Below are positions 1 to 64,000 of a stretch of 64,000 bases of DNA, one piece after another. The notes under the pieces are model-generated. The model was not told the origin of the DNA. It saw only the letters and a list, made by a program, of their open reading frames with translations, and ran no database searches. Where the stretch lies: contig JAFSFD010000002.1 of assembly GCA_017435365.1 (NCBI GenBank), positions 1-64,000 on the forward strand, read 5' to 3'. Each line of letters starts with the position of its first letter. Positions within the stretch are counted from its first letter, which is position 1. This DNA is from Akkermansia sp. GTDB taxonomy: Bacteria; Verrucomicrobiota; Verrucomicrobiia; Verrucomicrobiales; Akkermansiaceae. Both the position numbers and the translations under genes were made by a program.

Positions 1-778
1 CGTGATGGGCACGCTGAGCCTGCTGCAGGCCGCCCGCCAACACTGGAACGGCAACTGGGAAGGCAAGCGCTTCTACCACATCTCCACCGATGAGGTATAC
101 GGCGCGCTGGAGCTGGACAAGCCTGAGGGTTCCGCCCCCTACGGCAGCGAATTCTTCCTGGAGACTACCAAGTACAACCCGCACAGCCCCTACAGCGCCT
201 CCAAGGCCGGCAGCGACCACTTTGTGCGCGCCTACCACGATACCTACGGCATGCCCACCCTGGTAACCAACTGTTCGAACAACTACGGTCCCTACCAGTT
301 CCCGGAGAAGCTTATTCCCCTCTTTATCAACAATATCCGCCACGGTAAGCCGCTGCCTGTCTACGGCAAAGGCGAGAACGTGCGCGACTGGCTCTATGTG
401 GTGGACCACGCCCGCGCCATCGACGTGATTTTCCACCAGGGCAAGACCGGCGACACCTACAACATCGGCGGTTTCAATGAGTGGAAGAACATCGACATCG
501 TGAAGGTGGTCATCAAGACCGTAGACCGCCTGCTGGGCAACCCTGAAGGCACCAGCGAAAAGCTCATCACCTATGTGACCGACCGCGCCGGCCACGACCT
601 GCGCTACGCCATCGACTCCACCAAGCTCAAGAACGAACTCGGCTGGGAGCCGAGCCTCCAGTTCGAGGAAGGCATCGAAAAGACCGTGCGTTGGTACCTC
701 GACAACCAGGAGTGGATGGATAACATTACCTCCGGTGCCTACGAGAAATACTACGAAGATATGTACAAAGGGCGATGA
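1..778 (+). CDS. rmlB: dTDP-glucose 4,6-dehydratase, C-terminal part (truncated by window edge)
   Basis: This is a short-chain dehydrogenase/reductase-fold enzyme that converts dTDP-glucose to dTDP-4-keto-6-deoxyglucose, the entry point for rhamnose and 3-amino-3,6-dideoxyhexoses. The visible 258 residues lack roughly the first 90, including the Rossmann glycine motif, so the gene starts left of the window and the GTG near base 2 is only an internal codon. STDEVYG (visible residues 28-34) carries the catalytic Thr/Asp/Glu and YSASK (64-68) the Tyr/Lys pair. VRDWLYVVDHARA and GHDLRYAID are typical of RmlB. It overlaps the next gene by ATGA and supplies the precursor expected by the FdtA and FdtB homologues downstream. 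Confidence 0.93.
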   Translation, partial: VMGTLSLLQAARQHWNGNWEGKRFYHISTDEVYGALELDKPEGSAPYGSEFFLETTKYNPHSPYSASKAGSDHFVRAYHDTYGMPTLVTNCSNNYGPYQFPEKLIPLFINNIRHGKPLPVYGKGENVRDWLYVVDHARAIDVIFHQGKTGDTYNIGGFNEWKNIDIVKVVIKTVDRLLGNPEGTSEKLITYVTDRAGHDLRYAIDSTKLKNELGWEPSLQFEEGIEKTVRWYLDNQEWMDNITSGAYEKYYEDMYKGR

Positions 779-1752
779 AATGCATTAAAAAAGCGAAGAA
801 GCTTTTCTGGAAAAAAATCAGCGAGCTGGTCAAGGCTCACGATTGGGATCGGAAAGCAGCAGCGAAAGGCTGGTTCACCCCCAGAGTCATAGTGCGCATG
901 GACGGTGGGCTGGCCTCCCAGATGAATTTCTTTGCGGTAGGCTATGCCGCGGCAAAGAAAGCCGGGCTTCCCCTATACCTGGATGTAACGTGGTTTGAGA
1001 AACATGGCAAAGACCTCCAAGGGAACAACAACAGAGGCTTCAACCTTTTCAATGCCTTCCCCGCCATTCGGAAGCAGTACGGCGACAAACTTGTCACACA
1101 GAAAGACATATCAACACTCTTCATGCGAGTGTTCAGCGACTCGTATGATGAACGAGGATATACTGATTACTGCCCGGAAGCTTTCACCGACCGTTCCATG
1201 TACCTGGATGGCTACTATGCAGATATTCGCTATATCGCCGACGTACAAAATAATTTACGCCAGCTCATGGAATTCGGGCAGGAACTGACTGACGAGGAGA
1301 AGGCTCTGCTGAACGCCATACGACAGGATGTCTCCTGCGCCCTTCATATTCGCCGGGGTGATTTCTGCGGCACGATTCACGAAGTCTGCACAGAGCAGTA
1401 TTATACCAACGCTATTGAGCACATGCAGAGGCTCCATCCGGATGTTGTTTTCTATGTATTCACCAATGATGAGACTTGGTCTGAGGCATTTCTGAAGCGG
1501 CTACCGGGAAGCGCCAAGTTCGTAATGCTTAAAAACCGGAAAGAGGGAACTCCTATTACCGATATGCAGCTTATGGCTGAATGCAAACATGCCATTATCT
1601 CTAACTCCGGGTTCTCCCATTTCCCGGCTTTCCTTACCTATAGCAAGCAGAAAAACGTCATTATGCCGGAAATATGGTTTAACGGAAAATTGCGGGAACA
1701 ATCCCGCGACCTTGCATACATGCCGGGGTGGATTCGCCTCCCCATCGAATAA
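775..1752 (+). CDS. GT11-family glycosyltransferase (alpha-1,2-fucosyltransferase-like)
   Basis: This 325-residue protein carries the GT11 signatures: a basic N-terminal MDGGLASQMNFFAVGYA motif (residues 42-58), the nucleotide-binding HIRRGDF motif (191-197) and SNSGFSHFPAFL near 274-285. The family transfers fucose from GDP-fucose in alpha-1,2 linkage, mainly to galactose, at the cytoplasmic side of glycan assembly. The start is set by an ATGA overlap with rmlB, which implies translational coupling. GDP-fucose synthesis genes are not in the window, so the sugar supply must come from elsewhere. The acceptor cannot be read from sequence. The GT11 assignment is firm; strict alpha-1,2-fucosyl specificity is inferred. 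Confidence 0.85.
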   Translation: MKCIKKAKKLFWKKISELVKAHDWDRKAAAKGWFTPRVIVRMDGGLASQMNFFAVGYAAAKKAGLPLYLDVTWFEKHGKDLQGNNNRGFNLFNAFPAIRKQYGDKLVTQKDISTLFMRVFSDSYDERGYTDYCPEAFTDRSMYLDGYYADIRYIADVQNNLRQLMEFGQELTDEEKALLNAIRQDVSCALHIRRGDFCGTIHEVCTEQYYTNAIEHMQRLHPDVVFYVFTNDETWSEAFLKRLPGSAKFVMLKNRKEGTPITDMQLMAECKHAIISNSGFSHFPAFLTYSKQKNVIMPEIWFNGKLREQSRDLAYMPGWIRLPIE

Positions 1753-1797
1753 TAGATTTATTTCCAACTCGCAGGCCATCGTAAAATCTAAAAATCA

Positions 1798-2823
1798 ATG
1801 ATTATGAAAGCTGACGGAATATCATTTTGCGTAATATTTTACAATCTTAAACCTTATGTTCAAGAAACGCTGGATTCCATACTTGCGCAGAACAATCTGA
1901 AAAACTATGAAGTGCTGCTTGGAGACGATGGGTCCAACGATGGCACGGTCGAACTTTTGCAAGAATATGTAAATCGCTTTCCATCCATTTTCCGACTGTT
2001 TCAGATGCCTCGCACATCCGGCGAATGTGATGGTCGCAAAAGAGCTAGTTCCAACAGACTCTGTCTGCTCAGAAATGCCAAATACAAATACGTCTACTTC
2101 CTGGATGGCGATGACTTTATGGTAAATGCGGATTTTGCCAGTGATGCCATAGCCTTTCTGGACGCACACCCAAATGTAGTCGGTCACGGCAGCGGTTATC
2201 AGGAATTCCTGAACGGCGAGCTGACAGAATTACATCCAGCCAAAAGGCAGTCCGGTTACATTACCCCGGATTCATATCTGCCGAGTTCATATATACATGC
2301 CTCTGCATTCGTGTGGCGGAATATACTAAATGAAGGTAAGATTAACCACATGGATAAACACGGGCTTTTCTCAGATGCCGGCATTGTGCTGGCGTACATG
2401 CAGGAAGGTCCCATCTACTTTGAGCGGAAAACCTCATTTGCCTATCGACAGATGGAGGCATCCATCTGGACATCCCACACAGACATTGAAAAAGCAGCTG
2501 ATGCGGCAACGCAGCTCCAACAGTGGTTGCACATGGCTCCCGAGTATTCTAAACTTCTTATTCTCCAAAGTCACCACTCAATCCGCACGTGCTTTAAAAG
2601 CAGAAAAAAGCTTCTCAATCTACTCTCGAAATCTATCTATAACAGGTGCTCCCGTACCATAGAAAAAAACAACGACAAGTTCATGTATAACCTCCTGAAC
2701 TGGCCCTCTATATCACTCAGCTCACAGTTATGGACTACTTTCAGATATCTGCAGTATGAAGCTATCTCGAAAATGGAGCAGTTCAGAATCAAAGCTTCTA
2801 CTAAAAAGAAGAAGATCAACTAA
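1798..2823 (+). CDS. Family 2 glycosyltransferase
   Basis: This is a GT-A fold glycosyltransferase of 341 residues. The N-terminus has the nucleotide-sugar binding segment with GDDGSNDGT (about residues 41-49), and FLDGDDF (about 101-107) is the metal-binding DxD region. The C-terminal third is lysine-rich with aromatic residues but shows no clear membrane span. It probably adds one sugar to a lipid-linked repeat unit of the surface glycan built by this cluster. Two start codons lie close together (1798 and 1804); neither has a convincing ribosome-binding site. The gene is AT-richer than rmlB upstream, which suggests that this part of the cluster was acquired separately. Donor and acceptor are unknown. 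Confidence 0.85.
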   Translation: MIMKADGISFCVIFYNLKPYVQETLDSILAQNNLKNYEVLLGDDGSNDGTVELLQEYVNRFPSIFRLFQMPRTSGECDGRKRASSNRLCLLRNAKYKYVYFLDGDDFMVNADFASDAIAFLDAHPNVVGHGSGYQEFLNGELTELHPAKRQSGYITPDSYLPSSYIHASAFVWRNILNEGKINHMDKHGLFSDAGIVLAYMQEGPIYFERKTSFAYRQMEASIWTSHTDIEKAADAATQLQQWLHMAPEYSKLLILQSHHSIRTCFKSRKKLLNLLSKSIYNRCSRTIEKNNDKFMYNLLNWPSISLSSQLWTTFRYLQYEAISKMEQFRIKASTKKKKIN

Positions 2824-2906
2824 AAAGCAAGTTCCTGGCTCGACAAACTTATCGTGAGTCGGATTGATACAATGCGCACAATAACCACTTTACCTTGCAA
2901 TCTGCC

Positions 2907-3314
2907 ATGATCTCCACTCATTCACCCTACCTTGCTGCATTACCCAAATTTCTGGATGCAAGGGGGAATTTGTCTTTCATAGAACAAGGCAGCCACATAC
3001 CGTTCGATATCGCACGAACCTATTGGATATATGATGTACCCGGTGGCGAAACTCGTGGCGGTCACGCGTTCCGGGAGAATGAGGAGTTTATTGTCGCGCT
3101 CTCCGGCAGTTTTGATGTAGTACTCATCAATCCAGCTGGTGAAAAGAAAGTCTGGCATCTGAACAGATCCTACTTCGGGCTCTATGTGCCCAGCGGTTGG
3201 TGGCGGGAAATGGAAAACTTCTCTACCAATTCACTCGCACTGGTACTGGCATCTCGCCCGTATGACGAAAGAGATTATATACGCGATTTCAATCTATTCA
3301 GGAATCTCAAATGA
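2907..3314 (+). CDS. FdtA/WxcM-like cupin, putative dTDP-sugar 3,4-ketoisomerase (divergent copy)
   Basis: This small cupin of about 135 residues belongs to the FdtA/QdtA (WxcM-like) family, which isomerises dTDP-4-keto-6-deoxyglucose to the 3-keto sugar. Matching segments include RTYWIYDVPGGETRGGHAF, a cupin core and the C-terminal YDERDYIRDFNLF. The ATG at 2907 is preferred over a TTG at 2895, which would only add MQSA. In most members the first cupin motif reads GGHAHK; here it reads GGHAFR, so the second histidine is missing. The next gene is a paralogue with the normal motif and overlaps this one by ATGA. This copy may have altered activity, serve as a partner subunit, or be inactive. 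Confidence 0.82.
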   Translation: MISTHSPYLAALPKFLDARGNLSFIEQGSHIPFDIARTYWIYDVPGGETRGGHAFRENEEFIVALSGSFDVVLINPAGEKKVWHLNRSYFGLYVPSGWWREMENFSTNSLALVLASRPYDERDYIRDFNLFRNLK

Positions 3315-3730
3315 TGAAGAACAGTACAGTCTACGATTGCTCCATTATCGAGCTCGATAAACACCACCATGCAAAAGGAAACATCACTGTAGTGGAAAAT
3401 GGTGTTTCTGTTCCATTCTGCACGAAACGCGTCTACTATCTTTACGATGTCCCCGGGGGGGAAAGTCGCGGCGGCCACGCTCACAAGGATCTCTACCAGC
3501 TCATCGTTGCCGCCAGCGGCAGCTTCAGTGTCACGCTGGATGATGGCAAGGTGAAACGTACCTTCATGCTGAACCGTCCCTACCAGGCTCTCATGGTGGT
3601 GCCGGGAATCTGGCGTACGCTGGACGACTTCTCCTCCGGCTCGGTCTGCCTCGTCCTTGCCTCCGAAAAATACAGTGAGGACGACTATATAAGAAACTAC
3701 AATGATTTTATAACATTTAAAACTATATAA
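3311..3730 (+). CDS. fdtA: FdtA/QdtA-like dTDP-4-keto-6-deoxyglucose 3,4-ketoisomerase
   Basis: This 139-residue cupin is the canonical member of the tandem pair. It has YYLYDVPGGESRGGHAHK, with both histidines of the active-site GGHAH motif, then the beta-strand pattern ending in SEDDYIRNYNDF. The family moves the keto group of dTDP-4-keto-6-deoxyhexose from C4 to C3, with product stereochemistry (glucose or galactose type) depending on the enzyme. The product would be the substrate of the DegT aminotransferase at 7197-8303. The start overlaps the previous stop (ATGATGA), so the two ketoisomerase genes are probably translated together. FdtA and QdtA specificities cannot be separated by eye. 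Confidence 0.87.
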   Translation: MMKNSTVYDCSIIELDKHHHAKGNITVVENGVSVPFCTKRVYYLYDVPGGESRGGHAHKDLYQLIVAASGSFSVTLDDGKVKRTFMLNRPYQALMVVPGIWRTLDDFSSGSVCLVLASEKYSEDDYIRNYNDFITFKTI

Positions 3731-3772
3731 ACAAGCTTCTTCTTTTATCCAGAAACTCAATACTACAAGACT

Positions 3773-4741
3773 ATGTCGCAACAATCGAAATCACTAATTA
3801 TAGAAATTATAAAGCTCTTCGACCCTCTTCGTTCGGTTAAGAGAAAAATTCGCAAAATGAATAACAGAGTAGCACTTTTAGAGAATGACGTTGCTCTCTG
3901 CTTGCCCGAAAACAAATACCCCGATTATTTAAAACGCTGGTTTTATAAAACCACGGGCGAATATCTGAATCTTGAGCGTCCCTTAACTTACAATGAAAAA
4001 ATTCAGTATTTAAAATTGTACGAAAAATCTCCGCTTAAAACGCAAATGGCGGATAAGTATGAAGTACGAAGCTACATAGAAGAAAAAATAGGAAAAGGAT
4101 ATCTTATCCCTCTCATCGGTGTTTATGACAGCTTTGATGATATTGATTTTGATACCCTTCCGAATCAATTTGCACTGAAATGCAACCACGGATCAGGATA
4201 TAATATCATCTGTAAAGACAAGGCACAATTCGATAAACAAGCTGCAAGAAAGCAAGTAAACGAATGGATGAGCACAAACTATGCATTCCTGTACGGTTTG
4301 GAGTTGCAATATGCTGATGTGAAACCTAAAATTGTCATTGAAGAGTTTATCAGCAATAGGAATGGTGAAGATTTAATCGACTACAAGTTCTGGTGTTTCG
4401 GAGGAAAGGCTCATTTTGTGCAGTGTTCTTCAAGAAACCAGAAGAGGGTGGAAATGATATTCTACGATAGAGAATGGAACAGACAAGACTTCTACTATGT
4501 CAACCAAATTCCATATGACTTTCCCAAACCCGACAATCTGGACGAAATGATAGAATTGGCGGAGCGTTTATCCAAAGGATTCCCACATATTCGTGTGGAT
4601 TTGTACAGAATGGACGATGGTCACATTTATTTCGGTGAGTTTACGTTTACCTCCCGTTCTGGCATCTGCCCTTGGAAACCAGCCTATGCTAATCGCATGA
4701 TGGGCGATCTCATTAAGCTTGAAAGAAACGACGGAATTTAA
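3773..4741 (+). CDS. TupA-like ATP-grasp family protein
   Basis: This 322-residue protein resembles the TupA-like ATP-grasp family found in capsule and O-antigen loci. Landmarks are RPLTYNEKIQYLKLYEKSPL (about residues 64-83), PNQFALKCNHGSGYN (about 130-144), the ATP-grasp core EEFISNRNGEDLIDYKFWCF (about 187-206) and the C-terminal HIRVDLYRMDDGHIYFGEFT segment. ATP-grasp enzymes usually form amide bonds through an acyl phosphate. In TupA this is thought to add glutamate to a glucuronic-acid polymer, but many homologues have no proven reaction. The gene is strongly AT-rich compared with flanking housekeeping genes. Its presence beside a racemase and a FemAB-like gene fits amino-acid decoration of a glycan. 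Confidence 0.78.
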   Translation: MSQQSKSLIIEIIKLFDPLRSVKRKIRKMNNRVALLENDVALCLPENKYPDYLKRWFYKTTGEYLNLERPLTYNEKIQYLKLYEKSPLKTQMADKYEVRSYIEEKIGKGYLIPLIGVYDSFDDIDFDTLPNQFALKCNHGSGYNIICKDKAQFDKQAARKQVNEWMSTNYAFLYGLELQYADVKPKIVIEEFISNRNGEDLIDYKFWCFGGKAHFVQCSSRNQKRVEMIFYDREWNRQDFYYVNQIPYDFPKPDNLDEMIELAERLSKGFPHIRVDLYRMDDGHIYFGEFTFTSRSGICPWKPAYANRMMGDLIKLERNDGI

Positions 4742-5056
4742 GAAATGCGTATTTAAAAGTTTAATGACACATTTCTTAAGCGAAAATCGATTTTTTACCA
4801 TTCTCACACCCTTAGTGTGAGAATGGTTGTTAAGCTTACCAAAACAATGGAAGTCGGTAATAGCAAATGCACATTGTATAAAAACAACGTGTAGCCACAC
4901 TGAAAATCAGCACTCGTAACAGACGATAAAAAATCATATACCTGCCTGAGCTGATATGTTTAGTTGCATCATAAGCCCCTGTTTACAGATACCCTTCTCG
5001 CGTTTTCCTCTGCAGACAACCCTTGGTACCTACATGAAGAAATCTTAGTTATAAGC
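4742..5056. other. 315-bp intergenic stretch with a perfect hairpin
   Basis: No open reading frame with coding character is present between the ATP-grasp gene and alr. The only clear structure is a perfect 12-bp stem with a 5-base loop: CCATTCTCACAC at 4798-4809 pairs with GTGTGAGAATGG at 4815-4826. A run of six T precedes the hairpin (4791-4796) and none follows, so it is not a standard intrinsic terminator on either strand. The rest is AT-rich and may contain a promoter for the alr-FemAB pair, but no convincing -35/-10 pair was recognised. Confidence 0.6.
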
Positions 5057-6205
5057 ATGAACTCCTCATACATAAAAAGTATATCCCGAGCTTGGATTGA
5101 GGTTGATTTAGATGCAATTATTCACAACATGTATCTTGTTCGCCGAGTTCAGCAAGGAACAGCCATCATGCCGATTGTAAAAGCAGAGGCGTACGGTCAT
5201 GGCTTAGTTGCAATAAGCAAATTACTTGATAGAGAAGACATCGCCTTTCTCGGCGTTGCAAATGTGCTCGAAGCAAAAAAAATCCATGATGCCGGAGTAT
5301 TGACAAAACCTTTCATTCTTGGAGCAACCTTTCCAGGCGAACGTGAGGAAATTGTAAAAAACGATTGGAGATGCATTATCTCCACATTGGAAGACCTGTC
5401 TGATTTTGAGCAAATTTCGAAAAAATACGGCAAAATATTTAACGTACATTTAGCTGTCGACACAGGAATGGGAAGAGAAGGTTTTGCACCTCATGGACTT
5501 GGTAACGTTTTAAATAAATTGAATCATTCAACCAACATCAAACTAGAGGGCATAATGACACATTGTCCCGCAGCTGATGTGGACATACAGTATACCGAAA
5601 ACGAAATACGACTCTTTGAAAAATGCGTAAAACTTGTTGAATGCCATCACACGTTAAAATACAAATCCATAGCATCCTCAGCATGTGCTCTCGGATATAA
5701 ACTTCAATGTTCGAATCTAGTCAGACTGGGTCTGCTGACATACGGTATTCCACCTATTGATTCCGATTTGTGCAACGAATTGAGACCAACATTGTTTTTT
5801 TTCGCGAGAGTGCTAACAGTCCGAGAATTACAAGCCGGCTCAACCATATCATACGGCTGCACCTATAAAGTCTCCAAAAACATGCGGGTAGCAACCTTGG
5901 GAGTTGGCTATGCTTGTGGATGGAGCCGACATTTATCCCAAAGTCCGGCAAAGGTGTATATAAATGGCCATTATTGTTCTCTTCTAGGAAGAGTTACTAT
6001 GGATCAGATTGTGGTGGACGTGACTCATTTACCTTGCGTGAAATCCGGTGACATAGCGGAGCTCATAGGGAAGCATATCACCGTTAATCAACTAGCAGAA
6101 TGGGCAGGAACAATAGGTTGTGAAATTTATGCACGCCTTGGTTCCAGAGTACCCAGAATCTACAAATCCAATACCCCTCAAGTGATCAACACAAGGAGCG
6201 TTTGA
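5057..6205 (+). CDS. alr: Alanine racemase (PLP-dependent), glycan-cluster copy
   Basis: This is a fold-type III PLP enzyme of about 382 residues that interconverts L- and D-alanine. The N-terminal TIM barrel begins RAWIEVDLDAI and carries VKAEAYGHG, with the PLP lysine at residue 42. The C-terminal domain supplies the second catalytic base, Tyr266, in ISYGCTY, and the end has SRVPRIY. Both catalytic residues sit close to the textbook positions (Lys39/Tyr265), so the enzyme is probably active. An upstream in-frame start exists at 4964, but homology begins after the ATG at 5057. Its place inside a sugar-nucleotide cluster, next to a FemAB/GNAT-like gene, suggests a special role in providing a D-amino acid. 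Racemisation of another amino acid is possible. Confidence 0.9.
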   Translation: MNSSYIKSISRAWIEVDLDAIIHNMYLVRRVQQGTAIMPIVKAEAYGHGLVAISKLLDREDIAFLGVANVLEAKKIHDAGVLTKPFILGATFPGEREEIVKNDWRCIISTLEDLSDFEQISKKYGKIFNVHLAVDTGMGREGFAPHGLGNVLNKLNHSTNIKLEGIMTHCPAADVDIQYTENEIRLFEKCVKLVECHHTLKYKSIASSACALGYKLQCSNLVRLGLLTYGIPPIDSDLCNELRPTLFFFARVLTVRELQAGSTISYGCTYKVSKNMRVATLGVGYACGWSRHLSQSPAKVYINGHYCSLLGRVTMDQIVVDVTHLPCVKSGDIAELIGKHITVNQLAEWAGTIGCEIYARLGSRVPRIYKSNTPQVINTRSV

Positions 6206-6244
6206 TGTTGGTTGCCTCATCCAAAGCACTTTACAAATAGCGTT

Positions 6245-7186
6245 ATGATAGTAGTTACCCCGTACGAGCAGAAAAAACAAGAAGAATGGGATGCTTTCAT
6301 TGAAGTCTCACGAGCGCCGATGTTTATGTTTAATCGAGGCTTTATGGAATATCACGACGACCGTTTCAGTGATGCATCCGTAATGGCGTATGATGACGAT
6401 AAACTCGTGGCGGTGATGCCGGCAAGCCGCCATGGAGATGAAATTCGTTCTCATGGCGGACTCACATACGGCGGCATAATTGCCGGAGAGAAGATGAAAC
6501 AGCAGACCATGCTGGAATGTTTCTCTGCCATTCTGGATTATTACAAAGAACAGGGAGTATCCACCCTTGTGTATAAGTCTGTCCCTTACATATACCACAC
6601 ATACCCGAGTCAGGAAGACTTATATGCATTATTTATCAGCAATGCCCAGATGCTCAAAGCAGAACCGTCCAGCACCCTGCTTCTTAGGGCCCCCTTCAAG
6701 ATGCCTAAAGGAAGAAAGGCCCAAATTTCACGAGCAAAACGGGAGGGGGTTGTAATCAGCGAGTCGGAGGATTTCGATTCATTCATTGCCCTGGAGAATG
6801 AAGTCCTCGCGCAGCATCACAATGTTCAAGCTGTGCACAATGCTGAGGAGTTGCAACTTCTTCACAGCAGATTTCCGAATAATATCCGCTGTTTTATGGC
6901 AAAGAACAGCGAAGGGAGACTGATAGCAGGAGCCCTTCTGTTTATCTACCCGCAAGTAATACACACTCAATATCTTGCCAGCAATGATGAAGGGCGCTGC
7001 ATTGGCGCTCTCGACTTAGTTATTTCAGAAATAATGCAAAAATATAAAGAAACCCACACCTACCTTGATTTCGGAATTTCAACTGAGGAGATGGGGCGAG
7101 TACTGAACAATGGACTTATTTCTCAGAAGGAAAGCTTTGGAGCCCGAACTTCGATATACCACACGTGGAAAATTAACATTTTATAA
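6245..7186 (+). CDS. FemAB/GNAT-like aminoacyl or acyl transferase
   Basis: This protein of about 313 residues looks like the GNAT-related FemAB/BioF2 group. The central segment APFKMPKGRKAQISRAKREG is the typical lead into the C-terminal GNAT half, which contains CFMAKNSEGRLIAGALLF and ends with THTYLDFGISTEEMGRVLNNGLISQKESFGA, as in such proteins from polysaccharide loci. FemAB-type enzymes add amino acids to peptidoglycan precursors, while relatives acylate amino sugars. The ATG at 6245 is preferred over a TTG at 6212. The gene lies about 40 bp after alr and 10 bp before the aminotransferase gene. A role in N-acylating the 3-amino sugar made by this cluster is an inference from context only. 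Confidence 0.72.
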   Translation: MIVVTPYEQKKQEEWDAFIEVSRAPMFMFNRGFMEYHDDRFSDASVMAYDDDKLVAVMPASRHGDEIRSHGGLTYGGIIAGEKMKQQTMLECFSAILDYYKEQGVSTLVYKSVPYIYHTYPSQEDLYALFISNAQMLKAEPSSTLLLRAPFKMPKGRKAQISRAKREGVVISESEDFDSFIALENEVLAQHHNVQAVHNAEELQLLHSRFPNNIRCFMAKNSEGRLIAGALLFIYPQVIHTQYLASNDEGRCIGALDLVISEIMQKYKETHTYLDFGISTEEMGRVLNNGLISQKESFGARTSIYHTWKINIL

Positions 7187-7196
7187 ATAATAATCT

Positions 7197-8303
7197 ATGA
7201 ATATTCCCTTTCTCTCACTCAAAGATGTAACCGCCTCTCACGGCGAAGAAATTCAGGCTGCAGTTCGCCGAGTTGTCGAAAGCGGCTGGTACCTGCAAGG
7301 CGAAGAAAACGCACGCTTTGAAAAGAACTATGCCGCCTACATCGGTAGCGACCACTGCATCGGCTGTGCCAACGGACTGGATGCGCTCATCTGGATATTC
7401 CGCGCCTATCTGGAGCTGGGTATTATGCAGCCGGGCGATGAGGTGATTGTGCCGGCCAACACCTATATAGCCTCCGTCCTGGCCATCACGGAAAACGGGC
7501 TCACCCCGGTACTGGTTGAGCCGGATATCAACACCTACCAGCTGGATGGCAGCAAGGTGGAAGCTGCCATCACAGAGCGCACCAGGGCCATCATGATTGT
7601 ACACCTCTACGGTCAGTGCGCCTACACAGACCAGATTGGCGAGCTCTGCAGCAAGTACAACCTGAAACTGGTGGAAGATAATGCCCAGGCGCATGGCTGC
7701 CGCTTCAGGGGCGGTCCCCGCACTGGCAGCATCGGCCATGCGGCAGGTCACAGTTTTTATCCAGGCAAAAACCTGGGAGCACTGGGTGATGGCGGCGCCG
7801 TGACTACCAGTGATGCGGAGCTGGCCGGGTGCATTCGGGCGTTAGCAAATTACGGTTCCACGCGCAAGTATGTGTTCAAGTACACCGGCCGCAACAGTCG
7901 TCTGGATGAAATTCAGGCAGCAGTGCTGGATGTGAAGCTCAAATACCTGGATGAGGATACAGAAAAACGGCGTGCCGTGGCCCGCTTCTATGTGGAGAAT
8001 ATCAAAAATCCTGCCATCATCCTGCCCCAGGTACCGGATTGGCAGGCACACGTGTTCCACCTCTTCCCCATCCGCTGTGCCCGGCGCGATGAGCTGCAGC
8101 AGTACCTGGCAGCCAATGGGGTGCAGACCGTCATCCACTACCCGATTCCCCCGCACAAGCAGGAATGCTACAAGGAATGGAATGACCGGAGTTACCCCAT
8201 TACTGAAAAAATTCACAACGAAGAGCTTTCTCTACCCATCAGCCCGGTAATGACGGATGAAGAAATGCAAATGGTCGTGCGCACTATCAATCTCTTTGCT
8301 TAA
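7197..8303 (+). CDS. fdtB: DegT/DnrJ/EryC1-family aminotransferase (FdtB/QdtB-like)
   Basis: This 368-residue fold-type I PLP enzyme has all sugar-aminotransferase landmarks: [10 protein letters not shown] at the N-terminus, [35 protein letters not shown] and [16 protein letters not shown] with the Schiff-base lysine at residue 191. The family transaminates keto sugars of nucleotide-linked hexoses, usually from glutamate. The FdtA homologues upstream point to a 3-keto-6-deoxyhexose, giving dTDP-3-amino-3,6-dideoxyhexose. The next gene starts 3 bp after the stop. No canonical acetyltransferase for the 3-amino group (FdtC/QdtC hexapeptide type) is seen; the FemAB/GNAT-like gene immediately upstream could replace it. 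Confidence 0.9.
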
Positions 8304-8306
8304 CCT

Positions 8307-9239
8307 ATGTCGGACAAGCCTCTGATCAGCGTCGTTGTACTAACCTATAACTCGGCTCGATACGTTGAAGCCACGTTAGATAGCATATACAGACAGACAT
8401 ACGATGGCGCTATCGAACTGATAATCGGTGATGACTGCTCAACGGATGACACGGTTTCAGTATGTAAAAAATGGCTCAGTCGAAACAATAATAGATTTGT
8501 TCACAGCGAAATCATCAGGCCTTCCGAAAATCAGGGGGTTGTTAGAAATATCAACACTTGTTATAAGGCCTGTTCCGGAGAATGGGTGAAAGACATTGCA
8601 GGCGATGACATTCTGCTTCCCCACGCACTTGATACACTGTACCATGAGGCCATTTCTCACAAAGTCTCGTTTGTATATTCAGCACTCCGCACCTTCTCCA
8701 ATCATGACGATCTGAGCAAAACGGAACAATTGAAATACGTTGCCGGAGGACCGTGTGACAAATATGTAGATCTTGAGTATGTATACAAAAAACCGAGTTT
8801 CTGGCTGAATGCACCGACTTTTCTGGTTTCTGCAAAACTCTTAAAAAAAATCGACTACGTACCGGAATTATTCAGAAACATAGAAGACAGGCCTCTGTTT
8901 GCCAAAGCGCTTGCCGCCGGTTACAAAATCTGGCACAGTTCTGAAGCAACAGTTCTCTACCGCATTCACGGTGAGTCAATAACCGCGACAATCGAAAGCA
9001 GAAGATATGCAGAATGCAACTGGCTGACGTACAAGATCATCTTACGCCCATGCTTCCACTTTTTCCAAGCCATTGATGTGGATTTACGAATGCTGCCTCT
9101 CTGGCAGCTTAGCAAACAAGGCAAAAAAGATTTCGTCTACAGGATCTTTCGTCTGTTAACCCAAATTCTCTGGCTTGTGTACCGATTACTGACTTTTGCT
9201 CTCACGCTCAGGCCCACCAAGTTGAAACCGAAACGATGA
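8307..9239 (+). CDS. Family 2 glycosyltransferase
   Basis: This is a GT-A glycosyltransferase of 310 residues. ISVVVLTYNSARYVEATLDSIYRQTY opens the Rossmann-like domain, GDDCSTDDT follows, and VKDIAGDDILLP (about residues 93-104) supplies the DxD-type metal-binding aspartates. The C-terminus is hydrophobic and basic (RIFRLLTQILWLVYRLLTFALTLR), which probably makes an interfacial helix that holds the enzyme on the inner membrane. Only 3 bp separate it from the aminotransferase gene, so the two are co-transcribed. It is a good candidate for transferring the 3-amino-3,6-dideoxyhexose, but donor specificity cannot be read from sequence. Confidence 0.85.
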   Translation: MSDKPLISVVVLTYNSARYVEATLDSIYRQTYDGAIELIIGDDCSTDDTVSVCKKWLSRNNNRFVHSEIIRPSENQGVVRNINTCYKACSGEWVKDIAGDDILLPHALDTLYHEAISHKVSFVYSALRTFSNHDDLSKTEQLKYVAGGPCDKYVDLEYVYKKPSFWLNAPTFLVSAKLLKKIDYVPELFRNIEDRPLFAKALAAGYKIWHSSEATVLYRIHGESITATIESRRYAECNWLTYKIILRPCFHFFQAIDVDLRMLPLWQLSKQGKKDFVYRIFRLLTQILWLVYRLLTFALTLRPTKLKPKR

Positions 9240-9410
9240 GCATCACGCATATCCAAACATTCCAAGATGATGAATCACCACAACAATTGGATACACGTGG
9301 GTAATGATGAATGCATTCTGGACTTGCCCCCCCTCATCGCCAGCAAAGCACCCCAAATACTGTTGAGCATGCAATCCTGAATCACAGCACGATACCACCT
9401 CGACACATCA
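9240..9410. other. 171-bp intergenic stretch without recognised features
   Basis: Between the second GT2 gene and the acyltransferase there is no coding sequence on either strand that looks real, no hairpin with a T-run and no clear promoter. Base composition returns from AT-rich towards the GC-rich average here, so this may mark the right border of the AT-rich portion of the glycan cluster. Confidence 0.4.
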
Positions 9411-10430
9411 ATGAAAAAAGACTATTCCATATCGCTGGATATCATTCGGGTACTGGCCATGGCAGGGGTGCTGCTCGTGCATTTCGAGCAAGCATTCCCT
9501 ATGGCCGAGTGGATACACGACATCTGCAGCACAGGGAGATATGGGGTGCAGGCCTTCTTTGCGCTGAGTGCCTACCTGGCCTGCGCGTATTTCATGAAGC
9601 CTGGAGCCAGCACGCCGGAGTATTACAAGCGGAGAGTTTTGCGCATTCTGCCCACATATTACGCGGCCATAGTGGCCTGCATGGTATATCTTGAATTGAT
9701 TGAAGGCGGCACCCCGGCAGACCCATGCCACCTGGGCTGGCTGCGTTATTTCCTGGGGCTGCAACTCTGGCTACCCTCGGATAATTTCACCGTGTGGAAC
9801 AACTGCTGCGCCATGTGGTGCATGAGTGATTTCCTGTTTTTCTACGCAGTGGCGCCACTGGTGTTCAAATACGTGAAAAGTTTCAAAGCGGCACTCATCT
9901 TCCTCGCGATCTGCATGGTGGTGGCTATTCTGGTACGCCAGGGTTCCAAACAACTTTCGCGCGAGCTGTTCGATGAAGTGCGACTGTTCTTCAGGTGGAA
10001 TCCGCTTTACCAGATGCAGTATTTTGCCGTGGGCATCGTCACTTTCTTTGCCCTCCGTGAAAACAAAATCCGCCTGGGCAGCATTATCATAGGCATACTG
10101 GCGCTGGCTCACTTCAAATCAGCCATGATGGCAGCCGGTATCACCGAGCTCTGCATTCTCCTGCTGCCGAGCGCAGCCATACAGCTCAAGGGGAAAGCCC
10201 TGAACGCGCTCCGGCTCACCTCAAAATACAGCTTCCACATCTACCTGACGCACCTCCTGGCCCTCCGCGCAGCCGGGGCTGCTGCCCTGCTCTGGTGGGC
10301 AGAAAACAGCCCCGGGTTCTATGCTGCAAAACTGGCGGGGGCACTGTTCCTTTGCGTAGTGCTGACCTGTATTCTTGAATTGGCGCAGCGGTGGTGCAAT
10401 GCTGCATTCCGGAGAAAAGTGCGCTCTTAA
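9411..10430 (+). CDS. Acyltransferase-3 family membrane protein (OafA-like)
   Basis: This 339-residue polytopic membrane protein belongs to the acyltransferase-3 family, which O-acylates surface sugars, usually by moving acetyl groups across the inner membrane. The N-terminus has the family pattern SLDIIRVLAMAGVLLVHFEQAF, with the conserved Arg and the His in the first segment. RYGVQAFFALSAYLACAYF gives the next membrane segment and YYKRRVLRILPTYY the basic loop. About ten hydrophobic segments are visible. It closes the glycan cluster, which fits O-acetylation of the O-antigen or exopolysaccharide. There is no SGNH or other periplasmic extension. Confidence 0.85.
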   Translation: MKKDYSISLDIIRVLAMAGVLLVHFEQAFPMAEWIHDICSTGRYGVQAFFALSAYLACAYFMKPGASTPEYYKRRVLRILPTYYAAIVACMVYLELIEGGTPADPCHLGWLRYFLGLQLWLPSDNFTVWNNCCAMWCMSDFLFFYAVAPLVFKYVKSFKAALIFLAICMVVAILVRQGSKQLSRELFDEVRLFFRWNPLYQMQYFAVGIVTFFALRENKIRLGSIIIGILALAHFKSAMMAAGITELCILLLPSAAIQLKGKALNALRLTSKYSFHIYLTHLLALRAAGAAALLWWAENSPGFYAAKLAGALFLCVVLTCILELAQRWCNAAFRRKVRS

Positions 10431-10441
10431 TCCCACCGGCC

Positions 10442-10807
10442 TCAATTATTGGCCCGGCCATTGTCAGATGACCTGTGCTTGACGCAGTCACTGCCGACGG
10501 GGGGGCAGCCATGGCACTGCACGGCATTCCACACTGCCGAACGAGTATTGCCGGTGCGGACAATAAGCCCACGAGACTTCAGTTCCTCCAGACGATACGC
10601 CAAGGTGCGACGGCCTACATCCAAATCGTTGAGCATTTGTGAGAATGTGACGTTCTTTCGGTCGTTGATGTAACGCAAGATACTCTCCTGGCCTGAATCC
10701 GCCCTGTATAAACGTGGGGCAGGCCCGCTTCGCGGAATGAATCGAAAATTAGTGCATTTTCGCCAAGCTTTTTGTGCAATAAATGCACTTATCTGCACTA
10801 ATTGCAC
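10442..10807 (-). pseudogene. Winged-helix DNA-binding fragment, possible decayed regulator
   Basis: The - strand encodes 121 residues from a GTG at 10807. Only the middle is recognisable: ESILRYINDRKNVTFSQMLND, then DVGRRTLAYRLEELKSRGLI and VRTGNTRSAVW, form a winged-helix domain of the type seen in MarR-like regulators and at the C-terminus of RecG-like/AlbA_2 DNA-binding proteins. There is no ATG, the codon before the GTG is a stop, and the tail (cysteine- and histidine-containing) matches nothing known to me. It is either a small regulator using a GTG start or the C-terminal remnant of a longer gene. Short GTGCA/TGCAC repeats lie around its start. No promoter was recognised for it. Confidence 0.45.
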
Positions 10808-10817
10808 TTATTTGCAC
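10752..10817. repeat. Cluster of phased TGCAC/GTGCA pentamers
   Basis: TGCAC occurs at 10784, 10794, 10803 and 10813, with centres 10, 9 and 10 bp apart, so all four face the same side of the helix. Inverted GTGCA copies lie at 10752 and 10774. The block sits between the GTG of the winged-helix fragment and the mutS promoter. It could be an operator array bound by the winged-helix protein, or the decayed repetitive linker of a longer coding sequence. Confidence 0.55.
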
Positions 10818-10838
10818 CAAATACGACAAGCAAAATGC

Positions 10839-10867
10839 TTGATGTGGGGTGGCTGGTCGGTTAGAAT
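10839..10867 (+). promoter_or_regulatory. Candidate sigma70-type promoter for mutS
   Basis: TTGATG at 10839-10844 and TAGAAT at 10862-10867 are separated by 17 bp. Transcription would start near 10874, only about 10 bases before the mutS ATG at 10884, so the leader would be very short and lacks a Shine-Dalgarno sequence. Confidence 0.55.
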
Positions 10868-10883
10868 AGGTAAGCACCCGGAT

Positions 10884-13394
10884 ATGGCAGAAAAGCCCGC
10901 ACTCAGCCCGATGATGGACCAGTACCTGCGCATGAAGCAGTCACTGCCGGGGGATGTGTGGTTGTTTTTCCGCCTGGGGGATTTCTACGAAATGTTCTTC
11001 GAGGATGCGGTGGAATGCTCTGCCGCGCTGGGTCTCACGCTCACAAAGCGGCAGACCATCCCGATGTGCGGGGTGCCCTACCACGCGGCAGAGGGCTACA
11101 TAGGCCAGGCGGTGAAGCTGGGCAAGCGCATCGCCATTGCAGAGCAGATGGCCACGCCGGTGCCGGGCAAGCTGGTGCCGCGCGAAATCACCCGCATCAT
11201 CTCTGCCGGCACGCTGGCCGATATGGCCTTGCTGGATGCCGGGGAGCACAACTACATCGCGGCCTGCTACCACGAGAAGAACGCCTGGGGCCTGGCCTGT
11301 GCGGACCACACCACGGGCGAGTTCACGGTGGCTGATTACCCGAGCCTGGAAGCGCTGAGCGAGGAAGTGGCCCGCATCCGCCCGCGCGAGCTGCTCATCA
11401 GCCAGGAGCAGGCGGAGGATTTCCCCGGCGTGCCCGTCACGCTGATGTATGATGGCTACACCTTCCTGCCGGGGCTGGCAGATACCTTCCTGAAATCGCA
11501 CTTCCGGGTGCACTCCCTGGAGGGCTTCGGCTGCGCCCACCTGGGGCCGGCACTGGGGGCTGCCACGGCTATCCTGCACTACCTGAAGCACCAGCTGCGC
11601 CGCCAGACCGACCACCTGCGCACCCTTTCCCTACGCGCCACGGAGAACGCCGTACTCATCGATTCCGCCAGCCGCCGCAATCTGGACCTGGTGGAGGCCC
11701 GCGGCGGCCACAAGAACACCTTGCTGGGCACGCTGGACCGCACCAGCACCCCCATGGGCGCGCGCAAGCTGCGCGACTGGATACTGCACCCCACCTGCTG
11801 CATGGAGGAACTGCTGCGCCGCCAGAACCTCATCGCCGGGTTCCTGAAAGAGCCCTTCCTCATGTCGGAGCTGCGCAATTCCTTCAAGGGGGTGCGAGAT
11901 ACGGAGCGCCTGGTCTCCCGCCTGTCGCAGGGGGCGGGCAACGCGCGCGACCTGCTGGCGCTGGGCACGTCCCTCTCCCACCTGCCGGCCATCGTGGAGG
12001 ACCTGGCCGCCCTGCAGCAGCATGAGCCGCTCTTCTCCCCGCTGCTGGAGCGCCTCGGCAATTTCGAGGAACTCACCGCGCTGCTCACCTCTGCCGTGGT
12101 GGACGAGCCGCCCGTCACCATCAAGGAAGGCGGCATGATGCGCGATGGCTACAACGAGCAGCTGGATGAACTGCGCGCCGCTTCGCGCGAAGGCAAGAAC
12201 TGGCTGGCCGACCTGGAGGCACGCGAACGCGCCGCCACCGGCATCGATTCCCTTAAAATCCGTTACAACAACGTATTCGGCTACTACATCGAGGTGACCA
12301 AGGCGAATTTCTCCAAGGTGCCCACGGACCGTTACGTGCGCAAGCAGACCCTGGCGAATGCCGAGCGCTTCGTGACCGATGAGCTCAAGAAGATGGAAGG
12401 CACCATCCTAGGGGCGGATGAACGCGCCCGCCAGCTGGAATACGAGCTTTTCTGCCAGCTGCGCGAACAGGTGGCCCGTTTCATCGACCGCATCCAGAGC
12501 ACCTCCGAGGCCCTGGCAGAGGTAGACGTGCTGCTCTCCCTGGCGGAAATTGCCCAGCACCACCGCTACTGCCGCCCCTGCCTGGATATGAGCCGCGACC
12601 TGCACATCGTCAATGGCCGCCACCCGGTCATCGAACAGGTGCAGACCGATTCCGCCTTTGTGCCGAATGATACGGAAATCGAGGCGGAAAACCAGCGCGT
12701 ACTCATCCTCACCGGCCCGAACATGGCCGGCAAGAGCACCTACATCCGCCAGGTGGCGCTCATCACCCTCATGGCGCAGATTGGCTCCTACGTGCCGGCA
12801 GATTCCGCCCGCATCGGCCTGGTGGACCGCATTTTCTGCCGCGTGGGCGCCAGCGATGACATTGCCCGCGGGCAGTCCACCTTCATGGTGGAAATGAGCG
12901 AGACCGCCCTCATCCTGAACAACGCCACCGACCGCTCCCTGGTCATTCTGGACGAAATCGGCCGCGGCACCGCCACCTTCGATGGCCTTTCCATCGCCTG
13001 GGCGGTGGCCGAGCACCTGCACGACGTGCTGGGCTCCCGCACCCTCTTTGCCACCCACTACCATGAGATGGTAGACCTGGAGCACACCCACACCGGCGTG
13101 AGCAACTGGCATGTGGAAGTGCGCGAGTGGAAGGATGAAATCGTCTTCCTCCGCAAGGTGCTCCCCGGCCCGGCGGATAAATCATACGGTATCCAGGTGG
13201 CACGCCTTGCCGGCCTGCCCGCCCCCATCATCGACCGCGCCAAGCAGATTCTCACCCACCTGGAGATGAGCTCCGCCGCCCGCGAACCCCGCTCCGCCCG
13301 CCGCAAGCGCGCCCGCGAAACCGGCCTTCCCTGCGCCGAGGAACCGGATGTGGCCCAGATGGACATGTTCAGCATGCTGGATGAAGGCATCTGA
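10884..13394 (+). CDS. mutS: DNA mismatch repair protein MutS
   Basis: MutS scans DNA and binds mismatches as a dimer, then recruits MutL using its ABC-type ATPase. The 836-residue length is normal for MutS1. The mismatch-binding motif FFRLGDFYEMFFEDA lies at about residues 28-42 with the Phe-x-Glu wedge in FYE. The Walker A GPNMAGKSTYIRQ is near 611, followed by Walker B LVILDEIGRGTATFDG and the signature region RGQSTFMVEM. The ATG at 10884 is chosen because homology begins at once (PALSPMMDQYLRMK); an in-frame start at 10737 would add 49 unrelated residues across the promoter. It stands alone between a glycan cluster and a small exported protein. Confidence 0.97.
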   Translation: MAEKPALSPMMDQYLRMKQSLPGDVWLFFRLGDFYEMFFEDAVECSAALGLTLTKRQTIPMCGVPYHAAEGYIGQAVKLGKRIAIAEQMATPVPGKLVPREITRIISAGTLADMALLDAGEHNYIAACYHEKNAWGLACADHTTGEFTVADYPSLEALSEEVARIRPRELLISQEQAEDFPGVPVTLMYDGYTFLPGLADTFLKSHFRVHSLEGFGCAHLGPALGAATAILHYLKHQLRRQTDHLRTLSLRATENAVLIDSASRRNLDLVEARGGHKNTLLGTLDRTSTPMGARKLRDWILHPTCCMEELLRRQNLIAGFLKEPFLMSELRNSFKGVRDTERLVSRLSQGAGNARDLLALGTSLSHLPAIVEDLAALQQHEPLFSPLLERLGNFEELTALLTSAVVDEPPVTIKEGGMMRDGYNEQLDELRAASREGKNWLADLEARERAATGIDSLKIRYNNVFGYYIEVTKANFSKVPTDRYVRKQTLANAERFVTDELKKMEGTILGADERARQLEYELFCQLREQVARFIDRIQSTSEALAEVDVLLSLAEIAQHHRYCRPCLDMSRDLHIVNGRHPVIEQVQTDSAFVPNDTEIEAENQRVLILTGPNMAGKSTYIRQVALITLMAQIGSYVPADSARIGLVDRIFCRVGASDDIARGQSTFMVEMSETALILNNATDRSLVILDEIGRGTATFDGLSIAWAVAEHLHDVLGSRTLFATHYHEMVDLEHTHTGVSNWHVEVREWKDEIVFLRKVLPGPADKSYGIQVARLAGLPAPIIDRAKQILTHLEMSSAAREPRSARRKRARETGLPCAEEPDVAQMDMFSMLDEGI

Positions 13395-13410
13395 CCCCGC
13401 AGCCTGCCCG

Positions 13411-13466
13411 ATAAATTGATGTTTGTCCCGTGCCCCGACAGAGTTCCCCCACGAATTCTCATTTAT
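13411..13466. repeat. REP/MITE-like element, internally deleted copy C
   Basis: This 56-bp stretch begins with the terminal motif ATAAATTGATGTTTGT and ends with the other terminus (CCCACGAATTCTCATTTAT), but lacks the central paired palindromes of the full copies at about 14020-14135 and 25693-25808. Deletion between the two inner palindromes explains the structure. Confidence 0.7.
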
Positions 13467-13532
13467 AGCGTTCAACACTCAGATTTTGGAATACGCAAGG
13501 TGCAAAATATGCGGCGAATTTCAAAAATGAGC

Positions 13533-13560
13533 TTGACTTAGCGGGGCTCTGGCATATACT
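13533..13560 (+). promoter_or_regulatory. Candidate promoter for small exported protein gene
   Basis: TTGACT at 13533-13538 and TATACT at 13555-13560 are separated by 16 bp, with transcription expected near 13567 and the ATG at 13583. Confidence 0.6.
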
Positions 13561-13582
13561 TAAAGAGTCATTTAGCTAACGT

Positions 13583-13915
13583 ATGAAAACTCTTCCCCTC
13601 TTCGCTCTCCTCGTAATGGCAGTTGCGACCGTGCAGGCCGCTCCCGTTGTGCAGACTAAGGATCTCTCGGAGGACACCCTCAAGAGCATTGCCACCGACC
13701 GCCAGAAAGCCAGCATCGACCGCTACAACAAGGCTGTTGCCCGCGCAGAAAAGAACCGCGAGAAAGCCATTAAGGAGGCCCAGAAGCTCACCCGCGACAA
13801 CGATGCCGGCATGAAGAAAACCATCCAGCACCGCCGGCTGAACACCATGCTGCCCCCCTGCGAGCGCACCCCTGAGGCCCCCCGCGAACCGCGCGACCTC
13901 AACATCCGCTACTGA
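13583..13915 (+). CDS. Small exported protein of unknown function
   Basis: The 110-residue product starts with a clear signal peptide, MKTLPLFALLVMAVATVQA, with likely cleavage after AQA-type residues near position 19-20. The mature part is a highly charged helix (KAVARAEKNREKAIKEAQKL), likely coiled coil, followed by a proline/arginine-rich tail (CERTPEAPREPRDLNIRY) with one cysteine. I do not recognise a family. It has its own promoter and a strong terminator, so it is a monocistronic gene, and its mature product is probably periplasmic or envelope-associated. It sits between two copies of the palindromic repeat. Confidence 0.7.
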   Translation: MKTLPLFALLVMAVATVQAAPVVQTKDLSEDTLKSIATDRQKASIDRYNKAVARAEKNREKAIKEAQKLTRDNDAGMKKTIQHRRLNTMLPPCERTPEAPREPRDLNIRY

Positions 13916-13944
13916 TTCAGCATTCGTCTTTTCCTTTTTCCCCG

Positions 13945-13976
13945 GCAGGAAACGCCCCGCGTTTCCTGCTTTTTTT
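13945..13976 (+). terminator. Intrinsic terminator after small exported protein gene
   Basis: An 11-bp stem, GCAGGAAACGC (13945-13955) with GCGTTTCCTGC (13959-13969), is followed by seven T residues. Confidence 0.85.
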
Positions 13977-14019
13977 CGGCTCCGGCTGCAAATCCAGGTG
14001 AGAAACTCTGAAAAACACA

Positions 14020-14135
14020 CTTAATTGATGCTTGTCGTTGTCGGGGCACGGGACTTCAGTCCCGAAATAACGGTGCTTCCAATCGGGACTGAAGTCCCGT
14101 GCTCCGACAGAGTTCCCCCACAAATTCCCATTTAT
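14020..14135. repeat. REP/MITE-like palindromic element, full copy A
   Basis: The unit is about 116 bp. Two inverted 25-bp arms with one mismatch (about 14039-14063 and 14085-14109... centred on GGGACTTCAGTCCC at 14050-14063 and GGGACTGAAGTCCC at 14085-14098) flank a spacer of about 20 bp. Each arm is itself palindromic, and the outer ends approximate ATAAATTGGAATTTGT inverted repeats. It is nearly identical to the copy at 25693-25808 in the opposite orientation. No transposase gene is nearby. Confidence 0.85.
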
Positions 14136-14236
14136 CGAGCAGATGGGAGATTCATCCGAAATGGGGCTGATAGTTCTATTTCATGCAAAATCTTTAGGAC
14201 ACATGAGCTTTTTCACGGGCAGATGCCGCTTTATGC

Positions 14237-14264
14237 TTGATAAAAGTGGGTTTTGTGCGATAAT
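14237..14264 (+). promoter_or_regulatory. Candidate promoter for MFS-acyltransferase gene
   Basis: TTGATA at 14237-14242 and GATAAT at 14259-14264 lie 16 bp apart, 23 bp upstream of the ATG at 14287. Confidence 0.45.
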
Positions 14265-14286
14265 GAGTCTGAATTAAACTCATCTT

Positions 14287-16950
14287 ATGGCAGACGAAGA
14301 AGAGGATTTTTACAAAGAGCCGACCCGGAAGGAATGGGCCGGGTTCTGGACGCTGGTAGCAGTCCAGGCACAGAATGCCTTTAATGAGAAAGCGGTGCAG
14401 TTCCTGCTCATTCCGCTGGGGGTATGGCTCTGGGGTGCGGATGGCAGCACGCTGGAATACATTCTGGGTGCTATTTTCGTGCTGCCGTACATTCTGTTCT
14501 CCCCGCTGGTGGGGTGGCTGTCTGACTGTTTCTGCAAGACCCGCATCGTGCAGGTGATGAGCGTCATCCAGATATTCATCATGAGCTGCATGCTGTTCTG
14601 CTTCTACCAGCACGACATGTACGCCGCCATTCTCTGGTTTGCAATTTTTGCCACACAGGCCACTATCCTTTCACCGGCCAAAAAGGGCATTGTGAAGGAT
14701 TTGCTGGGTTCCAAATACATCGGGTTCGGCTCCGGCATCATTGAAATGAGCCTGGTATTCGTGCTGCTGGCGGCGCAGATTGGCGTGTTCTTCTGGTTCT
14801 CCTACCTGCTGACCTCATATGAAGCGCAGAACTCCCCCACGTATGATGCCGAGCAGCTCGCCGGCTGGGATTCCGTCATCCTGCCCACCTGGATTTTCAT
14901 CGGGCTGGCGTGTCTGGTATGCGCAGCATCCTTCCTGGTGCCGCGCTATCCGGCCAAGAAAGCGCGTCCGTTCAGCTGGAGCCTGTTCTACGAGCACTTC
15001 GGGCAGATTAAGTACCTGTGGCAGGACCGCCTGCTGCGGCTCAGTGAGCTGGGAATTGCGTATTTCTGGTGTCTGGCCGGCTCCCTGTTCCTCATTCTGA
15101 TTCAGATAGCCAAGAGCATGCAGGCGGCAGACCCGAGTGTGGACTTCTCTCTGCAGTGCGGTATTCTGATGGCCTGGATGACCGGCGGCGTGGTATTCGG
15201 CGGGGCGGTGGCCTCGCAGCTCTGCAAGGGCAAGAATGAGCTGGGGCTTATTCCCTTCGGGGCCATCGGCATCACCCTCTGCACGCTGCTGCTGACCTTC
15301 TTTGATGTCAACACCTACACCAGCAACACCCTGCTGGCCCTTACCGGAGCATTCGGCGCAGCCTACCTGGTGCCGCTCAACGCCTTCCTGCAGGACAACT
15401 GCGACCCCAACAACCGCGGCAACATCATTGCCGCCGGCAACCTCATCGATAACCTGATGGGGCTGGTAGCCGTGGCGCTCATGTGGGTGATGTATGAAAT
15501 TTTCGGGGCGAGCCCGCAGCAGCAGTTCTTTGTGCTGTTCCTGATGAGCTTCTTCATCCTCATCTGCTCGCTGCGCCTGATTCCCCAGGAGTTCATCCGC
15601 ATGATCGGCATCTGGTGCCTGCAGCTGGTCTACCGCCCGCGCACCATCAACCTGGAGCGCCTGCCCATGCGCGGCGGTGCGCTGCTGGTGGTGAACCACG
15701 TGACATACGCTGATGCGCTTTTCCTCACGATGGTGTGCCCGCGGCCGGTGCGCTTCATCGTGGCAGAGGAATTCATGGCCATGCGCCTGCTGGGCTGGGC
15801 GCTGGAAATCTTCAACTCGCTGCCCATTTCCTCCCGCAACCCGCGCGAGGCCATCGTGAAGGCGGCCAAAGCCATTGAGAACGGAGATATCATCTGCATC
15901 TTCCCGGAGGGGCAGCTCACGCGCAGCGGGTGCCTCACCCCCATCCGCCGCGGCATGGAAATGATAGCCCGCCGGGCCAAGGCCCCCATCATTCCGGTGT
16001 ATATGGACGGGCTCTGGGGGAGCATCTTCTCCTTCTCCCGCAACCGATTCTTCACCAAGCTGCCCAAGACGCTGAACTACAATTTCACCGTAGCATTCGG
16101 GGCGCCGCTTGACCCGGAAACCTTCAACAGCCGCATCGTGCTGCGCTCGTTCCGCGAGCTTTCGGCCACCTGCCTGGAAACGGCAGATGACATCAGCCGC
16201 GAAGGGCTCATCCGCATGCTGGAGGAACGAGGCCACAAATCGCTCGTATTCTTCCCGGGCGGCTCGCTCACAGCCATCCAGATTGCAGCGGCGCTCATCA
16301 GCCGCCAGGCAGATACGCAGTTCCCGCCGCTGGCGCGCAAATGGCTGCAGCTCCTCATCGACGGGACGGAGGACCTGCTCGCCCTGCACCGCTACTGGCT
16401 GAACACCTGCCAGGTGCGCCGGGTGAACGCCCTGAAGGAAGGGCGCCACCACCTGCTCACCACCGTGGGGCACGGTGAGCCGCAGGAGCTGGTGCTGGCC
16501 GTGCTCTGGCCGCTCATCACCCGCACGCCGGTGCATCTGATTGAGAACCCGCAGGAGACCCTGAGCTCCACCATCTCGCAGATAGTGGGTGGTGCGCACA
16601 TGCGGCGCATCCTGCTCACCACGATTCCGCCGCGGCAGATTCCCTTCTATGATTTCAGCGGCGGCCCGGCCATCTCAACCCCGAACATGCGCTGGCGCCC
16701 CTGCCTGTGCACCTCCATGGGCAATATCATCTCTATGAGCATGTGCCACAGTGTATTCAAGATGAGCGACGGCACCATCCAGCTTGGCGTGCGGCCGCGC
16801 ACCCGCGGGCTTCTCCTGCCCGGGTACCGCGTCGCAGCATCTGCTGAAGGCTCCAATGCAATCATCAGCGCCCCCTCTCTGCGAACGGAATACACCCTGC
16901 CCTCTCACATTTATCTGGATGAAAGCGGCTTCCTCGCAGAACTTTCATAA
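14287..16950 (+). CDS. LplT-PlsC fusion with a degenerate AMP-binding-like tail (Aas-like)
   Basis: This 887-residue protein joins three parts. Residues 1 to about 430 form an MFS transporter of the LplT type with roughly 12 membrane spans. Residues about 445-640 are a PlsC acyltransferase with NHVTYADALF (the NHx4D motif near residue 470) and FPEGQLTRSG near 538. The last 250 residues recall the acyl-ACP synthetase (AMP-binding) domain of Aas fusions (RTRGLLLPGYRV near the end) but are much shorter, and the usual ATP-binding P-loop is not visible. Known Aas/LplT systems import lysophospholipid and re-acylate it. Here the third domain may be structural. The gene probably forms an operon with the kinase-like gene 33 bp downstream. 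Confidence 0.82.
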   Translation: MADEEEDFYKEPTRKEWAGFWTLVAVQAQNAFNEKAVQFLLIPLGVWLWGADGSTLEYILGAIFVLPYILFSPLVGWLSDCFCKTRIVQVMSVIQIFIMSCMLFCFYQHDMYAAILWFAIFATQATILSPAKKGIVKDLLGSKYIGFGSGIIEMSLVFVLLAAQIGVFFWFSYLLTSYEAQNSPTYDAEQLAGWDSVILPTWIFIGLACLVCAASFLVPRYPAKKARPFSWSLFYEHFGQIKYLWQDRLLRLSELGIAYFWCLAGSLFLILIQIAKSMQAADPSVDFSLQCGILMAWMTGGVVFGGAVASQLCKGKNELGLIPFGAIGITLCTLLLTFFDVNTYTSNTLLALTGAFGAAYLVPLNAFLQDNCDPNNRGNIIAAGNLIDNLMGLVAVALMWVMYEIFGASPQQQFFVLFLMSFFILICSLRLIPQEFIRMIGIWCLQLVYRPRTINLERLPMRGGALLVVNHVTYADALFLTMVCPRPVRFIVAEEFMAMRLLGWALEIFNSLPISSRNPREAIVKAAKAIENGDIICIFPEGQLTRSGCLTPIRRGMEMIARRAKAPIIPVYMDGLWGSIFSFSRNRFFTKLPKTLNYNFTVAFGAPLDPETFNSRIVLRSFRELSATCLETADDISREGLIRMLEERGHKSLVFFPGGSLTAIQIAAALISRQADTQFPPLARKWLQLLIDGTEDLLALHRYWLNTCQVRRVNALKEGRHHLLTTVGHGEPQELVLAVLWPLITRTPVHLIENPQETLSSTISQIVGGAHMRRILLTTIPPRQIPFYDFSGGPAISTPNMRWRPCLCTSMGNIISMSMCHSVFKMSDGTIQLGVRPRTRGLLLPGYRVAASAEGSNAIISAPSLRTEYTLPSHIYLDESGFLAELS

Positions 16951-16983
16951 GCGTCTCAATCCTATAACGTTCTCAACAACACC

Positions 16984-17895
16984 ATGGCGCACAAAAGAAG
17001 AGAAGTCCCCAAATTAATTGTCCGGCAGAATGCATTCAGCCGTTTTTTGAAGAAAAATTTCGGTTACACAGACGTCCGGCAATACACAGAGCCCAAGAAG
17101 TTCTCCAGCCGTCTCAACTCCATCTTCCTGGCAAAAGACCGCGATGGCAAGGACATATTCATCAAGGCCTGCCGCTATGGCGATATGAGTGAAAACGAAT
17201 ATCTCTGCACCAAGGCACTCTGGGAGCAGGCCCCGGAGAACTTTGCCAGGCCGCTGGCCTACCACGCCGGCAAAAAGCATGCATTCTGCAGCACCGAATA
17301 CTGCCCGGGCAAGGATTTGAGAACATTGATTGAGCTGGAAGGTGGGGCATCCCTCTCCGCAGAGCAGAAGGCTCAGATTGTTGAAGACTTGTACAGCATA
17401 TTCCAGGCGCTGCAGCGCACCGAGATTGTACACTGCGATTTCGCCCTGAAAAACATGCTGCTGCACAATGGTCGCGTCATTCTCATCGATTGCCAGTTAT
17501 CGGCCAGGAGAGGGAATACAAAACGCATATCATTCTTCAGCAATATTCTGAAGCTTTGCCTCTACAAATGGCTGTCTGCCGTGAACGCAGATGTGCTGAC
17601 ATGGGAGGACACCCAGGGGGTACTGTACTGTATTCAAGCGGTAGGGACCGATGATACCCACCGCGAGCGATTTGACGCCATCTGCGAAGAAGTCAAAGCG
17701 AGCATCGGCAAGCTCCAGTACGTTATGCCCTATCCCAGCCTGGAGGAACTGAACCACTGCATCAAGGTGAGTTACCTGCGCAGTCTGTTCCACCCCAAAT
17801 CCAAGCTCCGGTCGCGCTACCGCCATGTAACAGAGATGCTCAAGTACATGAAAGAGCACCACCCCGGCATAATCGGCGACAAGAAAAACGACTGA
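16984..17895 (+). CDS. LPS-kinase-like protein (InaA/KdkA family, protein-kinase fold)
   Basis: The 303-residue protein has a compact protein-kinase-like fold. A beta-lysine region, DIFIKACRYGDMSENEYLCT, is followed by an ATP-contacting segment and the catalytic loop HCDFALKNMLL at about residues 150-160 (Asp with Asn four residues later), then VILIDCQ as the metal-binding segment in place of DFG. This arrangement is typical of InaA, Kdo-kinase and WaaP-type sugar kinases that phosphorylate lipid A core sugars. The C-terminal third is helical and basic. It follows the phospholipid acyltransferase fusion gene, consistent with an envelope role. The substrate cannot be assigned. Confidence 0.7.
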   Translation: MAHKRREVPKLIVRQNAFSRFLKKNFGYTDVRQYTEPKKFSSRLNSIFLAKDRDGKDIFIKACRYGDMSENEYLCTKALWEQAPENFARPLAYHAGKKHAFCSTEYCPGKDLRTLIELEGGASLSAEQKAQIVEDLYSIFQALQRTEIVHCDFALKNMLLHNGRVILIDCQLSARRGNTKRISFFSNILKLCLYKWLSAVNADVLTWEDTQGVLYCIQAVGTDDTHRERFDAICEEVKASIGKLQYVMPYPSLEELNHCIKVSYLRSLFHPKSKLRSRYRHVTEMLKYMKEHHPGIIGDKKND

Positions 17896-17904
17896 TTTCC
17901 CACC

Positions 17905-17928
17905 AAAAGCCCCGGCCACGGGGCTTTT
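17905..17928. terminator. Bidirectional terminator between convergent genes
   Basis: AAAAGCCCCG (17905-17914) pairs with CGGGGCTTTT (17919-17928) around a 4-base loop. It lies between the kinase-like gene (+) and argA (-) and can serve both. Confidence 0.85.
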
Positions 17929-17941
17929 GAGGTTTTTCTCG

Positions 17942-19009
17942 TTACAGTTCACGCCCGAACACGCCGGAGGAGCGGCCGCTCAATTCCAGGGCTGCGAGGC
18001 GGGCGGGGGGCAGCACGCTGCGGGGCAGCGGGTCGTAGTGCATGCGGTCGCGGAAGTAGTCCACCGCGCTCTGGGAAATGGCAAAGATGCGGGTAAAGCC
18101 CAGCTCACGCGCCTTATTCTCCACAAAGCGGCACATGGCCTTGCCATAGCCCCTGCCCTCATAATTCTTCTTGATAAACAGGCAGCCGAGCTCGGCGCAG
18201 CCCTCCTGCGGGTAGGGATAGAGCGCCACGCAGCCCACGATGGTGGAGTCCAGCGTGTAGACATAGTAGCTCTGCAGGTTCTCGCAGATGGTCTCGTAGT
18301 TGCGATGCACAAGCTTGGCATCGGCCATGCTGCGGGCAATCATGGAAAGCAGCTCCGGGATATCCTCCTCGCGCAAGGGGCGTATCTCGCGGTATGAGTC
18401 GGTATGCACCATGGTGCCCACACCTTCCTCTGAAAAGAGCTCATCAAGCAGCACGCCGCGGCGGCGGCCATCCAGCAGGTGCACGCGGGGAATCCCCAGG
18501 CGGCACACCTCTGCCGCGCGCTGCAACTGCTCCGGGTGCGTGCATTCGGGCAGGCACTGAGCCACCTCGCTCTCCGGCACGGCAAAGATAGGCTGGCCCT
18601 CTCGTGTGGGCACCTCTCCCTCCAGCAGGCAGATGTATTTGGAAGCGCCCAGTTGCTGCGCCAGCTGCACGCTGAAGGCATCAAAATGCCCGGCTGCGCC
18701 GGAGGCCACAATGGCCACCTGGCGGCGCTCCACAATCTCCTGCACGCGCGCCACTGCCGCAGGACCGTCTGAAAGCGGCATCTCCGCCACGGCGGTGTGC
18801 ATCTCGCACTCGCCGGCGCGGTGAGCCAGGCCAGAGGCATCCGCCCCCTCGGCCACCAGCACCAGGCGCACGCCCACCTCATGCAGCGCATCGGCATCCA
18901 GCAGGGTATCCACCAGCTCTTCAGCCTTCAGAAGCCCTGCCGCCACATGCACCACAAACAGGCGGCCGCAGAAATAAGGCACATACTCCAGTGCAGAACG
19001 GACATTCAT
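17942..19009 (-). CDS. argA: N-acetylglutamate synthase-like protein (kinase-fold + GNAT)
   Basis: The product (355 residues) carries out the first step of arginine synthesis if it acts as classical ArgA: acetyl-CoA plus glutamate gives N-acetylglutamate. The N-terminal 200 residues are a shortened, degenerate amino-acid-kinase domain (HEVGVRLVLVAEGADASG; CRLGIPRVHLLDGRRRGVLL; LFSEEGVGTMVHTDSY). The C-terminal GNAT domain (about 205-340) has REIRPLREEDIPELL, the acetyl-CoA loop KKNYEGRGYGKAMCRFVE and LGFTRIFAIS. It is shorter than E. coli ArgA (about 440). It lies 44 bp downstream of secA on the same strand, so it may be co-transcribed with it. Confidence 0.85.
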   Translation of the reverse strand: MNVRSALEYVPYFCGRLFVVHVAAGLLKAEELVDTLLDADALHEVGVRLVLVAEGADASGLAHRAGECEMHTAVAEMPLSDGPAAVARVQEIVERRQVAIVASGAAGHFDAFSVQLAQQLGASKYICLLEGEVPTREGQPIFAVPESEVAQCLPECTHPEQLQRAAEVCRLGIPRVHLLDGRRRGVLLDELFSEEGVGTMVHTDSYREIRPLREEDIPELLSMIARSMADAKLVHRNYETICENLQSYYVYTLDSTIVGCVALYPYPQEGCAELGCLFIKKNYEGRGYGKAMCRFVENKARELGFTRIFAISQSAVDYFRDRMHYDPLPRSVLPPARLAALELSGRSSGVFGREL

Positions 19010-19053
19010 AGAGTGTGAGTGTCAGATTTCAGGAATATGCGCCTTGCCTGGCA

Positions 19054-22000
19054 TCAGGATTTTTCCTCGTCCTTGCCGGAGAAGAACTGCGGCACGTAGC
19101 CGGAGTCCACGGAGCCCACGGTCAGGCCGTCCGCCTCATCAGCGAGGGGCATATCACCGGTATTCTTCACGATGTAGGCCTCCTTGCTGGCAGAGGGCTT
19201 GAGCTTGAAGCTCACCTTCTTTTTGGGCAGGGTAATCTTCTTCTCGCTGAAGGGCACGGCCTGGTCCAGCGCACCACTCACGGATTCGCCGTACATCTCC
19301 GGCATGGGGGCGGCGGGCATCTCCGGCTCGGTCAGGGCGGGTTCCTCCACCTCATCCAGCGTGGGCAGCGGGGCGGGCTCCAGCCCGGCGGCGCGCTGGC
19401 GCTCGTGAATCATCTGCAGCTGCTCGCGCAGGGCGGAAAGCAGGTCGCCATTGCCCAGGATATCGGTCACATCCGAATCCTCCTCCTCTGCGCTGCTGGT
19501 GGGCAGGCTGGCCAGGAAGTCCTCGAAGGCGGAAAGGTTCGTGGTGCTGCGGAACATGCCGTTGAGAATCTCGTAGTCGATGTTCTGCATGAGGCTCTCG
19601 AAGATGGAGTAGGCCTCGCGCTTGTATTCCACGAGCGGGTCGCGCTGGCCCTGGGCGCGCAGGCGCACACCCTCGCGCAGGGCATCCATATCCGTGAGGT
19701 GCTTCTGCCACAGCTTGTCGATGGCCTGGAGCATGATGGAGCGCTCCATCTGGTCGATGCGGTCGGGGCGCTCACCGGCCACCTTCTTCTCGTACATCTC
19801 CTTCACGCGGGACACGATGTGCTCTGCCACTTCCTCCGGGGTCTTGCCCTGCAGGTCGGATTCCTTCTCGCTCCACCCCATGGGGAAGGTGGAGTTGATC
19901 CACTGCAGCAGGTCGGTGTAGCGGTAGGAGCCGGTCTCGTCCTCGTTCAGGTAGAGCTCGCACTTGTTGTGGGTACCGTTTACCAGGCACTCGTAGAGCA
20001 TCTCGCGCGGGTCTTCGCACAGCAGGGCATCATTGCGCATGGAGTACACGATCATACGCTGCTGGTTCATCACGTCATCGTAGTCCAGCACGTGCTTGCG
20101 CCACATGTAGTTGCGCTGCTCCACGCGCTTCTGGGCACCTTCGATGATGCGGTTCATGAGCGTGTTCTCCACGGCCTCACCCTCCTGCATGCCGAAGCGG
20201 TCCATCATCTTGGTCATGCGCTCGCTGCCGCCGAAATTGCGCATCAGGTCGTCCTCGAAGGAGAGGAAGAACTGGGAGCCGCCGGGGTCACCCTGGCGGG
20301 AGCAGCGGCCGCGCAGCTGGCGGTCGATGCGGCGGGATTCGTAGCGCTCCGTGCCCAGCACGAAAAGGCCACCCAGCTCCGCCACGCCCTCGCCCAGCTT
20401 GATATCGGTGCCACGGCCGGCCATGTTGGTGGAAACGGTCACGGCACCACGCTGGCCGGCGCGGGCCACAATCTCAGCTTCACGCTGGTGGTTCTTGGCG
20501 TTCAGCACCTCGTGCGGCACCTTGGCAAAACTCAGCATGCGGGAAAGCGTCTCGGAGGCTTCCACGCTGGCGGTACCCACCAGCACGGGCTGCCCCTTCT
20601 TGTGCAGCTCCACAATCTTGGCCACCACGGCGTTGAACTTCTCGCGGCGGCTGCGGAAGATGAGGTCGTTCTGGTCCTCGCGGATGCAGGGACGGTTCGT
20701 GGGGATGGGCAGCACGTCCAGCTTGTAGATATCGTGGAACTCGGCGGCCTCCGTCTCAGCGGTGCCGGTCATGCCGGCCAGGCGGCTGTACAGGCGGAAG
20801 TAGTTCTGGATGGTGATGGTGGCGTAGGTCATGTTCTCGGCCTCCACCTCCACGCCTTCCTTGGCTTCCACGGCCTGGTGCAGGCCTTCGCTCCAGCGGC
20901 GCCCCGGCATCTCGCGGCCGGTGTTCTGGTCGATGATGACAATCTTGTTATCCTTCACCACGTACTCCACGTCCTTTTCGTAGATGGTGTAGGCCTTCAG
21001 CAGCTGGCTGGTGGTGTGCAGGCGCACGCCGGTCTCATCCAGGCGCTTCATGAGGGCGGTCTTGCGGGCTTCCTTCTCGCGCTCGCTCAGCTTCTCATCC
21101 TCATCGATATTCACGAACTCGGTGCCGATATCCGGCAGCACGAAGTTCTCCGGGTGCCCGGGGCTGATGACCTCGCGGCCCATTTCCATGAGGTCGGCAT
21201 CGTGGGTCTTCTCATCGATGGTGTAGTAAAGCTCCTCCTTCAGCTTGAAGAGCTCAATCTTGCGGGGATCCTGATAGAGGAAGAGCTCGTACTTCTCGAC
21301 CATGCGGCGGTAGTCCGGGTCCTGCTGGGAGCGCATGAAGGCGCGGTTGCGCGGCTGACCCAGCTTCACCTTGAACAGGCAGCGCCCGGCGCGCTCGGTA
21401 TCACCGGCCTTGGCGTACTCGATAGCCTTTTCCATGAGGCCGTTGCAGAGCTCCACCTGCTTGCGCACCACCTTCTCGATGAGCGGCTTGAGGGTATCAT
21501 ACTGCTGCTCGTGCTCGATGACGGCGGGGCCGGAAATGATAAGCGGCGTGCGCGCCTCGTCGATGAGGATGGAGTCCACCTCGTCGATAATGGCGAAGTA
21601 GTGACCGCGCTGCACCTGGGCATCCTTGCTGGAGGCCATGCCGTTGTCGCGCAGGTAGTCGAAACCGAACTCGGAGTTGGTGCCGTAGGTGATATCCTGG
21701 GCATACTGGCGGCGGCGCAGGTCGCTGGGCATCATGCTCTGGATGCAACCCACGGTGAGCCCCAGGAAGGAGAAGAGCGCACCCATCCACATGGAGTCGC
21801 GGCGGGCCAGGTAATCGTTCACCGTGACCACGTGCACACCCATGCCGGTGAGGGCGTTCAGATATACCGGCAGCGTAGCCACCAGGGTCTTACCCTCACC
21901 CGTAGCCATTTCCGCAATGAAACCGCGGTGCAGCGAAATACCGCCGATGAGCTGCACATCGAAATGAACCATATCCCACTTGATGGGGGTGCCGCACACA

Positions 22001-22458
22001 TCCACCGTCTGCCCGCAGAGGAGGCGCGCACCGCACTTCACCACGGCAAATGCCTCGGGCAGAATCATTTCCAGATACTTGGCACGCAGCTTGGCAAACT
22101 TCGGCTCCACCTCAGCCAAGGCCTTCTTAGCGGCCTCGATGGATTCCACCGTGGCCTCCACACGGGGCAGCTTGGGGAACTCCGGGGCCAGGGATTCAAA
22201 GCGGGCATTCAACTGGTCGGCGTAGCCCTGCAGCTGCTCGGGGGAAGAAGCCAGCACCACACCGCGGGTGGGCAGGTCCATGGGGGTGAAGCGGTGCAGG
22301 TGTGCCTGCCACTCGCGGGTCTTGCCCAGCAGGAAATCGCGGTCCTTCTCCGCCCAGGATTTTTCCAGGTCCAGGATGCGGCGCACCACCGGTTTCAACT
22401 TGCGCACTTCGCGCTGGTTCTTGGAACCCACGATTTTATTCAGAATCCACTTAATCAT
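19054..22458 (-). CDS. secA: Preprotein translocase motor subunit SecA
   Basis: SecA is the ATPase that drives preproteins through SecYEG. The product has 1134 residues against about 900 in E. coli. The extra length comes from an insertion of about 70 residues before LPEAFAVV, a large insertion in the preprotein-binding region (about residues 300-420, charged, with QDPDYRRMVEKYELFLYQDP), and a long acidic/proline-rich tail. Walker A is MATGEGKT (about 182-189); DEVDSILIDEA, TNMAGRGTDIKLG and RQLRGRCSRQGDPG are intact. The C-terminal zinc motif for SecB is absent; the tail ends in FFSGKDEEKS. Similar insertions are typical of Bacteroidota/Verrucomicrobiota SecA. Confidence 0.97.
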   Translation of the reverse strand: MIKWILNKIVGSKNQREVRKLKPVVRRILDLEKSWAEKDRDFLLGKTREWQAHLHRFTPMDLPTRGVVLASSPEQLQGYADQLNARFESLAPEFPKLPRVEATVESIEAAKKALAEVEPKFAKLRAKYLEMILPEAFAVVKCGARLLCGQTVDVCGTPIKWDMVHFDVQLIGGISLHRGFIAEMATGEGKTLVATLPVYLNALTGMGVHVVTVNDYLARRDSMWMGALFSFLGLTVGCIQSMMPSDLRRRQYAQDITYGTNSEFGFDYLRDNGMASSKDAQVQRGHYFAIIDEVDSILIDEARTPLIISGPAVIEHEQQYDTLKPLIEKVVRKQVELCNGLMEKAIEYAKAGDTERAGRCLFKVKLGQPRNRAFMRSQQDPDYRRMVEKYELFLYQDPRKIELFKLKEELYYTIDEKTHDADLMEMGREVISPGHPENFVLPDIGTEFVNIDEDEKLSEREKEARKTALMKRLDETGVRLHTTSQLLKAYTIYEKDVEYVVKDNKIVIIDQNTGREMPGRRWSEGLHQAVEAKEGVEVEAENMTYATITIQNYFRLYSRLAGMTGTAETEAAEFHDIYKLDVLPIPTNRPCIREDQNDLIFRSRREKFNAVVAKIVELHKKGQPVLVGTASVEASETLSRMLSFAKVPHEVLNAKNHQREAEIVARAGQRGAVTVSTNMAGRGTDIKLGEGVAELGGLFVLGTERYESRRIDRQLRGRCSRQGDPGGSQFFLSFEDDLMRNFGGSERMTKMMDRFGMQEGEAVENTLMNRIIEGAQKRVEQRNYMWRKHVLDYDDVMNQQRMIVYSMRNDALLCEDPREMLYECLVNGTHNKCELYLNEDETGSYRYTDLLQWINSTFPMGWSEKESDLQGKTPEEVAEHIVSRVKEMYEKKVAGERPDRIDQMERSIMLQAIDKLWQKHLTDMDALREGVRLRAQGQRDPLVEYKREAYSIFESLMQNIDYEILNGMFRSTTNLSAFEDFLASLPTSSAEEEDSDVTDILGNGDLLSALREQLQMIHERQRAAGLEPAPLPTLDEVEEPALTEPEMPAAPMPEMYGESVSGALDQAVPFSEKKITLPKKKVSFKLKPSASKEAYIVKNTGDMPLADEADGLTVGSVDSGYVPQFFSGKDEEKS

Positions 22459-22528
22459 ATTGAAAAACTTTCAGAAAATATCAGATGACACTACGCGACA
22501 CGCCCGCGCACGCGGCATGCGGTGCGCG

Positions 22529-22557
22529 ATTGTATCACAAGCCCCGGTCATTTGCAA
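22529..22557 (-). promoter_or_regulatory. Candidate promoter for secA
   Basis: On the - strand TTGCAA (22557-22552) and TACAAT (22534-22529) are 17 bp apart, about 70 bp upstream of the secA ATG at 22458. The leader shows no Shine-Dalgarno sequence before the ATG. Confidence 0.6.
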
Positions 22558-22653
22558 GCCCGCGTCAACCCCACAAACGGAATATGACGCAGCCACACAT
22601 TTACCACGAGCAGAGCAATGGGAAAGAAGCGTTCAGATAGAGCATTATCATGC

Positions 22654-24288
22654 TTATTCGCGGAGCAATTCCACAGGTACATTATTCGGGTGTTTGCGAA
22701 CATCATCCGTTACAAAATCACCAATCCGCAAGGGAACCGAAGACTCCACTCCGCATAATTTCAGAACCGTTGCATACACCTGTCCATGCACCAATGGTTT
22801 ATCCCGCACCGCTTCCATCTCTGCCACGAGCTCAGGATGCCGCCGGCGATATTCATCAGAAAACCATACAAAAGCCGCAGGCTGGCGAAGCAGTACGTTA
22901 TGCGGGTCACCATGCATCAGCTTCCCTCCTTCGAACAGCAGTTGCCCATGATCAGATACATACAGCATCACAGCATTGCGATTTCTCACACCATCTATAA
23001 TTCCTGCCAGAAATTTATCTACGCTTACGATGCAATTATCATAGTCATTTATAAGAATCTCCTTTTTATTGTCGGGCAAGCTTGCCATCCAGTTCAGATT
23101 ACACGGCTTGAACGTGTCATACTCATCCTCATTCACATAAGGGAAATGGCCGGTACCATTTTCCACGACTATCAGTTGCCGTTCTGCACCACAATTCTGA
23201 ATATCATCCACAATCGTCTTGCATACAGACATAATAGGGGCACGGCACTTATTGCAAGAACTCATATACTGCCCCAAAAGCACATGGAAGAGCTTACTAT
23301 CCGTTATATTTTCAGTATTTTCAGAATACAGGTGTCCCTCAAATCCGTGTTTCTTCAATATACCTGCAAATGAAGTAAGCCCGGGGATATCACCAGGACG
23401 AACCATACCGGACAACATAGCCGCAATGCTATCATATGTGGAGGCGGCATAGGAGTACATGCGGGTATAGAAAACCGCCCCCGGTTCAGCACCAATTTCC
23501 GGCATAGTGTTGCGCGCATACCCACCGGCAGGCACATGATCTGCCCGGATACTTTCACCGAAAACCATAATAAACACCAAATCCTCCCCGTTTCGACAAT
23601 CGACAGAATGGTAACGAGTCGCATCGTCCATAACAATGTCGCGGAAATACGCTCCCAATCCATGATATATGGCAGTCAGATTGCTATATGGGCTCTGCCA
23701 CCGCTGCACAGCGATGCCATAATGCCCGTTAACGAAAAGTTCATGAGTATTACGAAGCGTGTTGTCTGACAATTTCTGATACATGCCATGCCGTTTTCCG
23801 ATTGTCACCTCAGGGATTGAATAAACAACACCCCACAAAACTGCGATTCCCCCGACCCAGCAGATTTCTCTGATACGGAATTTCCTCCACCCCAGCCCAC
23901 AGACAGCAAGAGCAAATACGACAGCCAACAGGATGACGCCACCCACCAGAGCCAAAATGGATGACAATGTTACAAAGCCGCCTACTTCATGAACATTAGT
24001 TTCAAAAATTGCACTGATAAGCTCAAAGCCTGCTGTGTAGCAAAAAAACACATAGGCATAGTGCAACAGACCGAATATCAGACCAGAAAACACATACAGT
24101 ATTACCCCCAACCACTGAAGGCGAACAAACAAGTACAGGATGCCGGCAGCCAGCATCACCCCGTACAGTTGTCTCAACGGCAACACAAGTGCGGGGTAAT
24201 CAAAGAAGAAAGGATCAAGAAGGGCACAATACAGATAAGCCGCAAGTATCAACAATAACCGTTTAAGAACGCAACAACATTTCAACAT
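22654..24288 (-). CDS. Phosphoethanolamine transferase-like sulfatase-fold membrane enzyme (EptA family)
   Basis: This 544-residue protein has about five N-terminal membrane spans (residues 10-175) followed by a periplasmic alkaline-phosphatase/sulfatase-fold domain. The nucleophile motif is FGESIRADHVPAGGYARNT, with Ser246 where most EptA-type enzymes have Thr. Metal-binding segments near the end are VSDHGQLL and HGDPHN. The family moves phosphoethanolamine from phosphatidylethanolamine to lipid A or other surface glycans, which lowers surface negative charge and can affect polymyxin sensitivity. It follows the permease gene on the - strand with a 53-bp gap. The acceptor cannot be assigned from sequence. 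Confidence 0.82.
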   Translation of the reverse strand: MLKCCCVLKRLLLILAAYLYCALLDPFFFDYPALVLPLRQLYGVMLAAGILYLFVRLQWLGVILYVFSGLIFGLLHYAYVFFCYTAGFELISAIFETNVHEVGGFVTLSSILALVGGVILLAVVFALAVCGLGWRKFRIREICWVGGIAVLWGVVYSIPEVTIGKRHGMYQKLSDNTLRNTHELFVNGHYGIAVQRWQSPYSNLTAIYHGLGAYFRDIVMDDATRYHSVDCRNGEDLVFIMVFGESIRADHVPAGGYARNTMPEIGAEPGAVFYTRMYSYAASTYDSIAAMLSGMVRPGDIPGLTSFAGILKKHGFEGHLYSENTENITDSKLFHVLLGQYMSSCNKCRAPIMSVCKTIVDDIQNCGAERQLIVVENGTGHFPYVNEDEYDTFKPCNLNWMASLPDNKKEILINDYDNCIVSVDKFLAGIIDGVRNRNAVMLYVSDHGQLLFEGGKLMHGDPHNVLLRQPAAFVWFSDEYRRRHPELVAEMEAVRDKPLVHGQVYATVLKLCGVESSVPLRIGDFVTDDVRKHPNNVPVELLRE

Positions 24289-24341
24289 AAGACACCTTCG
24301 AAATATACAAGCAAGAGCATTTCAGACACGTACACGGACTA

Positions 24342-25556
24342 TCAGTTCGCCTTGTCCCGATACGTCGACCAGACATAGCGGGTGAAGATAACCTTGATGG
24401 ACGCCGTGAGGGGCACTGCCAGCAGGGCACCCACCACACCGCCGATGACATAGCTCCAGAAGAGCACGGAGAACATGACGGTAAGGTCATGCATCTTCAC
24501 GCGGCTGCCCACAATGCGCGGCTGCAGCACCCAGCCGTCGAACTGGCTCACACAGCCGAAAATGGCGGTCACGATAAGCACGTGGCTCACATCGTGCCAG
24601 GTGAACCAGGCTATGAGCACGGCGGGAATCCAGGTGGAAATCATGCCCAGGTAGGGGATGATGCCCAGCAGGGCGGCGGCGGCGGCAATCGTCACGGCAT
24701 AAGGAAGGCCCATGATTTTAAGAGCGATAGCCAGGATAATGCCGTCAATCACGCTCACGAGCATCTGCCCGCGCACAAAGGAGATGATGTAGTTATTGAT
24801 TTCCTGCAGGGTTTCCACCACTTCCTCGCGGAAGGCCGAGCGGCGGATGGGCAGCACGGTGTGCCAGTTCCTGGCAATGCTGGCGCTTTCCAGCAGGAAA
24901 TAGAAGAGGAACACCGGCACCATAATCGTGCCGATAAAGGCCATGGACACACCGGAAAGCGCCCGGGTGCCGGCGGTGAGCCAGCCCAGGGCCTTCTCCG
25001 TCAGATAGGATGAATTAAAGCTGAGAATAGCAGTCAGCTTACCTTCATAAGTCGTTTCCTGGGAAAGGTCTTCGTAATCCTCCAGCGGCAGTTCCGATGC
25101 GCGGGCGTCCTTCAGCATCTTGCTGTAAAGCATATCCACCCCCTTCTGCAGCAGGCGATTCTCTGCCAGCTGAGCCTTGCCACCCTCCACAACGCTCTCC
25201 AGAATCTGCTCCCGCTTGGAAATCAAATCACCCGTCTGCTGTACCAGCGGCGGCACTATCGTGAGCCCCAGGCCCACCAGCAGGACACAGGCAATCGACA
25301 TCACCGACACCACCGCCCAGATGCGGCGGGTGATGCGCTTCTGCACCAGCGCCACGCAGGGGGACAGCAGATACGCCAGGAACCCGGCAATCACCACCGG
25401 CAGCAGCACAGGCTCCAAGGCCACAAACAGGCTGCCCAGACCGAATAATAAACCGAACACCAGCGAAACCACCACCACCAGCGCCACCCCGGTGAGCGCC
25501 GCCCAACAAATCTTGCGCTGGAAGAGAGAAGGAACTTCCTTATCCTGAATCTTCAT
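24342..25556 (-). CDS. AI-2E family transporter (PerM/TqsA-like)
   Basis: The 404-residue protein has the AI-2E family layout: two N-terminal spans (RKICWAALTGVALVVVVSLV; VALEPVLLPVVIAGFLAYLL with SPCVALVQKRI after it), a soluble central section (about residues 110-190), then further spans containing FIGTIMVPVFLFYFLLE and the conserved region LGIIPYLGMISTWIPAVLIA, DGWVLQPRIVGSRVKMHDLTV and GGVVGALLAVPLTASIKV. Members include autoinducer-2 exporters and Na+/H+ antiporters, so the transported substrate is uncertain. It lies upstream of the EptA-like gene on the same strand. The start is the ATG at 25556. Confidence 0.88.
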   Translation of the reverse strand: MKIQDKEVPSLFQRKICWAALTGVALVVVVSLVFGLLFGLGSLFVALEPVLLPVVIAGFLAYLLSPCVALVQKRITRRIWAVVSVMSIACVLLVGLGLTIVPPLVQQTGDLISKREQILESVVEGGKAQLAENRLLQKGVDMLYSKMLKDARASELPLEDYEDLSQETTYEGKLTAILSFNSSYLTEKALGWLTAGTRALSGVSMAFIGTIMVPVFLFYFLLESASIARNWHTVLPIRRSAFREEVVETLQEINNYIISFVRGQMLVSVIDGIILAIALKIMGLPYAVTIAAAAALLGIIPYLGMISTWIPAVLIAWFTWHDVSHVLIVTAIFGCVSQFDGWVLQPRIVGSRVKMHDLTVMFSVLFWSYVIGGVVGALLAVPLTASIKVIFTRYVWSTYRDKAN

Positions 25557-25820
25557 GCAGGAATCATACGCTTATTCAGCCGCTGAGTCAACGCGAAAAC
25601 CGCGAATTATCCGCACAACCACACGTGTCCCAAAGATTTTGTAGAGAATAGAAATATCAGCAACATTTTGGAAGAAGCCCCCCCTCTGCGCAATAAATTG
25701 GAATTTGTGGGGGAACTCTGTCGGAGCACGGGACTTCAGTCCCGATTGGAAGCACCGTTATTTCGGGACTGAAGTCCCGTGCCCCGACAACGACAAATTC
25801 CAATTTATCGAGCTCCGTAC
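25557..25820. other. Intergenic stretch holding the full repeat copy B
   Basis: About 135 bp of non-coding sequence upstream of the permease gene is followed by the palindromic element at 25693-25808. The element ends only about 12 bp from the stop of the next gene. No additional gene is seen. Confidence 0.6.
25693..25808. repeat. REP/MITE-like palindromic element, full copy B (inverted relative to A)
   Basis: This 116-bp element has perfect 16-bp terminal inverted repeats, ATAAATTGGAATTTGT (25693-25708) and ACAAATTCCAATTTAT (25793-25808). Inside are two arms built on GGGACTTCAGTCCC and GGGACTGAAGTCCC around a short spacer. Its reverse complement matches copy A at 14020-14135 almost base for base in the core. 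Confidence 0.88.
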
Positions 25821-26753
25821 TCAAACTTTGGGACACGTGTGCCGCACAACCTGCCACAAACACACCGCCGCCACAACAGCTGCAAAACCCGCCCAGGCTG
25901 GGTAGTGCCACCCACCGCAGCAGACGAAGGCCACAGCCTCCAGCACCAGCATGAGGCAAATAGCCAGCGGCGCACTCTGCCCTGCCTTCCTGCACCCCAG
26001 CAGGCGGAACACACCCAGCAGCAGAGCCGGCACCATCAGGATAGCACCCTGCGCCATCCAGGCATCCCAATGAGCGCGTTCCAACTCCCTGCGGTCATGC
26101 GACTTGAAGAGTTGCTCATCGTCAACCACCTCATGCACGGGCGAGATTTCACTCCCGCGCTGAATACCGCGCACCACCGCCGGGGTGCCATTGGCCACCA
26201 TGCTGCAGCACAACTTGAGGGGCGGCTCGTCCTCCAATTCCAGATTCAGGTAATACGGCGATTTATTCATCTCGCTCTGCACCTCCCGGCAATAGGGTTT
26301 CCACTCTTCCGGCAAGTGAACAAGCTCCATGGGTATTTTCTGATTTCCCATGGTGATATGCTCAGGCAGTTTCAACGAAAATGCCCCCATGCGGATGCTG
26401 CGGGCCTGCTGGTTCCTGCTCCGCAGAGGCAGCCCGCGATACTGCTTATCGACATAGCGCCCATCCACCCAGCGACCGGGGCTGGCCTGCAGCGTCAACT
26501 GCAGGGCCTGGCAGCGCACGCCGATATCGGGCAGCTCCAGCCATTCATCCGTATAAGCGGGTGCTGCCAGCTGAACCTTGCGTCCTTCATTGGCCGGGTC
26601 CACGGCATCCGGGCTGATGCACAGGTACGGTTCCTGGTAAATCACCTCCAGCAGCCTGGTATACTGATGCCCGCAGCAGTACGACAAGCCCAGAACGGGC
26701 AGCAGCAGAAACGCCGCGAGCACACACCGGAGAAACATCAGCACATACTTCAT
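25821..26753 (-). CDS. Membrane protein of unknown function
   Basis: About 310 residues are encoded from the ATG at 26753, which overlaps the gph stop as ATGA; an upstream start at 26810 would run into gph. The N-terminus has one membrane span (MKYVLMFLRCVLAAFLLLPVLGLSYCCG), then a long hydrophilic, probably periplasmic domain of about 170 residues, then two or three C-terminal spans (AILMVPALLLGVFRLLG; ICLMLVLEAVAFVCCGGWHY; GFAAVVAAVCLWQVV). I recognise no family. Position third in an lpxA-gph operon is not enough to suggest a function. Its stop codon abuts the palindromic repeat. Confidence 0.75.
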   Translation of the reverse strand: MKYVLMFLRCVLAAFLLLPVLGLSYCCGHQYTRLLEVIYQEPYLCISPDAVDPANEGRKVQLAAPAYTDEWLELPDIGVRCQALQLTLQASPGRWVDGRYVDKQYRGLPLRSRNQQARSIRMGAFSLKLPEHITMGNQKIPMELVHLPEEWKPYCREVQSEMNKSPYYLNLELEDEPPLKLCCSMVANGTPAVVRGIQRGSEISPVHEVVDDEQLFKSHDRRELERAHWDAWMAQGAILMVPALLLGVFRLLGCRKAGQSAPLAICLMLVLEAVAFVCCGGWHYPAWAGFAAVVAAVCLWQVVRHTCPKV

Positions 26754-27421
26754 ATACCAAGCAGATTCAACTCCAGTTCCGCCACGGTTTCGCACACCGG
26801 CGCCGGCCACGCCCGCAGCGCCGCAGGGTCTGCCGCGTAGCCCCAGCCCACCAGCACCAGGGAGGTGCCGGCATTCTCCGCGCAGCGGGCATCAAAAAGC
26901 GAATCTCCCACCAGCGTTATCTCCGCCGGGGCAACGCCCCATTTCTCCGCAATATGGTGCATGGAAGCCGGATTCGGCTTGCGCGGGAAAGCCAGGGTAT
27001 AGCCCAGCACCACATCAAAGGGCACCGTGGGGAAGATATGCCGCACCATGGGCTCCGTGACCTCATGCGGTTTGTTGGAAAGCACAGCCAGCTTCACCCC
27101 GGCAGCCGCCAGTTTCTCCAGAAGCGGGGTTATCCCTTCATAAGCTCGTGTATACTCATCCCCACACCAGCAGGTGGGATACTCGCGGCGGAAGGCAGCA
27201 TGCACGCGCTCCAGTTCCTCCGGCGGGGCATCCGCGGCATCTGCATAGCCTATGGCGGCTGCGCAGAGATTCGCCGCCCCGCGGCCAATCATGCTGCGCA
27301 CCTTTTCCGGCGCATGCGTCGGCAGACCGCAGGCAGATAAAGCACGGTTGATTCCCTCCGCAATGCCGGGCAGAGAATCAACCAGTGTGCCGTCCAGGTC
27401 AAATACCAGGTACTTTTTCAT
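26750..27421 (-). CDS. gph: HAD-family phosphatase, phosphoglycolate phosphatase-like
   Basis: This 223-residue HAD hydrolase has motif I FDLDGTLVDS (catalytic Asp8 and Asp10), a helical cap beginning PGIAEGINRALSACGL, motif II LAVLSNKP, motif III lysine in RKPNPASM, and motif IV VGDSLFDARCAENAG. These features match phosphoglycolate phosphatase and close relatives that remove 2-phosphoglycolate or act on small sugar phosphates. The ATG directly follows the lpxA stop with no spacer, and the stop overlaps the next start by ATGA, so the three genes form a tightly coupled operon. The gph name is by similarity; substrate ranges in this family are broad. Confidence 0.85.
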   Translation of the reverse strand: MKKYLVFDLDGTLVDSLPGIAEGINRALSACGLPTHAPEKVRSMIGRGAANLCAAAIGYADAADAPPEELERVHAAFRREYPTCWCGDEYTRAYEGITPLLEKLAAAGVKLAVLSNKPHEVTEPMVRHIFPTVPFDVVLGYTLAFPRKPNPASMHHIAEKWGVAPAEITLVGDSLFDARCAENAGTSLVLVGWGYAADPAALRAWPAPVCETVAELELNLLGI

Positions 27422-28213
27422 TTAACGGGCAAAGCCGCGCTGGGAAGCGCGCAGGAAATCCACCATGTACTTGATGTGGGGATTGCTGCCGTACTTTTCA
27501 TCACCGAGCACCTCAGCATACTTATCCTCCATCTTGTCGCCCTTGTTATCCTTGTAGAGGAAGAGCTTGCGGTAGGCAAAGCGCAGCGCGCGGATATCCT
27601 CATCCGAGAAGCCGCGGCGGGAAAGGCCCACCTGATTGATGGCACGGAGGTTGGCCGGGGAGCCCTCAGCAATCATGTAAGGGGCGATATCCTGCACCAC
27701 CTTGGCCATGCCGCCCACCATGGCGTGGTCGCCGATGCGCACGAACTGGTGCAGAGCCGCACAGCCGGAGACTATCACCCAATTGCCGATTTCGCAGTGA
27801 CCGGCAGCAGCCGCATAGCCGGAGAAAATGTTGTGGTCGCCCACATGGCATTCATGACCGCAGTGGGAGTGAATCAGGAAGTTATTGTAGGAGCCGATAA
27901 CCGTGCGCAGGTCAGGCGCCGTGGAGCGGTTGATGTTGCAGTATTCGCGGAACACGTTGTAATCACCCACCTCCAGCGTGGTCGGCTCACCGGCATACTT
28001 CAAATCCTGAGTCTTGGTACCGATGGTGCAGAAGGGGAAAAATTCATTCCCCTTACCGAACTTCGAGGGCCCGCCAATCACCACATGACTATGCAGCACA
28101 CAGCCGGCACCCAGCTGCACATGCGGCCCCACCACACAATACGGCCCGATTTTCACATCATCTGCAATCTCGCAAGTCGGGTCAACAATAGCTGTAGGAT
28201 GAATCTCTGCCAT
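27422..28213 (-). CDS. lpxA: UDP-N-acetylglucosamine O-acyltransferase LpxA
   Basis: LpxA catalyses the first step of lipid A synthesis, moving a 3-hydroxyacyl chain from ACP to UDP-GlcNAc. The product (about 263 residues) is a left-handed beta-helix with regular hexapeptide repeats starting IHPTAIVDPTCEIADDVKIG. IHSHCGHECHVGDHN contains the catalytic histidine region, and GLSRRGFSDEDIRALRFAY is the characteristic C-terminal helical segment. ATG codons at 28213 (MAEIHPTAIV) and 28222 are both possible; homology starts at MAEIHP. It shows that the organism makes lipid A. It is divergent from map across 135 bp. Confidence 0.95.
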   Translation of the reverse strand: MAEIHPTAIVDPTCEIADDVKIGPYCVVGPHVQLGAGCVLHSHVVIGGPSKFGKGNEFFPFCTIGTKTQDLKYAGEPTTLEVGDYNVFREYCNINRSTAPDLRTVIGSYNNFLIHSHCGHECHVGDHNIFSGYAAAAGHCEIGNWVIVSGCAALHQFVRIGDHAMVGGMAKVVQDIAPYMIAEGSPANLRAINQVGLSRRGFSDEDIRALRFAYRKLFLYKDNKGDKMEDKYAEVLGDEKYGSNPHIKYMVDFLRASQRGFAR

Positions 28214-28303
28214 AACCTGCATATTACACCCGCCCCCGCGCCGCTTCAAGCACAAAATCCGTTATTTCTGCGGAAAACCGGTAAAAAAGATACGGTTCCG
28301 CGC

Positions 28304-28332
28304 TTGCCCCGGCGGGGCGCCTGTGCTACAAT
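28304..28332 (+). promoter_or_regulatory. Candidate promoter for map
   Basis: TTGCCC (28304-28309) and TACAAT (28327-28332) are 17 bp apart. The -10 overlaps an upstream ATG at 28331, so the ATG at 28349 is the likely start and the leader would be about 10 bases. Confidence 0.55.
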
Positions 28333-28348
28333 GCCCGCAGACAAGACC

Positions 28349-29146
28349 ATGGCAGACCGCATCCCCGTACGCAATCCGAACGAAATCAGCAAGCTCCGCA
28401 AGGCCGGCGAGGTATCCGCCCGCATCCTCATGGAGCTGCAGACCATCATCCGCCCCGGCATCACCACCAAGGAGATTGATGACTACGCCGCCGAGCTCTT
28501 CCGCCGCGAAAAATGCGGCAATGCCTTCTTCGGCTACTCCGGGTACCCCGGCCAGCTCTGCATCTCGGTGAATGAGGAAGTGGTGCACGGCATAGGCGGT
28601 CCCCGCGTGCTGCGCGACGGCGACATCGTGAGCCTGGATGCCGGCGCCATTGTGGACGGCTGGTACGGCGACAACGCCCTGACCGTGGGCGTAGGCGAAC
28701 ATGTGAGCGTGGAGGCCCGCCGCCTGATGGCCGTGACCGAGGAGGCCCTGTTCCGCGGCATCGAGCAGGCGAAACAAGGCAATTCTCTCATGGACGTATG
28801 CGGCGCTATCGAGGACTACGTGCGCCCCTTCGGTTTCGGCATTGTACGGGACTTTGTGGGGCACGGCGTGGGGCGCCACCTGCACGAGGAACCGCAGATT
28901 CCGAACTACCGTCCGAATTACCCCCTGCCCCGCCTGAAGCGCGGCATGATTCTGGCCATTGAGCCCATGATTACACTGGGCTCCTATCGCGTGCGCGTGC
29001 TCGAAGACGACTGGACCACCATCACGACCGATGGTTCCTGGTCTGCCCACTTCGAGCACACTGTGGCCGTGGGCTCCCGCGGCGGCGAGATTCTGACCGA
29101 GCGCCCCCGCATCGCCCTGCCCGAGCAGCTGGGAATCACCCTGTAA
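28349..29146 (+). CDS. map: Methionine aminopeptidase, type I
   Basis: This di-metal enzyme removes N-terminal methionine from new proteins. From the ATG at 28349 the 265-residue product carries metal ligands at the same numbers as the E. coli enzyme: Asp97 in SLDAG and Asp108 in YGDNAL. The His ligand follows in GHGVGRHLHEEP, and the two Glu ligands in LAIEPMI and FEHTVAV. VHGIGGPRVLRDGDIV is also typical. An alternative ATG at 28331 overlaps the -10 element of the best promoter and is not preferred. A small membrane-protein gene follows after 12 bp, so the two are likely co-transcribed. Confidence 0.96.
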   Translation: MADRIPVRNPNEISKLRKAGEVSARILMELQTIIRPGITTKEIDDYAAELFRREKCGNAFFGYSGYPGQLCISVNEEVVHGIGGPRVLRDGDIVSLDAGAIVDGWYGDNALTVGVGEHVSVEARRLMAVTEEALFRGIEQAKQGNSLMDVCGAIEDYVRPFGFGIVRDFVGHGVGRHLHEEPQIPNYRPNYPLPRLKRGMILAIEPMITLGSYRVRVLEDDWTTITTDGSWSAHFEHTVAVGSRGGEILTERPRIALPEQLGITL

Positions 29147-29158
29147 AGCCCGCTGCAC

Positions 29159-29971
29159 ATGCGCAACCGCCTTTTCCTGCTGGCCCTGCTGGCGGCGCTC
29201 ATCCTCATTCAGGCGGTGCTGCGCTCCGCCGCCATGTCCACCCCCTTCCACGGGGGCAGTACCCTGGGCGGGTATACTTTCTGGGAACTGCGCGGCGTGC
29301 TGCCGCTCGGCGTCTTTGCAGCCGGAAGCCTGCTGTTCCTGAGCGCCGCAGCCGCCCAGTGCGCACAGGCCATTCTGCAACTCGCACAGAAAAACAAGAG
29401 CAGCCTTGCGCACAAGCTCGGCAGCATCGCCTCTGCCGGTTTATGGTGCGGTGCCCCCTGCCTGGCTGCCTGCTATAATGCCCTGCCCTGCATCTTCCCC
29501 TGGCTCAACGACTATGACCCGCAGGGCTGGCAAACCGCCCAGAACCTGGAATGGGCGCTTCACGGCAGCCTCATCGCGCTCATCCTCTGCCGCGTGCTGA
29601 CCTTGAGCAAGCCATCCGTTGCCGCCTACCTCACCCTGCCCGTCTCCCTGCTCTGCCTGCTGGCATGCGGGCAGATGTGGTTCGGTATTCCCTTTATCCT
29701 GCTGCCCATCGGGCTCATGGGCGCCGGCGGTGCCGCCATGCTGCTGGGGCGCGGCCGCCGCTGGGCAGCCATCCCCCTGCTGACCGCCGTCATCATGAAT
29801 GCCGTGTCCTTCGGGTACAACGTAGCAATCGAGCACCCGTTCCAAACCGTGGCTTATCCGGAAACGCCCCTCTGGGTCACATACGCCGGCACCCTCCTGC
29901 TTCTGCTACCGGCCTTGTTCCTCAAAGTCACCTCATTGCGCCGCGAAAATCCCTATAGCTCTAGCAATTGA
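29159..29971 (+). CDS. Polytopic membrane protein of unknown function
   Basis: The 270-residue product has about seven hydrophobic segments, starting MRNRLFLLALLAALILIQAVL and including GVLPLGVFAAGSLLFLSAAAA, SLIALILCRVLTL, LPVSLLCLLACGQMWFGIPF and YAGTLLLLLPALFLKV. The first outward region and the segment CGAPCLAACYNALPCIFPW have several cysteines. No family is recognised. It starts 12 bp after map and ends before a strong bidirectional terminator. Nothing in its context suggests a function. Confidence 0.75.
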   Translation: MRNRLFLLALLAALILIQAVLRSAAMSTPFHGGSTLGGYTFWELRGVLPLGVFAAGSLLFLSAAAAQCAQAILQLAQKNKSSLAHKLGSIASAGLWCGAPCLAACYNALPCIFPWLNDYDPQGWQTAQNLEWALHGSLIALILCRVLTLSKPSVAAYLTLPVSLLCLLACGQMWFGIPFILLPIGLMGAGGAAMLLGRGRRWAAIPLLTAVIMNAVSFGYNVAIEHPFQTVAYPETPLWVTYAGTLLLLLPALFLKVTSLRRENPYSSSN

Positions 29972-30005
29972 AGAGGGTTGCACCCGGGAGACCCGGCGCT
30001 GAGTT

Positions 30006-30048
30006 ACACGAAAAAAGGCACACCGTGAAGGTGTGCCTTTTTTCGTGT
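30006..30048. terminator. Bidirectional terminator
   Basis: AAAAAAGGCACACC (within 30006-30024) pairs with GGTGTGCCTTTTTT (30030-30048) around GTGAA. The A/T flanks serve the membrane-protein gene on + and tRNA-Asp on -. Confidence 0.9.
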
Positions 30049-30052
30049 AAAA

Positions 30053-30127
30053 CGAAGCGGACGGGGCTCGAACCCGCGACCTCAGCCGTGACAGGGCTGC
30101 GCTCTAACCAAACTGAGCTACCGCTCC
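30053..30127 (-). tRNA. tRNA-Asp (GTC anticodon)
   Basis: The - strand folds as a standard cloverleaf. The acceptor GGAGCGG pairs with CCGCTTC, the D-arm is GTAGCTCAG, the anticodon stem CAGCC/GGCTG encloses CTGTCAC with anticodon GTC, and the T-arm contains GGTTCGA. CCA is not encoded. Confidence 0.95.
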
Positions 30128-30301
30128 ATCGGTTTTACCGATTCCCCACCTTGCAGCGAGGACGGGCACATTATACAGACTTGCCTGCCGCATTGCAAGC
30201 CTTTTTTTGAAGAAAAAATGGCTTCTTGCGAAAAAAACAGCTGATTTCTGAATCAAAAAAGAGAAAAATTGAAAAATTCGCGCAAAAATTAGAATTTTGT
30301 C

Positions 30302-30330
30302 TTGACTCGAGCCATTTCATGATGTATACT
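30302..30330 (+). promoter_or_regulatory. Promoter for tRNA-Arg
   Basis: TTGACT (30302-30307) and TATACT (30325-30330) are separated by 17 bp, about 43 bp upstream of the tRNA. Confidence 0.75.
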
Positions 30331-30372
30331 GCGGCCACCGCAACACTGAGTGCGGTTCCTGAAAAGGAAAAA

Positions 30373-30446
30373 GCGCCCGTAGCTCAATTGGATAGAGCAT
30401 CTGACTACGGATCAGAAGGTTTGAGGTTCGAATCCCCACGGGCGTG
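30373..30446 (+). tRNA. tRNA-Arg (ACG anticodon)
   Basis: The acceptor GCGCCCG pairs with CGGGCGT, the D-arm is GTAGCTCAATTGGATAGAGC, the anticodon stem TCTGA/TCAGA encloses CTACGGA with anticodon ACG (A34 is expected to be edited to inosine), and the T-arm is GAGGTTCGAATCCCC. CCA is not encoded. Confidence 0.95.
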
Positions 30447-30473
30447 TTTCTCAAAAGGAATTAGCAAAAAAAT

Positions 30474-30504
30474 GCCGGTTCGATTCAACGAAACCGGCTT
30501 TTTT
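30474..30504 (+). terminator. Intrinsic terminator after tRNA-Arg
   Basis: GCCGGTT (30474-30480) pairs with AACCGGC (30492-30498), followed by six T. Confidence 0.8.
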
Positions 30505-30536
30505 GTCCACTAATACCTGTAGAGAAAAAAAGACAT

Positions 30537-30895
30537 GGGGGCGTCCCGGTTTCGACTGAACATTCGAGGCGCCGGCTGCATGTGGAGGTTGATCGGCTGG
30601 CCTCCTTAAAAGCCGCTCAAAAGATTAAGTGCCTATTCTAAGAACGAATACGCCATGGCTGCGTAACTAACGCGCCTTGCGCCGATTCCCGACGCCTACT
30701 AGGGATGACGCGCCTAGCTCAGTAGGCAGGTGCCCGGCGGGGAAACCGCGTCGGGCATGACATCCACAGGTTTCTGGCTATGGTGAAAGGCTGACGCGGA
30801 GCGGATCACCGGCGAGATGCAGCAATCCGCGTCTGAACATGGAGATGCTTGCGTCAACAGTGTCCAGGACAGGGGTTCAATTCCCCTCGCCTCCA
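30537..30895 (+). ncRNA. ssrA: Transfer-messenger RNA (tmRNA)
   Basis: tmRNA rescues stalled ribosomes with SmpB. The 5' end GGGGGCG (30537-30543) pairs with CGCCTCC (30888-30894), and the T-arm GGGGTTCAATTCCCC completes the tRNA-like half. The tag reading frame runs 30631-30666: resume codon GCC preceded by TAAGT, encoding AYSKNEYAMAA and ending in TAA. This parallels E. coli, where TAGTC precedes the GCA resume codon and the tag ends ALAA. The gene is one piece and CCA is not encoded. It lies between the tRNA-Arg terminator and its own terminator. Confidence 0.95.
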
Positions 30896-30902
30896 TCAAA
30901 AA

Positions 30903-30929
30903 GCCACCTTCCGCACGAAGGTGGCTTTT
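30903..30929 (+). terminator. Intrinsic terminator after tmRNA
   Basis: GCCACCTTC (30903-30911) pairs with GAAGGTGGC (30917-30925) around CGCAC, followed by TTTT. Confidence 0.85.
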
Positions 30930-30970
30930 CAGCTTTCTCCTGAAAAAGACAGTAAAAAGCCAGGTTGAGA

Positions 30971-31001
30971 CGGAATGAATGATTGCATTCCGCTGCGGAA
31001 T
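30971..31001. promoter_or_regulatory. Interlocking short palindromes upstream of the Ala/Pro-rich membrane protein gene
   Basis: CGGAATG (30971-30977), CATTCCG (30986-30992) and GCGGAAT (30995-31001) can form alternative hairpins, since the middle segment pairs with either neighbour. They lie about 50-80 bp before the ATG at 31053 and could be an operator or an RNA switch; no known regulator site is recognised. Confidence 0.35.
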
Positions 31002-31052
31002 ATGGTAAACATATAGGGTACGTAGTTCATTTTCTCACAAACTCTGCATACT

Positions 31053-33056
31053 ATGGCCACTCCTAAATTGAAACCCGCCAGCGCACCTGCCGCCTCTCCG
31101 CGCCTGCTGCGTCCCACCGGCGCCGCACCTGCTGCAGCTCCCAAGCTGAAGAGCGCCACCGGCAAAACCATCGCGCCCAAGAAAGCACCGGCTCCCGCCA
31201 AGGCCGCAGCCCCCGCAAAGGCCGCAGCCTCCAAAGCAGCCAAGCCTGCCACCCCGGCTCCCGAGGTAAAGGAAGATACCCCCATTGCCGCCGAAGCAGC
31301 CGCTCCGGAAGTTGCACCCATTGAGGAAATCGCCACTCCCGTGGAGGAGACTCCGGTTGAAGCCACCCTCACCCCTGAGGAGGAAGAGGCCGCACGCCTG
31401 GCCCAGGAAGAATACGAACGCCAGCTGGAAGAATATAACCGCCAGATGGAAGAGTACAACCGCCAGATGGCCGCCCTCCAGGCCGCAGAAAGCGAAGCCG
31501 CCCCGGCAGCGGAAGCCCCGGCAGAAGAAATTCCCGCCGAAGCCGCCCCCACCGAGGAAGCCCCCGCGGCCACCGAGCCCAGGAAGAAGAAAAAGAAGGC
31601 ACCCCGTCCCACGCTGACTGAGGAGGAAATGGCCCAGGTGCAAGCCGCACTGGAAGCTGAAGCAAAGCAGCCTGTGTGGAAGACCGTGCCCTTCATGATA
31701 GGCGCCGGCCTGCTGGTGGTTACCATCGGCATCTGCACCGTGATGGTCGTACAGAAACAGGCAGAAGACGCCCGCATCGAAGCCCACCGTGAATACACGA
31801 ACACCCTGCTCCGCCGCGCTCAGGACATCAATATGAAGGGCGTGGAAAACATGGCAGATGCCGCCAAGAAGGGTGTAAACGTCACCTGCTCCATGGAAGA
31901 CGCCAAAGCCCTGATGGAAGTGGTGGTAGATCCCTACGTAAAGGGCGAAAACGGCAAGCCCCGCTACGGCGCCCGCGCTGAGGGTGTGGCCATGAATGCC
32001 TGCCTGCTGCTGGGTCTGGCCGCTGAGAAGGATGCCACCATCCGCGACATGATTTTCGACACCATGGGCAAGGAATGCACCAAAATCAAGCCCGTCCTCT
32101 TCAACTGGCTGCTCCAGCGCATCGCCATTTCCGATGCCGATGGCGTGAACACCAGCCTTAAGAAGCTCTCCAAGGTAGTAGCCGATAAGAAGACGGCCAA
32201 GCCCTGGAAAGACCAGGGCAAGATTCTTTCCCACATCTGGGAATGCATCGGCCTGCGTGTCACGGAAGCCGATGTGAAGGAAATCATTGGTCTGCTTAAG
32301 ACCGATATGGCAGATGGGCCGCTGACCACGAATCTCTGCATCTGTCTGAGTAACGTCATCAAAATGATGGATGATGCCGATGCCAAGGCACGACTGGGTG
32401 ATGAAATCTTCACCACCATGCCGGAAAAACTGAGCAAGAACACCAACATGGCAGGCATTCTGGCTTCCGCATGCTCGCCCAAGGCGCTGGAATACTACAA
32501 GCAGGAACTCTCCACCGCCGAAGGATGGACCAAACAGGGTCCCAACTTCCTCGGTGCCTGGGGCAATGACGACATTCTTGACTACGTCCTTGAACTGAAG
32601 GAAACCTACAGCGATGACAAACAGATTCAGGTCTGCATCAACAATATCATCGGCACTATCATGAAGCAGGACCGGCCCCGCACCCAGGAACAGGCCGACA
32701 AACTCATCGAAATGAGCTTCAAGGATGCTTTCGCCGATACCTCCGGAATCAAGGCCATCGTCTTCAAGACCGACCCCGCTTCCATCGAGTATGTGGGCGA
32801 CGACAGCCCTGAACTTCCCGCACTCAAGGAAAAGCAGAAGGAACTGGAAGACCTCCGCAAGCAGAAGACTATCCTCATCAAGGTACTCGCCAATATGAGC
32901 GACCATGACTGGGTGATCAACACCCTCAAAAAGTACACGGCCGACCCGGATGAAGACGTCGCCTACGAAGCAGAACGCGCCATTGAGAAGACGCACGCCA
33001 ATGCTGTGAACGAAGCACAGCAGCGCGAAGCCTACAAGAAGCGCAAGAAGAACTGA
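31053..33056 (+). CDS. Large Ala/Pro/Lys-rich single-pass membrane protein of unknown function
   Basis: This 667-residue protein has three zones. Residues 1 to about 205 are low-complexity (Ala, Pro, Lys, Glu) and include a short coiled coil with the repeated unit EEYNRQM near 125-142; KKKKK precedes the membrane. One membrane span, VPFMIGAGLLVVTIGICTVM (about 213-232), is flanked by charge. The remaining 430 residues are soluble and all-helical, with spacing that resembles HEAT-like helical hairpins and no cysteine-rich or catalytic motifs. The topology is probably N-terminus inside and helical domain in the periplasm. No family is recognised. The low-complexity segment resembles envelope-spanning linkers such as TonB-type proteins, but other TonB features are missing. 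Confidence 0.8.
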   Translation: MATPKLKPASAPAASPRLLRPTGAAPAAAPKLKSATGKTIAPKKAPAPAKAAAPAKAAASKAAKPATPAPEVKEDTPIAAEAAAPEVAPIEEIATPVEETPVEATLTPEEEEAARLAQEEYERQLEEYNRQMEEYNRQMAALQAAESEAAPAAEAPAEEIPAEAAPTEEAPAATEPRKKKKKAPRPTLTEEEMAQVQAALEAEAKQPVWKTVPFMIGAGLLVVTIGICTVMVVQKQAEDARIEAHREYTNTLLRRAQDINMKGVENMADAAKKGVNVTCSMEDAKALMEVVVDPYVKGENGKPRYGARAEGVAMNACLLLGLAAEKDATIRDMIFDTMGKECTKIKPVLFNWLLQRIAISDADGVNTSLKKLSKVVADKKTAKPWKDQGKILSHIWECIGLRVTEADVKEIIGLLKTDMADGPLTTNLCICLSNVIKMMDDADAKARLGDEIFTTMPEKLSKNTNMAGILASACSPKALEYYKQELSTAEGWTKQGPNFLGAWGNDDILDYVLELKETYSDDKQIQVCINNIIGTIMKQDRPRTQEQADKLIEMSFKDAFADTSGIKAIVFKTDPASIEYVGDDSPELPALKEKQKELEDLRKQKTILIKVLANMSDHDWVINTLKKYTADPDEDVAYEAERAIEKTHANAVNEAQQREAYKKRKKN

Positions 33057-33106
33057 CTTCTCCTGACACGCAGGACTTTATCTCTCACCTGTGACTTATT
33101 ACCGGG

Positions 33107-33138
33107 CACCGCATGGCAACCCCATGCGGTGTCTTTTT
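33107..33138 (+). terminator. Intrinsic terminator
   Basis: CACCGCATGG (33107-33116) pairs with CCATGCGGTG (33122-33131), followed by TCTTTTT. Confidence 0.85.
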
Positions 33139-33170
33139 GTCGTCGTTCCGGCAAAAATTTACTTTTATCA

Positions 33171-33199
33171 TTGAATGAGAGCCAGCAGAATGGTAGAAT
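33171..33199 (+). promoter_or_regulatory. Candidate promoter for sulfatase gene
   Basis: TTGAAT (33171-33176) and TAGAAT (33194-33199) are 17 bp apart, 24 bp before the ATG at 33224. Confidence 0.55.
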
Positions 33200-33223
33200 G
33201 AAGCACACAGCTTTTCAAAAACC

Positions 33224-35470
33224 ATGAAATTACGAGCATTTGCATTATGTTTGCTGCTGGCGGCGGGTCAACTGACCGGCGCCGCAGAGAAGCCCAACAT
33301 CCTCCTGGTGCTGGTGGATGATATGGGCTGGGGAGATTTGAATATCAACGTCCCCGCCACCTGTGCGGATGGCACGGTGCGCCCGCCGGCCATCAACACG
33401 CCGAGCCTGGCAAAAATGGCACAGCGCGGTGTGCAGCTGCGGCGGCACTACACGGCGGCCCCGGTGTGCGCACCGGCGCGAGCTTCACTTTTCGGCGGCA
33501 CGCACCAGGGCCACAGCGAGGTAATCCGCAACAACAGCTTTGACGCCGCCCTGGAAAACAGCCACACGCTGGCCAGCGTGCTGCGCGAAGCCGGGTATAC
33601 CACCGCACTCATCGGCAAATGGGGCATAGGCGGCGGCATGGAAAGCGGTGGCACCCCCACCACTGCAGCAGCCTGGCCTACCCTGCGCGGTTTCGACTAC
33701 TTCTTCGGCTATAATAACCACCTGGCCGGCCACCGCCACTATGCCAAGGAGGAAAGCAACGCCGACCCGGAAACCGGCATGAACGCCATCTGGGATGGCG
33801 ATAAACTCATCACCCCCGATCTGGACACCTGCTACAGCACGGATCTTTTCACCGCCCGCGGTAAGAAGTGGATTACAGACCATGTGAAGACGGAGCCGTC
33901 CAGGCCCTTCTTCCTGGCGCTCACGCTGATTGCCCCGCACGCCCGACTGGCTATCCCGAGTGCGCCGTACCCGGCGGGTGGCGGCCTGAATGGCGGTCTG
34001 CAGTGGCTGGGCAAGCCCGGCAAAATGATTAACACGGCCTATGGTAAATGGGACAGTTACATTCACCCCGAATACCGCAACAACGCAGGGTGGAAAAAAT
34101 ATGCGACCGCCCGTTTCGGTGGTGGTGCTCAGCGGGCCATTCAATCTGCCCAGCGCCACGCAACCATGATTACCCGCATAGACGAGGCCATGGGTGACCT
34201 GCTGCAACTGCTGCAGGATCTCAAGATTGCAGACAATACCTTTGTCGTATTCACCAGCGACAACGGCCCCCACGATGAGCCCGGTGCCGTCTGGGGCAGC
34301 CATGAGCACCCGGCTCCGACTCAGAATCCGGCATTCTTCCGCAGCTACGGCCCCATGGACGGCATCAAGCGCGACCTGTGGGAGGGCGGTCTCCGCGTAC
34401 CCTGCCTGGTATATGCCCCCGGCATCATCAAGAAAAACCACAACAGTAATTTCCCGAGCCAATTTCACGACTGGATGGCCACCTTTGCCGACCTCGCCGG
34501 TGTGCCCAAGCCCATGCGCTGCGATGGCGTCTCCCTGCTGCCCACACTGAAGGGGAATGATGCAGCCCAGAAAGATGGCGTGGTGTACTCCGAATACAAT
34601 TTCGGCGGGGGCATGGCCCAGTACCAGGACTACGCCCCGAACAAGAAAGGCCGCGCCCGCGGTGAGCAGCAGGCCATCGTGTTCCGCGCAGAGGATGGTC
34701 GTTACCTGAAGGCTATCCGCACGAACATCAAGAGCGCAAATGATGATTTCGAGGTGTACGACGTAGCCGCAGACAGCCACGAAAGCACGAACATAGCCGA
34801 CCAGTTCCCCGGCATTCAGGAAAAACTGAAGGCGGCGGTGCTGCACACCCGCCGCGCCTATGACTACGCACGGGATCCCGCCGCCGGTCGCCGCAACAAT
34901 GGATGCGGTGGGTTCCGGCACTATGATATGACCCTGGTGCCCGCCAGCACCCCCGGCGAGACAAAGCCCGGCCTGGAGATGCGCCGCGTGAGTGCCACCT
35001 GCCCCTGGGTGCCGGAGTTTGACACCCTGCCTGCCGCTGCCCAGGCCACCACCGCCACCGTGGCTGACCCCGCCGCCGAGCAGCTGCCGGCCGGCAGCAT
35101 CACGGAGTACAAGGGCTACATTAACGTGCCGGCCGATGGTAACCACTGGCACTTCTACCTCACCCTGAGCGACGTGCCCGGCACGAAAGCCTACATCAAG
35201 CTGCACAACTTCCAACTGGTGGATGCCGACTTCAACTACACCCCTGGCAGCACGGTGAATGAATCCTCCGCCATCAACACGGATGAGGCTATCGCTGCAA
35301 AAACCGGCAAAAAGGGTATTCCCCTGAAAGCCGGCAAACACGCCATCACCATCACTGTAGTGCAAGGCCCCACCGCCCCCGGTACTTTCAAGCTGGAGTG
35401 GAACCGCGGCCCGGTGGATGGCCACCAGACGCCGCTGCAACCAGTGCCGGCCGATGCGTACAGCCACTGA
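33224..35470 (+). CDS. Secreted sulfatase (formylglycine-dependent) with C-terminal accessory domain
   Basis: The 748-residue product has a signal peptide (MKLRAFALCLLLAAGQLTGA), then a sulfatase domain starting KPNILLVLVDDMGWGD with metal-binding aspartates. The nucleophile signature VCAPARASL has Cys82 as the residue to be converted to formylglycine (CxPxR). Further landmarks are LIGKWGIGG and VVFTSDNGPH. Residues about 610-748 form a beta-rich extension (GYINVPADGNHWHFYLTLSD; KAGKHAITITVVQGP) that resembles a PA14-like carbohydrate-binding module. Such enzymes remove sulfate from mucin or glycosaminoglycans, which would fit a gut mucus dweller. The sugar specificity and linkage are unknown. 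Confidence 0.9.
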   Translation: MKLRAFALCLLLAAGQLTGAAEKPNILLVLVDDMGWGDLNINVPATCADGTVRPPAINTPSLAKMAQRGVQLRRHYTAAPVCAPARASLFGGTHQGHSEVIRNNSFDAALENSHTLASVLREAGYTTALIGKWGIGGGMESGGTPTTAAAWPTLRGFDYFFGYNNHLAGHRHYAKEESNADPETGMNAIWDGDKLITPDLDTCYSTDLFTARGKKWITDHVKTEPSRPFFLALTLIAPHARLAIPSAPYPAGGGLNGGLQWLGKPGKMINTAYGKWDSYIHPEYRNNAGWKKYATARFGGGAQRAIQSAQRHATMITRIDEAMGDLLQLLQDLKIADNTFVVFTSDNGPHDEPGAVWGSHEHPAPTQNPAFFRSYGPMDGIKRDLWEGGLRVPCLVYAPGIIKKNHNSNFPSQFHDWMATFADLAGVPKPMRCDGVSLLPTLKGNDAAQKDGVVYSEYNFGGGMAQYQDYAPNKKGRARGEQQAIVFRAEDGRYLKAIRTNIKSANDDFEVYDVAADSHESTNIADQFPGIQEKLKAAVLHTRRAYDYARDPAAGRRNNGCGGFRHYDMTLVPASTPGETKPGLEMRRVSATCPWVPEFDTLPAAAQATTATVADPAAEQLPAGSITEYKGYINVPADGNHWHFYLTLSDVPGTKAYIKLHNFQLVDADFNYTPGSTVNESSAINTDEAIAAKTGKKGIPLKAGKHAITITVVQGPTAPGTFKLEWNRGPVDGHQTPLQPVPADAYSH

Positions 35471-35476
35471 ATATTT

Positions 35477-35512
35477 CACCGGAAAGCCGTCCACCCGGGC
35501 GGCTTTCCGGTG
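35477..35512 (+). terminator. Strong hairpin after sulfatase gene
   Basis: CACCGGAAAGCCG (35477-35489) pairs with CGGCTTTCCGGTG (35500-35512). No T-run follows directly, so it may act as a 3' stabiliser or a weak terminator. Confidence 0.6.
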
Positions 35513-35575
35513 TACACACAGAACCGCCCCGCCACCCTTTTTTATACTATTTTAGTCCATATTGCGATTTTGTAC

Positions 35576-35603
35576 TTGCCAAAGTCAATTTTCCATGTAT
35601 AAT
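35576..35603 (+). promoter_or_regulatory. Promoter for tRNA-Pro
   Basis: TTGCCA (35576-35581) and a consensus TATAAT (35598-35603) are separated by 16 bp, 18 bp before the tRNA 5' end. Confidence 0.75.
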
Positions 35604-35621
35604 TGCTCCGGCTTTAAGCAG

Positions 35622-35695
<74 letters not shown>

Positions 35696-35866
35696 TTTTT
35701 CTTTTCCGGCACATGCCGGCGCCGCTCAGGCAGCGGCAGCGCAGCGGAGATTGGTCTCCGCCGTGGCGCGATGGAAGGTTGGAATATTGCTCACCCTGTT
35801 CCTGCACCAGGCTCCATGAGACCGCCTTCCACCCCGTGATTTTTTTCACTCCCATACATCACATAT
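35696..35866. other. 171-bp intergenic stretch with small hairpins
   Basis: After a T-rich stretch that may terminate tRNA-Pro, two short hairpins are visible (CCGGC/GCCGG near 35706-35719 and GCGGAGA/TCTCCGC at 35744-35761). No gene is supported. A promoter for yebC was not recognised. Confidence 0.4.
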
Positions 35867-36619
35867 ATGTCCGGTCATAATAAATGGTCCAAGATTAAGT
35901 TCACGAAGGCAGCAGCCGACGCGAAGAAAGGCAAGATATTCGCCCGTTTCTCCAAGGAAATCACCCTGGCAGCCAAGAGCGGCGGCGGCGATATAGACAC
36001 CAACCCGCGTCTGCGCACGGCTATCGAAGGCGCCAAGGCCGCCTCCATGCCCAAGGACAACATCGACCGCGCTGTGAAGAAGGGCACCGGCGAGCTGCAG
36101 GGCGAAGCCATCCAGGAAGTGACCTACGAGGGCTACGGCCCCGAGGGCACCGCCATCATCGTGGAAGTGGCCACGGACAACACCAACCGCTGCTCCTCCG
36201 AAATCCGCACCATTTTCTCCAAGAACGGCGGCAACATGGGCACCCCCGGCTCCGTTTCCTACCAATTCGACCGCAAGGGCGAGGTGCGCATCATCGATGC
36301 CACGCTCGATGAAGACAGCGCCATGGAGCTTGCCATGGACTGCGGCGCTGATGAGTTCGAAGCCGGCGATGAGGAAGGCGAGTGGGTATTCACCTGCGGC
36401 CCGACCGACCTGGGCACCGTTTCCGAGGCCCTGGGGGCAGCCGGCAAGAACGTGACCGGCATGAAGCTGGTTTCCGTGCCCCAGAACCCCACGGTTATCT
36501 CCGATGTGGCCGTAGCCCGCAAGGTCATGAAGCTCTATGACCTGCTCGACGACTACGACGACACGATGAACGTGTTTGCCAACTTCGAAATTGACGAAGC
36601 TGTGCTCGAGCAGCTTTGA
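35867..36619 (+). CDS. yebC: YebC/TACO1-family protein
   Basis: The 250-residue product is a full YebC-type protein: MSGHNKWSKIKFTKAAADAKKGKIFARF at the start, then NPRLRTAIEGAKAASMPKDNIDRAV, EGYGPEGTAIIVEV, NRCSSEIRTIFSKNGG and the C-terminal ALGAAGKN/MKLYDLLDDYDDT. Members were first described as DNA-binding regulators. More recent work assigns some YebC/TACO1 proteins a role in translation of proline-rich stretches; both roles are known from the family, not shown here. It precedes rho by 87 bp on the same strand. Confidence 0.95.
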   Translation: MSGHNKWSKIKFTKAAADAKKGKIFARFSKEITLAAKSGGGDIDTNPRLRTAIEGAKAASMPKDNIDRAVKKGTGELQGEAIQEVTYEGYGPEGTAIIVEVATDNTNRCSSEIRTIFSKNGGNMGTPGSVSYQFDRKGEVRIIDATLDEDSAMELAMDCGADEFEAGDEEGEWVFTCGPTDLGTVSEALGAAGKNVTGMKLVSVPQNPTVISDVAVARKVMKLYDLLDDYDDTMNVFANFEIDEAVLEQL

Positions 36620-36706
36620 TAATTGATAAAATTCCCCTGGGCAGGCGGTAATCTTTGAACCGCCTGCCCGCTTTGCCAAATCTCGGCTATTCTGTTTTCT
36701 GAGGCT

Positions 36707-38059
36707 ATGAGCGCACCTGAAGAAAAACAAAACACCCAGCGGCAGCAGCGCAACAACCAGCGCCGCCATTTCATCCGCAAGCCACGCCAGCAGGGTGAGC
36801 ACAACAAGACCGCCCAGGGCGAATCCCAGGGTGGCGGAAACGTGCGCCGCGAGTCTTTCAACCGCAACAAGCCGCAACACAAGAAAAACAAGCAGAATAA
36901 CCAGCAGCAGCCCCAGCAGCAAAGCCGGGCTTTCGTGCCCGTGGGCGAGCCGGAAAGCATCACCGGCATACTGGAAATCACCGCCAAGGGCTTCGGCTTC
37001 ATCCGCACGGCGGATAATGATTGGGCGCCCTCAGACTCCGCCATCTATGTGCCGGCGGATATCATCACCGAGCTGCGGCTGCGCCCCTTTGTGCAGCTCA
37101 CCGGCATGGCGCAGAAGTACGAGCGCGGTCACCAGCTCGTCTCCGTGCAGAAAGTGAACGGCATGGAACCCGCAGAAGCCGCCGCCTGCCCCCACTTTGA
37201 AGACCTGAAGGCGGTGAACCCGACCCACCGGCTCTCTTTCGAGACCACCCCATCCCGCTTCACCACCCGCACCATGGACCTCATGGCCCCGGTGGCCCGC
37301 GGCCAGCGAGGTCTGATTGTGGCCCCGCCCCGCACCGGCAAGACCACCCTGCTCATGCACATTGCCGAGGGGGCCATGGAAAACTACGGTGAGGACCTGC
37401 ACCTCATGGTGCTACTCGTGGACGAACGCCCGGAAGAAGTGACCGAATTCAAACGCGCCCTGCCCGGTGCGGAAATCTTTGCCTCCAGCAATGACAGCGG
37501 CGTGCGCGAACACTGCCGCATGGCCGAAATGGCCATAGAACGCGCCAAGCGCCTCGTGGAAGCCGGACGCCACGTCCTCATCCTGCTGGACTCCATCACC
37601 CGCCTCGCCCGCGCCTACAACAACGCCGAGCGCGGCAGCGGCCGCACCATGAGCGGCGGTATCGATGCCCGCGCCCTGGAAACACCCCGCCGCCTTTTTG
37701 CCGCAGCCCGCAACACCCGCGGCGCCGGCTCCCTCACCATCCTGGCCACAGCGCTGGTGGAAACCAACAGCCGCATGGATGAACTCATCTTCCAGGAATT
37801 CAAGGGCACGGGCAACATGGAACTGGTGCTCAACCGCCGCATTGCGGAGATGTACATCTACCCCGCCGTGGATATCCTGAAGAGCGGCACCCGCCGCGAG
37901 GAACTCATTCTCCCCGAACTCTGGCTGGAAAAAGTGCGACTCATCCGCCGCGGCCTGGCCAACCACAAGCCCACCGAGGCCATGGAGCGCCTGCTTTTCT
38001 TCCTGAAACGCTGCCACACCAACGCGCAGCTCATGCAGGACCTCAAATCACAGCGATAA
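36707..38059 (+). CDS. rho: Transcription termination factor Rho with a disordered N-terminus
   Basis: Rho is a hexameric RNA-dependent helicase that ends transcription. The 450-residue product has the RNA-binding cold-shock-like domain (ITGILEITAKGFGFIRT, about residues 84-100), Walker A PPRTGKTTLLM (about 206-216), LLVDERPEEVTEF, the Q-loop/R-loop regions and the C-terminal EAMERLLFFLKRCHTNAQLM. The usual N-terminal helical Rho_N bundle is replaced by about 77 basic, Gln/Asn-rich, low-complexity residues. Rho proteins in several gut Bacteroidota also carry disordered inserts. The last 50 bases of the gene are duplicated at 40478-40527. Confidence 0.97.
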   Translation: MSAPEEKQNTQRQQRNNQRRHFIRKPRQQGEHNKTAQGESQGGGNVRRESFNRNKPQHKKNKQNNQQQPQQQSRAFVPVGEPESITGILEITAKGFGFIRTADNDWAPSDSAIYVPADIITELRLRPFVQLTGMAQKYERGHQLVSVQKVNGMEPAEAAACPHFEDLKAVNPTHRLSFETTPSRFTTRTMDLMAPVARGQRGLIVAPPRTGKTTLLMHIAEGAMENYGEDLHLMVLLVDERPEEVTEFKRALPGAEIFASSNDSGVREHCRMAEMAIERAKRLVEAGRHVLILLDSITRLARAYNNAERGSGRTMSGGIDARALETPRRLFAAARNTRGAGSLTILATALVETNSRMDELIFQEFKGTGNMELVLNRRIAEMYIYPAVDILKSGTRREELILPELWLEKVRLIRRGLANHKPTEAMERLLFFLKRCHTNAQLMQDLKSQR

Positions 38060-38060
38060 G
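38011..38060 (+). repeat. Direct repeat, left copy (rho 3' end, possible att site)
   Basis: These 50 bases, ending with the rho stop codon and the G after it, are identical to 40478-40527. Together the two copies bracket a 2.4-kb segment with an AAA ATPase and an hsdR remnant. Confidence 0.85.
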
Positions 38061-38066
38061 CACGCA

Positions 38067-38097
38067 AGCCGCAGTTTCAACTGCGGTTCCTTTTTTT
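38067..38097 (+). terminator. rho terminator
   Basis: AGCCGCAGT (38067-38075) pairs with ACTGCGGTT (38080-38088) around TTCA, followed by CC and seven T. A near-identical hairpin follows the duplicate rho tail at 40537-40566. Confidence 0.85.
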
Positions 38098-38184
38098 GCC
38101 GGAGCCACCTCATAATCGTCAAACGGGAACTTCTAAAAAGTTGCGAAGGTAAGAGCGTTGGTTATTGCTCCGGCAATTAACACC

Positions 38185-39600
38185 TTATGATGCGCCGAGC
38201 AGGTAGCAGAGTGCAGGAGCAGGAATGCGAATGAGACGGGAACCGGAATCGGTCAGGGTGATCCCGTAATCGCGGAGGTCTTTGCTGGCAACGAATGCGC
38301 CGATGCAGTTTTTATCCGCAGATTGGGCAAGAATGGCATCCAGAGAGGAGACGGGGGAATGGCTGCGATATTTGACCTCGCAAAGCAGGTTGGTTCCAGA
38401 GGGAAGAGAGACAACGATATCTATTTCCTTGTTGCTGCTCAGGCGCATGTAGCCCACGTGAGCATGGGAGGAGAATGCACAGGCAAAGTGCTTATAAACC
38501 GTTGTTTCAACCATGATTCCCAGGTCTGCCGGATTCAGCAGAGGATTTTCAATCATCAGGCAGGCGTTGCGGAGAGCGGCATCAGCAATGTAGATTTTAG
38601 GTCTTGCAGCAAGTCCACGCTTGCCGATGGTATGGTAGTCGTGGCTGATGTAGAGCAGATTGGCATCCCTCAGATAATCGATGTAACGCATCAGAGTGGG
38701 TTTGGAGACACCATCCAGCTCGCTGCATATGCTTGTGAAACTGATGAGATTGCCGGTGTGGAAACACAGGTATAAGAAAATCTTTTCCAGTTGCAGAGAG
38801 TTACGCACATCGAACAGTGCAGGCACGTCGCGTTTCAGCACTTTATCGACCACGTCTTCCCGGAGCACGCGTTGTGCTTCTGCAGTATCCTGCACCTGCA
38901 TCAACTCCGGGAACCCCCCGACCTGTAAGTAGCGATTCCAGTAGGGGGCAAGATTGTTGAATTGCAGCATGAGGTGATTGAAGTCCTTTGCTTCCATGCC
39001 GGCAATTTCGGGCAAACGTGGCAGTTCGCCGTGGCATGCTTCTACGCCCTGCATGTGGCAGTATTCGTTGAAGGTCATCGTCGGCATTCGGAATACCCGC
39101 CAGCGACCTACGCCGCTGTCAGACGCACCCTTTTCAATAGCCGGACTTGCAGAACCGGTCGCCACCAGTCGCAAGTCCTGGTGCATATCGTACAAGGTCT
39201 TAACCCAGAGCGACCAGGATTCAGCGTATTGCACCTCATCGAGAAAGAAGAAATAGGGGCCCTGGTGGGGTACGTATTCCTCGTAGGCCTGAATGACCCG
39301 GTCGATGCCACAAAGCTTGAAAATAGGATTATCAAAAGTGAGGTAGAGGATATTACTGGGCGGCACCCCCCTGGAAAGCAACTCAACAATTAATTGCTTC
39401 ATAACGGTTGTCTTACCCACGCGCCTGGCCCCGCTCAGCACGGCAAAGCGGCGCAGCTCCGCACTGCAAATGGTGCGCAGTGTATCATGGTACGCCTCTC
39501 TGTGCATGGTCGGCAACTTCTCGCTGACCTGCCCGTTTTTCCACCAGGGGTTATATTGCTCCAGAAGGCTGTAGATGCGGGGACTGTCGAAAATTGTCAT
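38185..39600 (-). CDS. AAA ATPase with DUF4143 (AAA_14 family)
   Basis: The 471-residue protein has Walker A GARRVGKTT (residues 57-65), Walker B PYFFFLDEVQY (about 114-124), the sensor VATGSASPAI and a C-terminal DUF4143 domain ending with a nuclease-like strand pattern EIDIVVSLPS/LLCEVKYR. The family is widespread in accessory DNA and its function is unsettled; relation to archaeal-type ATPases is known. Unlike most genes here it has a strong Shine-Dalgarno (AAGGAG, 8 bases before the ATG) and a near-consensus promoter. It lies between two copies of the rho tail, so it looks horizontally acquired. Confidence 0.88.
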   Translation of the reverse strand: MTIFDSPRIYSLLEQYNPWWKNGQVSEKLPTMHREAYHDTLRTICSAELRRFAVLSGARRVGKTTVMKQLIVELLSRGVPPSNILYLTFDNPIFKLCGIDRVIQAYEEYVPHQGPYFFFLDEVQYAESWSLWVKTLYDMHQDLRLVATGSASPAIEKGASDSGVGRWRVFRMPTMTFNEYCHMQGVEACHGELPRLPEIAGMEAKDFNHLMLQFNNLAPYWNRYLQVGGFPELMQVQDTAEAQRVLREDVVDKVLKRDVPALFDVRNSLQLEKIFLYLCFHTGNLISFTSICSELDGVSKPTLMRYIDYLRDANLLYISHDYHTIGKRGLAARPKIYIADAALRNACLMIENPLLNPADLGIMVETTVYKHFACAFSSHAHVGYMRLSSNKEIDIVVSLPSGTNLLCEVKYRSHSPVSSLDAILAQSADKNCIGAFVASKDLRDYGITLTDSGSRLIRIPAPALCYLLGAS

Positions 39601-39622
39601 ATCCTACTCCTTACCTGATGAA

Positions 39623-39651
39623 AGTATAACGCGCAGGCAATCAGAGGTCAA
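39623..39651 (-). promoter_or_regulatory. Promoter for AAA ATPase gene
   Basis: On the - strand TTGACC (39651-39646) and TATACT (39628-39623) are 17 bp apart, just upstream of the AAGGAG ribosome-binding site and the ATG at 39600. Confidence 0.7.
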
Positions 39652-39818
39652 GCATATTTGTAAAATACATTTTCCAATCTCAGACATTAGTTAAAAATCG
39701 TATTTTCTTATTCACATTTTTGTTGAAATTCGAATATTTTGCGACGAGAAGAGCATGAGGAAGAGAGAAAAAAAATCTGTTACCATGGAGTCCCCCATAT
39801 CTTAACGATGACAAAACG
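39652..39818. other. AT-rich stretch between ATPase promoter and hsdR remnant
   Basis: This stretch is strongly AT-rich compared with its surroundings and contains no gene that I can support. A short ATG-started frame at 39808 stops after four codons. It is probably the scar left where the rest of a restriction-modification cassette was lost. Confidence 0.45.
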
Positions 39819-40526
39819 GTGAAGAAGACTAATCCTTCATACAACAGCTACCTGGCAGATGCCGGGGTGAACGAGTTCGAGCATATCCGCGAACGCCTGC
39901 GCGACCTGATGAAGTACCTGCCCCACGAGTGCAGACGCTACGATACGAACTTCAGGGACGAGGTTATCTCCACCAGAATCGGCGAGCCTCTGCCCGGCGA
40001 CAACGTGCTGGAAACCTACCGGAGCATAGCGGAAAGTTTTCTGAAGAAGCACCAGGATAGCGGCGTCATCGGCAAATTGAAGCGGAACATCCCCCTCTCC
40101 GCCGAGGACCTGGAGGAACTGAAGCGCATACTCTGGCAGGAAATCGGCTCGAAGGATGCTTATGAGAAGGAATTTGCCCAGAAGCCGCGGGGAGAATTCG
40201 TGCGCGAGATTGTGGGGCTGGATATGGCCGCCGCCAAGGCAGCCTTTGCCCGCTTCCTGGATTCCAACCAGCTGGACAGCCGCCAGATTTACTTTGTGAA
40301 CCAGGTGGTGGAGTACATCGTGCTCAACGGGCTCATGAAGGATTTCAGCGTGCTGCAAGCAGCCGCCCTTCAACAACCAGGGCAGTATCGTGGATATCTT
40401 CACAGACCTGAGCCTCTGGGCAGATATCCGCAAGACCATCGAGCAGATCAACGCCAACGCTCTGGTGGCCTGAAGTTCTGCCACACCAACGCGCAGCTCA
40501 TGCAGGACCTCAAATCACAGCGATAA
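39819..40526 (+). pseudogene. hsdR: Type I restriction enzyme HsdR, C-terminal remnant fused by frameshift to a rho tail
   Basis: Residues 1 to about 180 match the C-terminal domain of EcoEI-type HsdR: RERLRDLMKYLPHECRRYDT, IGKLKRNIPLSAEDLEELKR, EFVREIVGLDMAAAKAAFARF and IYFVNQVVEYIVLNGLM. The nuclease and helicase domains are missing, so it cannot cut DNA. Near 40360 the frame shifts by one base: continuing in the other frame gives PFNNQGSIVDIFTDLSL and then IEQINANALVA before a TGA at 40471-40473, which is the expected HsdR end. The frame that stays open instead reads into the duplicated rho tail and ends CHTNAQLMQDLKSQR. No hsdM or hsdS is present. Confidence 0.85.
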
Positions 40527-40527
40527 G
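40478..40527 (+). repeat. Direct repeat, right copy (rho 3' end, possible att site)
   Basis: This copy is identical over 50 bases to 38011-38060. It starts 4 bases after the original hsdR stop codon and is followed by a second copy of the rho-type terminator. Confidence 0.85.
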
Positions 40528-40536
40528 AAGAAAAAA

Positions 40537-40566
40537 AGCCGCAGTTTCAACTGCGGCTCCTTTTTT
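40537..40566. terminator. Duplicated rho-type terminator
   Basis: AGCCGCAGT (40537-40545) pairs with ACTGCGGCT (40550-40558), followed by CC and six T. On the - strand an A-run upstream makes it usable in both directions; the stop codon of the membrane-protein gene lies in its loop. Confidence 0.85.
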
Positions 40567-40960
40567 GAAAAGTGCGGACCAGCTTCGTGCCAAGCATGCT
40601 GAGCAGCACAACCGTAACCGCTGCGATGGGAGCCGATATCATGCCGAAAGCCCACATGATTTCGGCATCAGGCTCCAGACCTTGAGAGCAAATACCTGCA
40701 ATGACACATGAAAACCAGGCCAGGCATCCCATGCTCATAACCAGGGTGACCAGCGATTCCATGGGCAGTTTATCGCGACTCCAGGGCCAGGCAATCAGGA
40801 AGACAAAAAGCGCCGGGAGCAGCGCCAGTACGACCATGCTCAGGAACATCTCCCAGATATTCAGAGCCGTTCCTGCCAGCATGCAGGTGCCGGCCACTGC
40901 ATGCAACACAGCTGCTACAGCAAACAGCTTACGCGCATTATTTATTGCCGGCGTTTTCAT
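40547..40960 (-). CDS. Small 4-TM membrane protein (paralogue pair, second gene)
   Basis: The 137-residue protein has four hydrophobic segments (LFAVAAVLHAVAGTCMLAG; FLSMVVLALLPALFVFLIAW; LVMSMGCLAWFSCVIAG; MISAPIAAVTVVLLSML). The layout and the motif LPALFVFLIAWPW resemble APAMVVFLLVCPW in the next gene upstream, so the two look like tandem duplicates. Its start overlaps that gene's end by 23 bp. Its last codons (KRSRS) and stop are read from the duplicated rho-type terminator, so the original C-terminus may have been replaced when the island arrived. Function unknown. Confidence 0.6.
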   Translation of the reverse strand: MKTPAINNARKLFAVAAVLHAVAGTCMLAGTALNIWEMFLSMVVLALLPALFVFLIAWPWSRDKLPMESLVTLVMSMGCLAWFSCVIAGICSQGLEPDAEIMWAFGMISAPIAAVTVVLLSMLGTKLVRTFQKRSRS

Positions 40961-41366
40961 TTCCCTGACAGATACAGCGCGACAGGCTCAGAACACCCCA
41001 GCTGAGCACATACACTACGGCTACCAGCATCGCCACCACTGGCGCGACCATCATGCCCAGCCCCAGCGTCTCTTCAGCATCCCGGCGGCCAAAACTCACC
41101 TGCGAGATTTCACTGACCAGCATGGAGAAAACCGCCATCCCCGCCAGGCATGGCAGCAGGGAAATCCAGATTTCAGCAGGCAGGGAGTCTGCCCATTTCC
41201 TGTTCGCCAGCCATGGGCAGACCAGAAGGAAAACAACCATGGCCGGAGCCAGAGCAAGCACGCCGACAGCATGCATCACCTCCGGGTACTCCAGCGATGA
41301 TTCATGCAGGTGATACGTGTTGCAGCCCGCATACAGCAGGCTCAGCGATGCAAACACCTTGCGCAT
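40938..41366 (-). CDS. Small 4-TM membrane protein (paralogue pair, first gene)
   Basis: The 142-residue protein has four hydrophobic segments (including VMHAVGVLALAPAMVVFLLVCPW, WISLLPCLAGMAVFSMLVSEI and GMMVAPVVAMLVAVVYVLSWG) and resembles the following gene in order and spacing of segments. The ATG lies one base downstream of the lepA stop on the - strand, so lepA and the pair are probably one transcript. I recognise no family. Confidence 0.6.
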   Translation of the reverse strand: MRKVFASLSLLYAGCNTYHLHESSLEYPEVMHAVGVLALAPAMVVFLLVCPWLANRKWADSLPAEIWISLLPCLAGMAVFSMLVSEISQVSFGRRDAEETLGLGMMVAPVVAMLVAVVYVLSWGVLSLSRCICQGNENAGNK

Positions 41367-41367
41367 C

Positions 41368-43176
41368 TTAGTCGCCGCTCTTGAGCACGTTGATGAAGGC
41401 TTCCTGCGGAATGCTCACCTTGCCGATGGCCTTCATGCGCTTCTTACCTTCCTTCTGCTTCTCGAGCAGCTTGCGCTTTCGAGTCACGTCGCCGCCGTAG
41501 CACTTGGCGGTCACGTTCTTGCGCATGGGGGAAATGCTTTCGCGGGCGATAATCTTGCCGCCGATGCAGGCCTGAATGGCCACAGTGAAGAGCTGGCGTG
41601 GTATCACGTCCTTAAGCTTGGTGGCCAGCTCGCGGCCCACGGCTTCGGCGCGGTCGCGGTGCACAATCATGGAGAAGGCGTCGACCGGCTCGCCGGCAAT
41701 CATCATATCCATCTTCACGAGCTTGGCAGCCTGGTAGCCGTCGTACTCATAGTCCATGGAGCCATAGCCGCGGGTGGCGCTCTTGAGCTTATCGTTGAAG
41801 TCCACCAGGATTTCCGCCATGGGGATGCGGCAGGTGAGCATCACGCGGGTATCATCGATGGTTTCGGTGTGAATCACCTCACCGCGCTTCTCCATCACGA
41901 TACTCATGATGGCGCCGATGTACTCACTGGGAATCATGATGAACACCTTGACGATGGGCTCGCGGATTTCATCAATCTCCTGTGGTTCGGGAAGGATGCT
42001 GGGGTTATCCACATTGATTTCCTCGCCATCGGTCTTGCGCACTTCGTAAATTACCGAGGGGTAGGTGGAAATCACGTCCATGTTGAACTCGCGGCGCAGG
42101 CGCTCCTGGATAATCTCCATGTGCAGCAGGCCAAGGAAACCGCAACGGAAACCGAAGCCCAGGGCCACGGAGCTTTCGCCCATGTAAGTGAAGGCAGCAT
42201 CGTTAATCTGCAGCTTGGCCATAGCGGCCTTCAGCGCCTCGTAGTCGGCAGAATCCACCGGGTAGATACCGGAGAACACCATGGGGCGAATCTCCTTGAA
42301 ACCGGGAAGCGGCTCGCTGCACGGGTCGGCCAGGTTGGTGTAGGTATCGCCAATCTTCACATCGGCGGCGCTCTTCATGTTGGCGATGATGTAGCCCACG
42401 TCGCCGGTGTGCAGCTCATCCACAGCCTGCATCTTGGGGGTGAAGATACCCACTTCCTTCACTTCGTAGGTTTCATCCGTGGCGAAAAGCTTCACCTTCA
42501 TGCCGCGGGAGACGCTGCCGCTCACCAGGCGCACATAGGACACCACGCCGCGGTAGGCATCGTACACGGAGTCGAACACGAGGGCACGCAGGTGGTTATC
42601 ATCCTCCAGCACCTTGGGGGCAGGCACGCGGGTCACAATGGCCTCCAGCACGTCTTCGATACCGATACCGGCCTTGGCGGAGCAAAGAATGGCCTCCTCC
42701 TTGGGGATGCACACGATTTCCTCCAGCTGGCGGTAGACCTTGGGCAGATTGGTGCTGGGCAGGTCAATCTTGTTGATGACGGGAACGATTTCCAGATTCT
42801 GCTCCACGGCCAGGTGCATGTTGGCCAGGGTCTGGGCTTCCACACCCTGAGCGGCATCCACAATGAGCACAGCGCCATCGCAGGCGGCAAGGGAGCGGCT
42901 GACCTCGTAGGAGAAGTCCACGTGGCCGGGGGTATCCAGCAGGTTGAGCTCGTAGGTGTTGCCATCCTTGGCCTTGTAGCGCATGGTCACGGGGTGGGAC
43001 TTGATGGTAATCCCCTTCTCGCGCTCCAGGTCCATGGCATCGAGCAGCTGGTCCTGCTTGTCGCGCTCGCCGATGGTGTTGGTAAATTCCAGGAGACGGT
43101 CAGACAGCGTGGTCTTACCGTGGTCAATATGGGCAATGATGGAGAAATTGCGTTTGAATCTGATGTCCGTTGCCAT
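41368..43176 (-). CDS. lepA: Elongation factor 4 (LepA), back-translocating GTPase
   Basis: LepA is a ribosome-associated GTPase that resembles EF-G and affects translation under stress and ribosome assembly. The 602-residue product has G1 AHIDHGKTTL (about residues 15-24), G3 DTPGHVDF, G4 NKIDLP, a switch region REKGITIKSHPVTM and the LepA-specific C-terminal domain ending AKCYGGDVTRKRKLLEKQKEGKKRMK. All are intact and length is normal. The start is the ATG at 43176. The best promoter lies only about 10 bp upstream, which would give an almost leaderless transcript. Confidence 0.97.
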   Translation of the reverse strand: MATDIRFKRNFSIIAHIDHGKTTLSDRLLEFTNTIGERDKQDQLLDAMDLEREKGITIKSHPVTMRYKAKDGNTYELNLLDTPGHVDFSYEVSRSLAACDGAVLIVDAAQGVEAQTLANMHLAVEQNLEIVPVINKIDLPSTNLPKVYRQLEEIVCIPKEEAILCSAKAGIGIEDVLEAIVTRVPAPKVLEDDNHLRALVFDSVYDAYRGVVSYVRLVSGSVSRGMKVKLFATDETYEVKEVGIFTPKMQAVDELHTGDVGYIIANMKSAADVKIGDTYTNLADPCSEPLPGFKEIRPMVFSGIYPVDSADYEALKAAMAKLQINDAAFTYMGESSVALGFGFRCGFLGLLHMEIIQERLRREFNMDVISTYPSVIYEVRKTDGEEINVDNPSILPEPQEIDEIREPIVKVFIMIPSEYIGAIMSIVMEKRGEVIHTETIDDTRVMLTCRIPMAEILVDFNDKLKSATRGYGSMDYEYDGYQAAKLVKMDMMIAGEPVDAFSMIVHRDRAEAVGRELATKLKDVIPRQLFTVAIQACIGGKIIARESISPMRKNVTAKCYGGDVTRKRKLLEKQKEGKKRMKAIGKVSIPQEAFINVLKSGD

Positions 43177-43185
43177 GCGCGCGCA

Positions 43186-43214
43186 AGGATACGCGACAAG
43201 CGGCCATAAGTCAA
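43186..43214 (-). promoter_or_regulatory. Candidate promoter for lepA
   Basis: On the - strand TTGACT (43214-43209) and TATCCT (43191-43186) are 17 bp apart. Transcription would start near 43179, about three bases before the ATG. Confidence 0.55.
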
Positions 43215-43224
43215 GCGAATTCGC

Positions 43225-43704
43225 TTATTCCCAGAGGTAAGACTGCAAAGAGTCCACCAGTTTGCCATCGCTGTAAAGGTTGACCTTCCAGGTCATCACA
43301 TCGCCACGCCTGGCACGCTCCGGCCCGGAGAAATGGAAAGTCTCTTTGCGGGAACCGGCAGAATCGCGAGCTTCCTTGTATTCTATAGTGCGGGTGAGCA
43401 CATCTGCCCCGGTGAGAGCCTGCGTGTAGAGCATCTCGATTTTCACCGGCTTGGCAGGCTCAGCATCATACCAGCGTAAGTAGTAGTAATCGCCGATGCG
43501 AAGCTCGCGTTCTTTCTCCGAATTGGCACCGTACATGGCGTACTGGGCATTAGCTCGCAGCGGAGCCTCCTGCCAGCGGTCACTGGGCAGATCCGTTGTC
43601 TTCAGCGGCAAATCTGCCATGCCGGTGATACAGGTGGTCTGATACTGGGTGCAGGATGCCAGCAGGGTAACAAAAAGCGCGGAGAGAGTGAGGCAGATTC
43701 TCAT
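43225..43704 (-). CDS. Putative lipoprotein of unknown function
   Basis: The 159-residue product has a signal peptide with a lipobox, MRICLTLSALFVTLLASC, so Cys18 is probably lipid-modified. The mature domain is beta-rich and contains tyrosines (RIGDYYYLRWYDAEP) and ends KVNLYSDGKLVDSLQSYLWE. No family is recognised. It lies upstream of lepA on the same strand, but the likely lepA promoter sits between them. Confidence 0.75.
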   Translation of the reverse strand: MRICLTLSALFVTLLASCTQYQTTCITGMADLPLKTTDLPSDRWQEAPLRANAQYAMYGANSEKERELRIGDYYYLRWYDAEPAKPVKIEMLYTQALTGADVLTRTIEYKEARDSAGSRKETFHFSGPERARRGDVMTWKVNLYSDGKLVDSLQSYLWE

Positions 43705-43810
43705 GCACTCTATTCAATACCATCCGGCGTCATTTGTCAATTCATTTTCTTACTGTTCGGAGTCGAGTTTTTTCTTGAAGAATCGGCACAGAAAGGCTAT
43801 AAGATAGGAT

Positions 43811-44686
43811 ATGGCCGTTCCTCAGAATACAATCGCTCTTATTTTTGACTTTGACCAGACACTGAGCCCCCACAACATGCAGGAGGACACACTGTTCCCG
43901 GAATACGGGATTGACGCCGAACAATTCTGGCGCAAGTGCAACGACCGGAGCCGCAACGAAGGCTGGGACGGCGAGCTGAGCTACCTGAAAGAGATTCTGG
44001 ACACCCTCAGACTGGATGGCGTGAGCAACGAGCACCTGCGTGAGCTGGGCAAAAAGCTGACCTATTACCGGGGCATCCCGGAGTTCTTCCAGAAATTTGA
44101 AGAACGCGCCCTCAGCAAAGAGCACCGCTTCGCCGGGGTGAGGGTCGAATTCTACATCATTTCCAGTGGCATCAAGAGCATTCTGGACGGAGCAATCATC
44201 CGCCCGTACATGCGGGAAGTCTTCGGCTGCGAGTTCGGTGAGGAAGACGGGTGCATCAGCTTCCCGAAACGAGTCATCTCCCACACCAGCAAGACTCAGT
44301 ATCTGTTCCGCATCAATAAGGGTATGCTCAACTACATAGAAGATGTGAACGACCACATGGACGGGGATTTGCGCCCCATTCCCTTTGAGCACATGATATA
44401 CATAGGCGACGGGCCCACGGACGTGCCCTGCTTCACCGTGATGCGCCAGCAGGGCGGCCTGAGTGTAGCCGTATACAACCCGGACGATGAGTCGCGCCGG
44501 AGCTTCCGCAAGTGCTACGCGCTCAAATCAACCCAGCACCGGGTGGATTTCTTTGCGCCGGCAGATTTCCGCCACGGCAGCCACCTCTGCAACATTCTGG
44601 AAGAGACTGTGCGCACCATGGCAGATTCCATCGTGCACGCCCAGAGGGTTTACCCCACCGCGCAACACCGCGCTCCCAGGCATTAA
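43811..44686 (+). CDS. HAD-superfamily phosphatase of unknown substrate
   Basis: The 291-residue protein has HAD motif [14 protein letters not shown] (about residues 10-22), motif II YIISSG (about 117-122), a lysine in [12 protein letters not shown] and motif [18 protein letters not shown] (near 199-214). The insert between motifs I and II is long and helical. Similar proteins are annotated only as HAD hydrolases. It is flanked by a membrane-lipoprotein gene on the other strand and a bidirectional terminator, so it is monocistronic. Substrate is unknown. Confidence 0.85.
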
Positions 44687-44691
44687 AAAAA

Positions 44692-44721
44692 CCCCTGAGC
44701 GAAAATCGCTCAGGGGCTTTT
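44692..44721. terminator. Bidirectional terminator
   Basis: CCCCTGAGCG (44692-44701) pairs with CGCTCAGGGG (44707-44716), with A-run upstream and T-run downstream. It lies between the HAD gene (+) and the flotillin gene (-). Confidence 0.9.
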
Positions 44722-44734
44722 TCATGGTGTAAAC

Positions 44735-46234
44735 TTACGCTTTGGGCTCCGGAGCCGGAGCAGCAGGCTCAGACTTACCCAGATAATCGGGCAGCTGCAC
44801 GCCTACGCTCTGGGCCAGTTCATGCAGCGGCAGGGTTCCGGTCACCAGGTTCTGCACAAAGCCGCCCACGGAGCCGCTCTTGCTATCGCCACCGCCCATG
44901 ACCACCACCTTATCGAAGGAGAGGTTGCGGATGGCGCTGGCCTGAGTCTCCACGATGGTGGGCAGCTGCTCGGTCACCAGCAGGCCGGAGGCGGCGCGGG
45001 CATCGCCTGCAGCTGCCACAATCTCGCGGAAACCGGTTGCCTTAGCCTCCAGAGCAGCCTGAATGGCGGCGGCGTTACCACGGCCCACGAGTTCCAGGCC
45101 TTCACCTTCTGCCTTCTTCTTGAGCAGAAGCGCATCGGCCTCACCCTTGGCCAGCTTGGTGGCGGCCAGACCTTCGGCTTCTTTTTCAATCACAAGCGCA
45201 TCGGCCTTACCCTGCTGCTCCTTCACCATGACCGAGGCCACGGCTTCTGCGGCAATTTCCTGCTTGCGCTTCTGGATTTCCGCCTTCACAATTTCATTGG
45301 CCGTCTGGGTGGCACGCTCCAGCTCAGCGCGCTTCATTTCGGCCTCGCGGTTGGCAATGTAGCCTGCGGCCTCAGCCTGGGCGGCCTGCTCCTTCTCGGC
45401 CACCAGGGCGAGGCGGGCGGCCTCTGCCTGGCGCACTTTAAGGCGGGCATTGGAATCAGCCACCTTCATGGCAGCTTCATTCTTACCTTCCACAGCGGCA
45501 GCGTTAGCCATGGCCACCTGCACCGTCTGCTCACGCTCGGCCTCGGCCTTGCCGATTTCACCGCGGCGGGTTTCCTCTGCCACTTTGATCATGGCATCGT
45601 TGATAGCACGGGCAGCGGCCTCCTGGCCGAGTGCGGCAATGTAACCGGAGGCATCGCGGATATCCGTGATATTCGCGTTGATGAGGTAGAGACCTACCTT
45701 ATGCAGCTCTACATCCACACCGCCGGTAATGCCTTTGATGAGCTTCTCGCGGTCGGCATTGATTTCCTCAATGGTAAGAGAAGCGATGACCACACGCATC
45801 TGGCCCATGATGATTTCAGAGGCCAGGTCGCGGATATCCTGGCGGGTGCGCCCCAGCAGGCGGCTGGCAGCGTTCTGCATAATCTCCGGCTGCGTGCTGA
45901 TACCCACGATGAAGGAGGAAGGTACGTCCACACGGATATTCTGACTGGAGAGCGCCCCCTTCAGCGGCACGTCAATATTGATGGGGTTGAGGTCCATGAA
46001 GGCGTAGCTCTGCACGATGGGCATGATAAAGGTGGCACCACCATGGATACACTTGGCAGAACGTCCCGCGCCTACATTACCGTAGACGATGAGAATTTTA
46101 TCTGAAGGACACATCTTGTAACGGCTGAAAAGCCAGACTACCGTGCCCAGCAGGAAGGCGACCAGAATCACGATGGCCACAATATTGCTGGCTCCTACAG
46201 AGGAAGCCGCAAGCTGAATGTTATTTTCAATCAT
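44735..46234 (-). CDS. Flotillin-like protein (SPFH domain)
   Basis: The product from the ATG at 46234 has 499 residues. It has one membrane segment (IVAIVILVAFLLGTVVWLFS, about 18-37), an SPFH domain (GGATFIMPIVQSYAFMDLNP through DIRDASGYIAALGQEAAARA) and a long alanine/glutamate-rich coiled coil with AEAEREQTVQ and EAERAK-type repeats, then a C-terminus ending in proline/alanine. These are features of bacterial flotillins that organise ordered membrane domains. A longer reading frame continues upstream but overlaps the NfeD gene out of frame and is not real. It follows the NfeD-like gene by 20 bp. Confidence 0.92.
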   Translation of the reverse strand: MIENNIQLAASSVGASNIVAIVILVAFLLGTVVWLFSRYKMCPSDKILIVYGNVGAGRSAKCIHGGATFIMPIVQSYAFMDLNPINIDVPLKGALSSQNIRVDVPSSFIVGISTQPEIMQNAASRLLGRTRQDIRDLASEIIMGQMRVVIASLTIEEINADREKLIKGITGGVDVELHKVGLYLINANITDIRDASGYIAALGQEAAARAINDAMIKVAEETRRGEIGKAEAEREQTVQVAMANAAAVEGKNEAAMKVADSNARLKVRQAEAARLALVAEKEQAAQAEAAGYIANREAEMKRAELERATQTANEIVKAEIQKRKQEIAAEAVASVMVKEQQGKADALVIEKEAEGLAATKLAKGEADALLLKKKAEGEGLELVGRGNAAAIQAALEAKATGFREIVAAAGDARAASGLLVTEQLPTIVETQASAIRNLSFDKVVVMGGGDSKSGSVGGFVQNLVTGTLPLHELAQSVGVQLPDYLGKSEPAAPAPEPKA

Positions 46235-46254
46235 GGTTTGTTTTGGGTTGTTGT

Positions 46255-46812
46255 TTACTGAGAAATCGGCTGCACTGTCACCTGTCCGGCAACAGATTCT
46301 ACAACGGTTATGCGGGTACCAGAAGAAAGTGGTTCGCTTCCCTTCTGGACAGCGGCTATAGTGATAAGCTGATTGGGGTGTGCCACCTGCACCTGGCCGC
46401 CACTCTCGCCGCCCGGCGGAATGGTCACATACACGGTGCCGGTAAGACCAACCAGGCTCTCCGGAGAAATGTTGCCGTCCGACCGCAGGCCATAAATCAT
46501 GCGGATGAGCATGGCCACCAGAATGAACATGAGCACACCTACTCCGAGACCTACGCCACAGGCTATCATCACATTGCCCGAAATCTGCTGGCAAATGTAG
46601 GCGCCCCAGCCGAAGCCCAGGAAAAAGCCCACCACGGCCCGGAAGGAGAACATACCGGTATCGGGGCCATCGCCCCCGGCGGCATCCGCATCTCCGCCGT
46701 CAAAATCAGTAAAGAATGATATAATGAACATGAGTGCAGCCAGCAGGGTGGCCGCCCAGGCTATGGTGCAGAATATTGCACGTGCTGAATCAAATCCGGG
46801 CATCAATTCCAT
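46255..46812 (-). CDS. NfeD-like membrane protein with OB-fold
   Basis: The 185-residue product has an N-terminal membrane span, an acidic linker (FDGGDADAAGGDGPDTG), two or three further spans (FSFRAVVGFFLGFGWGAYI; VMIACGVGLGVGVLMFILVAML) and a C-terminal beta-rich OB-fold-like domain (LVGLTGTVYVTIPPGG; QLITIAAVQKG; TRITVVESVAGQVTVQPI). This layout matches the short NfeD proteins found next to flotillin genes. The flotillin gene starts 20 bp after its stop, so they form an operon. Confidence 0.8.
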   Translation of the reverse strand: MELMPGFDSARAIFCTIAWAATLLAALMFIISFFTDFDGGDADAAGGDGPDTGMFSFRAVVGFFLGFGWGAYICQQISGNVMIACGVGLGVGVLMFILVAMLIRMIYGLRSDGNISPESLVGLTGTVYVTIPPGGESGGQVQVAHPNQLITIAAVQKGSEPLSSGTRITVVESVAGQVTVQPISQ

Positions 46813-46995
46813 AATGCCACCAGCTTACCACAGTTAACCGCCGTATCAAGCAGAAAGTGAGTGTAAGCCGCACATGTTAGATTATTTTTTCTTCTTTTAG
46901 ACTTGCAAATGCGTTAATTAGTGCTATTATCACCTCACCTTGTAGGTCGATTTGCCGCAGCCACGAAAAATCAACCAAAAAAACAAGATACGAAA
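46813..46995. other. Divergent intergenic region between NfeD-like gene and rpsO
   Basis: AT-rich. The best promoter is for rpsO (TTGCAA at 46903-46908, TATTAT at 46925-46930, 16 bp apart). No leader peptide or known S15 autoregulatory structure was recognised. Confidence 0.5.
46903..46930 (+). promoter_or_regulatory. Candidate promoter for rpsO
   Basis: TTGCAA and TATTAT are separated by 16 bp. The 65-base leader has no Shine-Dalgarno sequence but is A-rich just before the ATG. Confidence 0.55.
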
Positions 46996-47247
46996 ATGAG
47001 CGAAATCAACGTCAACGACTTCAAGACGAACGAGAAGGACACCGGCTCCACCGGATTCCAGGTTGCAGTGCTTACCAAGCGCATTGCCCACCTTACGCAG
47101 CACCTCATTGCCAACAAGCACGACCACGCTTCCCGCCGCGGTCTGCTCATGATGGTGGCCCGCCGCCGTAAGCTTCTGGATTATGCCAAGCGCACGAACC
47201 CGGATCTGTACAAGGATCTGCTGGTGCGTCTTTCCCTCCGCCACTAA
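46996..47247 (+). CDS. rpsO: 30S ribosomal protein S15
   Basis: S15 binds 16S rRNA in the platform and forms a bridge to the 50S subunit. The 83-residue product shows the family core: DTGSTGFQVAVLTKRIAHLTQHL, the HDHASRRGLLMMVARRRKLLDYAK helix-turn-helix that binds rRNA, and LLVRLSLRH at the end. The ATG at 46996 is chosen because homology begins there; an earlier in-frame start at 46921 lies inside the promoter. Length is slightly below the usual 88-90. Confidence 0.96.
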   Translation: MSEINVNDFKTNEKDTGSTGFQVAVLTKRIAHLTQHLIANKHDHASRRGLLMMVARRRKLLDYAKRTNPDLYKDLLVRLSLRH

Positions 47248-47299
47248 TCCAAGCAGTGGCGCAGGGCTTCCTCAAGAAGCCGCACACGCTAATAACAGA

Positions 47300-47331
47300 A
47301 ACGCCGCAGAGAGGTCGATCTCTGCGGCGTT
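47300..47331. terminator. Bidirectional terminator after rpsO
   Basis: AACGCCGCAGAGA (47300-47312) pairs with TCTCTGCGGCGTT (47319-47331) around GGTCGA. It also ends transcription of the gene on the - strand. Confidence 0.85.
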
Positions 47332-47344
47332 CTCATTGTCAGCA

Positions 47345-48886
47345 TCAAGGCTCGGCGGGGCGGATACGCTCTTCATGGGCTTGAATCGCAAGCGGAATAT
47401 AATGCTGCCGGGAGAATAGCGGCATAAGGAGCCCCTGCTCCCGAGCCTCGCAATAGAAGAACTTAGCCATCGCTATATATACGAACTGGTTGAAAAATTT
47501 AACGAGGGTACCGGCTGATATGTAAAACAGCCCCAGCTGCGCCACGTAAGGCAAAATCAGGAAAAGGGAGGGCAAATACATGGGGGTTCCTCTCAATGCG
47601 TGACAGACACGCAGAATTACCCACACGCTCGTTACAAACACTAAAGTAACCAGGCCAAGCCCCACAAATCCCAGGCGATGCACCGTAGTAATACCACCGT
47701 TATGCCACACACCGGTAACAGCAAACTGCTCTCGCAGGTTATAACCAGAACCTTGACGCATCATGGCAGTGGTCTCACGGCGCAGGAAATCAACAGAAAT
47801 ACCGAAACCGTCACCCCAGACATAATCCCGGATGTAACCGGTACGTGGGTCAACCGCCCATTTCCACATCTCTACGCGCCATTCGCTTGAGTGCCCAGCG
47901 TTATATTCCACTTCAGCCGACACCTCAACACCCGGCAAAATGGAAATACACCGCTGAATGCCAAAGGGCCAATCATCCAGCATTTCCTCCTTACTCAAAT
48001 AAAGCAACGCGCCATATATGGCGAGAAAAATAAGCGTGAGGCACCATAATTCACGCTTGATATGCGCCAAGGCTATGGTAATAATGGCAGAAGCAAGCAT
48101 CTGTTCGCGCCAGCCTGACAGCAGAATAGCGATACACGAAAGCACGCACCCTATGAAAAGTCCAGGAGAAAGCAGCACCCGGGACATCGGATGTTGGCCA
48201 TACAGTATGTAAACACCATACATACCCAGCTGCATAAACATACCGAAGCGGCCACCGGTTGCAGCCTCATGCAAATCTTCGGGACCGCCGACGTACCCGG
48301 TAAGTCGTATGCCGATTGCAACGAAACAGGTAATAATACACAACCTGACACACCAACGCAGAACCCGCACCACCTGTTCTCGCGGGCACGGAATGCAACT
48401 CATTGTGATATAAAACAGAACAGCCAGAATACAGAAAACGTACTCCTTGCCACCCACGTAATCCGTCTCCCAGCCGAGAACCGCCATGGAAACCGGATTA
48501 CGAATGAATGAAATCACCATGTAAAGGAAGAGCGCAGCCACTGCAAAATCCAGCGCCAGAAGGCTGCGCCAGCGGAATCGCACATATCCCATCCCCCACA
48601 TGATGAACCAGTATACCAGAACCACCAACCCTACCAGGTAAGAAACAGGGATGGTGCCCAATTTACCCGGCAATGGAAGCAAGGCCATCACCGGTGGCAC
48701 AATGAAAATGAGAACCCAGCAGCGAGCCCCCAGCCAAAGCATGAAACAGCCACCTACAAGAGCCGCAATGATGCCTACGGATACTTCTTTACTCTCCGCA
48801 ACTTCGGCCCCAATCACAATGCACAAAATTACAAGAACGAGGCAGGCGAGAACATTCTTGACAATCGCATTGGGCATATATTCCAT
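47345..48886 (-). CDS. O-antigen ligase/polymerase-like membrane protein
   Basis: The 513-residue protein has about eleven hydrophobic segments and a large periplasmic loop (about residues 300-390, with EYNAGHSSEWRVEMWKWAVDP and GDGFGISVDFLRRE), the topology of Wzy/WaaL-family proteins. HSSEWRVEMWKWAVDPRTGY resembles the R-x3-W region seen in the ligase family loop, and IAILLSGWREQMLASAI fits the preceding membrane segment. It could polymerise or ligate the glycan exported by the genes at 54.5-59.2 kb. Start could be 48886 or 48877. It lies just downstream of a strong hairpin that follows ilvB. Confidence 0.78.
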   Translation of the reverse strand: MEYMPNAIVKNVLACLVLVILCIVIGAEVAESKEVSVGIIAALVGGCFMLWLGARCWVLIFIVPPVMALLPLPGKLGTIPVSYLVGLVVLVYWFIMWGMGYVRFRWRSLLALDFAVAALFLYMVISFIRNPVSMAVLGWETDYVGGKEYVFCILAVLFYITMSCIPCPREQVVRVLRWCVRLCIITCFVAIGIRLTGYVGGPEDLHEAATGGRFGMFMQLGMYGVYILYGQHPMSRVLLSPGLFIGCVLSCIAILLSGWREQMLASAIITIALAHIKRELWCLTLIFLAIYGALLYLSKEEMLDDWPFGIQRCISILPGVEVSAEVEYNAGHSSEWRVEMWKWAVDPRTGYIRDYVWGDGFGISVDFLRRETTAMMRQGSGYNLREQFAVTGVWHNGGITTVHRLGFVGLGLVTLVFVTSVWVILRVCHALRGTPMYLPSLFLILPYVAQLGLFYISAGTLVKFFNQFVYIAMAKFFYCEAREQGLLMPLFSRQHYIPLAIQAHEERIRPAEP

Positions 48887-48893
48887 TCATAAA

Positions 48894-48932
48894 CTCCCCC
48901 CCTCAGTCAGTTTCCGGACTGAGGAGGGGAGT
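48894..48932 (-). terminator. Strong hairpin after ilvB
   Basis: ACTCCCC plus CCTCAGTC (48894-48908) pairs with GACTGAGG plus GGGGAGT (48917-48932). It lies between ilvB and the O-antigen-ligase-like gene and ends close to that gene's ATG, so it may attenuate read-through. Confidence 0.7.
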
Positions 48933-48944
48933 AAAAGTTTTTCA

Positions 48945-50798
48945 TCACAGAGCGGACGGGATTTCCTTTCCGAGGTCGGATGCTTTGCGGCCCTTGCCAT
49001 CACCGGCAATACGTTCCAGAAGCACATCCCGGTACCCCATACCGCCGGGAATCATGGGCAGCACGTGCACATCATACGGCACCATGACATCCAGCACATA
49101 AGCCTCCTTGGAAGCCAGCATCCGCTCAATGGCGGGAGCCAGGTCGGCCGGGTCGACCACACGCTCGCACTTGATACCGAAGCCGGCGCAGAGCACGGGG
49201 AAATTCGGATACAGGATTTCCGGTGTGCGGTGAGTGCGGTCGTACTCATCTGCGGGGTCTGCGAGGAAGGTCTGGGCGCGGTTGGAATCGTACTTAAGGT
49301 CCTCCCACTGAACCACCATACCCAGATGCTGATTATCCAGGATAATGCACTTAATGGGCATCTTTTCAATGTGGATTGTGCCGAGCTCCTGCACGTTCAT
49401 GAGGAAGGAGCCATCGCCATCGATATTGACCACCGTTTTCTCAGGATAGGCCGTGTGAGCACCCATGGCAGCCGGCAAGCCATAGCCCATGGAGCCCAGG
49501 CCGCCGGAAGTAGAGAGACGGCGGGGCTGCAGGAACTTATAGAACTGGGCGGCAAACATCTGGTGCTGCCCCACACCGGTGCAGATGATGGCATCCTCAT
49601 CCTTCAGCTGGTTGTAAAGCTCCTCTATCACCTGCTGCGGTGCAATTTCACGCTCATTCTTCTCATAGCACAGGGGATAGGCCTTCTTCCAGGCCTCAAT
49701 GATACCGAACCAATCCGGGCGGTTGGAAACAGCATACTCACGGGGAGCCATGCCCATGGCCTCCAGCTTGTTGTTCAGGTAGGTAAGCGCGGCCCCTGCA
49801 TCCGAACGGATGGCATAATCCACCTTCTTATTCTTGTTAAGCTCGGCAGCATCGTAGTCGATGTGAATAATGCAGGCATGTTCACAGAAAGTACGCACGG
49901 CACCGGTCACGCGGTCATCAAAACGTGCACCTATAGCCAGCACCACATCAGCCTCATTCACCGTATTGTTTGCATAAACGGCACCATGCATGCCAAGCCA
50001 GCGCACAGAGAGGGGATGATTCTCCGGCATGGCGCCAATGCCCATCAGCGTCGTAGCCACCGGAATCTGGGTACGCTCAGCAAACTCGCGAAGCTGCTCA
50101 GATGCGTTGGAAATCACCACACCGCCACCGGCATATATGGCCGGGCGCTTGGCTGCAAGCAGGATGGGCAGCACCTCATCCAGAGCTTCTGTCTGCAACT
50201 CAATTTCCGGACGATACCCGGGCAGATCCATCGGTGCCTCAAAATCAGGAACAAACTTGCCCTCCTGGAAGTTCTTGGGTATATCAATCACCACCGGGCC
50301 GGGACGACCGGTGCGGGCAACATGAAAAGCTTCGCGCACAATGCGCGGGATATCCTCCAGCCGGGTCACCAGGTAACTGTGTTTCACAATGGGGGCAGTC
50401 ATGCCGAACACGTCCGTTTCCTGGAAGGCGGAAGTACCGATAAGCCCGCTGCCGACCTGTGCCGTAATGGCCACCATGGGCACAGAATCCAGCATGGCAT
50501 CGGCAATGGGGGTAATCATATTGGTTGCACCCGGGCCGGAAGTGGACATACACACACCGACCTTGCCGGTGACACGGCCATAGCCCTCGGCAGCAAAAGC
50601 ACCGCCCTGCTCATGGCGCGGCAGAATGGTACGAATAGAAGGTTCATGGCTGAGTGCCTGGTGAATAGGCATGCTGGCGCCACCGGGATAGGCAAATACT
50701 ACGTCCACACCCTCACGCACTAGGCTCTGTACGAGGGCCTCGGCCCCGGTCATCATTATACCCTCAGACTTGGACTTGCATGTGGACTCGTTATTCAT
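48945..50798 (-). CDS. ilvB: Acetolactate synthase large subunit
   Basis: This ThDP- and FAD-dependent enzyme joins two pyruvates, or pyruvate and 2-ketobutyrate, in branched-chain amino-acid synthesis. The product has 617 residues with MMTGAEALVQSLVREGVDVVFAYPGG, the catalytic Glu region RHEQGGAFAAEGYGRVTGK, the FAD-binding middle domain and the ThDP motif GDGSFLMNVQELGTI with NNQHLGMVVQWED nearby. The ATG at 50798 adds a short lysine-rich leader; the ATG at 50756 (MMTGAEAL) is also possible. No ilvN small subunit is adjacent; the next gene is a ligase-like membrane protein. Confidence 0.95.
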   Translation of the reverse strand: MNNESTCKSKSEGIMMTGAEALVQSLVREGVDVVFAYPGGASMPIHQALSHEPSIRTILPRHEQGGAFAAEGYGRVTGKVGVCMSTSGPGATNMITPIADAMLDSVPMVAITAQVGSGLIGTSAFQETDVFGMTAPIVKHSYLVTRLEDIPRIVREAFHVARTGRPGPVVIDIPKNFQEGKFVPDFEAPMDLPGYRPEIELQTEALDEVLPILLAAKRPAIYAGGGVVISNASEQLREFAERTQIPVATTLMGIGAMPENHPLSVRWLGMHGAVYANNTVNEADVVLAIGARFDDRVTGAVRTFCEHACIIHIDYDAAELNKNKKVDYAIRSDAGAALTYLNNKLEAMGMAPREYAVSNRPDWFGIIEAWKKAYPLCYEKNEREIAPQQVIEELYNQLKDEDAIICTGVGQHQMFAAQFYKFLQPRRLSTSGGLGSMGYGLPAAMGAHTAYPEKTVVNIDGDGSFLMNVQELGTIHIEKMPIKCIILDNQHLGMVVQWEDLKYDSNRAQTFLADPADEYDRTHRTPEILYPNFPVLCAGFGIKCERVVDPADLAPAIERMLASKEAYVLDVMVPYDVHVLPMIPGGMGYRDVLLERIAGDGKGRKASDLGKEIPSAL

Positions 50799-50858
50799 GG
50801 TATTCTATTCGTTGTGAGTTCAGGCGAAAAATCAGATTTATTTTCGCATTCGGGCGGG

Positions 50859-50887
50859 ATTATATCAAAGCACACTGCCTATGAAAA
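50859..50887 (-). promoter_or_regulatory. Candidate promoter for ilvB
   Basis: On the - strand a consensus TATAAT (50864-50859) lies 17 bp after TTTTCA (50887-50882), a weak -35. Confidence 0.5.
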
Positions 50888-50924
50888 GCATATTTTTTAA
50901 CACTGGCACACGTTTTGCCGGGAC

Positions 50925-51692
50925 TCAGCGTTTCGGATAGATAATTTTTACTTCATTCCCGCAATCCAGCATCATGGCAAGCTCATTCAGGTCTTTCTGC
51001 TCCATACGCAGCTTGATTGGGCCATGGCCATTCTGCCCGCTGGTCAGCACCATACCATTAGAAAGCAGCAAAACACGCTCCGATGCCGGATACTTCGGAG
51101 AACGCACCGGCACGGCGAGCCCCTCCAGGTATCCCTCCCTGGCCTTCAATTCCACCGTAGCGGTTTTCTGACCGGCGGGTGGTATATCATCCATACTCTC
51201 TATCTGGTAATCCGCCACCAGCTGCTGACCATCCCACACCGAGACCTCGCGCTGCAAGGGGCGGATCTCCATCCGCAGGCGCATGGGAACAAGCACCAGC
51301 TTCTGCCCGATTTGCAGTGCAGAAGGCTCCACAATCCCATTTAACATCATGATGACGTCCTGCGGGCATTTCTGAGTAGCCGCAATGCGGGCCATATTAT
51401 CCCCCTTGCGCACAGTGTACACAACAGCCCCGGGGTGCATGCGGGAGAGATAACGCGGCACATTCACGCGCCCGCATATCTGCCGGGCCTCTCGCCCGGC
51501 AATTCCCTCATCCGTCACATAGGGCTGAAGCAGCAAAACAGCCTCTCCGCCCTTCTGCTCCTGCATCAGGCGCCGGGCCTGCTCCAGTTCCTCCGGGCGG
51601 CGCGGCCAGAGTGAAAAATTATCTGTTGCAACAGCGGGCTGAAATGCACTATATAAGCCCGCGACGACGAAAATCAAAGAAGTTAATTTCAT
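50925..51692 (-). CDS. Exported LysM protein with a YkuD-like domain lacking the catalytic cysteine
   Basis: The 255-residue product has a signal peptide (MKLTSLIFVVAGLYSAFQPAVA), a helical segment, a LysM peptidoglycan-binding domain (VVYTVRKGDNMARIAATQKC to QIGQKLVLVP, about residues 90-135), and a C-terminal beta domain. In L,D-transpeptidases this last domain ends with SHGCIRL-type active-site sequence; here the corresponding stretch reads NGHGPIKLRMEQKDLNELAMML. If that alignment is right, the cysteine is replaced by proline and the domain is catalytically dead. It overlaps the upstream gene by 44 bp. Binding to peptidoglycan as a non-enzymatic partner is likely. Confidence 0.7.
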   Translation of the reverse strand: MKLTSLIFVVAGLYSAFQPAVATDNFSLWPRRPEELEQARRLMQEQKGGEAVLLLQPYVTDEGIAGREARQICGRVNVPRYLSRMHPGAVVYTVRKGDNMARIAATQKCPQDVIMMLNGIVEPSALQIGQKLVLVPMRLRMEIRPLQREVSVWDGQQLVADYQIESMDDIPPAGQKTATVELKAREGYLEGLAVPVRSPKYPASERVLLLSNGMVLTSGQNGHGPIKLRMEQKDLNELAMMLDCGNEVKIIYPKR

Positions 51693-52173
51693 GAGATTGC
51701 TGAATCATTTCCAACATAAAGCTGAGCAGAGAAACCTCCCAGGCATCATCCACCCCGGCAATAACCGCACGGAAAGGGTCGCCACTGGAAAGTGCCTCCC
51801 TCGCCAGTTTTTCCTCCACTTCCCGAACCGGCTCGTGCACCAATTCCTCATGCACATCTGAACGGCCGAAGCGAAATCCATACTCCATCAGCGCACGCAG
51901 ACGGGCTCCCTGGGATTCCATCCATTCAAAAAAGCGCGCGGCATCCGCCCCGAACCCCTCCGTTTCTACGCCTCGCAAATCGGCCGGGCGTATGATTCGG
52001 GGGCGGTTAGCCTCCACCCATCCGCTCCGGATGCGGCAGAGGCCAACCTCGTCCATGGGCTCAGTCACCATACGAAAATTGAACCGAGTGTCTCCAAAAG
52101 AATCAATCCGGCGATCCGGGACATAGAGCACCCGGGTCTGACGCATGGCATATTCGATGGAACTCCGGTTCAT
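51649..52173 (-). CDS. Conserved-looking protein of unknown function
   Basis: The 174-residue product has no signal peptide or membrane span. It is acidic and arginine-rich, with IDSFGDTRFNFRMVTEPMDEVGLCRIRSG in the first third and a helical end (EEKLAREALSSGDPFRAVIAG; VSLLSFMLEMIQQSHEINFFDF). I recognise no family. The gene overlaps the LysM gene by 44 bp and follows acpP and its hairpin, so it belongs to the same direction cluster. The overlap suggests a shared function with the LysM protein, but this is only context. Confidence 0.6.
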   Translation of the reverse strand: MNRSSIEYAMRQTRVLYVPDRRIDSFGDTRFNFRMVTEPMDEVGLCRIRSGWVEANRPRIIRPADLRGVETEGFGADAARFFEWMESQGARLRALMEYGFRFGRSDVHEELVHEPVREVEEKLAREALSSGDPFRAVIAGVDDAWEVSLLSFMLEMIQQSHEINFFDFRRRGLI

Positions 52174-52185
52174 AAGTACAGCAAA

Positions 52186-52219
52186 GGGCGGCTCCCCAAT
52201 TTATTTGGAGGAACCGCCC
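52186..52219 (-). terminator. Hairpin after acpP
   Basis: GGGCGG (52186-52191) pairs with CCGCCC (52214-52219) with further internal pairing (CTCC/GGAG), followed on the - strand by TTTGC. It is probably the acpP terminator or an attenuator. Confidence 0.6.
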
Positions 52220-52245
52220 GTTATCGAAAAAGCTACCGGGCCCAA

Positions 52246-52485
52246 TCAGGCCTTGTTTGCCTCAATGTATGCGACCACGTCGGCCACAGACTTAAGCTTC
52301 TCGGCGTCCTCGTCGGGAACTTCCACGGAGAACTTATCCTCGAAAGCCATCACGAGCTCTACGGTGTCAAGGGAGTCGGCACCAAGATCTTCGATGAACT
52401 TGGCATCGGAGGTCACTTTTTCGGGGTCAACGCTGAGCTGAGCAGCGATGATTTCTTTTACCTGGGATTCGATGTTGTCGGACAT
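52246..52485 (-). CDS. acpP: Acyl carrier protein
   Basis: The 79-residue acidic protein carries growing fatty acids on a phosphopantetheine arm. The attachment serine lies in [15 protein letters not shown] (Ser38 in the ADSL motif). Length and four-helix pattern are typical of AcpP. It supplies acyl chains to LpxA and lipid synthesis. It has its own promoter (TTGCAA and TAGAAT, 17 bp apart, on the - strand at 52541-52513) and no Shine-Dalgarno sequence. Confidence 0.97.
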
Positions 52486-52512
52486 AAGATGTGACAGATT
52501 TTAGGTGCCGTT

Positions 52513-52541
52513 ATTCTAGCGCGTTCCTCTCCTTCTTGCAA
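52513..52541 (-). promoter_or_regulatory. Promoter for acpP
   Basis: On the - strand TTGCAA (52541-52536) and TAGAAT (52518-52513) are separated by 17 bp; the leader is about 20 bases. Confidence 0.65.
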
Positions 52542-52574
52542 CAAAAAAAACTAAAGTATGCTCAAAAAAACGAG

Positions 52575-53327
52575 TTACGGGCGCAAACCGGCAGCTAAAG
52601 CAATGCCTTGCAACGTGAGACGCGGCTCAATTCTGCATTTTCTACGCATCAGGCACGAGACGACTTCAGCATCCCCCCCCGTCAGGATAACGTGTATACA
52701 CTCACCCAGTTCAGCTTCCACTGCATCCAGGAGCGCATCAATCATACCGGGATAACCGACCCGCACCGCGGCACTCATGGCCTGCCGGGTATCCTGCCCG
52801 ATGACGCCGCTGCCAGCCAATTCAGAGATGGCGGGCAATTGAGCGGTGCGGGAGTCCAGCGCCGCCGCCATTGCGGCATAACCGGGGGCAATCATGCCAC
52901 CGCGAAACACAGGATGCGACTCCGTACCGGTGACGACATCAAACGTCGTTGCAGTACCGAGGTCGACCGCAACCACGGGCAATGGAGAAATCGCTACCGC
53001 CGCCAGCACATTGGCAACGCGGTCAGCCCCTAAAGTGGCAACTCCCGGATATGATGAAAAATCGACAAGCGATGAAATTTCCGGTGATACATTCTCAAGG
53101 GGATATCCCTGCAACGCCGCACGGAGGCATTCGCCGGCCCACGGCACAACCGAACACAGACATACACGGGCAAAAGACCAGCCACGCAGTATATTCTGCA
53201 CGGTCAACACGGAGATATCCGCTGTGGGGAGCACCCGGATTTCCGAAAGTGCTCCGCCCTCGCACAGCGCAAACTTGGTACGCGTATTGGAGTTATCCAC
53301 CAGCAAGCAACTATCATCCCTTTTCAT
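52575..53327 (-). CDS. coaX: Pantothenate kinase, type III
   Basis: CoaX phosphorylates pantothenate in the first step of CoA synthesis and is not feedback-inhibited by CoA. The 250-residue product has LLVDNSNTRTKFALCEGG at the N-terminus (phosphate-1 motif), LGADRVANVLAAV, VVAVDLGTATTFDVV (phosphate-2 motif) and GGMIAPGYAAM. The start is the ATG at 53327, because it forms an ATGA overlap with the upstream gene and begins the homology. A longer frame to 53405 lies in the neighbouring gene and is rejected. The phosphate-1 motif reads DNSNTRTK instead of the usual DIGNTNTK. Confidence 0.93.
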   Translation of the reverse strand: MKRDDSCLLVDNSNTRTKFALCEGGALSEIRVLPTADISVLTVQNILRGWSFARVCLCSVVPWAGECLRAALQGYPLENVSPEISSLVDFSSYPGVATLGADRVANVLAAVAISPLPVVAVDLGTATTFDVVTGTESHPVFRGGMIAPGYAAMAAALDSRTAQLPAISELAGSGVIGQDTRQAMSAAVRVGYPGMIDALLDAVEAELGECIHVILTGGDAEVVSCLMRRKCRIEPRLTLQGIALAAGLRP

Positions 53328-54436
53328 AAGCAGAATCGATGACAAATGATACGGGCAATGCGGGCGGCAGCCCGGGAGCGGTCGGCAGACTGCATGGCGG
53401 CGCACATTCTGCGCCAGCCGGCGGCATCATGCTCCAGCATGCGGCGCAGAGTATTCACCAGGTGCGCAGTAGATTCCACATGACAGCCTGCAGCATCTTC
53501 CAGCAACAATTCCAGATTCCCCTGTTCCTGCCCGGGTAAGATAAAGTTTACCAGTAAGGGGACATTGGACGCATAACATTCGAACATCGTTGCAGCCCCT
53601 GCCTTGCCAATATAAAAATGACTCTCGCGCAGCAGCTGGTGCATCGACTCAGACTCTCGCAGCACCACCAGGCGCCCGGCTGCACATTCTGCACAGAACC
53701 GGCGCTGAAGTAGGTGCACTCTGTTACCGGCCAGCACAGTCAGCCGCAGTTGGGGGAATGCAGCAAGCATGGCCGATACATCATTCACCACACCCAGGGT
53801 CCGTCTGTACGCTCCGTACAGAATTCTGAGATTCTCCGAATCCGGCGCGAGCCTGTGCTGAGCAGGTGCAAATCTGCTTTTTACCGGGAATCCCGGAGCC
53901 AGCACCATGTCGCCACCCAGAGCATAGCGGTCCATCACCATGCGACGCGAGTCTTCATCCGGAACCAGCACCAGCTCCGCAGCTGATCGCATCCAGGGGC
54001 GGCTGATTTCCCGGGCATCGGTCACCAGCATGGTATACGGCGGCACCTGCACGCCGCGTTCCTTGAGCGCATCCAGCATATACGCAAACAAGGGATAAGT
54101 GCAGATGATAAGGTCGGGCTCCCAGGAGCTCAGCAATTCGTGCGTATAGCGCAACAATCCGGCAAACAACGGGCGCTTCACCATCCTGGCCCAGTCTGCT
54201 GTATCCGTAAGCGAATAAGTCACCCCCCATAACCACGGGGCTCTCCGCACGCACAGTTCATAAAACTTCTGCGTGCACCGGAATGCCACCGGCTGAGCCT
54301 CGGCACACACATCCACAGTCCGGCTCACCCAGCCATCATGCCCGAACTGCTCAGCCAGAGCCGCAGCAGCGGAGTGATGTCCCTGCCCGTAGCCGACACT
54401 TAAAAGCAAAAGCCTTCTTGCACGCTCACTTCTCAT
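53324..54436 (-). CDS. MGDG-synthase/MurG-like glycosyltransferase (GT28 type)
   Basis: The 370-residue protein resembles the monogalactosyldiacylglycerol synthase family, related to MurG. The N-terminal half has LLLSVGYGQGHHSAAAALAEQF (about residues 10-31) and DLIICTYPLFAYML; the C-terminal half has the donor-binding motif FYIGKAGAATMFECYASNVPLLVNFILPGQEQGNLELL (stretch near 278-315). Enzymes of this family add sugars to diacylglycerol to make glycolipids. It is coupled to coaX by an ATGA overlap. The donor and lipid acceptor are unknown. A glycolipid or polysaccharide role fits the nearby export genes. Confidence 0.85.
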   Translation of the reverse strand: MRSERARRLLLLSVGYGQGHHSAAAALAEQFGHDGWVSRTVDVCAEAQPVAFRCTQKFYELCVRRAPWLWGVTYSLTDTADWARMVKRPLFAGLLRYTHELLSSWEPDLIICTYPLFAYMLDALKERGVQVPPYTMLVTDAREISRPWMRSAAELVLVPDEDSRRMVMDRYALGGDMVLAPGFPVKSRFAPAQHRLAPDSENLRILYGAYRRTLGVVNDVSAMLAAFPQLRLTVLAGNRVHLLQRRFCAECAAGRLVVLRESESMHQLLRESHFYIGKAGAATMFECYASNVPLLVNFILPGQEQGNLELLLEDAAGCHVESTAHLVNTLRRMLEHDAAGWRRMCAAMQSADRSRAAARIARIICHRFCL

Positions 54437-54457
54437 ATATCAGCCATTCAGAAAAAC

Positions 54458-54482
54458 AAGCTCCGGCTGAAAGCCGGAGCTT
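54458..54482 (-). terminator. Terminator of the exopolysaccharide export genes
   Basis: AAGCTCCGGCT (54458-54468) pairs with AGCCGGAGCTT (54472-54482); on the - strand it is followed by GTTTTTC. Confidence 0.8.
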
Positions 54483-54504
54483 CATGATGAGCCTATTTTC
54501 TGCC

Positions 54505-55122
54505 TTATGGCCCAATCTTGTCGGGCCTACCCTCGAATGCCGGGCGCCGCGGCACAAATACCGAGTCATTCGGCATCAACTTGATAGAGCGATCGCGCGC
54601 ACTGAAATAATCATAGGTTCGTGTCACCTTGCCACGCGTAATCTGAATCTTGCGAGAGCCGAAGTCGGTAATATCGCCGCACTCAATCAACGCCTGAATC
54701 AGAGTCATACCCTCACGGTAAGGCAGATTCTTCTTACCGGCAACATGACCAGTCACCTGCACATAGCGGGCATCCACAGCAGCCTCCCCCTTCGGCCCTA
54801 CGTTGGCCATGACGATGGGGTCCGAATAAATCTGCTGAGTCAGGTACAGCGAGCGGAGCTTATTTTCCACCTGGCGTGCCGTAAGGCCGACAACGCTGAC
54901 GCGCCCGGAAAGATACGGCATGGAAATAGTACCATCCTGACGACTGACCGCATACTCACCATTCACGTTATTAACGTCTTCGCTCGGGATATTCTTGAAC
55001 TGGACTACGATAATGCCGCCCTTAGTTGCGCGGGGCTCGGTAGAGGCATCCTGAGCCAGCAGCGGCAGTGCCAGCATGCACATTACCAGCAGAAGAACCT
55101 GTTTCAAAATAGAGTTTCTCAT
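54505..55122 (-). CDS. Short polysaccharide export (OPX) protein
   Basis: The 205-residue product has a signal peptide (MRNSILKQVLLLVMCMLALPLLAQ) without a lipobox cysteine, then a poly-export domain (YAVSRQDGTISMPYLSGRVSVVGL, TARQVENKLRSLYLTQQIYSDP) and a single SLBB-type segment (VQVTGHVAGKKNLPYREGMTLIQALIECGDI; SRKIQITRGK). It lacks the C-terminal helix that forms the outer-membrane pore in Wza. Short OPX proteins of this kind are thought to work with a separate outer-membrane barrel, and such a barrel gene lies in the same cluster at 57403-58608. It is 9 bp downstream of the tyrosine kinase gene. Confidence 0.85.
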   Translation of the reverse strand: MRNSILKQVLLLVMCMLALPLLAQDASTEPRATKGGIIVVQFKNIPSEDVNNVNGEYAVSRQDGTISMPYLSGRVSVVGLTARQVENKLRSLYLTQQIYSDPIVMANVGPKGEAAVDARYVQVTGHVAGKKNLPYREGMTLIQALIECGDITDFGSRKIQITRGKVTRTYDYFSARDRSIKLMPNDSVFVPRRPAFEGRPDKIGP

Positions 55123-55131
55123 GGTATTTCT

Positions 55132-57330
55132 TCAGTAAAGATCTTCCTGATTCTTGTTTTCCACTTTTGCCACTGCCTTAGCACCCGGCTGCGGGGAAGA
55201 AGGCTTCGGCTCGGAGCGGCCCTCACCCTTGCTGTAGTATGAGTAATAAGTGGTATAGTACTGATACTGCGTATCACCGCTGATATCCACATTATTCATA
55301 ACCAAGCCCATAATCTGGCCACCTGCGTTCTGAACAAGAGACTTCGCGCGCAGCAGAGCCTTAATCGGCATCTTGCGCGGTTGCAGCACCAGCAGCGTTG
55401 CATCCGCCTTGCTCACAAGCAGTGAGGCATCACTCACGCCCAGCACAGGCGGAGAGTCAATCAATACGATATCAAAACGACGGGACACCTCGCTGATGAG
55501 TTTCTGCATGCGGTGCGAGCCGATGAGACCACTGGGGTCAGTCGGTATGGGACCACTGGGCAGCATGTACAGGTTGGCATGTCCGGTCTGGAACACCACA
55601 TCCTTCAGCTCGGCCATGCCGGCCAGATAAGTAGACAAACCTACATCACTCTTCAGCTCGGCATAGCGTGCGAGACGCGGGCGACGCAGGTCCGCATCCA
55701 TCATAAGTGTGCTGTATCCTGCCTGGGAGAACACATAGGCCAGATTACTCAGGGTCGTAGTCTTACCTTCACCGGCATTAGCAGACACCACGGCAATAGT
55801 AGTAGCTTTGTACAAATCCTTCTTCAGCTCGATATTCGTGCGCAGGATTCGGTACGCCTCCGCATCCGGACTGTCTCCCCCCTGCAGAATCAGCAGGCCG
55901 GCATCCTGAGGGATAACCCCCAGCACAGGCAGCCCCATGTTGCGTTCGGCGTCTTCCAGGGTCTTGATGGAGGTATCAAAGTAGTTGCTGATAAATGCCA
56001 CCACAATACCGGCAAGCAGCCCCACCACGGCGCCAATAATAAGATTCAGGCGGTAATTAGGGCTGCTGGGTGCCCCCGGAAGACCAGGACGGCTGTATAC
56101 ATCCAGACTGGTACGGGGCGCCATCAGGCGCATCTTATCGGCAATATAGTCATTCTCCAGTTTATCATAACGGGCCTTTTCAGCAGCGTATTCCTGGAGC
56201 GCATTCTTCACCTTCTGGTCTTCGAGCGTCTTATCGCGCAGGCGGTCACGAGCCTCGACATAGCGCTGCTCCACATTCTGCAGTTCAGATTTCTTGACAT
56301 CGAGCTGATCCACCATAGCGTCACGCATGCCGACCAACTCCTCATACAGCTGCTCACGCGTGCTCTTGTGCTGTTCATCCAGACGGAGCACATTGGGATG
56401 GCGCTGGCCATAGCCACTGAGCAGCATCTGCGCACGGTTGTTTTCCTCCTCGGTAAAGCGATTATTCAATTCACGCACTTTGGCAGAGCAATAGGACTCA
56501 GCTGTCAGCAAACCGGTGCGGGTAACATAGCTCAACAGCTCTGCATCCTTCAAATCCTGCAATTTGCTGATATGCACTGTCATCTGCGCAATCTCAGTCT
56601 CCAATGTCAGTTTGGAATTATTCAACTGCTGCAGAGTCTGTTCTTCAGCACCGGTAGAAACGGGCACTCCATGGCCGGCATCACTCCACATTCCCTGAAT
56701 GTACTTGCCGGAACGAATGTACTGGCGCACCACGTCTGCCTTGCGTTCCAGTTCATCCTGACGGGAACGCAGCACTTCGTATCGCTTATTGATAGCCTCG
56801 TTGATAACGGCGTTTTCCTTCTCCTCTCGCAGTTCCTTATAGCAATCTACGACGGCCTGACACACCTGCTGGGAAACGCGCGGGTCATTCGTGGTTACCG
56901 TTATATCCACAAGATTCGTATTCTTACGCGGCATCACCCTGATCATGCTCATCAGAACATTAGCAGCCGTTGTCTCATCCATCTGCCATTCATTGGGCAA
57001 ATCAAGCTTGTTAGCGACTGCTATCAGGTTCTGCTGGGAAACCAGGATTTCGAACTGGGTCTGCATGTAAGCACCGCCATCAGCCATGGCTGCAATGGGA
57101 TTACCCTCGCCCCCCACTGCAACATTAATCAAATCTCGCGGCTGCTTAATCTCAAAGGTCATGCCGCTCATGTACTTGGGCGTCATCATCTTCGTAATGA
57201 CGGCACTACTCACAAACACAAGAAGAAAAACAAGCAATATCGTCTTCCACCTGCTCCGCAGAATCTGCATGTAATCCTGCGCATGCAACATTGCCTCCAT
57301 CTGTTTAGGCGAATTTACGCTCGTATCCAT
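55132..57330 (-). CDS. Polysaccharide co-polymerase fused to tyrosine autokinase (Wzc-like)
   Basis: The 732-residue protein controls chain length and export of a Wzy-type polysaccharide. Two membrane spans (WKTILLVFLLVFVSSAVITK near 29-48 and LIIGAVVGLLAGIVVAF near 434-450) flank a periplasmic coiled-coil region. The cytoplasmic BY-kinase domain has Walker A VSANAGEGKTTTLSN (about residue 510-524), Walker A' LMMDADLRRPRL and Walker B VLIDSPPVLG. A tyrosine cluster near the C-terminus (QYQYYTTYYSYYSKG) is the usual autophosphorylation site. It lies between the barrel and OPX genes. Confidence 0.95.
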   Translation of the reverse strand: MDTSVNSPKQMEAMLHAQDYMQILRSRWKTILLVFLLVFVSSAVITKMMTPKYMSGMTFEIKQPRDLINVAVGGEGNPIAAMADGGAYMQTQFEILVSQQNLIAVANKLDLPNEWQMDETTAANVLMSMIRVMPRKNTNLVDITVTTNDPRVSQQVCQAVVDCYKELREEKENAVINEAINKRYEVLRSRQDELERKADVVRQYIRSGKYIQGMWSDAGHGVPVSTGAEEQTLQQLNNSKLTLETEIAQMTVHISKLQDLKDAELLSYVTRTGLLTAESYCSAKVRELNNRFTEEENNRAQMLLSGYGQRHPNVLRLDEQHKSTREQLYEELVGMRDAMVDQLDVKKSELQNVEQRYVEARDRLRDKTLEDQKVKNALQEYAAEKARYDKLENDYIADKMRLMAPRTSLDVYSRPGLPGAPSSPNYRLNLIIGAVVGLLAGIVVAFISNYFDTSIKTLEDAERNMGLPVLGVIPQDAGLLILQGGDSPDAEAYRILRTNIELKKDLYKATTIAVVSANAGEGKTTTLSNLAYVFSQAGYSTLMMDADLRRPRLARYAELKSDVGLSTYLAGMAELKDVVFQTGHANLYMLPSGPIPTDPSGLIGSHRMQKLISEVSRRFDIVLIDSPPVLGVSDASLLVSKADATLLVLQPRKMPIKALLRAKSLVQNAGGQIMGLVMNNVDISGDTQYQYYTTYYSYYSKGEGRSEPKPSSPQPGAKAVAKVENKNQEDLY

Positions 57331-57353
57331 ATCCTTGTCTATAAGAATTAAAC

Positions 57354-57387
57354 GCCGGAGAGGCTTGTCTCGATAATCCTCTCCGGC
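57354..57387 (-). terminator. Hairpin between barrel and kinase genes
   Basis: GCCGGAGAGG (57354-57363) pairs with CCTCTCCGGC (57378-57387); on the - strand TTTAATTC follows. It may end or attenuate transcription of the barrel gene before the kinase gene. Confidence 0.65.
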
Positions 57388-57402
57388 ACATTAAAAACAA
57401 CA

Positions 57403-58608
57403 CTAGAAATTGTATGTCAGGCCAGTTGAAATATTATGGCGCGTGTAGTCAATGCCCCCACTGTCACGGTCAGACTCATACCAGGTGTATCGGTATTCTA
57501 TGGAGCCATAAAGCTTTTCAGAGAAGCGGTAAGTCATCCCCACATTAGGAATAATCGTCGTATTGGTCTCATCCTCCAGGCGCCCGGTACCCTTCGTGTA
57601 GCTGCTGCGCATAAGAGAAAGGCCGAACGTAAACGACACATCCGGAGAAAGAGTGTACGAACAGTTAGCCCCTACGCGCCAGGTTAAATCAGAAAGGTAG
57701 TTAGCCCCTACGCCACGGTAAGTATCTACATTCTCATTGGAAAGGGAAAGGTAGAAATTGGCACTGAATCCTTCTGCCACCCGGCGGTTGTAACCCAGGT
57801 TTACTACAGGAGAAAGAATGCTGTCATTGTGCACGTACTTGGTCTGCAAGCCTATGGAGCCACTGCAACTGGAAACAGGGTCCAGAGAACGGCTGAACCC
57901 GGCTGTCACCGTTATATTGTCAGAATTATACCCCTTCTCGCGCAAATCACGGCGATACGTAAGATTTGTGTTGTACGAAAGCAGCTCTGAGGCACGATAG
58001 CTCAACCCGGCGCCGCCGCTTACATACTGGCGGTTGTCATCCTGATATTCCGTCTCGCTGTACAGATTACCGCTGTAGGTTCCGTTTACATTCCAGCTCC
58101 AGCGGCTGTCAATCGACTGATTGTAGGAATTACTGAACGACCAGTTCAGACAATCACCCTGCCTGCGCGAGGCCGAAATGCCGCTCGCGTACTCCGGCTC
58201 CGGGCTGTACGTCACAGAAAGACTGGCAGAATACGAACTGCGCGAAGTGAAAGCATGCACAATGCTGGCCGTCAACCCGCAGTCCGCATACATCTTCTTA
58301 GACGAAGATGCTGAGGAAGCCTTGGAATAGCGTGTTGCACCCAGATTAAATCTGTATGAAATCTTGTCTACAGACTCGTAATCCGCAAAGCTAGCGCCGA
58401 AACCTGCATTTATGTACGAACTTGCCTGCTCATCAACAGATGAAGCATTCATGTTCGTATCATAACCGAATCGAGCATAAGCGTTATACTTGGCGGCGTG
58501 CGATTCCGGCAACCCCACGGACGGAGCCATATCATACAAGGATATAGCACCCGCGTTCACTGCACACATCCCTGTGAGCAGCAGCAACTTGTAAAAATTC
58601 GATTTCAT
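57403..58608 (-). CDS. Outer-membrane beta-barrel protein, candidate polysaccharide porin
   Basis: The 401-residue product has a signal peptide (MKSNFYKLLLLTGMCAVNAGA) and a C-terminus of alternating residues ending in Phe (NISTGLTYNF), the usual barrel-insertion signal. The body is rich in aromatic and Ser/Asn/Tyr residues in repeated two-strand units (for example SYRFNLGATRYSKASS; SASLSVTYSPEPEYASG), consistent with roughly 16-18 strands. It is similar in style to barrels of exopolysaccharide loci. Together with the short OPX protein and Wzc-like kinase it could form an export channel across the outer membrane. Confidence 0.78.
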   Translation of the reverse strand: MKSNFYKLLLLTGMCAVNAGAISLYDMAPSVGLPESHAAKYNAYARFGYDTNMNASSVDEQASSYINAGFGASFADYESVDKISYRFNLGATRYSKASSASSSKKMYADCGLTASIVHAFTSRSSYSASLSVTYSPEPEYASGISASRRQGDCLNWSFSNSYNQSIDSRWSWNVNGTYSGNLYSETEYQDDNRQYVSGGAGLSYRASELLSYNTNLTYRRDLREKGYNSDNITVTAGFSRSLDPVSSCSGSIGLQTKYVHNDSILSPVVNLGYNRRVAEGFSANFYLSLSNENVDTYRGVGANYLSDLTWRVGANCSYTLSPDVSFTFGLSLMRSSYTKGTGRLEDETNTTIIPNVGMTYRFSEKLYGSIEYRYTWYESDRDSGGIDYTRHNISTGLTYNF

Positions 58609-58634
58609 ACAGGTGATCAGGCCTCAGCAAACTA

Positions 58635-59192
58635 TTAGTTGTTTGCAGATGTAGGCGGGGGTGTCGGAAGAACCGAATACTCAGGAGCCACAGGAGCCGT
58701 GGGCACATAAGCCTCCAAAGCCTCAGCAGAAACACCATTGCCTGCTGCGCGGCCCGCTACCGCACTACCTACCACACCCTGCACCACCGCTGCCGCCACA
58801 GCCTGTGTCTGCGGCATAGTGTACAGAGAAGAAAGCAACTGATACCCCTGAGAAGAAACCAGCCCGGCACCAGCCGACGAGCTCTGGTAAGTCGCAGCGC
58901 TCTGAACAAAACCGGATTCCAGTGACGGCGCAGCCAGAAGAACAGAGCGAAGAATAGCGTACGTCTCCGTCACGCTCCAGTTCTGACGCTGCTGCATCAC
59001 ATTCTGGAACACCTCAACAGCCTGACTCGGCTGAGCCTTCACCAGCTCATACACAGCCATACTAAGCGCATCCAGAGACGCACCGGAGGCCTCCTGCGCC
59101 ATGGCGGACACAGAAGAAAGGCTCGCCTCTTCAGCATGCACAGTGCCAGCAAGCATACCAGCGAGCAGAATCACAGAAAGTACCTTTTTCAT
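58635..59192 (-). CDS. Exported Ala/Ser-rich protein of unknown function
   Basis: The 185-residue product has a signal peptide (MKKVLSVILLAGMLAGTVHA) and an Ala, Ser, Gln and Val-rich helical body (SLDALSMAVYELVKAQPSQAV; AVAAAVVQGVVGSAVAGRAAG) with a proline-rich tail (PTAPVAPEYSVLPTPPPTSANN). No cysteine remains after cleavage and no known family is recognised. It lies 26 bp upstream of the barrel gene on the same strand, so it is the first gene of the export operon and probably acts in the periplasm or at the outer membrane with it. Confidence 0.72.
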   Translation of the reverse strand: MKKVLSVILLAGMLAGTVHAEEASLSSVSAMAQEASGASLDALSMAVYELVKAQPSQAVEVFQNVMQQRQNWSVTETYAILRSVLLAAPSLESGFVQSAATYQSSSAGAGLVSSQGYQLLSSLYTMPQTQAVAAAVVQGVVGSAVAGRAAGNGVSAEALEAYVPTAPVAPEYSVLPTPPPTSANN

Positions 59193-59221
59193 ACGCGTAT
59201 CACCTTTACAGTTTAAGGTTA

Positions 59222-59292
59222 AGCGGGTAGCGGGAATCGAACCCGCATGATCAGCTTGGAAGGCTGGAGCTTTGCCATTAAGCTATACCCGC
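59222..59292 (-). tRNA. tRNA-Gly (TCC anticodon)
   Basis: The - strand forms a cloverleaf: acceptor GCGGGTA/TACCCGC, D-arm TAGCTTAATGGCAAAGC, anticodon loop CTTCCAA with anticodon TCC, T-arm GCGGGTTCGATTCCCGC. CCA is not encoded. Confidence 0.94.
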
Positions 59293-59371
59293 GTACTTGC
59301 CCAAAGGCTAGCATACTTCCCCTCGTATTTCAAGCATAATCTGATATACAGACAAAATTTCTTTTTTTCTC

Positions 59372-59400
59372 TTGACAGGTCGGCTCACTCAGTATAAAAT
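59372..59400 (+). promoter_or_regulatory. Promoter for tRNA-Gly (CCC)
   Basis: Consensus TTGACA (59372-59377) and TAAAAT (59395-59400; within TATAAAAT) are 17 bp apart, 16 bp before the tRNA. Confidence 0.75.
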
Positions 59401-59416
59401 CCGCGGCACACCGCAT

Positions 59417-59487
59417 GCGGGCGTCGTTCAATGGTAGGACGCGTGCTTCCCAAGCATGAGACACGGGTTCGATTCCCGTCGCCCGTA
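59417..59487 (+). tRNA. tRNA-Gly (CCC anticodon)
   Basis: The acceptor GCGGGCG pairs with CGCCCGT, the anticodon stem CGTGC/GCATG encloses TTCCCAA with anticodon CCC, and the T-arm is ACGGGTTCGATTCCCGT. CCA is not encoded. It is divergent from the TCC tRNA-Gly. Confidence 0.94.
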
Positions 59488-59496
59488 TTCCTTCTC

Positions 59497-59530
59497 AACG
59501 GCAGAGTCGCACATCGTCTCTGCCGTTTTT
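59497..59530 (+). terminator. Terminator after tRNA-Gly (CCC)
   Basis: AACGGCAGAG (59497-59506) pairs with CTCTGCCGTT (59518-59527), followed by a T-run. Confidence 0.85.
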
Positions 59531-59616
59531 ATTATAGCATCAAGCGCATATAGTCTTGACAAGCCGCAGCAAAACATTTAACTTTTCCGAAACACCTATC
59601 ATAACGTTCTAAAGCG

Positions 59617-60237
59617 ATGAAGCCAGCCACACCATACCGCCAGATGGAATTGAACCCAAGAATGGCAGATGGGGAGATGCATTCACCGGAACAGATCCGG
59701 CAGCGGGTAGAGCAGGCCCGGCAGCAGGAGGAGTTTTTCGATGCGCAGCTGGCCCAATGCCGCGCGCAGCGGTTGGAGCTGGAGGAGAGCGACCAGAAGA
59801 AAGCCCTTTTCAATGAAAGCCTGAACGAGATAGGGATGAAGCTCCACAATGCGGTGCGGCGGCTGGAGAAAGAACTCGGCTCCATGGAACAGGAGCAGGC
59901 AGAAATAGCGCAGATAAACGAATGCCTGAAAAGGCACCTGCAGATTCTCTCTGCGATGCAGCCCCAGCACTGGAGTTCGGAAGGATTCAATAACCGGCTG
60001 CAGGAAGCAATGCCCAAACTGGAGCGAGCCATCAATGATTTTGAAGAAGCCTACGCCGGGCACACCCGCTATAAGCACACCGAAATTTTCCGATACAAAC
60101 CGGGGGTTGAGGAGCGGCTTGGTATCAACTGGGGGCGCATCCGCACACAGCTGACAGACGGGTTCTACTTCCACCTTCCCCTCTTTCTTTTACTTCTCAT
60201 CGCCTGGGGCATCTACACACTGATAACCCGACTCTGA
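59617..60237 (+). CDS. Coiled-coil protein with C-terminal membrane anchor
   Basis: The 206-residue product is mostly charged coiled coil (EQIRQRVEQARQQEEFFDAQ; AVRRLEKELGSMEQEQAEIA) with one C-terminal membrane span (FYFHLPLFLLLLIAWGIYTLI, about residues 183-203). It is tail-anchored, with its bulk in the cytoplasm or exposed depending on insertion. No family is recognised. It ends 2 bp before a second small membrane-anchored gene that is followed by gatC, so it may be the first gene of the gatCA-thiD operon. Confidence 0.65.
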   Translation: MKPATPYRQMELNPRMADGEMHSPEQIRQRVEQARQQEEFFDAQLAQCRAQRLELEESDQKKALFNESLNEIGMKLHNAVRRLEKELGSMEQEQAEIAQINECLKRHLQILSAMQPQHWSSEGFNNRLQEAMPKLERAINDFEEAYAGHTRYKHTEIFRYKPGVEERLGINWGRIRTQLTDGFYFHLPLFLLLLIAWGIYTLITRL

Positions 60238-60239
60238 CC

Positions 60240-60545
60240 ATGACTCGCACCCCCTCATCATACAATCAGCTGCGCGAACTGGAGCAGCGGCGGCACATGC
60301 GCACCCGGACAGCCGCTCCGCTTCCGCCCAAAGTGCATCGGAACCGCTATCCGGCCAACACGCTGGGCCCGAATGAAGACATAGTGCAGCGTCGGCAGGA
60401 TTCATACCGCAAGAAAGTGACCATCGAGAAAATGGGCACCCAGAGTCGCAACATACTGTTGGAAAACCTGGTCATTCTCCTGTTTCTCATTGTCTCCATC
60501 TGGGGTTTATACTCCCTGACCATCCACCTGCTTACCCACTCCTGA
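60240..60545 (+). CDS. Small tail-anchored protein of unknown function
   Basis: The 101-residue product is basic at the N-terminus (RELEQRRHMRTRTAAPLPPK) and has one C-terminal membrane span (ENLVILLFLIVSIWGLYSLTI). It resembles its upstream neighbour in having a C-terminal anchor with similar hydrophobic sequence, and the two start/stop codons lie 2 bp apart, so they may be partners. gatC begins 19 bp downstream. No family is recognised. Confidence 0.6.
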   Translation: MTRTPSSYNQLRELEQRRHMRTRTAAPLPPKVHRNRYPANTLGPNEDIVQRRQDSYRKKVTIEKMGTQSRNILLENLVILLFLIVSIWGLYSLTIHLLTHS

Positions 60546-60564
60546 TTTTCTCATCATTTCAACC

Positions 60565-60864
60565 ATGGCACAGAATAACCTCATTGATGTGGCCTACATC
60601 GCCCGGCTGGCCAAACTGGAGCTGACCGCAGATGAAACCACCCGATTTTCCGAAGACCTGAACCAGGTGCTGGCCTATGTGGCACAGCTTGACCAGTGGG
60701 ACACCACCGGCGTGGAGCCCATGTACCACCCGCTGCCGGTGTATGATGCCCTGCGCGAGGACGTACCGGGCACCAGCCTGAGCAATGAAGCAGCCCTCTC
60801 CAACGCCCCCGCCCAGGAGGACGGCCAGTTCCGCGTGCCCAAAGTAGTTGAATCCGCCCATTAA
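60565..60864 (+). CDS. gatC: Asp/Glu-tRNA amidotransferase subunit C
   Basis: GatC is the small subunit that stabilises GatA in the GatCAB enzyme, which converts Glu-tRNA-Gln or Asp-tRNA-Asn to the amide form. The 99-residue product has VAYIARLAKLELTADETTRFSEDLNQVLAYVAQLDQ and a C-terminal GQFRVPKVVE, the classic GatC layout. gatA follows after about 20 bp. gatB is not in the window. Confidence 0.92.
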   Translation: MAQNNLIDVAYIARLAKLELTADETTRFSEDLNQVLAYVAQLDQWDTTGVEPMYHPLPVYDALREDVPGTSLSNEAALSNAPAQEDGQFRVPKVVESAH

Positions 60865-60886
60865 CCCACATCCTTCTCATCAGACC

Positions 60887-62296
60887 ATGCTTACCGGAAC
60901 CATTTCCCACTGGCGCCAGCAGCTCACCGGCGGAGCCATTTCCCCCGCCGAACTGGTGGAAGAAATCGCACGCGCGATGGAAGAACGCAACCCGGGTATC
61001 AATGCCTACCTCTCCTGGGATAAGGAAGCAGCCCTGGCCGCCGCCGCCCGGGCCGACCTCAGCAAGCCGCTCGGCGGCATCCCCATCGCCGTGAAGGACA
61101 ACATCGCCATGCTCGGCCAGCCCACCCGCTGCGCCTCCCGCATGCTGGAGAACTTTGTATCGCCCTACGATGCCACCGCCGTCACCAGACTGACCGCCGC
61201 CGGAGCCATTCCCTTCGGCCGCACTAATATGGATGAATTCGCCATGGGCTCCTACGGCCAGAACTCCGCTTTCGGAGAGACTCAGAACCCCGCGGCCCCC
61301 GGGCATGTGCCGGGTGGCTCCTCCAGCGGCTCCGCAGCCGCTGTGGCCGGAGGCATGGCCATTGCCGCGCTGGGGTCTGATACCGGCGGCTCCATCCGCC
61401 AGCCTGCCTCGCACTGCGGTGTGGTCGGCATCAAGCCCACCTACGGCCGCGTATCCCGCTATGGTCTGGTGGCCTTTGCCTCCTCGCTGGACCAGATCGG
61501 CCCCATCACACAGAATGTGGAAGACGCCGCCACCATCCTGAACGCCATCTGCGGCCACGATGCCAAGGACTCCACCTCCTCCACCGAGCCCACCGAGGAC
61601 TTCACCGCCGGGCTCGGCAAGGATATCAAGGGCCTGCGCATCGGCCTGCCCCGGGAATACCTCTCCAGCGGCAACAGCCCCGCCGTTGCCGCCGCGCTCG
61701 AACAGAGCATCAGGAAACTCACCGACCTGGGAGCCGAAATCGTGGAAATCTCCCTGCCGCATGCCGAGGCCGTAGTGGCCGCCTACTACATCATCGCCTG
61801 CGCCGAGGCCTCCTCCAACCTTTCCCGCTTCGATGGCATCCGCTACGGCTACCGCGCCGCCGGCACCAACGGGCTGGACGACCTCTACAGCAAGACCCGC
61901 GAGACCGGTTTCGGGCCGGAGGTAAAGCGCCGCATCATCCTGGGCACCTATGTGCTCTCCAGCGGCTTCTACGATGCGTACTACGCCAAGGCCCAGAAGG
62001 TACGCTCCCTGGTGGCGGGCGACTTTGCCGCAGCCTTTGAGAAAGTGGACCTGATTCTGGGCCCCGTGGCACCCACCAGTGCCCCGAAGCTGCATGACGC
62101 CAGCATGACCCCGCTTCAGACCTACCTGGCAGATATCTACACCATTCCGGCCAACCTGGCAGGTCTGCCCGGCATCTCCATCCCCACCCCGGTGGCGGAA
62201 GGAGCGCATCCCGTCGGCATTCAGCTGCTGGCTCCGCACTTTGCAGAGACCCGCCTGCTGCAGGCCGCCGCCGCACTGGAAAAAGCCTTCCAATAA
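60887..62296 (+). CDS. gatA: Asp/Glu-tRNA amidotransferase subunit A (amidase)
   Basis: GatA hydrolyses glutamine and passes ammonia to GatB for transamidation of misacylated tRNA. The 469-residue product has the amidase Ser-cisSer-Lys triad region: GIPIAVKDNIA (catalytic Lys) and GGSSSGSAAAVAGG plus GSDTGGSIRQPASHCG (serines). Length is normal. The ATG at 60887 is preferred over an upstream in-frame start inside gatC. thiD starts 9 bp downstream, so the genes are in one operon. Confidence 0.96.
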   Translation: MLTGTISHWRQQLTGGAISPAELVEEIARAMEERNPGINAYLSWDKEAALAAAARADLSKPLGGIPIAVKDNIAMLGQPTRCASRMLENFVSPYDATAVTRLTAAGAIPFGRTNMDEFAMGSYGQNSAFGETQNPAAPGHVPGGSSSGSAAAVAGGMAIAALGSDTGGSIRQPASHCGVVGIKPTYGRVSRYGLVAFASSLDQIGPITQNVEDAATILNAICGHDAKDSTSSTEPTEDFTAGLGKDIKGLRIGLPREYLSSGNSPAVAAALEQSIRKLTDLGAEIVEISLPHAEAVVAAYYIIACAEASSNLSRFDGIRYGYRAAGTNGLDDLYSKTRETGFGPEVKRRIILGTYVLSSGFYDAYYAKAQKVRSLVAGDFAAAFEKVDLILGPVAPTSAPKLHDASMTPLQTYLADIYTIPANLAGLPGISIPTPVAEGAHPVGIQLLAPHFAETRLLQAAAALEKAFQ

Positions 62297-62305
62297 TCTC
62301 CCTCC

Positions 62306-63088
62306 ATGGAAACGCCCGTCTACATCAGCATCGCCGGTTCCGACTGCTCCGCCGGAGCCGGCCTGCAGGCCGACCTCAAAACCGGCTTTGCCTTGGGATG
62401 CTACCCCCTCACCGCCGTCACCTGCGTGGTGAATGAAGTACCCGGGCTGGTGGAAGGCATCGTGGCCATGGAGCCTGAATTCGTAGCCGCGCAGGTGGCG
62501 CTCTGCCTGCGCAGCTTCCCGGTACGAGCCATCAAGACCGGCATGCTCTACTCCCCGGAAATCGTGCGGGCCACCGTGGAAGCGCTCAAGGACTTTGATG
62601 GCCCCATTGTGGTGGACCCGGTCATGATTGCCACTGCGGGCGAGGCCCTCATTCTGCAGGAAGCCATTGCGGTGTATGAGGAGGTGCTCATCCCCCGCAC
62701 CACCCTGCTCACGCCGAATGGCGATGAACTCGCCAAGCTGGCCGGCACCGCCCCCATCACTACCGTGGAGGAGCTGGCGGAGGCCGCCAACCAGCTCTGC
62801 GCCCGCTACAACTGCGCCATCCTGGCCAAGGGCGGCCACGTGGGCGGCAGCACCTGCACCGATATCCTGGTGCAGCCCGGCAAACCCACCCTGCGCTGGA
62901 GCCACCCCCGCACGGAGGGTATCTCCACCCACGGCACCGGCTGCACCCTCTCCAGCGCCATCACCGCCTTCCTTGCCAAAGGCCAGCCGCTGGAACTCGC
63001 TGTCGAAAACGGCCTCAGCTACATAGCCCGCGCCATTGCCACCTCCCACAGACTCGGTGAGCAATTCGCGGTGAATCACAGTATCTGA
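62306..63088 (+). CDS. thiD: Hydroxymethylpyrimidine/phosphomethylpyrimidine kinase
   Basis: ThiD phosphorylates HMP twice to make HMP-PP for thiamine. The 260-residue product has the ribokinase-fold landmarks SIAGSDCSAGAGLQADLKT (residues 8-26), IKTGMLYSPEIV, VVDPVMIATAGEALI and the catalytic HGTGCTLSSAITAFLAKG near 210-230. No TPP riboswitch was recognised upstream; the gene is read through from gatA. A lipoprotein gene follows 9 bp later. Confidence 0.94.
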   Translation: METPVYISIAGSDCSAGAGLQADLKTGFALGCYPLTAVTCVVNEVPGLVEGIVAMEPEFVAAQVALCLRSFPVRAIKTGMLYSPEIVRATVEALKDFDGPIVVDPVMIATAGEALILQEAIAVYEEVLIPRTTLLTPNGDELAKLAGTAPITTVEELAEAANQLCARYNCAILAKGGHVGGSTCTDILVQPGKPTLRWSHPRTEGISTHGTGCTLSSAITAFLAKGQPLELAVENGLSYIARAIATSHRLGEQFAVNHSI

Positions 63089-63097
63089 TGTACTCAT

Positions 63098-63679
63098 ATG
63101 AAAATCCGCACCCTTCTCCTTTCTATCATCCCATTCACGCTCAGCTGCTGTAGCTTTATTCAGTGGCAGACATACAAGGAAGCGGCACTTGCAGAAGGGT
63201 ACGTGCCTATCCCCCCGGAAGAACTATACCCGGATGATCCGGAACAAGGGGTGTTTAACGGCATTCCCTACCTGGCCGGTGAAATCATCGAAAGCCAGAA
63301 ACGGGCAGAGATACTGAAAGCCATGCAGCAGGCAGTTCAGGTTCGCATCATACAGACACGCGCAGCAACGTCTGACATCTGGAGCCCGGAGAGAAAAGAA
63401 AGAGAACTGCCCGCTGTCCCGATGAACGATGCGCTCCGCACCCTGGCACAGCGCTGGGCCACAGCCCCGGAGTGGTTGCAGCTCACCTTTGTCAATTTCG
63501 ATGTTGCCGGAGTATTCCATACGAACGATTGCTTCTGTTTCCTCGATGAACAAGGGAACGAACTGGGACGGCTGCATATCCACACACTGGACACCGTGTG
63601 TAAGCCTGAGGGCCAGAAACACTACGATGACATGAGGGAGATGCTATACAAAGCAGCTGGCTGCAGTCCGCAGTGGTAA
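63098..63679 (+). CDS. Putative lipoprotein of unknown function
   Basis: The 193-residue product has a short signal peptide with a lipobox-like end (MKIRTLLLSIIPFTLSCCS), so a cysteine at position 17 or 18 is probably lipidated. The mature domain (FVNFDVAGVFHTNDCFCFLDEQGNELGRLHIHTL) is mixed alpha/beta with several acidic and aromatic residues. No family is recognised. It is likely co-transcribed with thiD. Confidence 0.7.
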   Translation: MKIRTLLLSIIPFTLSCCSFIQWQTYKEAALAEGYVPIPPEELYPDDPEQGVFNGIPYLAGEIIESQKRAEILKAMQQAVQVRIIQTRAATSDIWSPERKERELPAVPMNDALRTLAQRWATAPEWLQLTFVNFDVAGVFHTNDCFCFLDEQGNELGRLHIHTLDTVCKPEGQKHYDDMREMLYKAAGCSPQW

Positions 63680-63696
63680 CAACCAGCCGACCCGGC

Positions 63697-64000
63697 TCAT
63701 CCCAGCATCTGAATATCTGCGGCAATCTGTGCCTGCAGCCCGGCCACGGAAGCAAACTTACGCTCCGGACGCAGGAAGCGGAGCAGCTCCACCTGCAGCG
63801 GGCGTCCATATAAATCGCCCTGCCAGCCCAGCAGGTGCGTTTCCAGGCGCAGCACCTTCTGAGCCTCATCAATCGTAGGCCGGAGCCCCAGATTGGCAAT
63901 ACCGCGCACCACGGTACCCTCCACGCTGGCAGCAACCTCGTACACCCCGAAGGGAGGCAGCACCGCCGCGGGGTGAATCAGCATATTCGCCGTGGGGAAA
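63697..64000 (-). CDS. ribF: Riboflavin kinase/FAD synthetase, C-terminal part (truncated by window edge)
   Basis: The visible 101 residues on the - strand are the riboflavin kinase domain of bifunctional RibF, which makes FMN and FAD. The right edge reads FPTANMLIHPAAVLPPFGVYEVAA (the FPTANL-like motif), followed by GIANLGLRPTID and LETHLLGWQGDLYGRPLQVELLRFLRPERKF, all typical. The N-terminal FAD synthetase part lies beyond the window. It converges on the lipoprotein gene with about 17 bp between the stops. Confidence 0.93.
   Translation of the reverse strand, partial: FPTANMLIHPAAVLPPFGVYEVAASVEGTVVRGIANLGLRPTIDEAQKVLRLETHLLGWQGDLYGRPLQVELLRFLRPERKFASVAGLQAQIAADIQMLG

What the first reader, a model, noticed from the sequence alone, without database searches (positions are those of the whole stretch)
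54505..59192. Exopolysaccharide exporter built from a short OPX protein and a separate beta-barrel
The OPX protein lacks the outer-membrane helix of Wza and a lipobox, while a 401-residue barrel and a small exported protein lie in the same run of genes as the Wzc-like kinase. This fits the proposed third class of OPX systems, in which an integral barrel acts as the outer-membrane pore. The Ala/Ser-rich 185-residue protein would be a new component.
Basis: partly seen in the sequence, partly recalled or inferred. Interest (0 to 1): 0.5.

Follow-up and report, generated by a model that had tools for sequence, protein, structure and literature searches.

The report
Polysaccharide exporter with extra helical protein
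This gut Akkermansia genome carries a four-gene set that looks like a recently described kind of sugar-polymer exporter (a short ring protein plus a separate pore), together with a previously undescribed exported helical protein that travels with it through related bacteria.

Summary
In detail: four adjacent minus-strand genes encode an exported 185-aa protein (SML), a 401-aa outer-membrane barrel, a Wzc-like kinase (PCP) and a 205-aa OPX protein without OM helix or lipobox. A terminator follows the OPX gene. The barrel model has 18 strands with AlgE as top VIA match; the OPX profile covers Wza D1-D2. The genome holds one PF02563 (OPX), one Wzz, one Bac_transf and one PF01943 match; no full-length Wza was found. 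In 76 Akkermansia-genus genomes, short OPX and barrel coincide in 51, with one exception cut by a contig end; longer cps-type OPX occur with and without the barrel. So this is a member of the composite OPX/beta-barrel (EpsY/EpsX, Class 3 OPX/Wzp) kind. The A. muciniphila counterpart is very probably Amuc_1411-1414, whose PCP (Amuc_1413) is reported as phase-variable and needed for mucin binding. New is SML: directly upstream of the barrel in the Akkermansia loci that reach that far, at the same place in other genera of the order, without a convincing Pfam or NCBIfam family, predicted helical with a proline-rich tail. I propose a periplasmic adaptor of the translocon; that role is inferred, and orphan paralogues elsewhere weaken it.

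The parts
58635..59192 (-). SML: exported 185-aa protein; signal peptide, helical domain (about residues 25-150), Pro-rich low-confidence tail ending TPPPTSANN
   Evidence: ORF; no Pfam match, NCBIfam only at E 0.07 or worse; AF2 mean pLDDT 77, 90 or more over 85 residues; conserved upstream of the barrel
57403..58608 (-). 401-aa outer-membrane beta-barrel, proposed OM pore (EpsX/Wzp-like)
   Evidence: OMP_b-brl 7.3e-7, TIGR03016 3.1e-12 but below its cut-off, 18 strands in AF2 model, AlgE Z 20.6
57331..57402 (-). 72-nt gap between barrel and PCP genes with a 10-bp hairpin followed by a weak T-run; possible partial terminator
   Evidence: hairpin plus T-run in 19 of 40 loci against a mean of 0.5 in 30 dinucleotide shuffles
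55132..57330 (-). Wzc-like polysaccharide co-polymerase / BY-kinase (PCP), two hydrophobic TM segments (31-49, 430-448), C-terminal Tyr cluster
   Evidence: the only Wzz (PF02706) match in the genome
54505..55122 (-). short (D1D2) OPX protein, signal peptide ending ..LLA/QD, no OM helix
   Evidence: the only PF02563 match in the genome
54458..54482 (-). intrinsic terminator, 11-bp stem plus T-run, closes the four-gene unit
   Evidence: hairpin plus T-run downstream of OPX in 36 of 44 loci against a shuffled mean of 0.7
59222..59292 (-). tRNA-Gly (tcc) immediately upstream; bounds the operon on the 5' side

Best explanation
[quoted passage not shown] Polymer made at the inner membrane is handed up by the Wzc-like PCP to a periplasmic ring of the short OPX protein. 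Because that ring cannot cross the outer membrane, the polymer leaves through the 18-stranded barrel. The repeat unit is probably made elsewhere in the genome (single Bac_transf transferase on C18, Wzx-like flippase with GT2 and pyruvyltransferase genes on C40). Shown here: gene set, conservation, co-occurrence, fold prediction, single family matches in the genome. Inferred: polymer passage, OPX oligomer, OPX-barrel contact, the link to C18 and C40. SML is predicted to be exported and is co-inherited; I think it most likely acts in the periplasm as a helical adaptor or clamp at the barrel/OPX junction (about 0.4), rather than as a barrel chaperone or secreted matrix protein.
For: Short OPX and barrel coincide in 51 of 76 genus genomes; 1 short OPX lacks a barrel (G012, a 71%-complete MAG whose contig begins at the PCP gene), 0 barrels lack a short OPX, 24 genomes have neither. 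Longer OPX (stop-to-stop frames 254-358 aa) are in 25 genomes, 3 of them without a barrel, and 29 barrel genomes have none. Own genome: one OPX, one Wzz, one Bac_transf, one PF01943 match. Barrel model 18 strands, pLDDT 81; AlgE best by VIA, Z 20.6, rmsd 4.7, 309 aligned. OPX profile maps to Wza D1-D2; 33 of 33 OPX match TIGR03027 and 17 of 33 match EpsY NF041843 at E<=0.001. SML: 37 of 37 genus hits lie within 182 bp upstream of the barrel, same strand, and 0 of 25 barrel-less genomes have one. M. xanthus EpsX/EpsY stabilise each other and interact in pulldowns (PMC9601211, abstract and passages); a Sphingomonas barrel gene (prmC) next to its OPX gene is required for EPS (PMC11340318, passages).
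Against: No wet-lab evidence for this locus. AlgE is within 1-2 Z of OccK/OprD small-molecule porins, and Foldseek puts such porins first. Longer OPX are also associated with the barrel, weakly (22 both, 3, 29, 22; p 0.009 without correction for ancestry). A. muciniphila strain HG3, with Amuc_1412 Q134P plus one silent and one non-coding change, bound mucin normally (PMC13055324, passages); weak, as the substitution may be harmless. PCP length between TMs (about 380 aa) is not obviously extended. The repeat-unit genes are not linked to the operon. SML paralogues occur without the exporter in other genera (11 of 39 hits), 2 of 13 outgroup barrel loci lack SML, and the Sphingomonas hypothetical protein beside its barrel (prmB) was dispensable; I did not test whether prmB resembles SML.
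Confidence: 0.85

Rival explanations
1. The barrel is an ordinary small-molecule porin (OprD/OccK-like) that happens to sit in the operon, and the short OPX works without it.
For: Foldseek ranks OccAB4 and OpdG first and VIA puts OccK2 (19.4) close to AlgE (20.6); PMC13055324 calls the A. muciniphila counterpart a putative porin (passages).
Against: Near-perfect co-occurrence with the short OPX, while longer OPX occur without the barrel in 3 of 25 genomes and the barrel without them in 29 of 51; conserved adjacency to PCP/OPX in other families of the order; the barrel matches an EPS-system OM family, TIGR03016, below cut-off.
Confidence: 0.08
2. The barrel anchors or displays finished polymer at the surface (Wzi-like lectin role), and another pore exports it.
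For: Wzi is also an 18-stranded barrel of Wzy-dependent systems (stated in PMC9601211, passages).
Against: No other OPX in the genome to form the pore; the OPX lacks any OM segment.
Confidence: 0.05
3. SML is not part of the translocon: it is a chaperone for barrel insertion, or a secreted matrix/adhesion protein co-regulated with the polymer.
For: Orphan paralogues away from any barrel/OPX in other genera (11 of 39 hits); lower identity to the window protein (22-75%) than the barrel (31-78%), as is common for exposed proteins; low-confidence Pro-rich tail.
Against: In the 37 Akkermansia genomes with an A4-type match it is single-copy and beside the barrel, and no barrel-less genome has one.
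Confidence: 0.5
4. The set belongs to the XrtA/PEP-CTERM protein-sorting EPS system and mainly serves exosortase cargo.
For: Nearest curated families are TIGR03027 and TIGR03016; an exosortase is in the genome.
Against: Scores lie far below those families' cut-offs (49.7 of 180; 46.2 of 90.85); the exosortase is on another contig.
Confidence: 0.12

Closest known systems
Myxococcus xanthus EpsX/EpsY (D1D2 OPX plus 18-stranded barrel; PMC9601211, passages)
   Same: Short periplasmic OPX coupled to an 18-stranded barrel whose nearest solved fold is AlgE, plus a PCP
   Different: OPX here has no lipobox whereas all but one of the myxobacterial ones are predicted lipoproteins; an extra conserved exported helical protein; Wzx/PGT genes unlinked
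Class 3 OPX / Wzp porin (PMC9603273, passages)
   Same: Poly_export-SLBB only, no Wza_C, paired barrel
   Different: Term searches of the main texts found no 'Verrucomicrobi' in PMC9601211 or PMC9603273 and no 'Akkermansia' in PMC9603273; but the tree legend of PMC9601211 names the PVC superphylum, so verrucomicrobial short OPX may be in its data. No fourth component is described in the passages I saw
XrtA/PEP-CTERM EPS export set (TIGR03027 OPX, TIGR03016 barrel, TIGR03007 PCP)
   Same: Best NCBIfam neighbours of OPX and barrel
   Different: Below curated cut-offs; PCP and kinase fused; no exosortase in the operon
Akkermansia muciniphila Amuc_1411-1414 (PMC13055324, PMC13343947, passages)
   Same: Very probably the orthologous operon: 735-aa Wzc-like PCP preceded by a barrel, G-tract near the same place
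   Different: Small protein is a longer, very diverged form (219-225 aa in the A. muciniphila-type loci read); the long G-tract is not shared by the window (G6)
cps-type Wza of Akkermansia (such as Amuc_2077)
   Same: OPX with its own Wzc in the same genus
   Different: The two copies read (L070, L071) are 261 aa with an LPAC lipobox-like motif and a C-terminal hydrophobic segment; longer OPX occur with or without the barrel

Membership tests
[quoted passage not shown] Class 3 OPX/Wzp) | OPX of at most 280 aa with PES motif (PF02563) and SLBB only | tested here: met
   205 aa, Poly_export 32.1 bits and SLBB 31.3 bits, both over cut-off; aligned to Wza residues 100-232
[quoted passage not shown] Class 3 OPX/Wzp) | No C-terminal OM-spanning helix (Wza D4) in the OPX | tested here: met
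   Sequence ends shortly after the SLBB; no hydrophobic segment beyond the signal
[quoted passage not shown] Class 3 OPX/Wzp) | OM beta-barrel gene within five genes of the OPX gene, plus a PCP | tested here: met
[quoted passage not shown] Class 3 OPX/Wzp) | Barrel of 18 strands, AlgE-like | tested here: met
   18 strands in the AF2 model; AlgE top in VIA but within 1-2 Z of OccK porins; a predicted, not solved, structure
[quoted passage not shown] Class 3 OPX/Wzp) | PCP with an extended periplasmic helical part | tested here: inconclusive
   About 380 aa between hydropathy-predicted TMs; no structure predicted
[quoted passage not shown] Class 3 OPX/Wzp) | Barrel required for polymer export and in contact with the OPX | not testable with these tools
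   Needs mutants or a complex
XrtA/PEP-CTERM EPS export families (TIGR03027, TIGR03016) | Score above the curated cut-off | tested here: not met
   49.7 of 180 and 46.2 of 90.85 bits; 33 of 33 OPX and 15 of 40 barrels match at E<=1e-3
Wza (Class 1 OPX) | D3/D4 with OM alpha-helical pore | tested here: not met
Wzi lectin barrel | 18-stranded barrel with N-terminal helical plug | tested here: inconclusive
   No Wzi-named family among the Pfam matches; structure list limited to 50 entries

The most novel reading that the evidence does not exclude
In Verrucomicrobiales the OPX/barrel translocon has a fourth subunit: an exported helical-repeat protein whose Pro-rich C-terminal tail docks on the barrel or OPX ring and couples the two, doing for a Wzy-type exporter what periplasmic TPR proteins do for AlgE and PgaA in synthase-type exporters. 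In Akkermansia it would be obligatory, and in A. muciniphila needed for mucin binding.
Probability: 0.33. Interest if true: 0.65.

Novelty: new variant of a known kind. Interest (0 to 1): 0.5.

Why it matters
It assigns an export machine to an Akkermansia locus that other work links to mucin binding (Amuc_1413) but whose barrel was described there as a putative porin, and it names one undescribed protein family to test as a translocon part. It also gives a natural comparison inside one genus: the short OPX goes with the barrel, the longer OPX can occur without it.

Tried and rejected
Considered and dropped: (1) a full-length Wza elsewhere serving this kinase: one PF02563 match in the 96.98%-complete genome, and one match with the OPX profile. 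(2) PF02563 alone as a presence test: it missed the short OPX in G001, G003, G069 and G080, so the OPX profile was used for the tally. (3) Poly-G phase variation in this genome: near the site where A. muciniphila has G9, the window has only G6; among the 42 PCP genes only L115 (G8) and L116 (G7) have a run of 7 or more at that place, plus L053 (G8). (4) A specific fold for SML: no PDB hit at E<=0.001, best VIA Z 7.9 to a designed protein, within the range the tool calls common for helical models. (5) Plain profile comparison of the small proteins: Akkermansia form against outgroup form, local probability 80.6% and E 1.3e-5 but with the signal peptides included, global 55%; the A. muciniphila-clade form (3 sequences) against either, under 1%. 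Ranking was used instead. (6) In the 16 outgroup loci L054-L069: L054 has no PCP within the 20-kb stretch, L065 starts at a contig end, L056 has no barrel detected; of 13 barrel loci 10 have SML directly upstream, L058 has it about 1 kb away, L055 and L068 lack it. The outgroup barrel profile was built from ORFs chosen in these same loci by size and C-terminal aromatic residue, and the SML profile from 9 of them, so these loci are not independent tests. In one search my automatic SML pick at L055 and L058 was a wrong ORF and was left out of the alignment. (7) Wzi did not appear among the 50 rows. (8) A linked Wzy: the 513-aa ORF 47345-48886 is only a sub-threshold Wzy_C match (21.7 of 31.7 bits), so it is not claimed. 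(9) In the lipobox count one of the two A. glycaniphila OPX copies was overwritten and not counted.
Full report
WHAT IS THERE. Four genes lie head to tail on the minus strand between a tRNA-Gly (59222-59292) and an intrinsic terminator (54482-54458, 11-bp stem plus T-run): SML 185 aa, barrel 401 aa, Wzc-like PCP 732 aa, OPX 205 aa. Gaps are 26, 72 and 9 nt. The stretch downstream of OPX carries a hairpin with T-run in 36 of 44 loci (window plus 43; mean of 30 shuffles 0.7, most 3), and the barrel-PCP gap carries one in 19 of 40 (shuffled mean 0.5, most 2). So the four genes probably form one unit, possibly with partial termination after the barrel, which would favour SML and barrel over PCP and OPX (inference).

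IDENTITY OF THE PARTS. OPX: Poly_export and SLBB over Pfam cut-offs. A profile of 33 OPX aligns best with Wza residues 100-232 among solved structures (a weaker second match to 237-326 repeats the SLBB part) and also matches two short polysaccharide export proteins (9n9a, 7xfd) and PslD. No C-terminal hydrophobic segment. A loose lipobox pattern occurs in 3 of 64 OPX, each with the Cys at residue 7 or 11; the window OPX has none and shares a conserved A/Q signal-cleavage-like site. PCP: Wzz plus BY-kinase (TIGR01007 2.7e-50), two hydropathy TM segments, C-terminal Tyr cluster. Barrel: AF2 with 40 sequences gives 18 strands, pLDDT 81, pTM 0.75; VIA ranks AlgE first (Z 20.6, rmsd 4.7, 309 aligned), OccK2 at 19.4, while Foldseek puts OccAB4 and OpdG first and AlgE fourth. 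EpsX of M. xanthus also has AlgE as nearest fold (PMC9601211, passages).

GENOME CONTEXT. Relatives found by the OPX search are titled Akkermansia or Akkermansiaceae in most of 43 records, so I take the window to be an Akkermansia-genus MAG. In its 2.5-Mb, 96.98%-complete genome there is one PF02563 match, one Wzz, one Bac_transf on contig C18, one PF01943 match on C40 that also matches PF13440 over its full length and lies beside three GT2 genes and a pyruvyltransferase (PF13440 itself was not searched genome-wide), and one exosortase on C22. The simplest reading is one Wzx/Wzy-type polymer whose repeat unit is made elsewhere and which leaves through this operon; the link is inferred.

CO-OCCURRENCE. 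In 76 genomes of the genus: barrel in 51; short OPX (profile score 202 bits or more) in 52, longer OPX (56 bits or less) in 25 genomes, 42 copies, with nothing in between. Only two longer copies, L070 and L071, were read. Short OPX and barrel: 51 both, 1 OPX only (G012, contig begins at the PCP gene), 0 barrel only, 24 neither; Fisher p 6.6e-19. Longer OPX and barrel: 22 both, 3 longer only (G007, G015, G097), 29 barrel only, 22 neither; p 0.009. The p-values ignore shared ancestry. SML of the A4 type: 37 genomes, one copy each, all 37 with a barrel, all within 182 bp upstream on the same strand. Of the 14 barrel genomes without an A4 match I read three (G004, G013, G017: L051-L053); these, and the named loci L109, L111, L112 and L114-L116 (A. 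glycaniphila and A. muciniphila among them), have a diverged 192-225-aa exported protein in the same slot. Among 43 loci, 39 have a small protein upstream of the barrel (one cut short, L090); L076, L077 and L088 are cut by the contig start, and L103 has OPX without PCP or barrel, but in that genome (G029) SML, barrel and PCP are on another contig.

THE SMALL PROTEIN ACROSS THE ORDER. A profile built from nine outgroup small proteins (A5), searched in 286 genomes of the class, matched 29: 28 in the same order and one marginal elsewhere (E 1.8e-4); 257 genomes, the Akkermansia ones included, gave no match at E<=0.001. Of its 39 matches, 28 are followed by barrel, PCP and OPX in that order and 11 stand alone. 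Twenty-two of those 28 genomes were not used to build the profile, and all 22 have an operon copy. Because the Akkermansia form is not found directly, homology was tested by ranking: a profile of the core without the signal peptide, from other genera, run against 5418 ORFs of the 43 Akkermansia loci, puts small-protein ORFs in the first 17 places (39 such ORFs exist); best E 1.4e-4 (A. glycaniphila), next 0.025, the rest weaker, and reversed decoys reach E 1.9. With the full-length profile the first 14 places are small-protein ORFs. I take this as good evidence for the family as a whole, not for each member; the ORFs are related to each other, so the places are not independent. Family libraries: single weak hits only, in Pfam for A4 (three families, one member each, best E 0.0009) and in NCBIfam for A5 (one, 0.0024), none in Pfam for A5; for NCBIfam the Akkermansia form was scanned only as the window protein.

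STRUCTURE OF SML. AF2 with 30 sequences: pLDDT 90 or more over 85 residues, helices 25-32, 40-53, 55-66, 74-87, 89-104, 115-125, 133-150, 156-161, then a low-confidence tail. No significant fold match. Two tail positions (P178, S182) are nearly invariant in 30 Akkermansia sequences.

LINK TO KNOWN WORK. PMC13055324 (abstract and passages) reports that a G-tract frameshift truncates Amuc_1413, a 735-aa Wzc-like protein, with loss of mucin binding, and describes Amuc_1412 as a putative porin; the terms OPX, Wza, EpsX and EpsY were not found in its main text. PMC13343947 (passages) names amuc_1411-1414 a separate predicted EPS locus beside cps1, whose Wza is Amuc_2077. In the A. muciniphila-titled loci L114-L116 the order is small protein, barrel, 735-aa PCP, OPX, so Amuc_1411 and 1414 are assigned by order (inference; locus tags were not seen). 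Searches for the locus tags (4 of 4 listed), Akkermansia with Wza/Wzc (20 of 195 listed), PEP-CTERM with export and barrel (12 of 20), Verrucomicrobi with OPX (10 of 29) and Akkermansia with polysaccharide export and barrel (2 of 2) showed, in listings and the passages I opened, no paper describing this set as an OPX/barrel translocon; unlisted hits, subscription papers and supplements were not seen, and PMC9601211 has PVC-superphylum members in its tree.

VERDICT. The export system is a new member of the composite OPX/beta-barrel kind; with an OPX lacking a lipobox and a conserved exported helical partner I call it a new variant. Core reading 0.85; SML as a working part of the translocon about 0.4, as a subunit of the stated design about 0.33.

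Noticed in passing
L109 / L051 (A. glycaniphila), L054, L061, L065: Tandem duplicated short OPX genes, two copies in A. glycaniphila, G044 and G051 and three in G052; whether they form mixed rings is unknown.
   Followed up: no
L167, L169, L171-L175, L178-L181: Orphan exported proteins with the SML-type helical core, some with an N-terminal extension and some ending in PPxVTxVDP-like tails, away from any barrel or OPX.
   Followed up: partly
57331-57402: Hairpin between barrel and PCP genes, with a 13-bp stem and T-rich tail in the A. muciniphila-type loci L111, L112, L114-L116; possible partial terminator.
   Followed up: partly
53324-54436, 50925-51692, 47345-48886: MGDG-synthase-like glycosyltransferase, LysM protein and a Wzy_C-like membrane protein lie downstream of the operon in many loci of the genus but were not detected in the A. 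muciniphila-type loci L111, L112, L114-L116.
   Followed up: partly
G029 (L103 and L182): Operon apparently split: OPX and glycosyltransferase on one contig, SML, barrel and PCP on another, all four kept.
   Followed up: partly
L077: A contig deposited as a Clostridia MAG carries an Akkermansia-type PCP-OPX pair; probably mis-binned.
   Followed up: no
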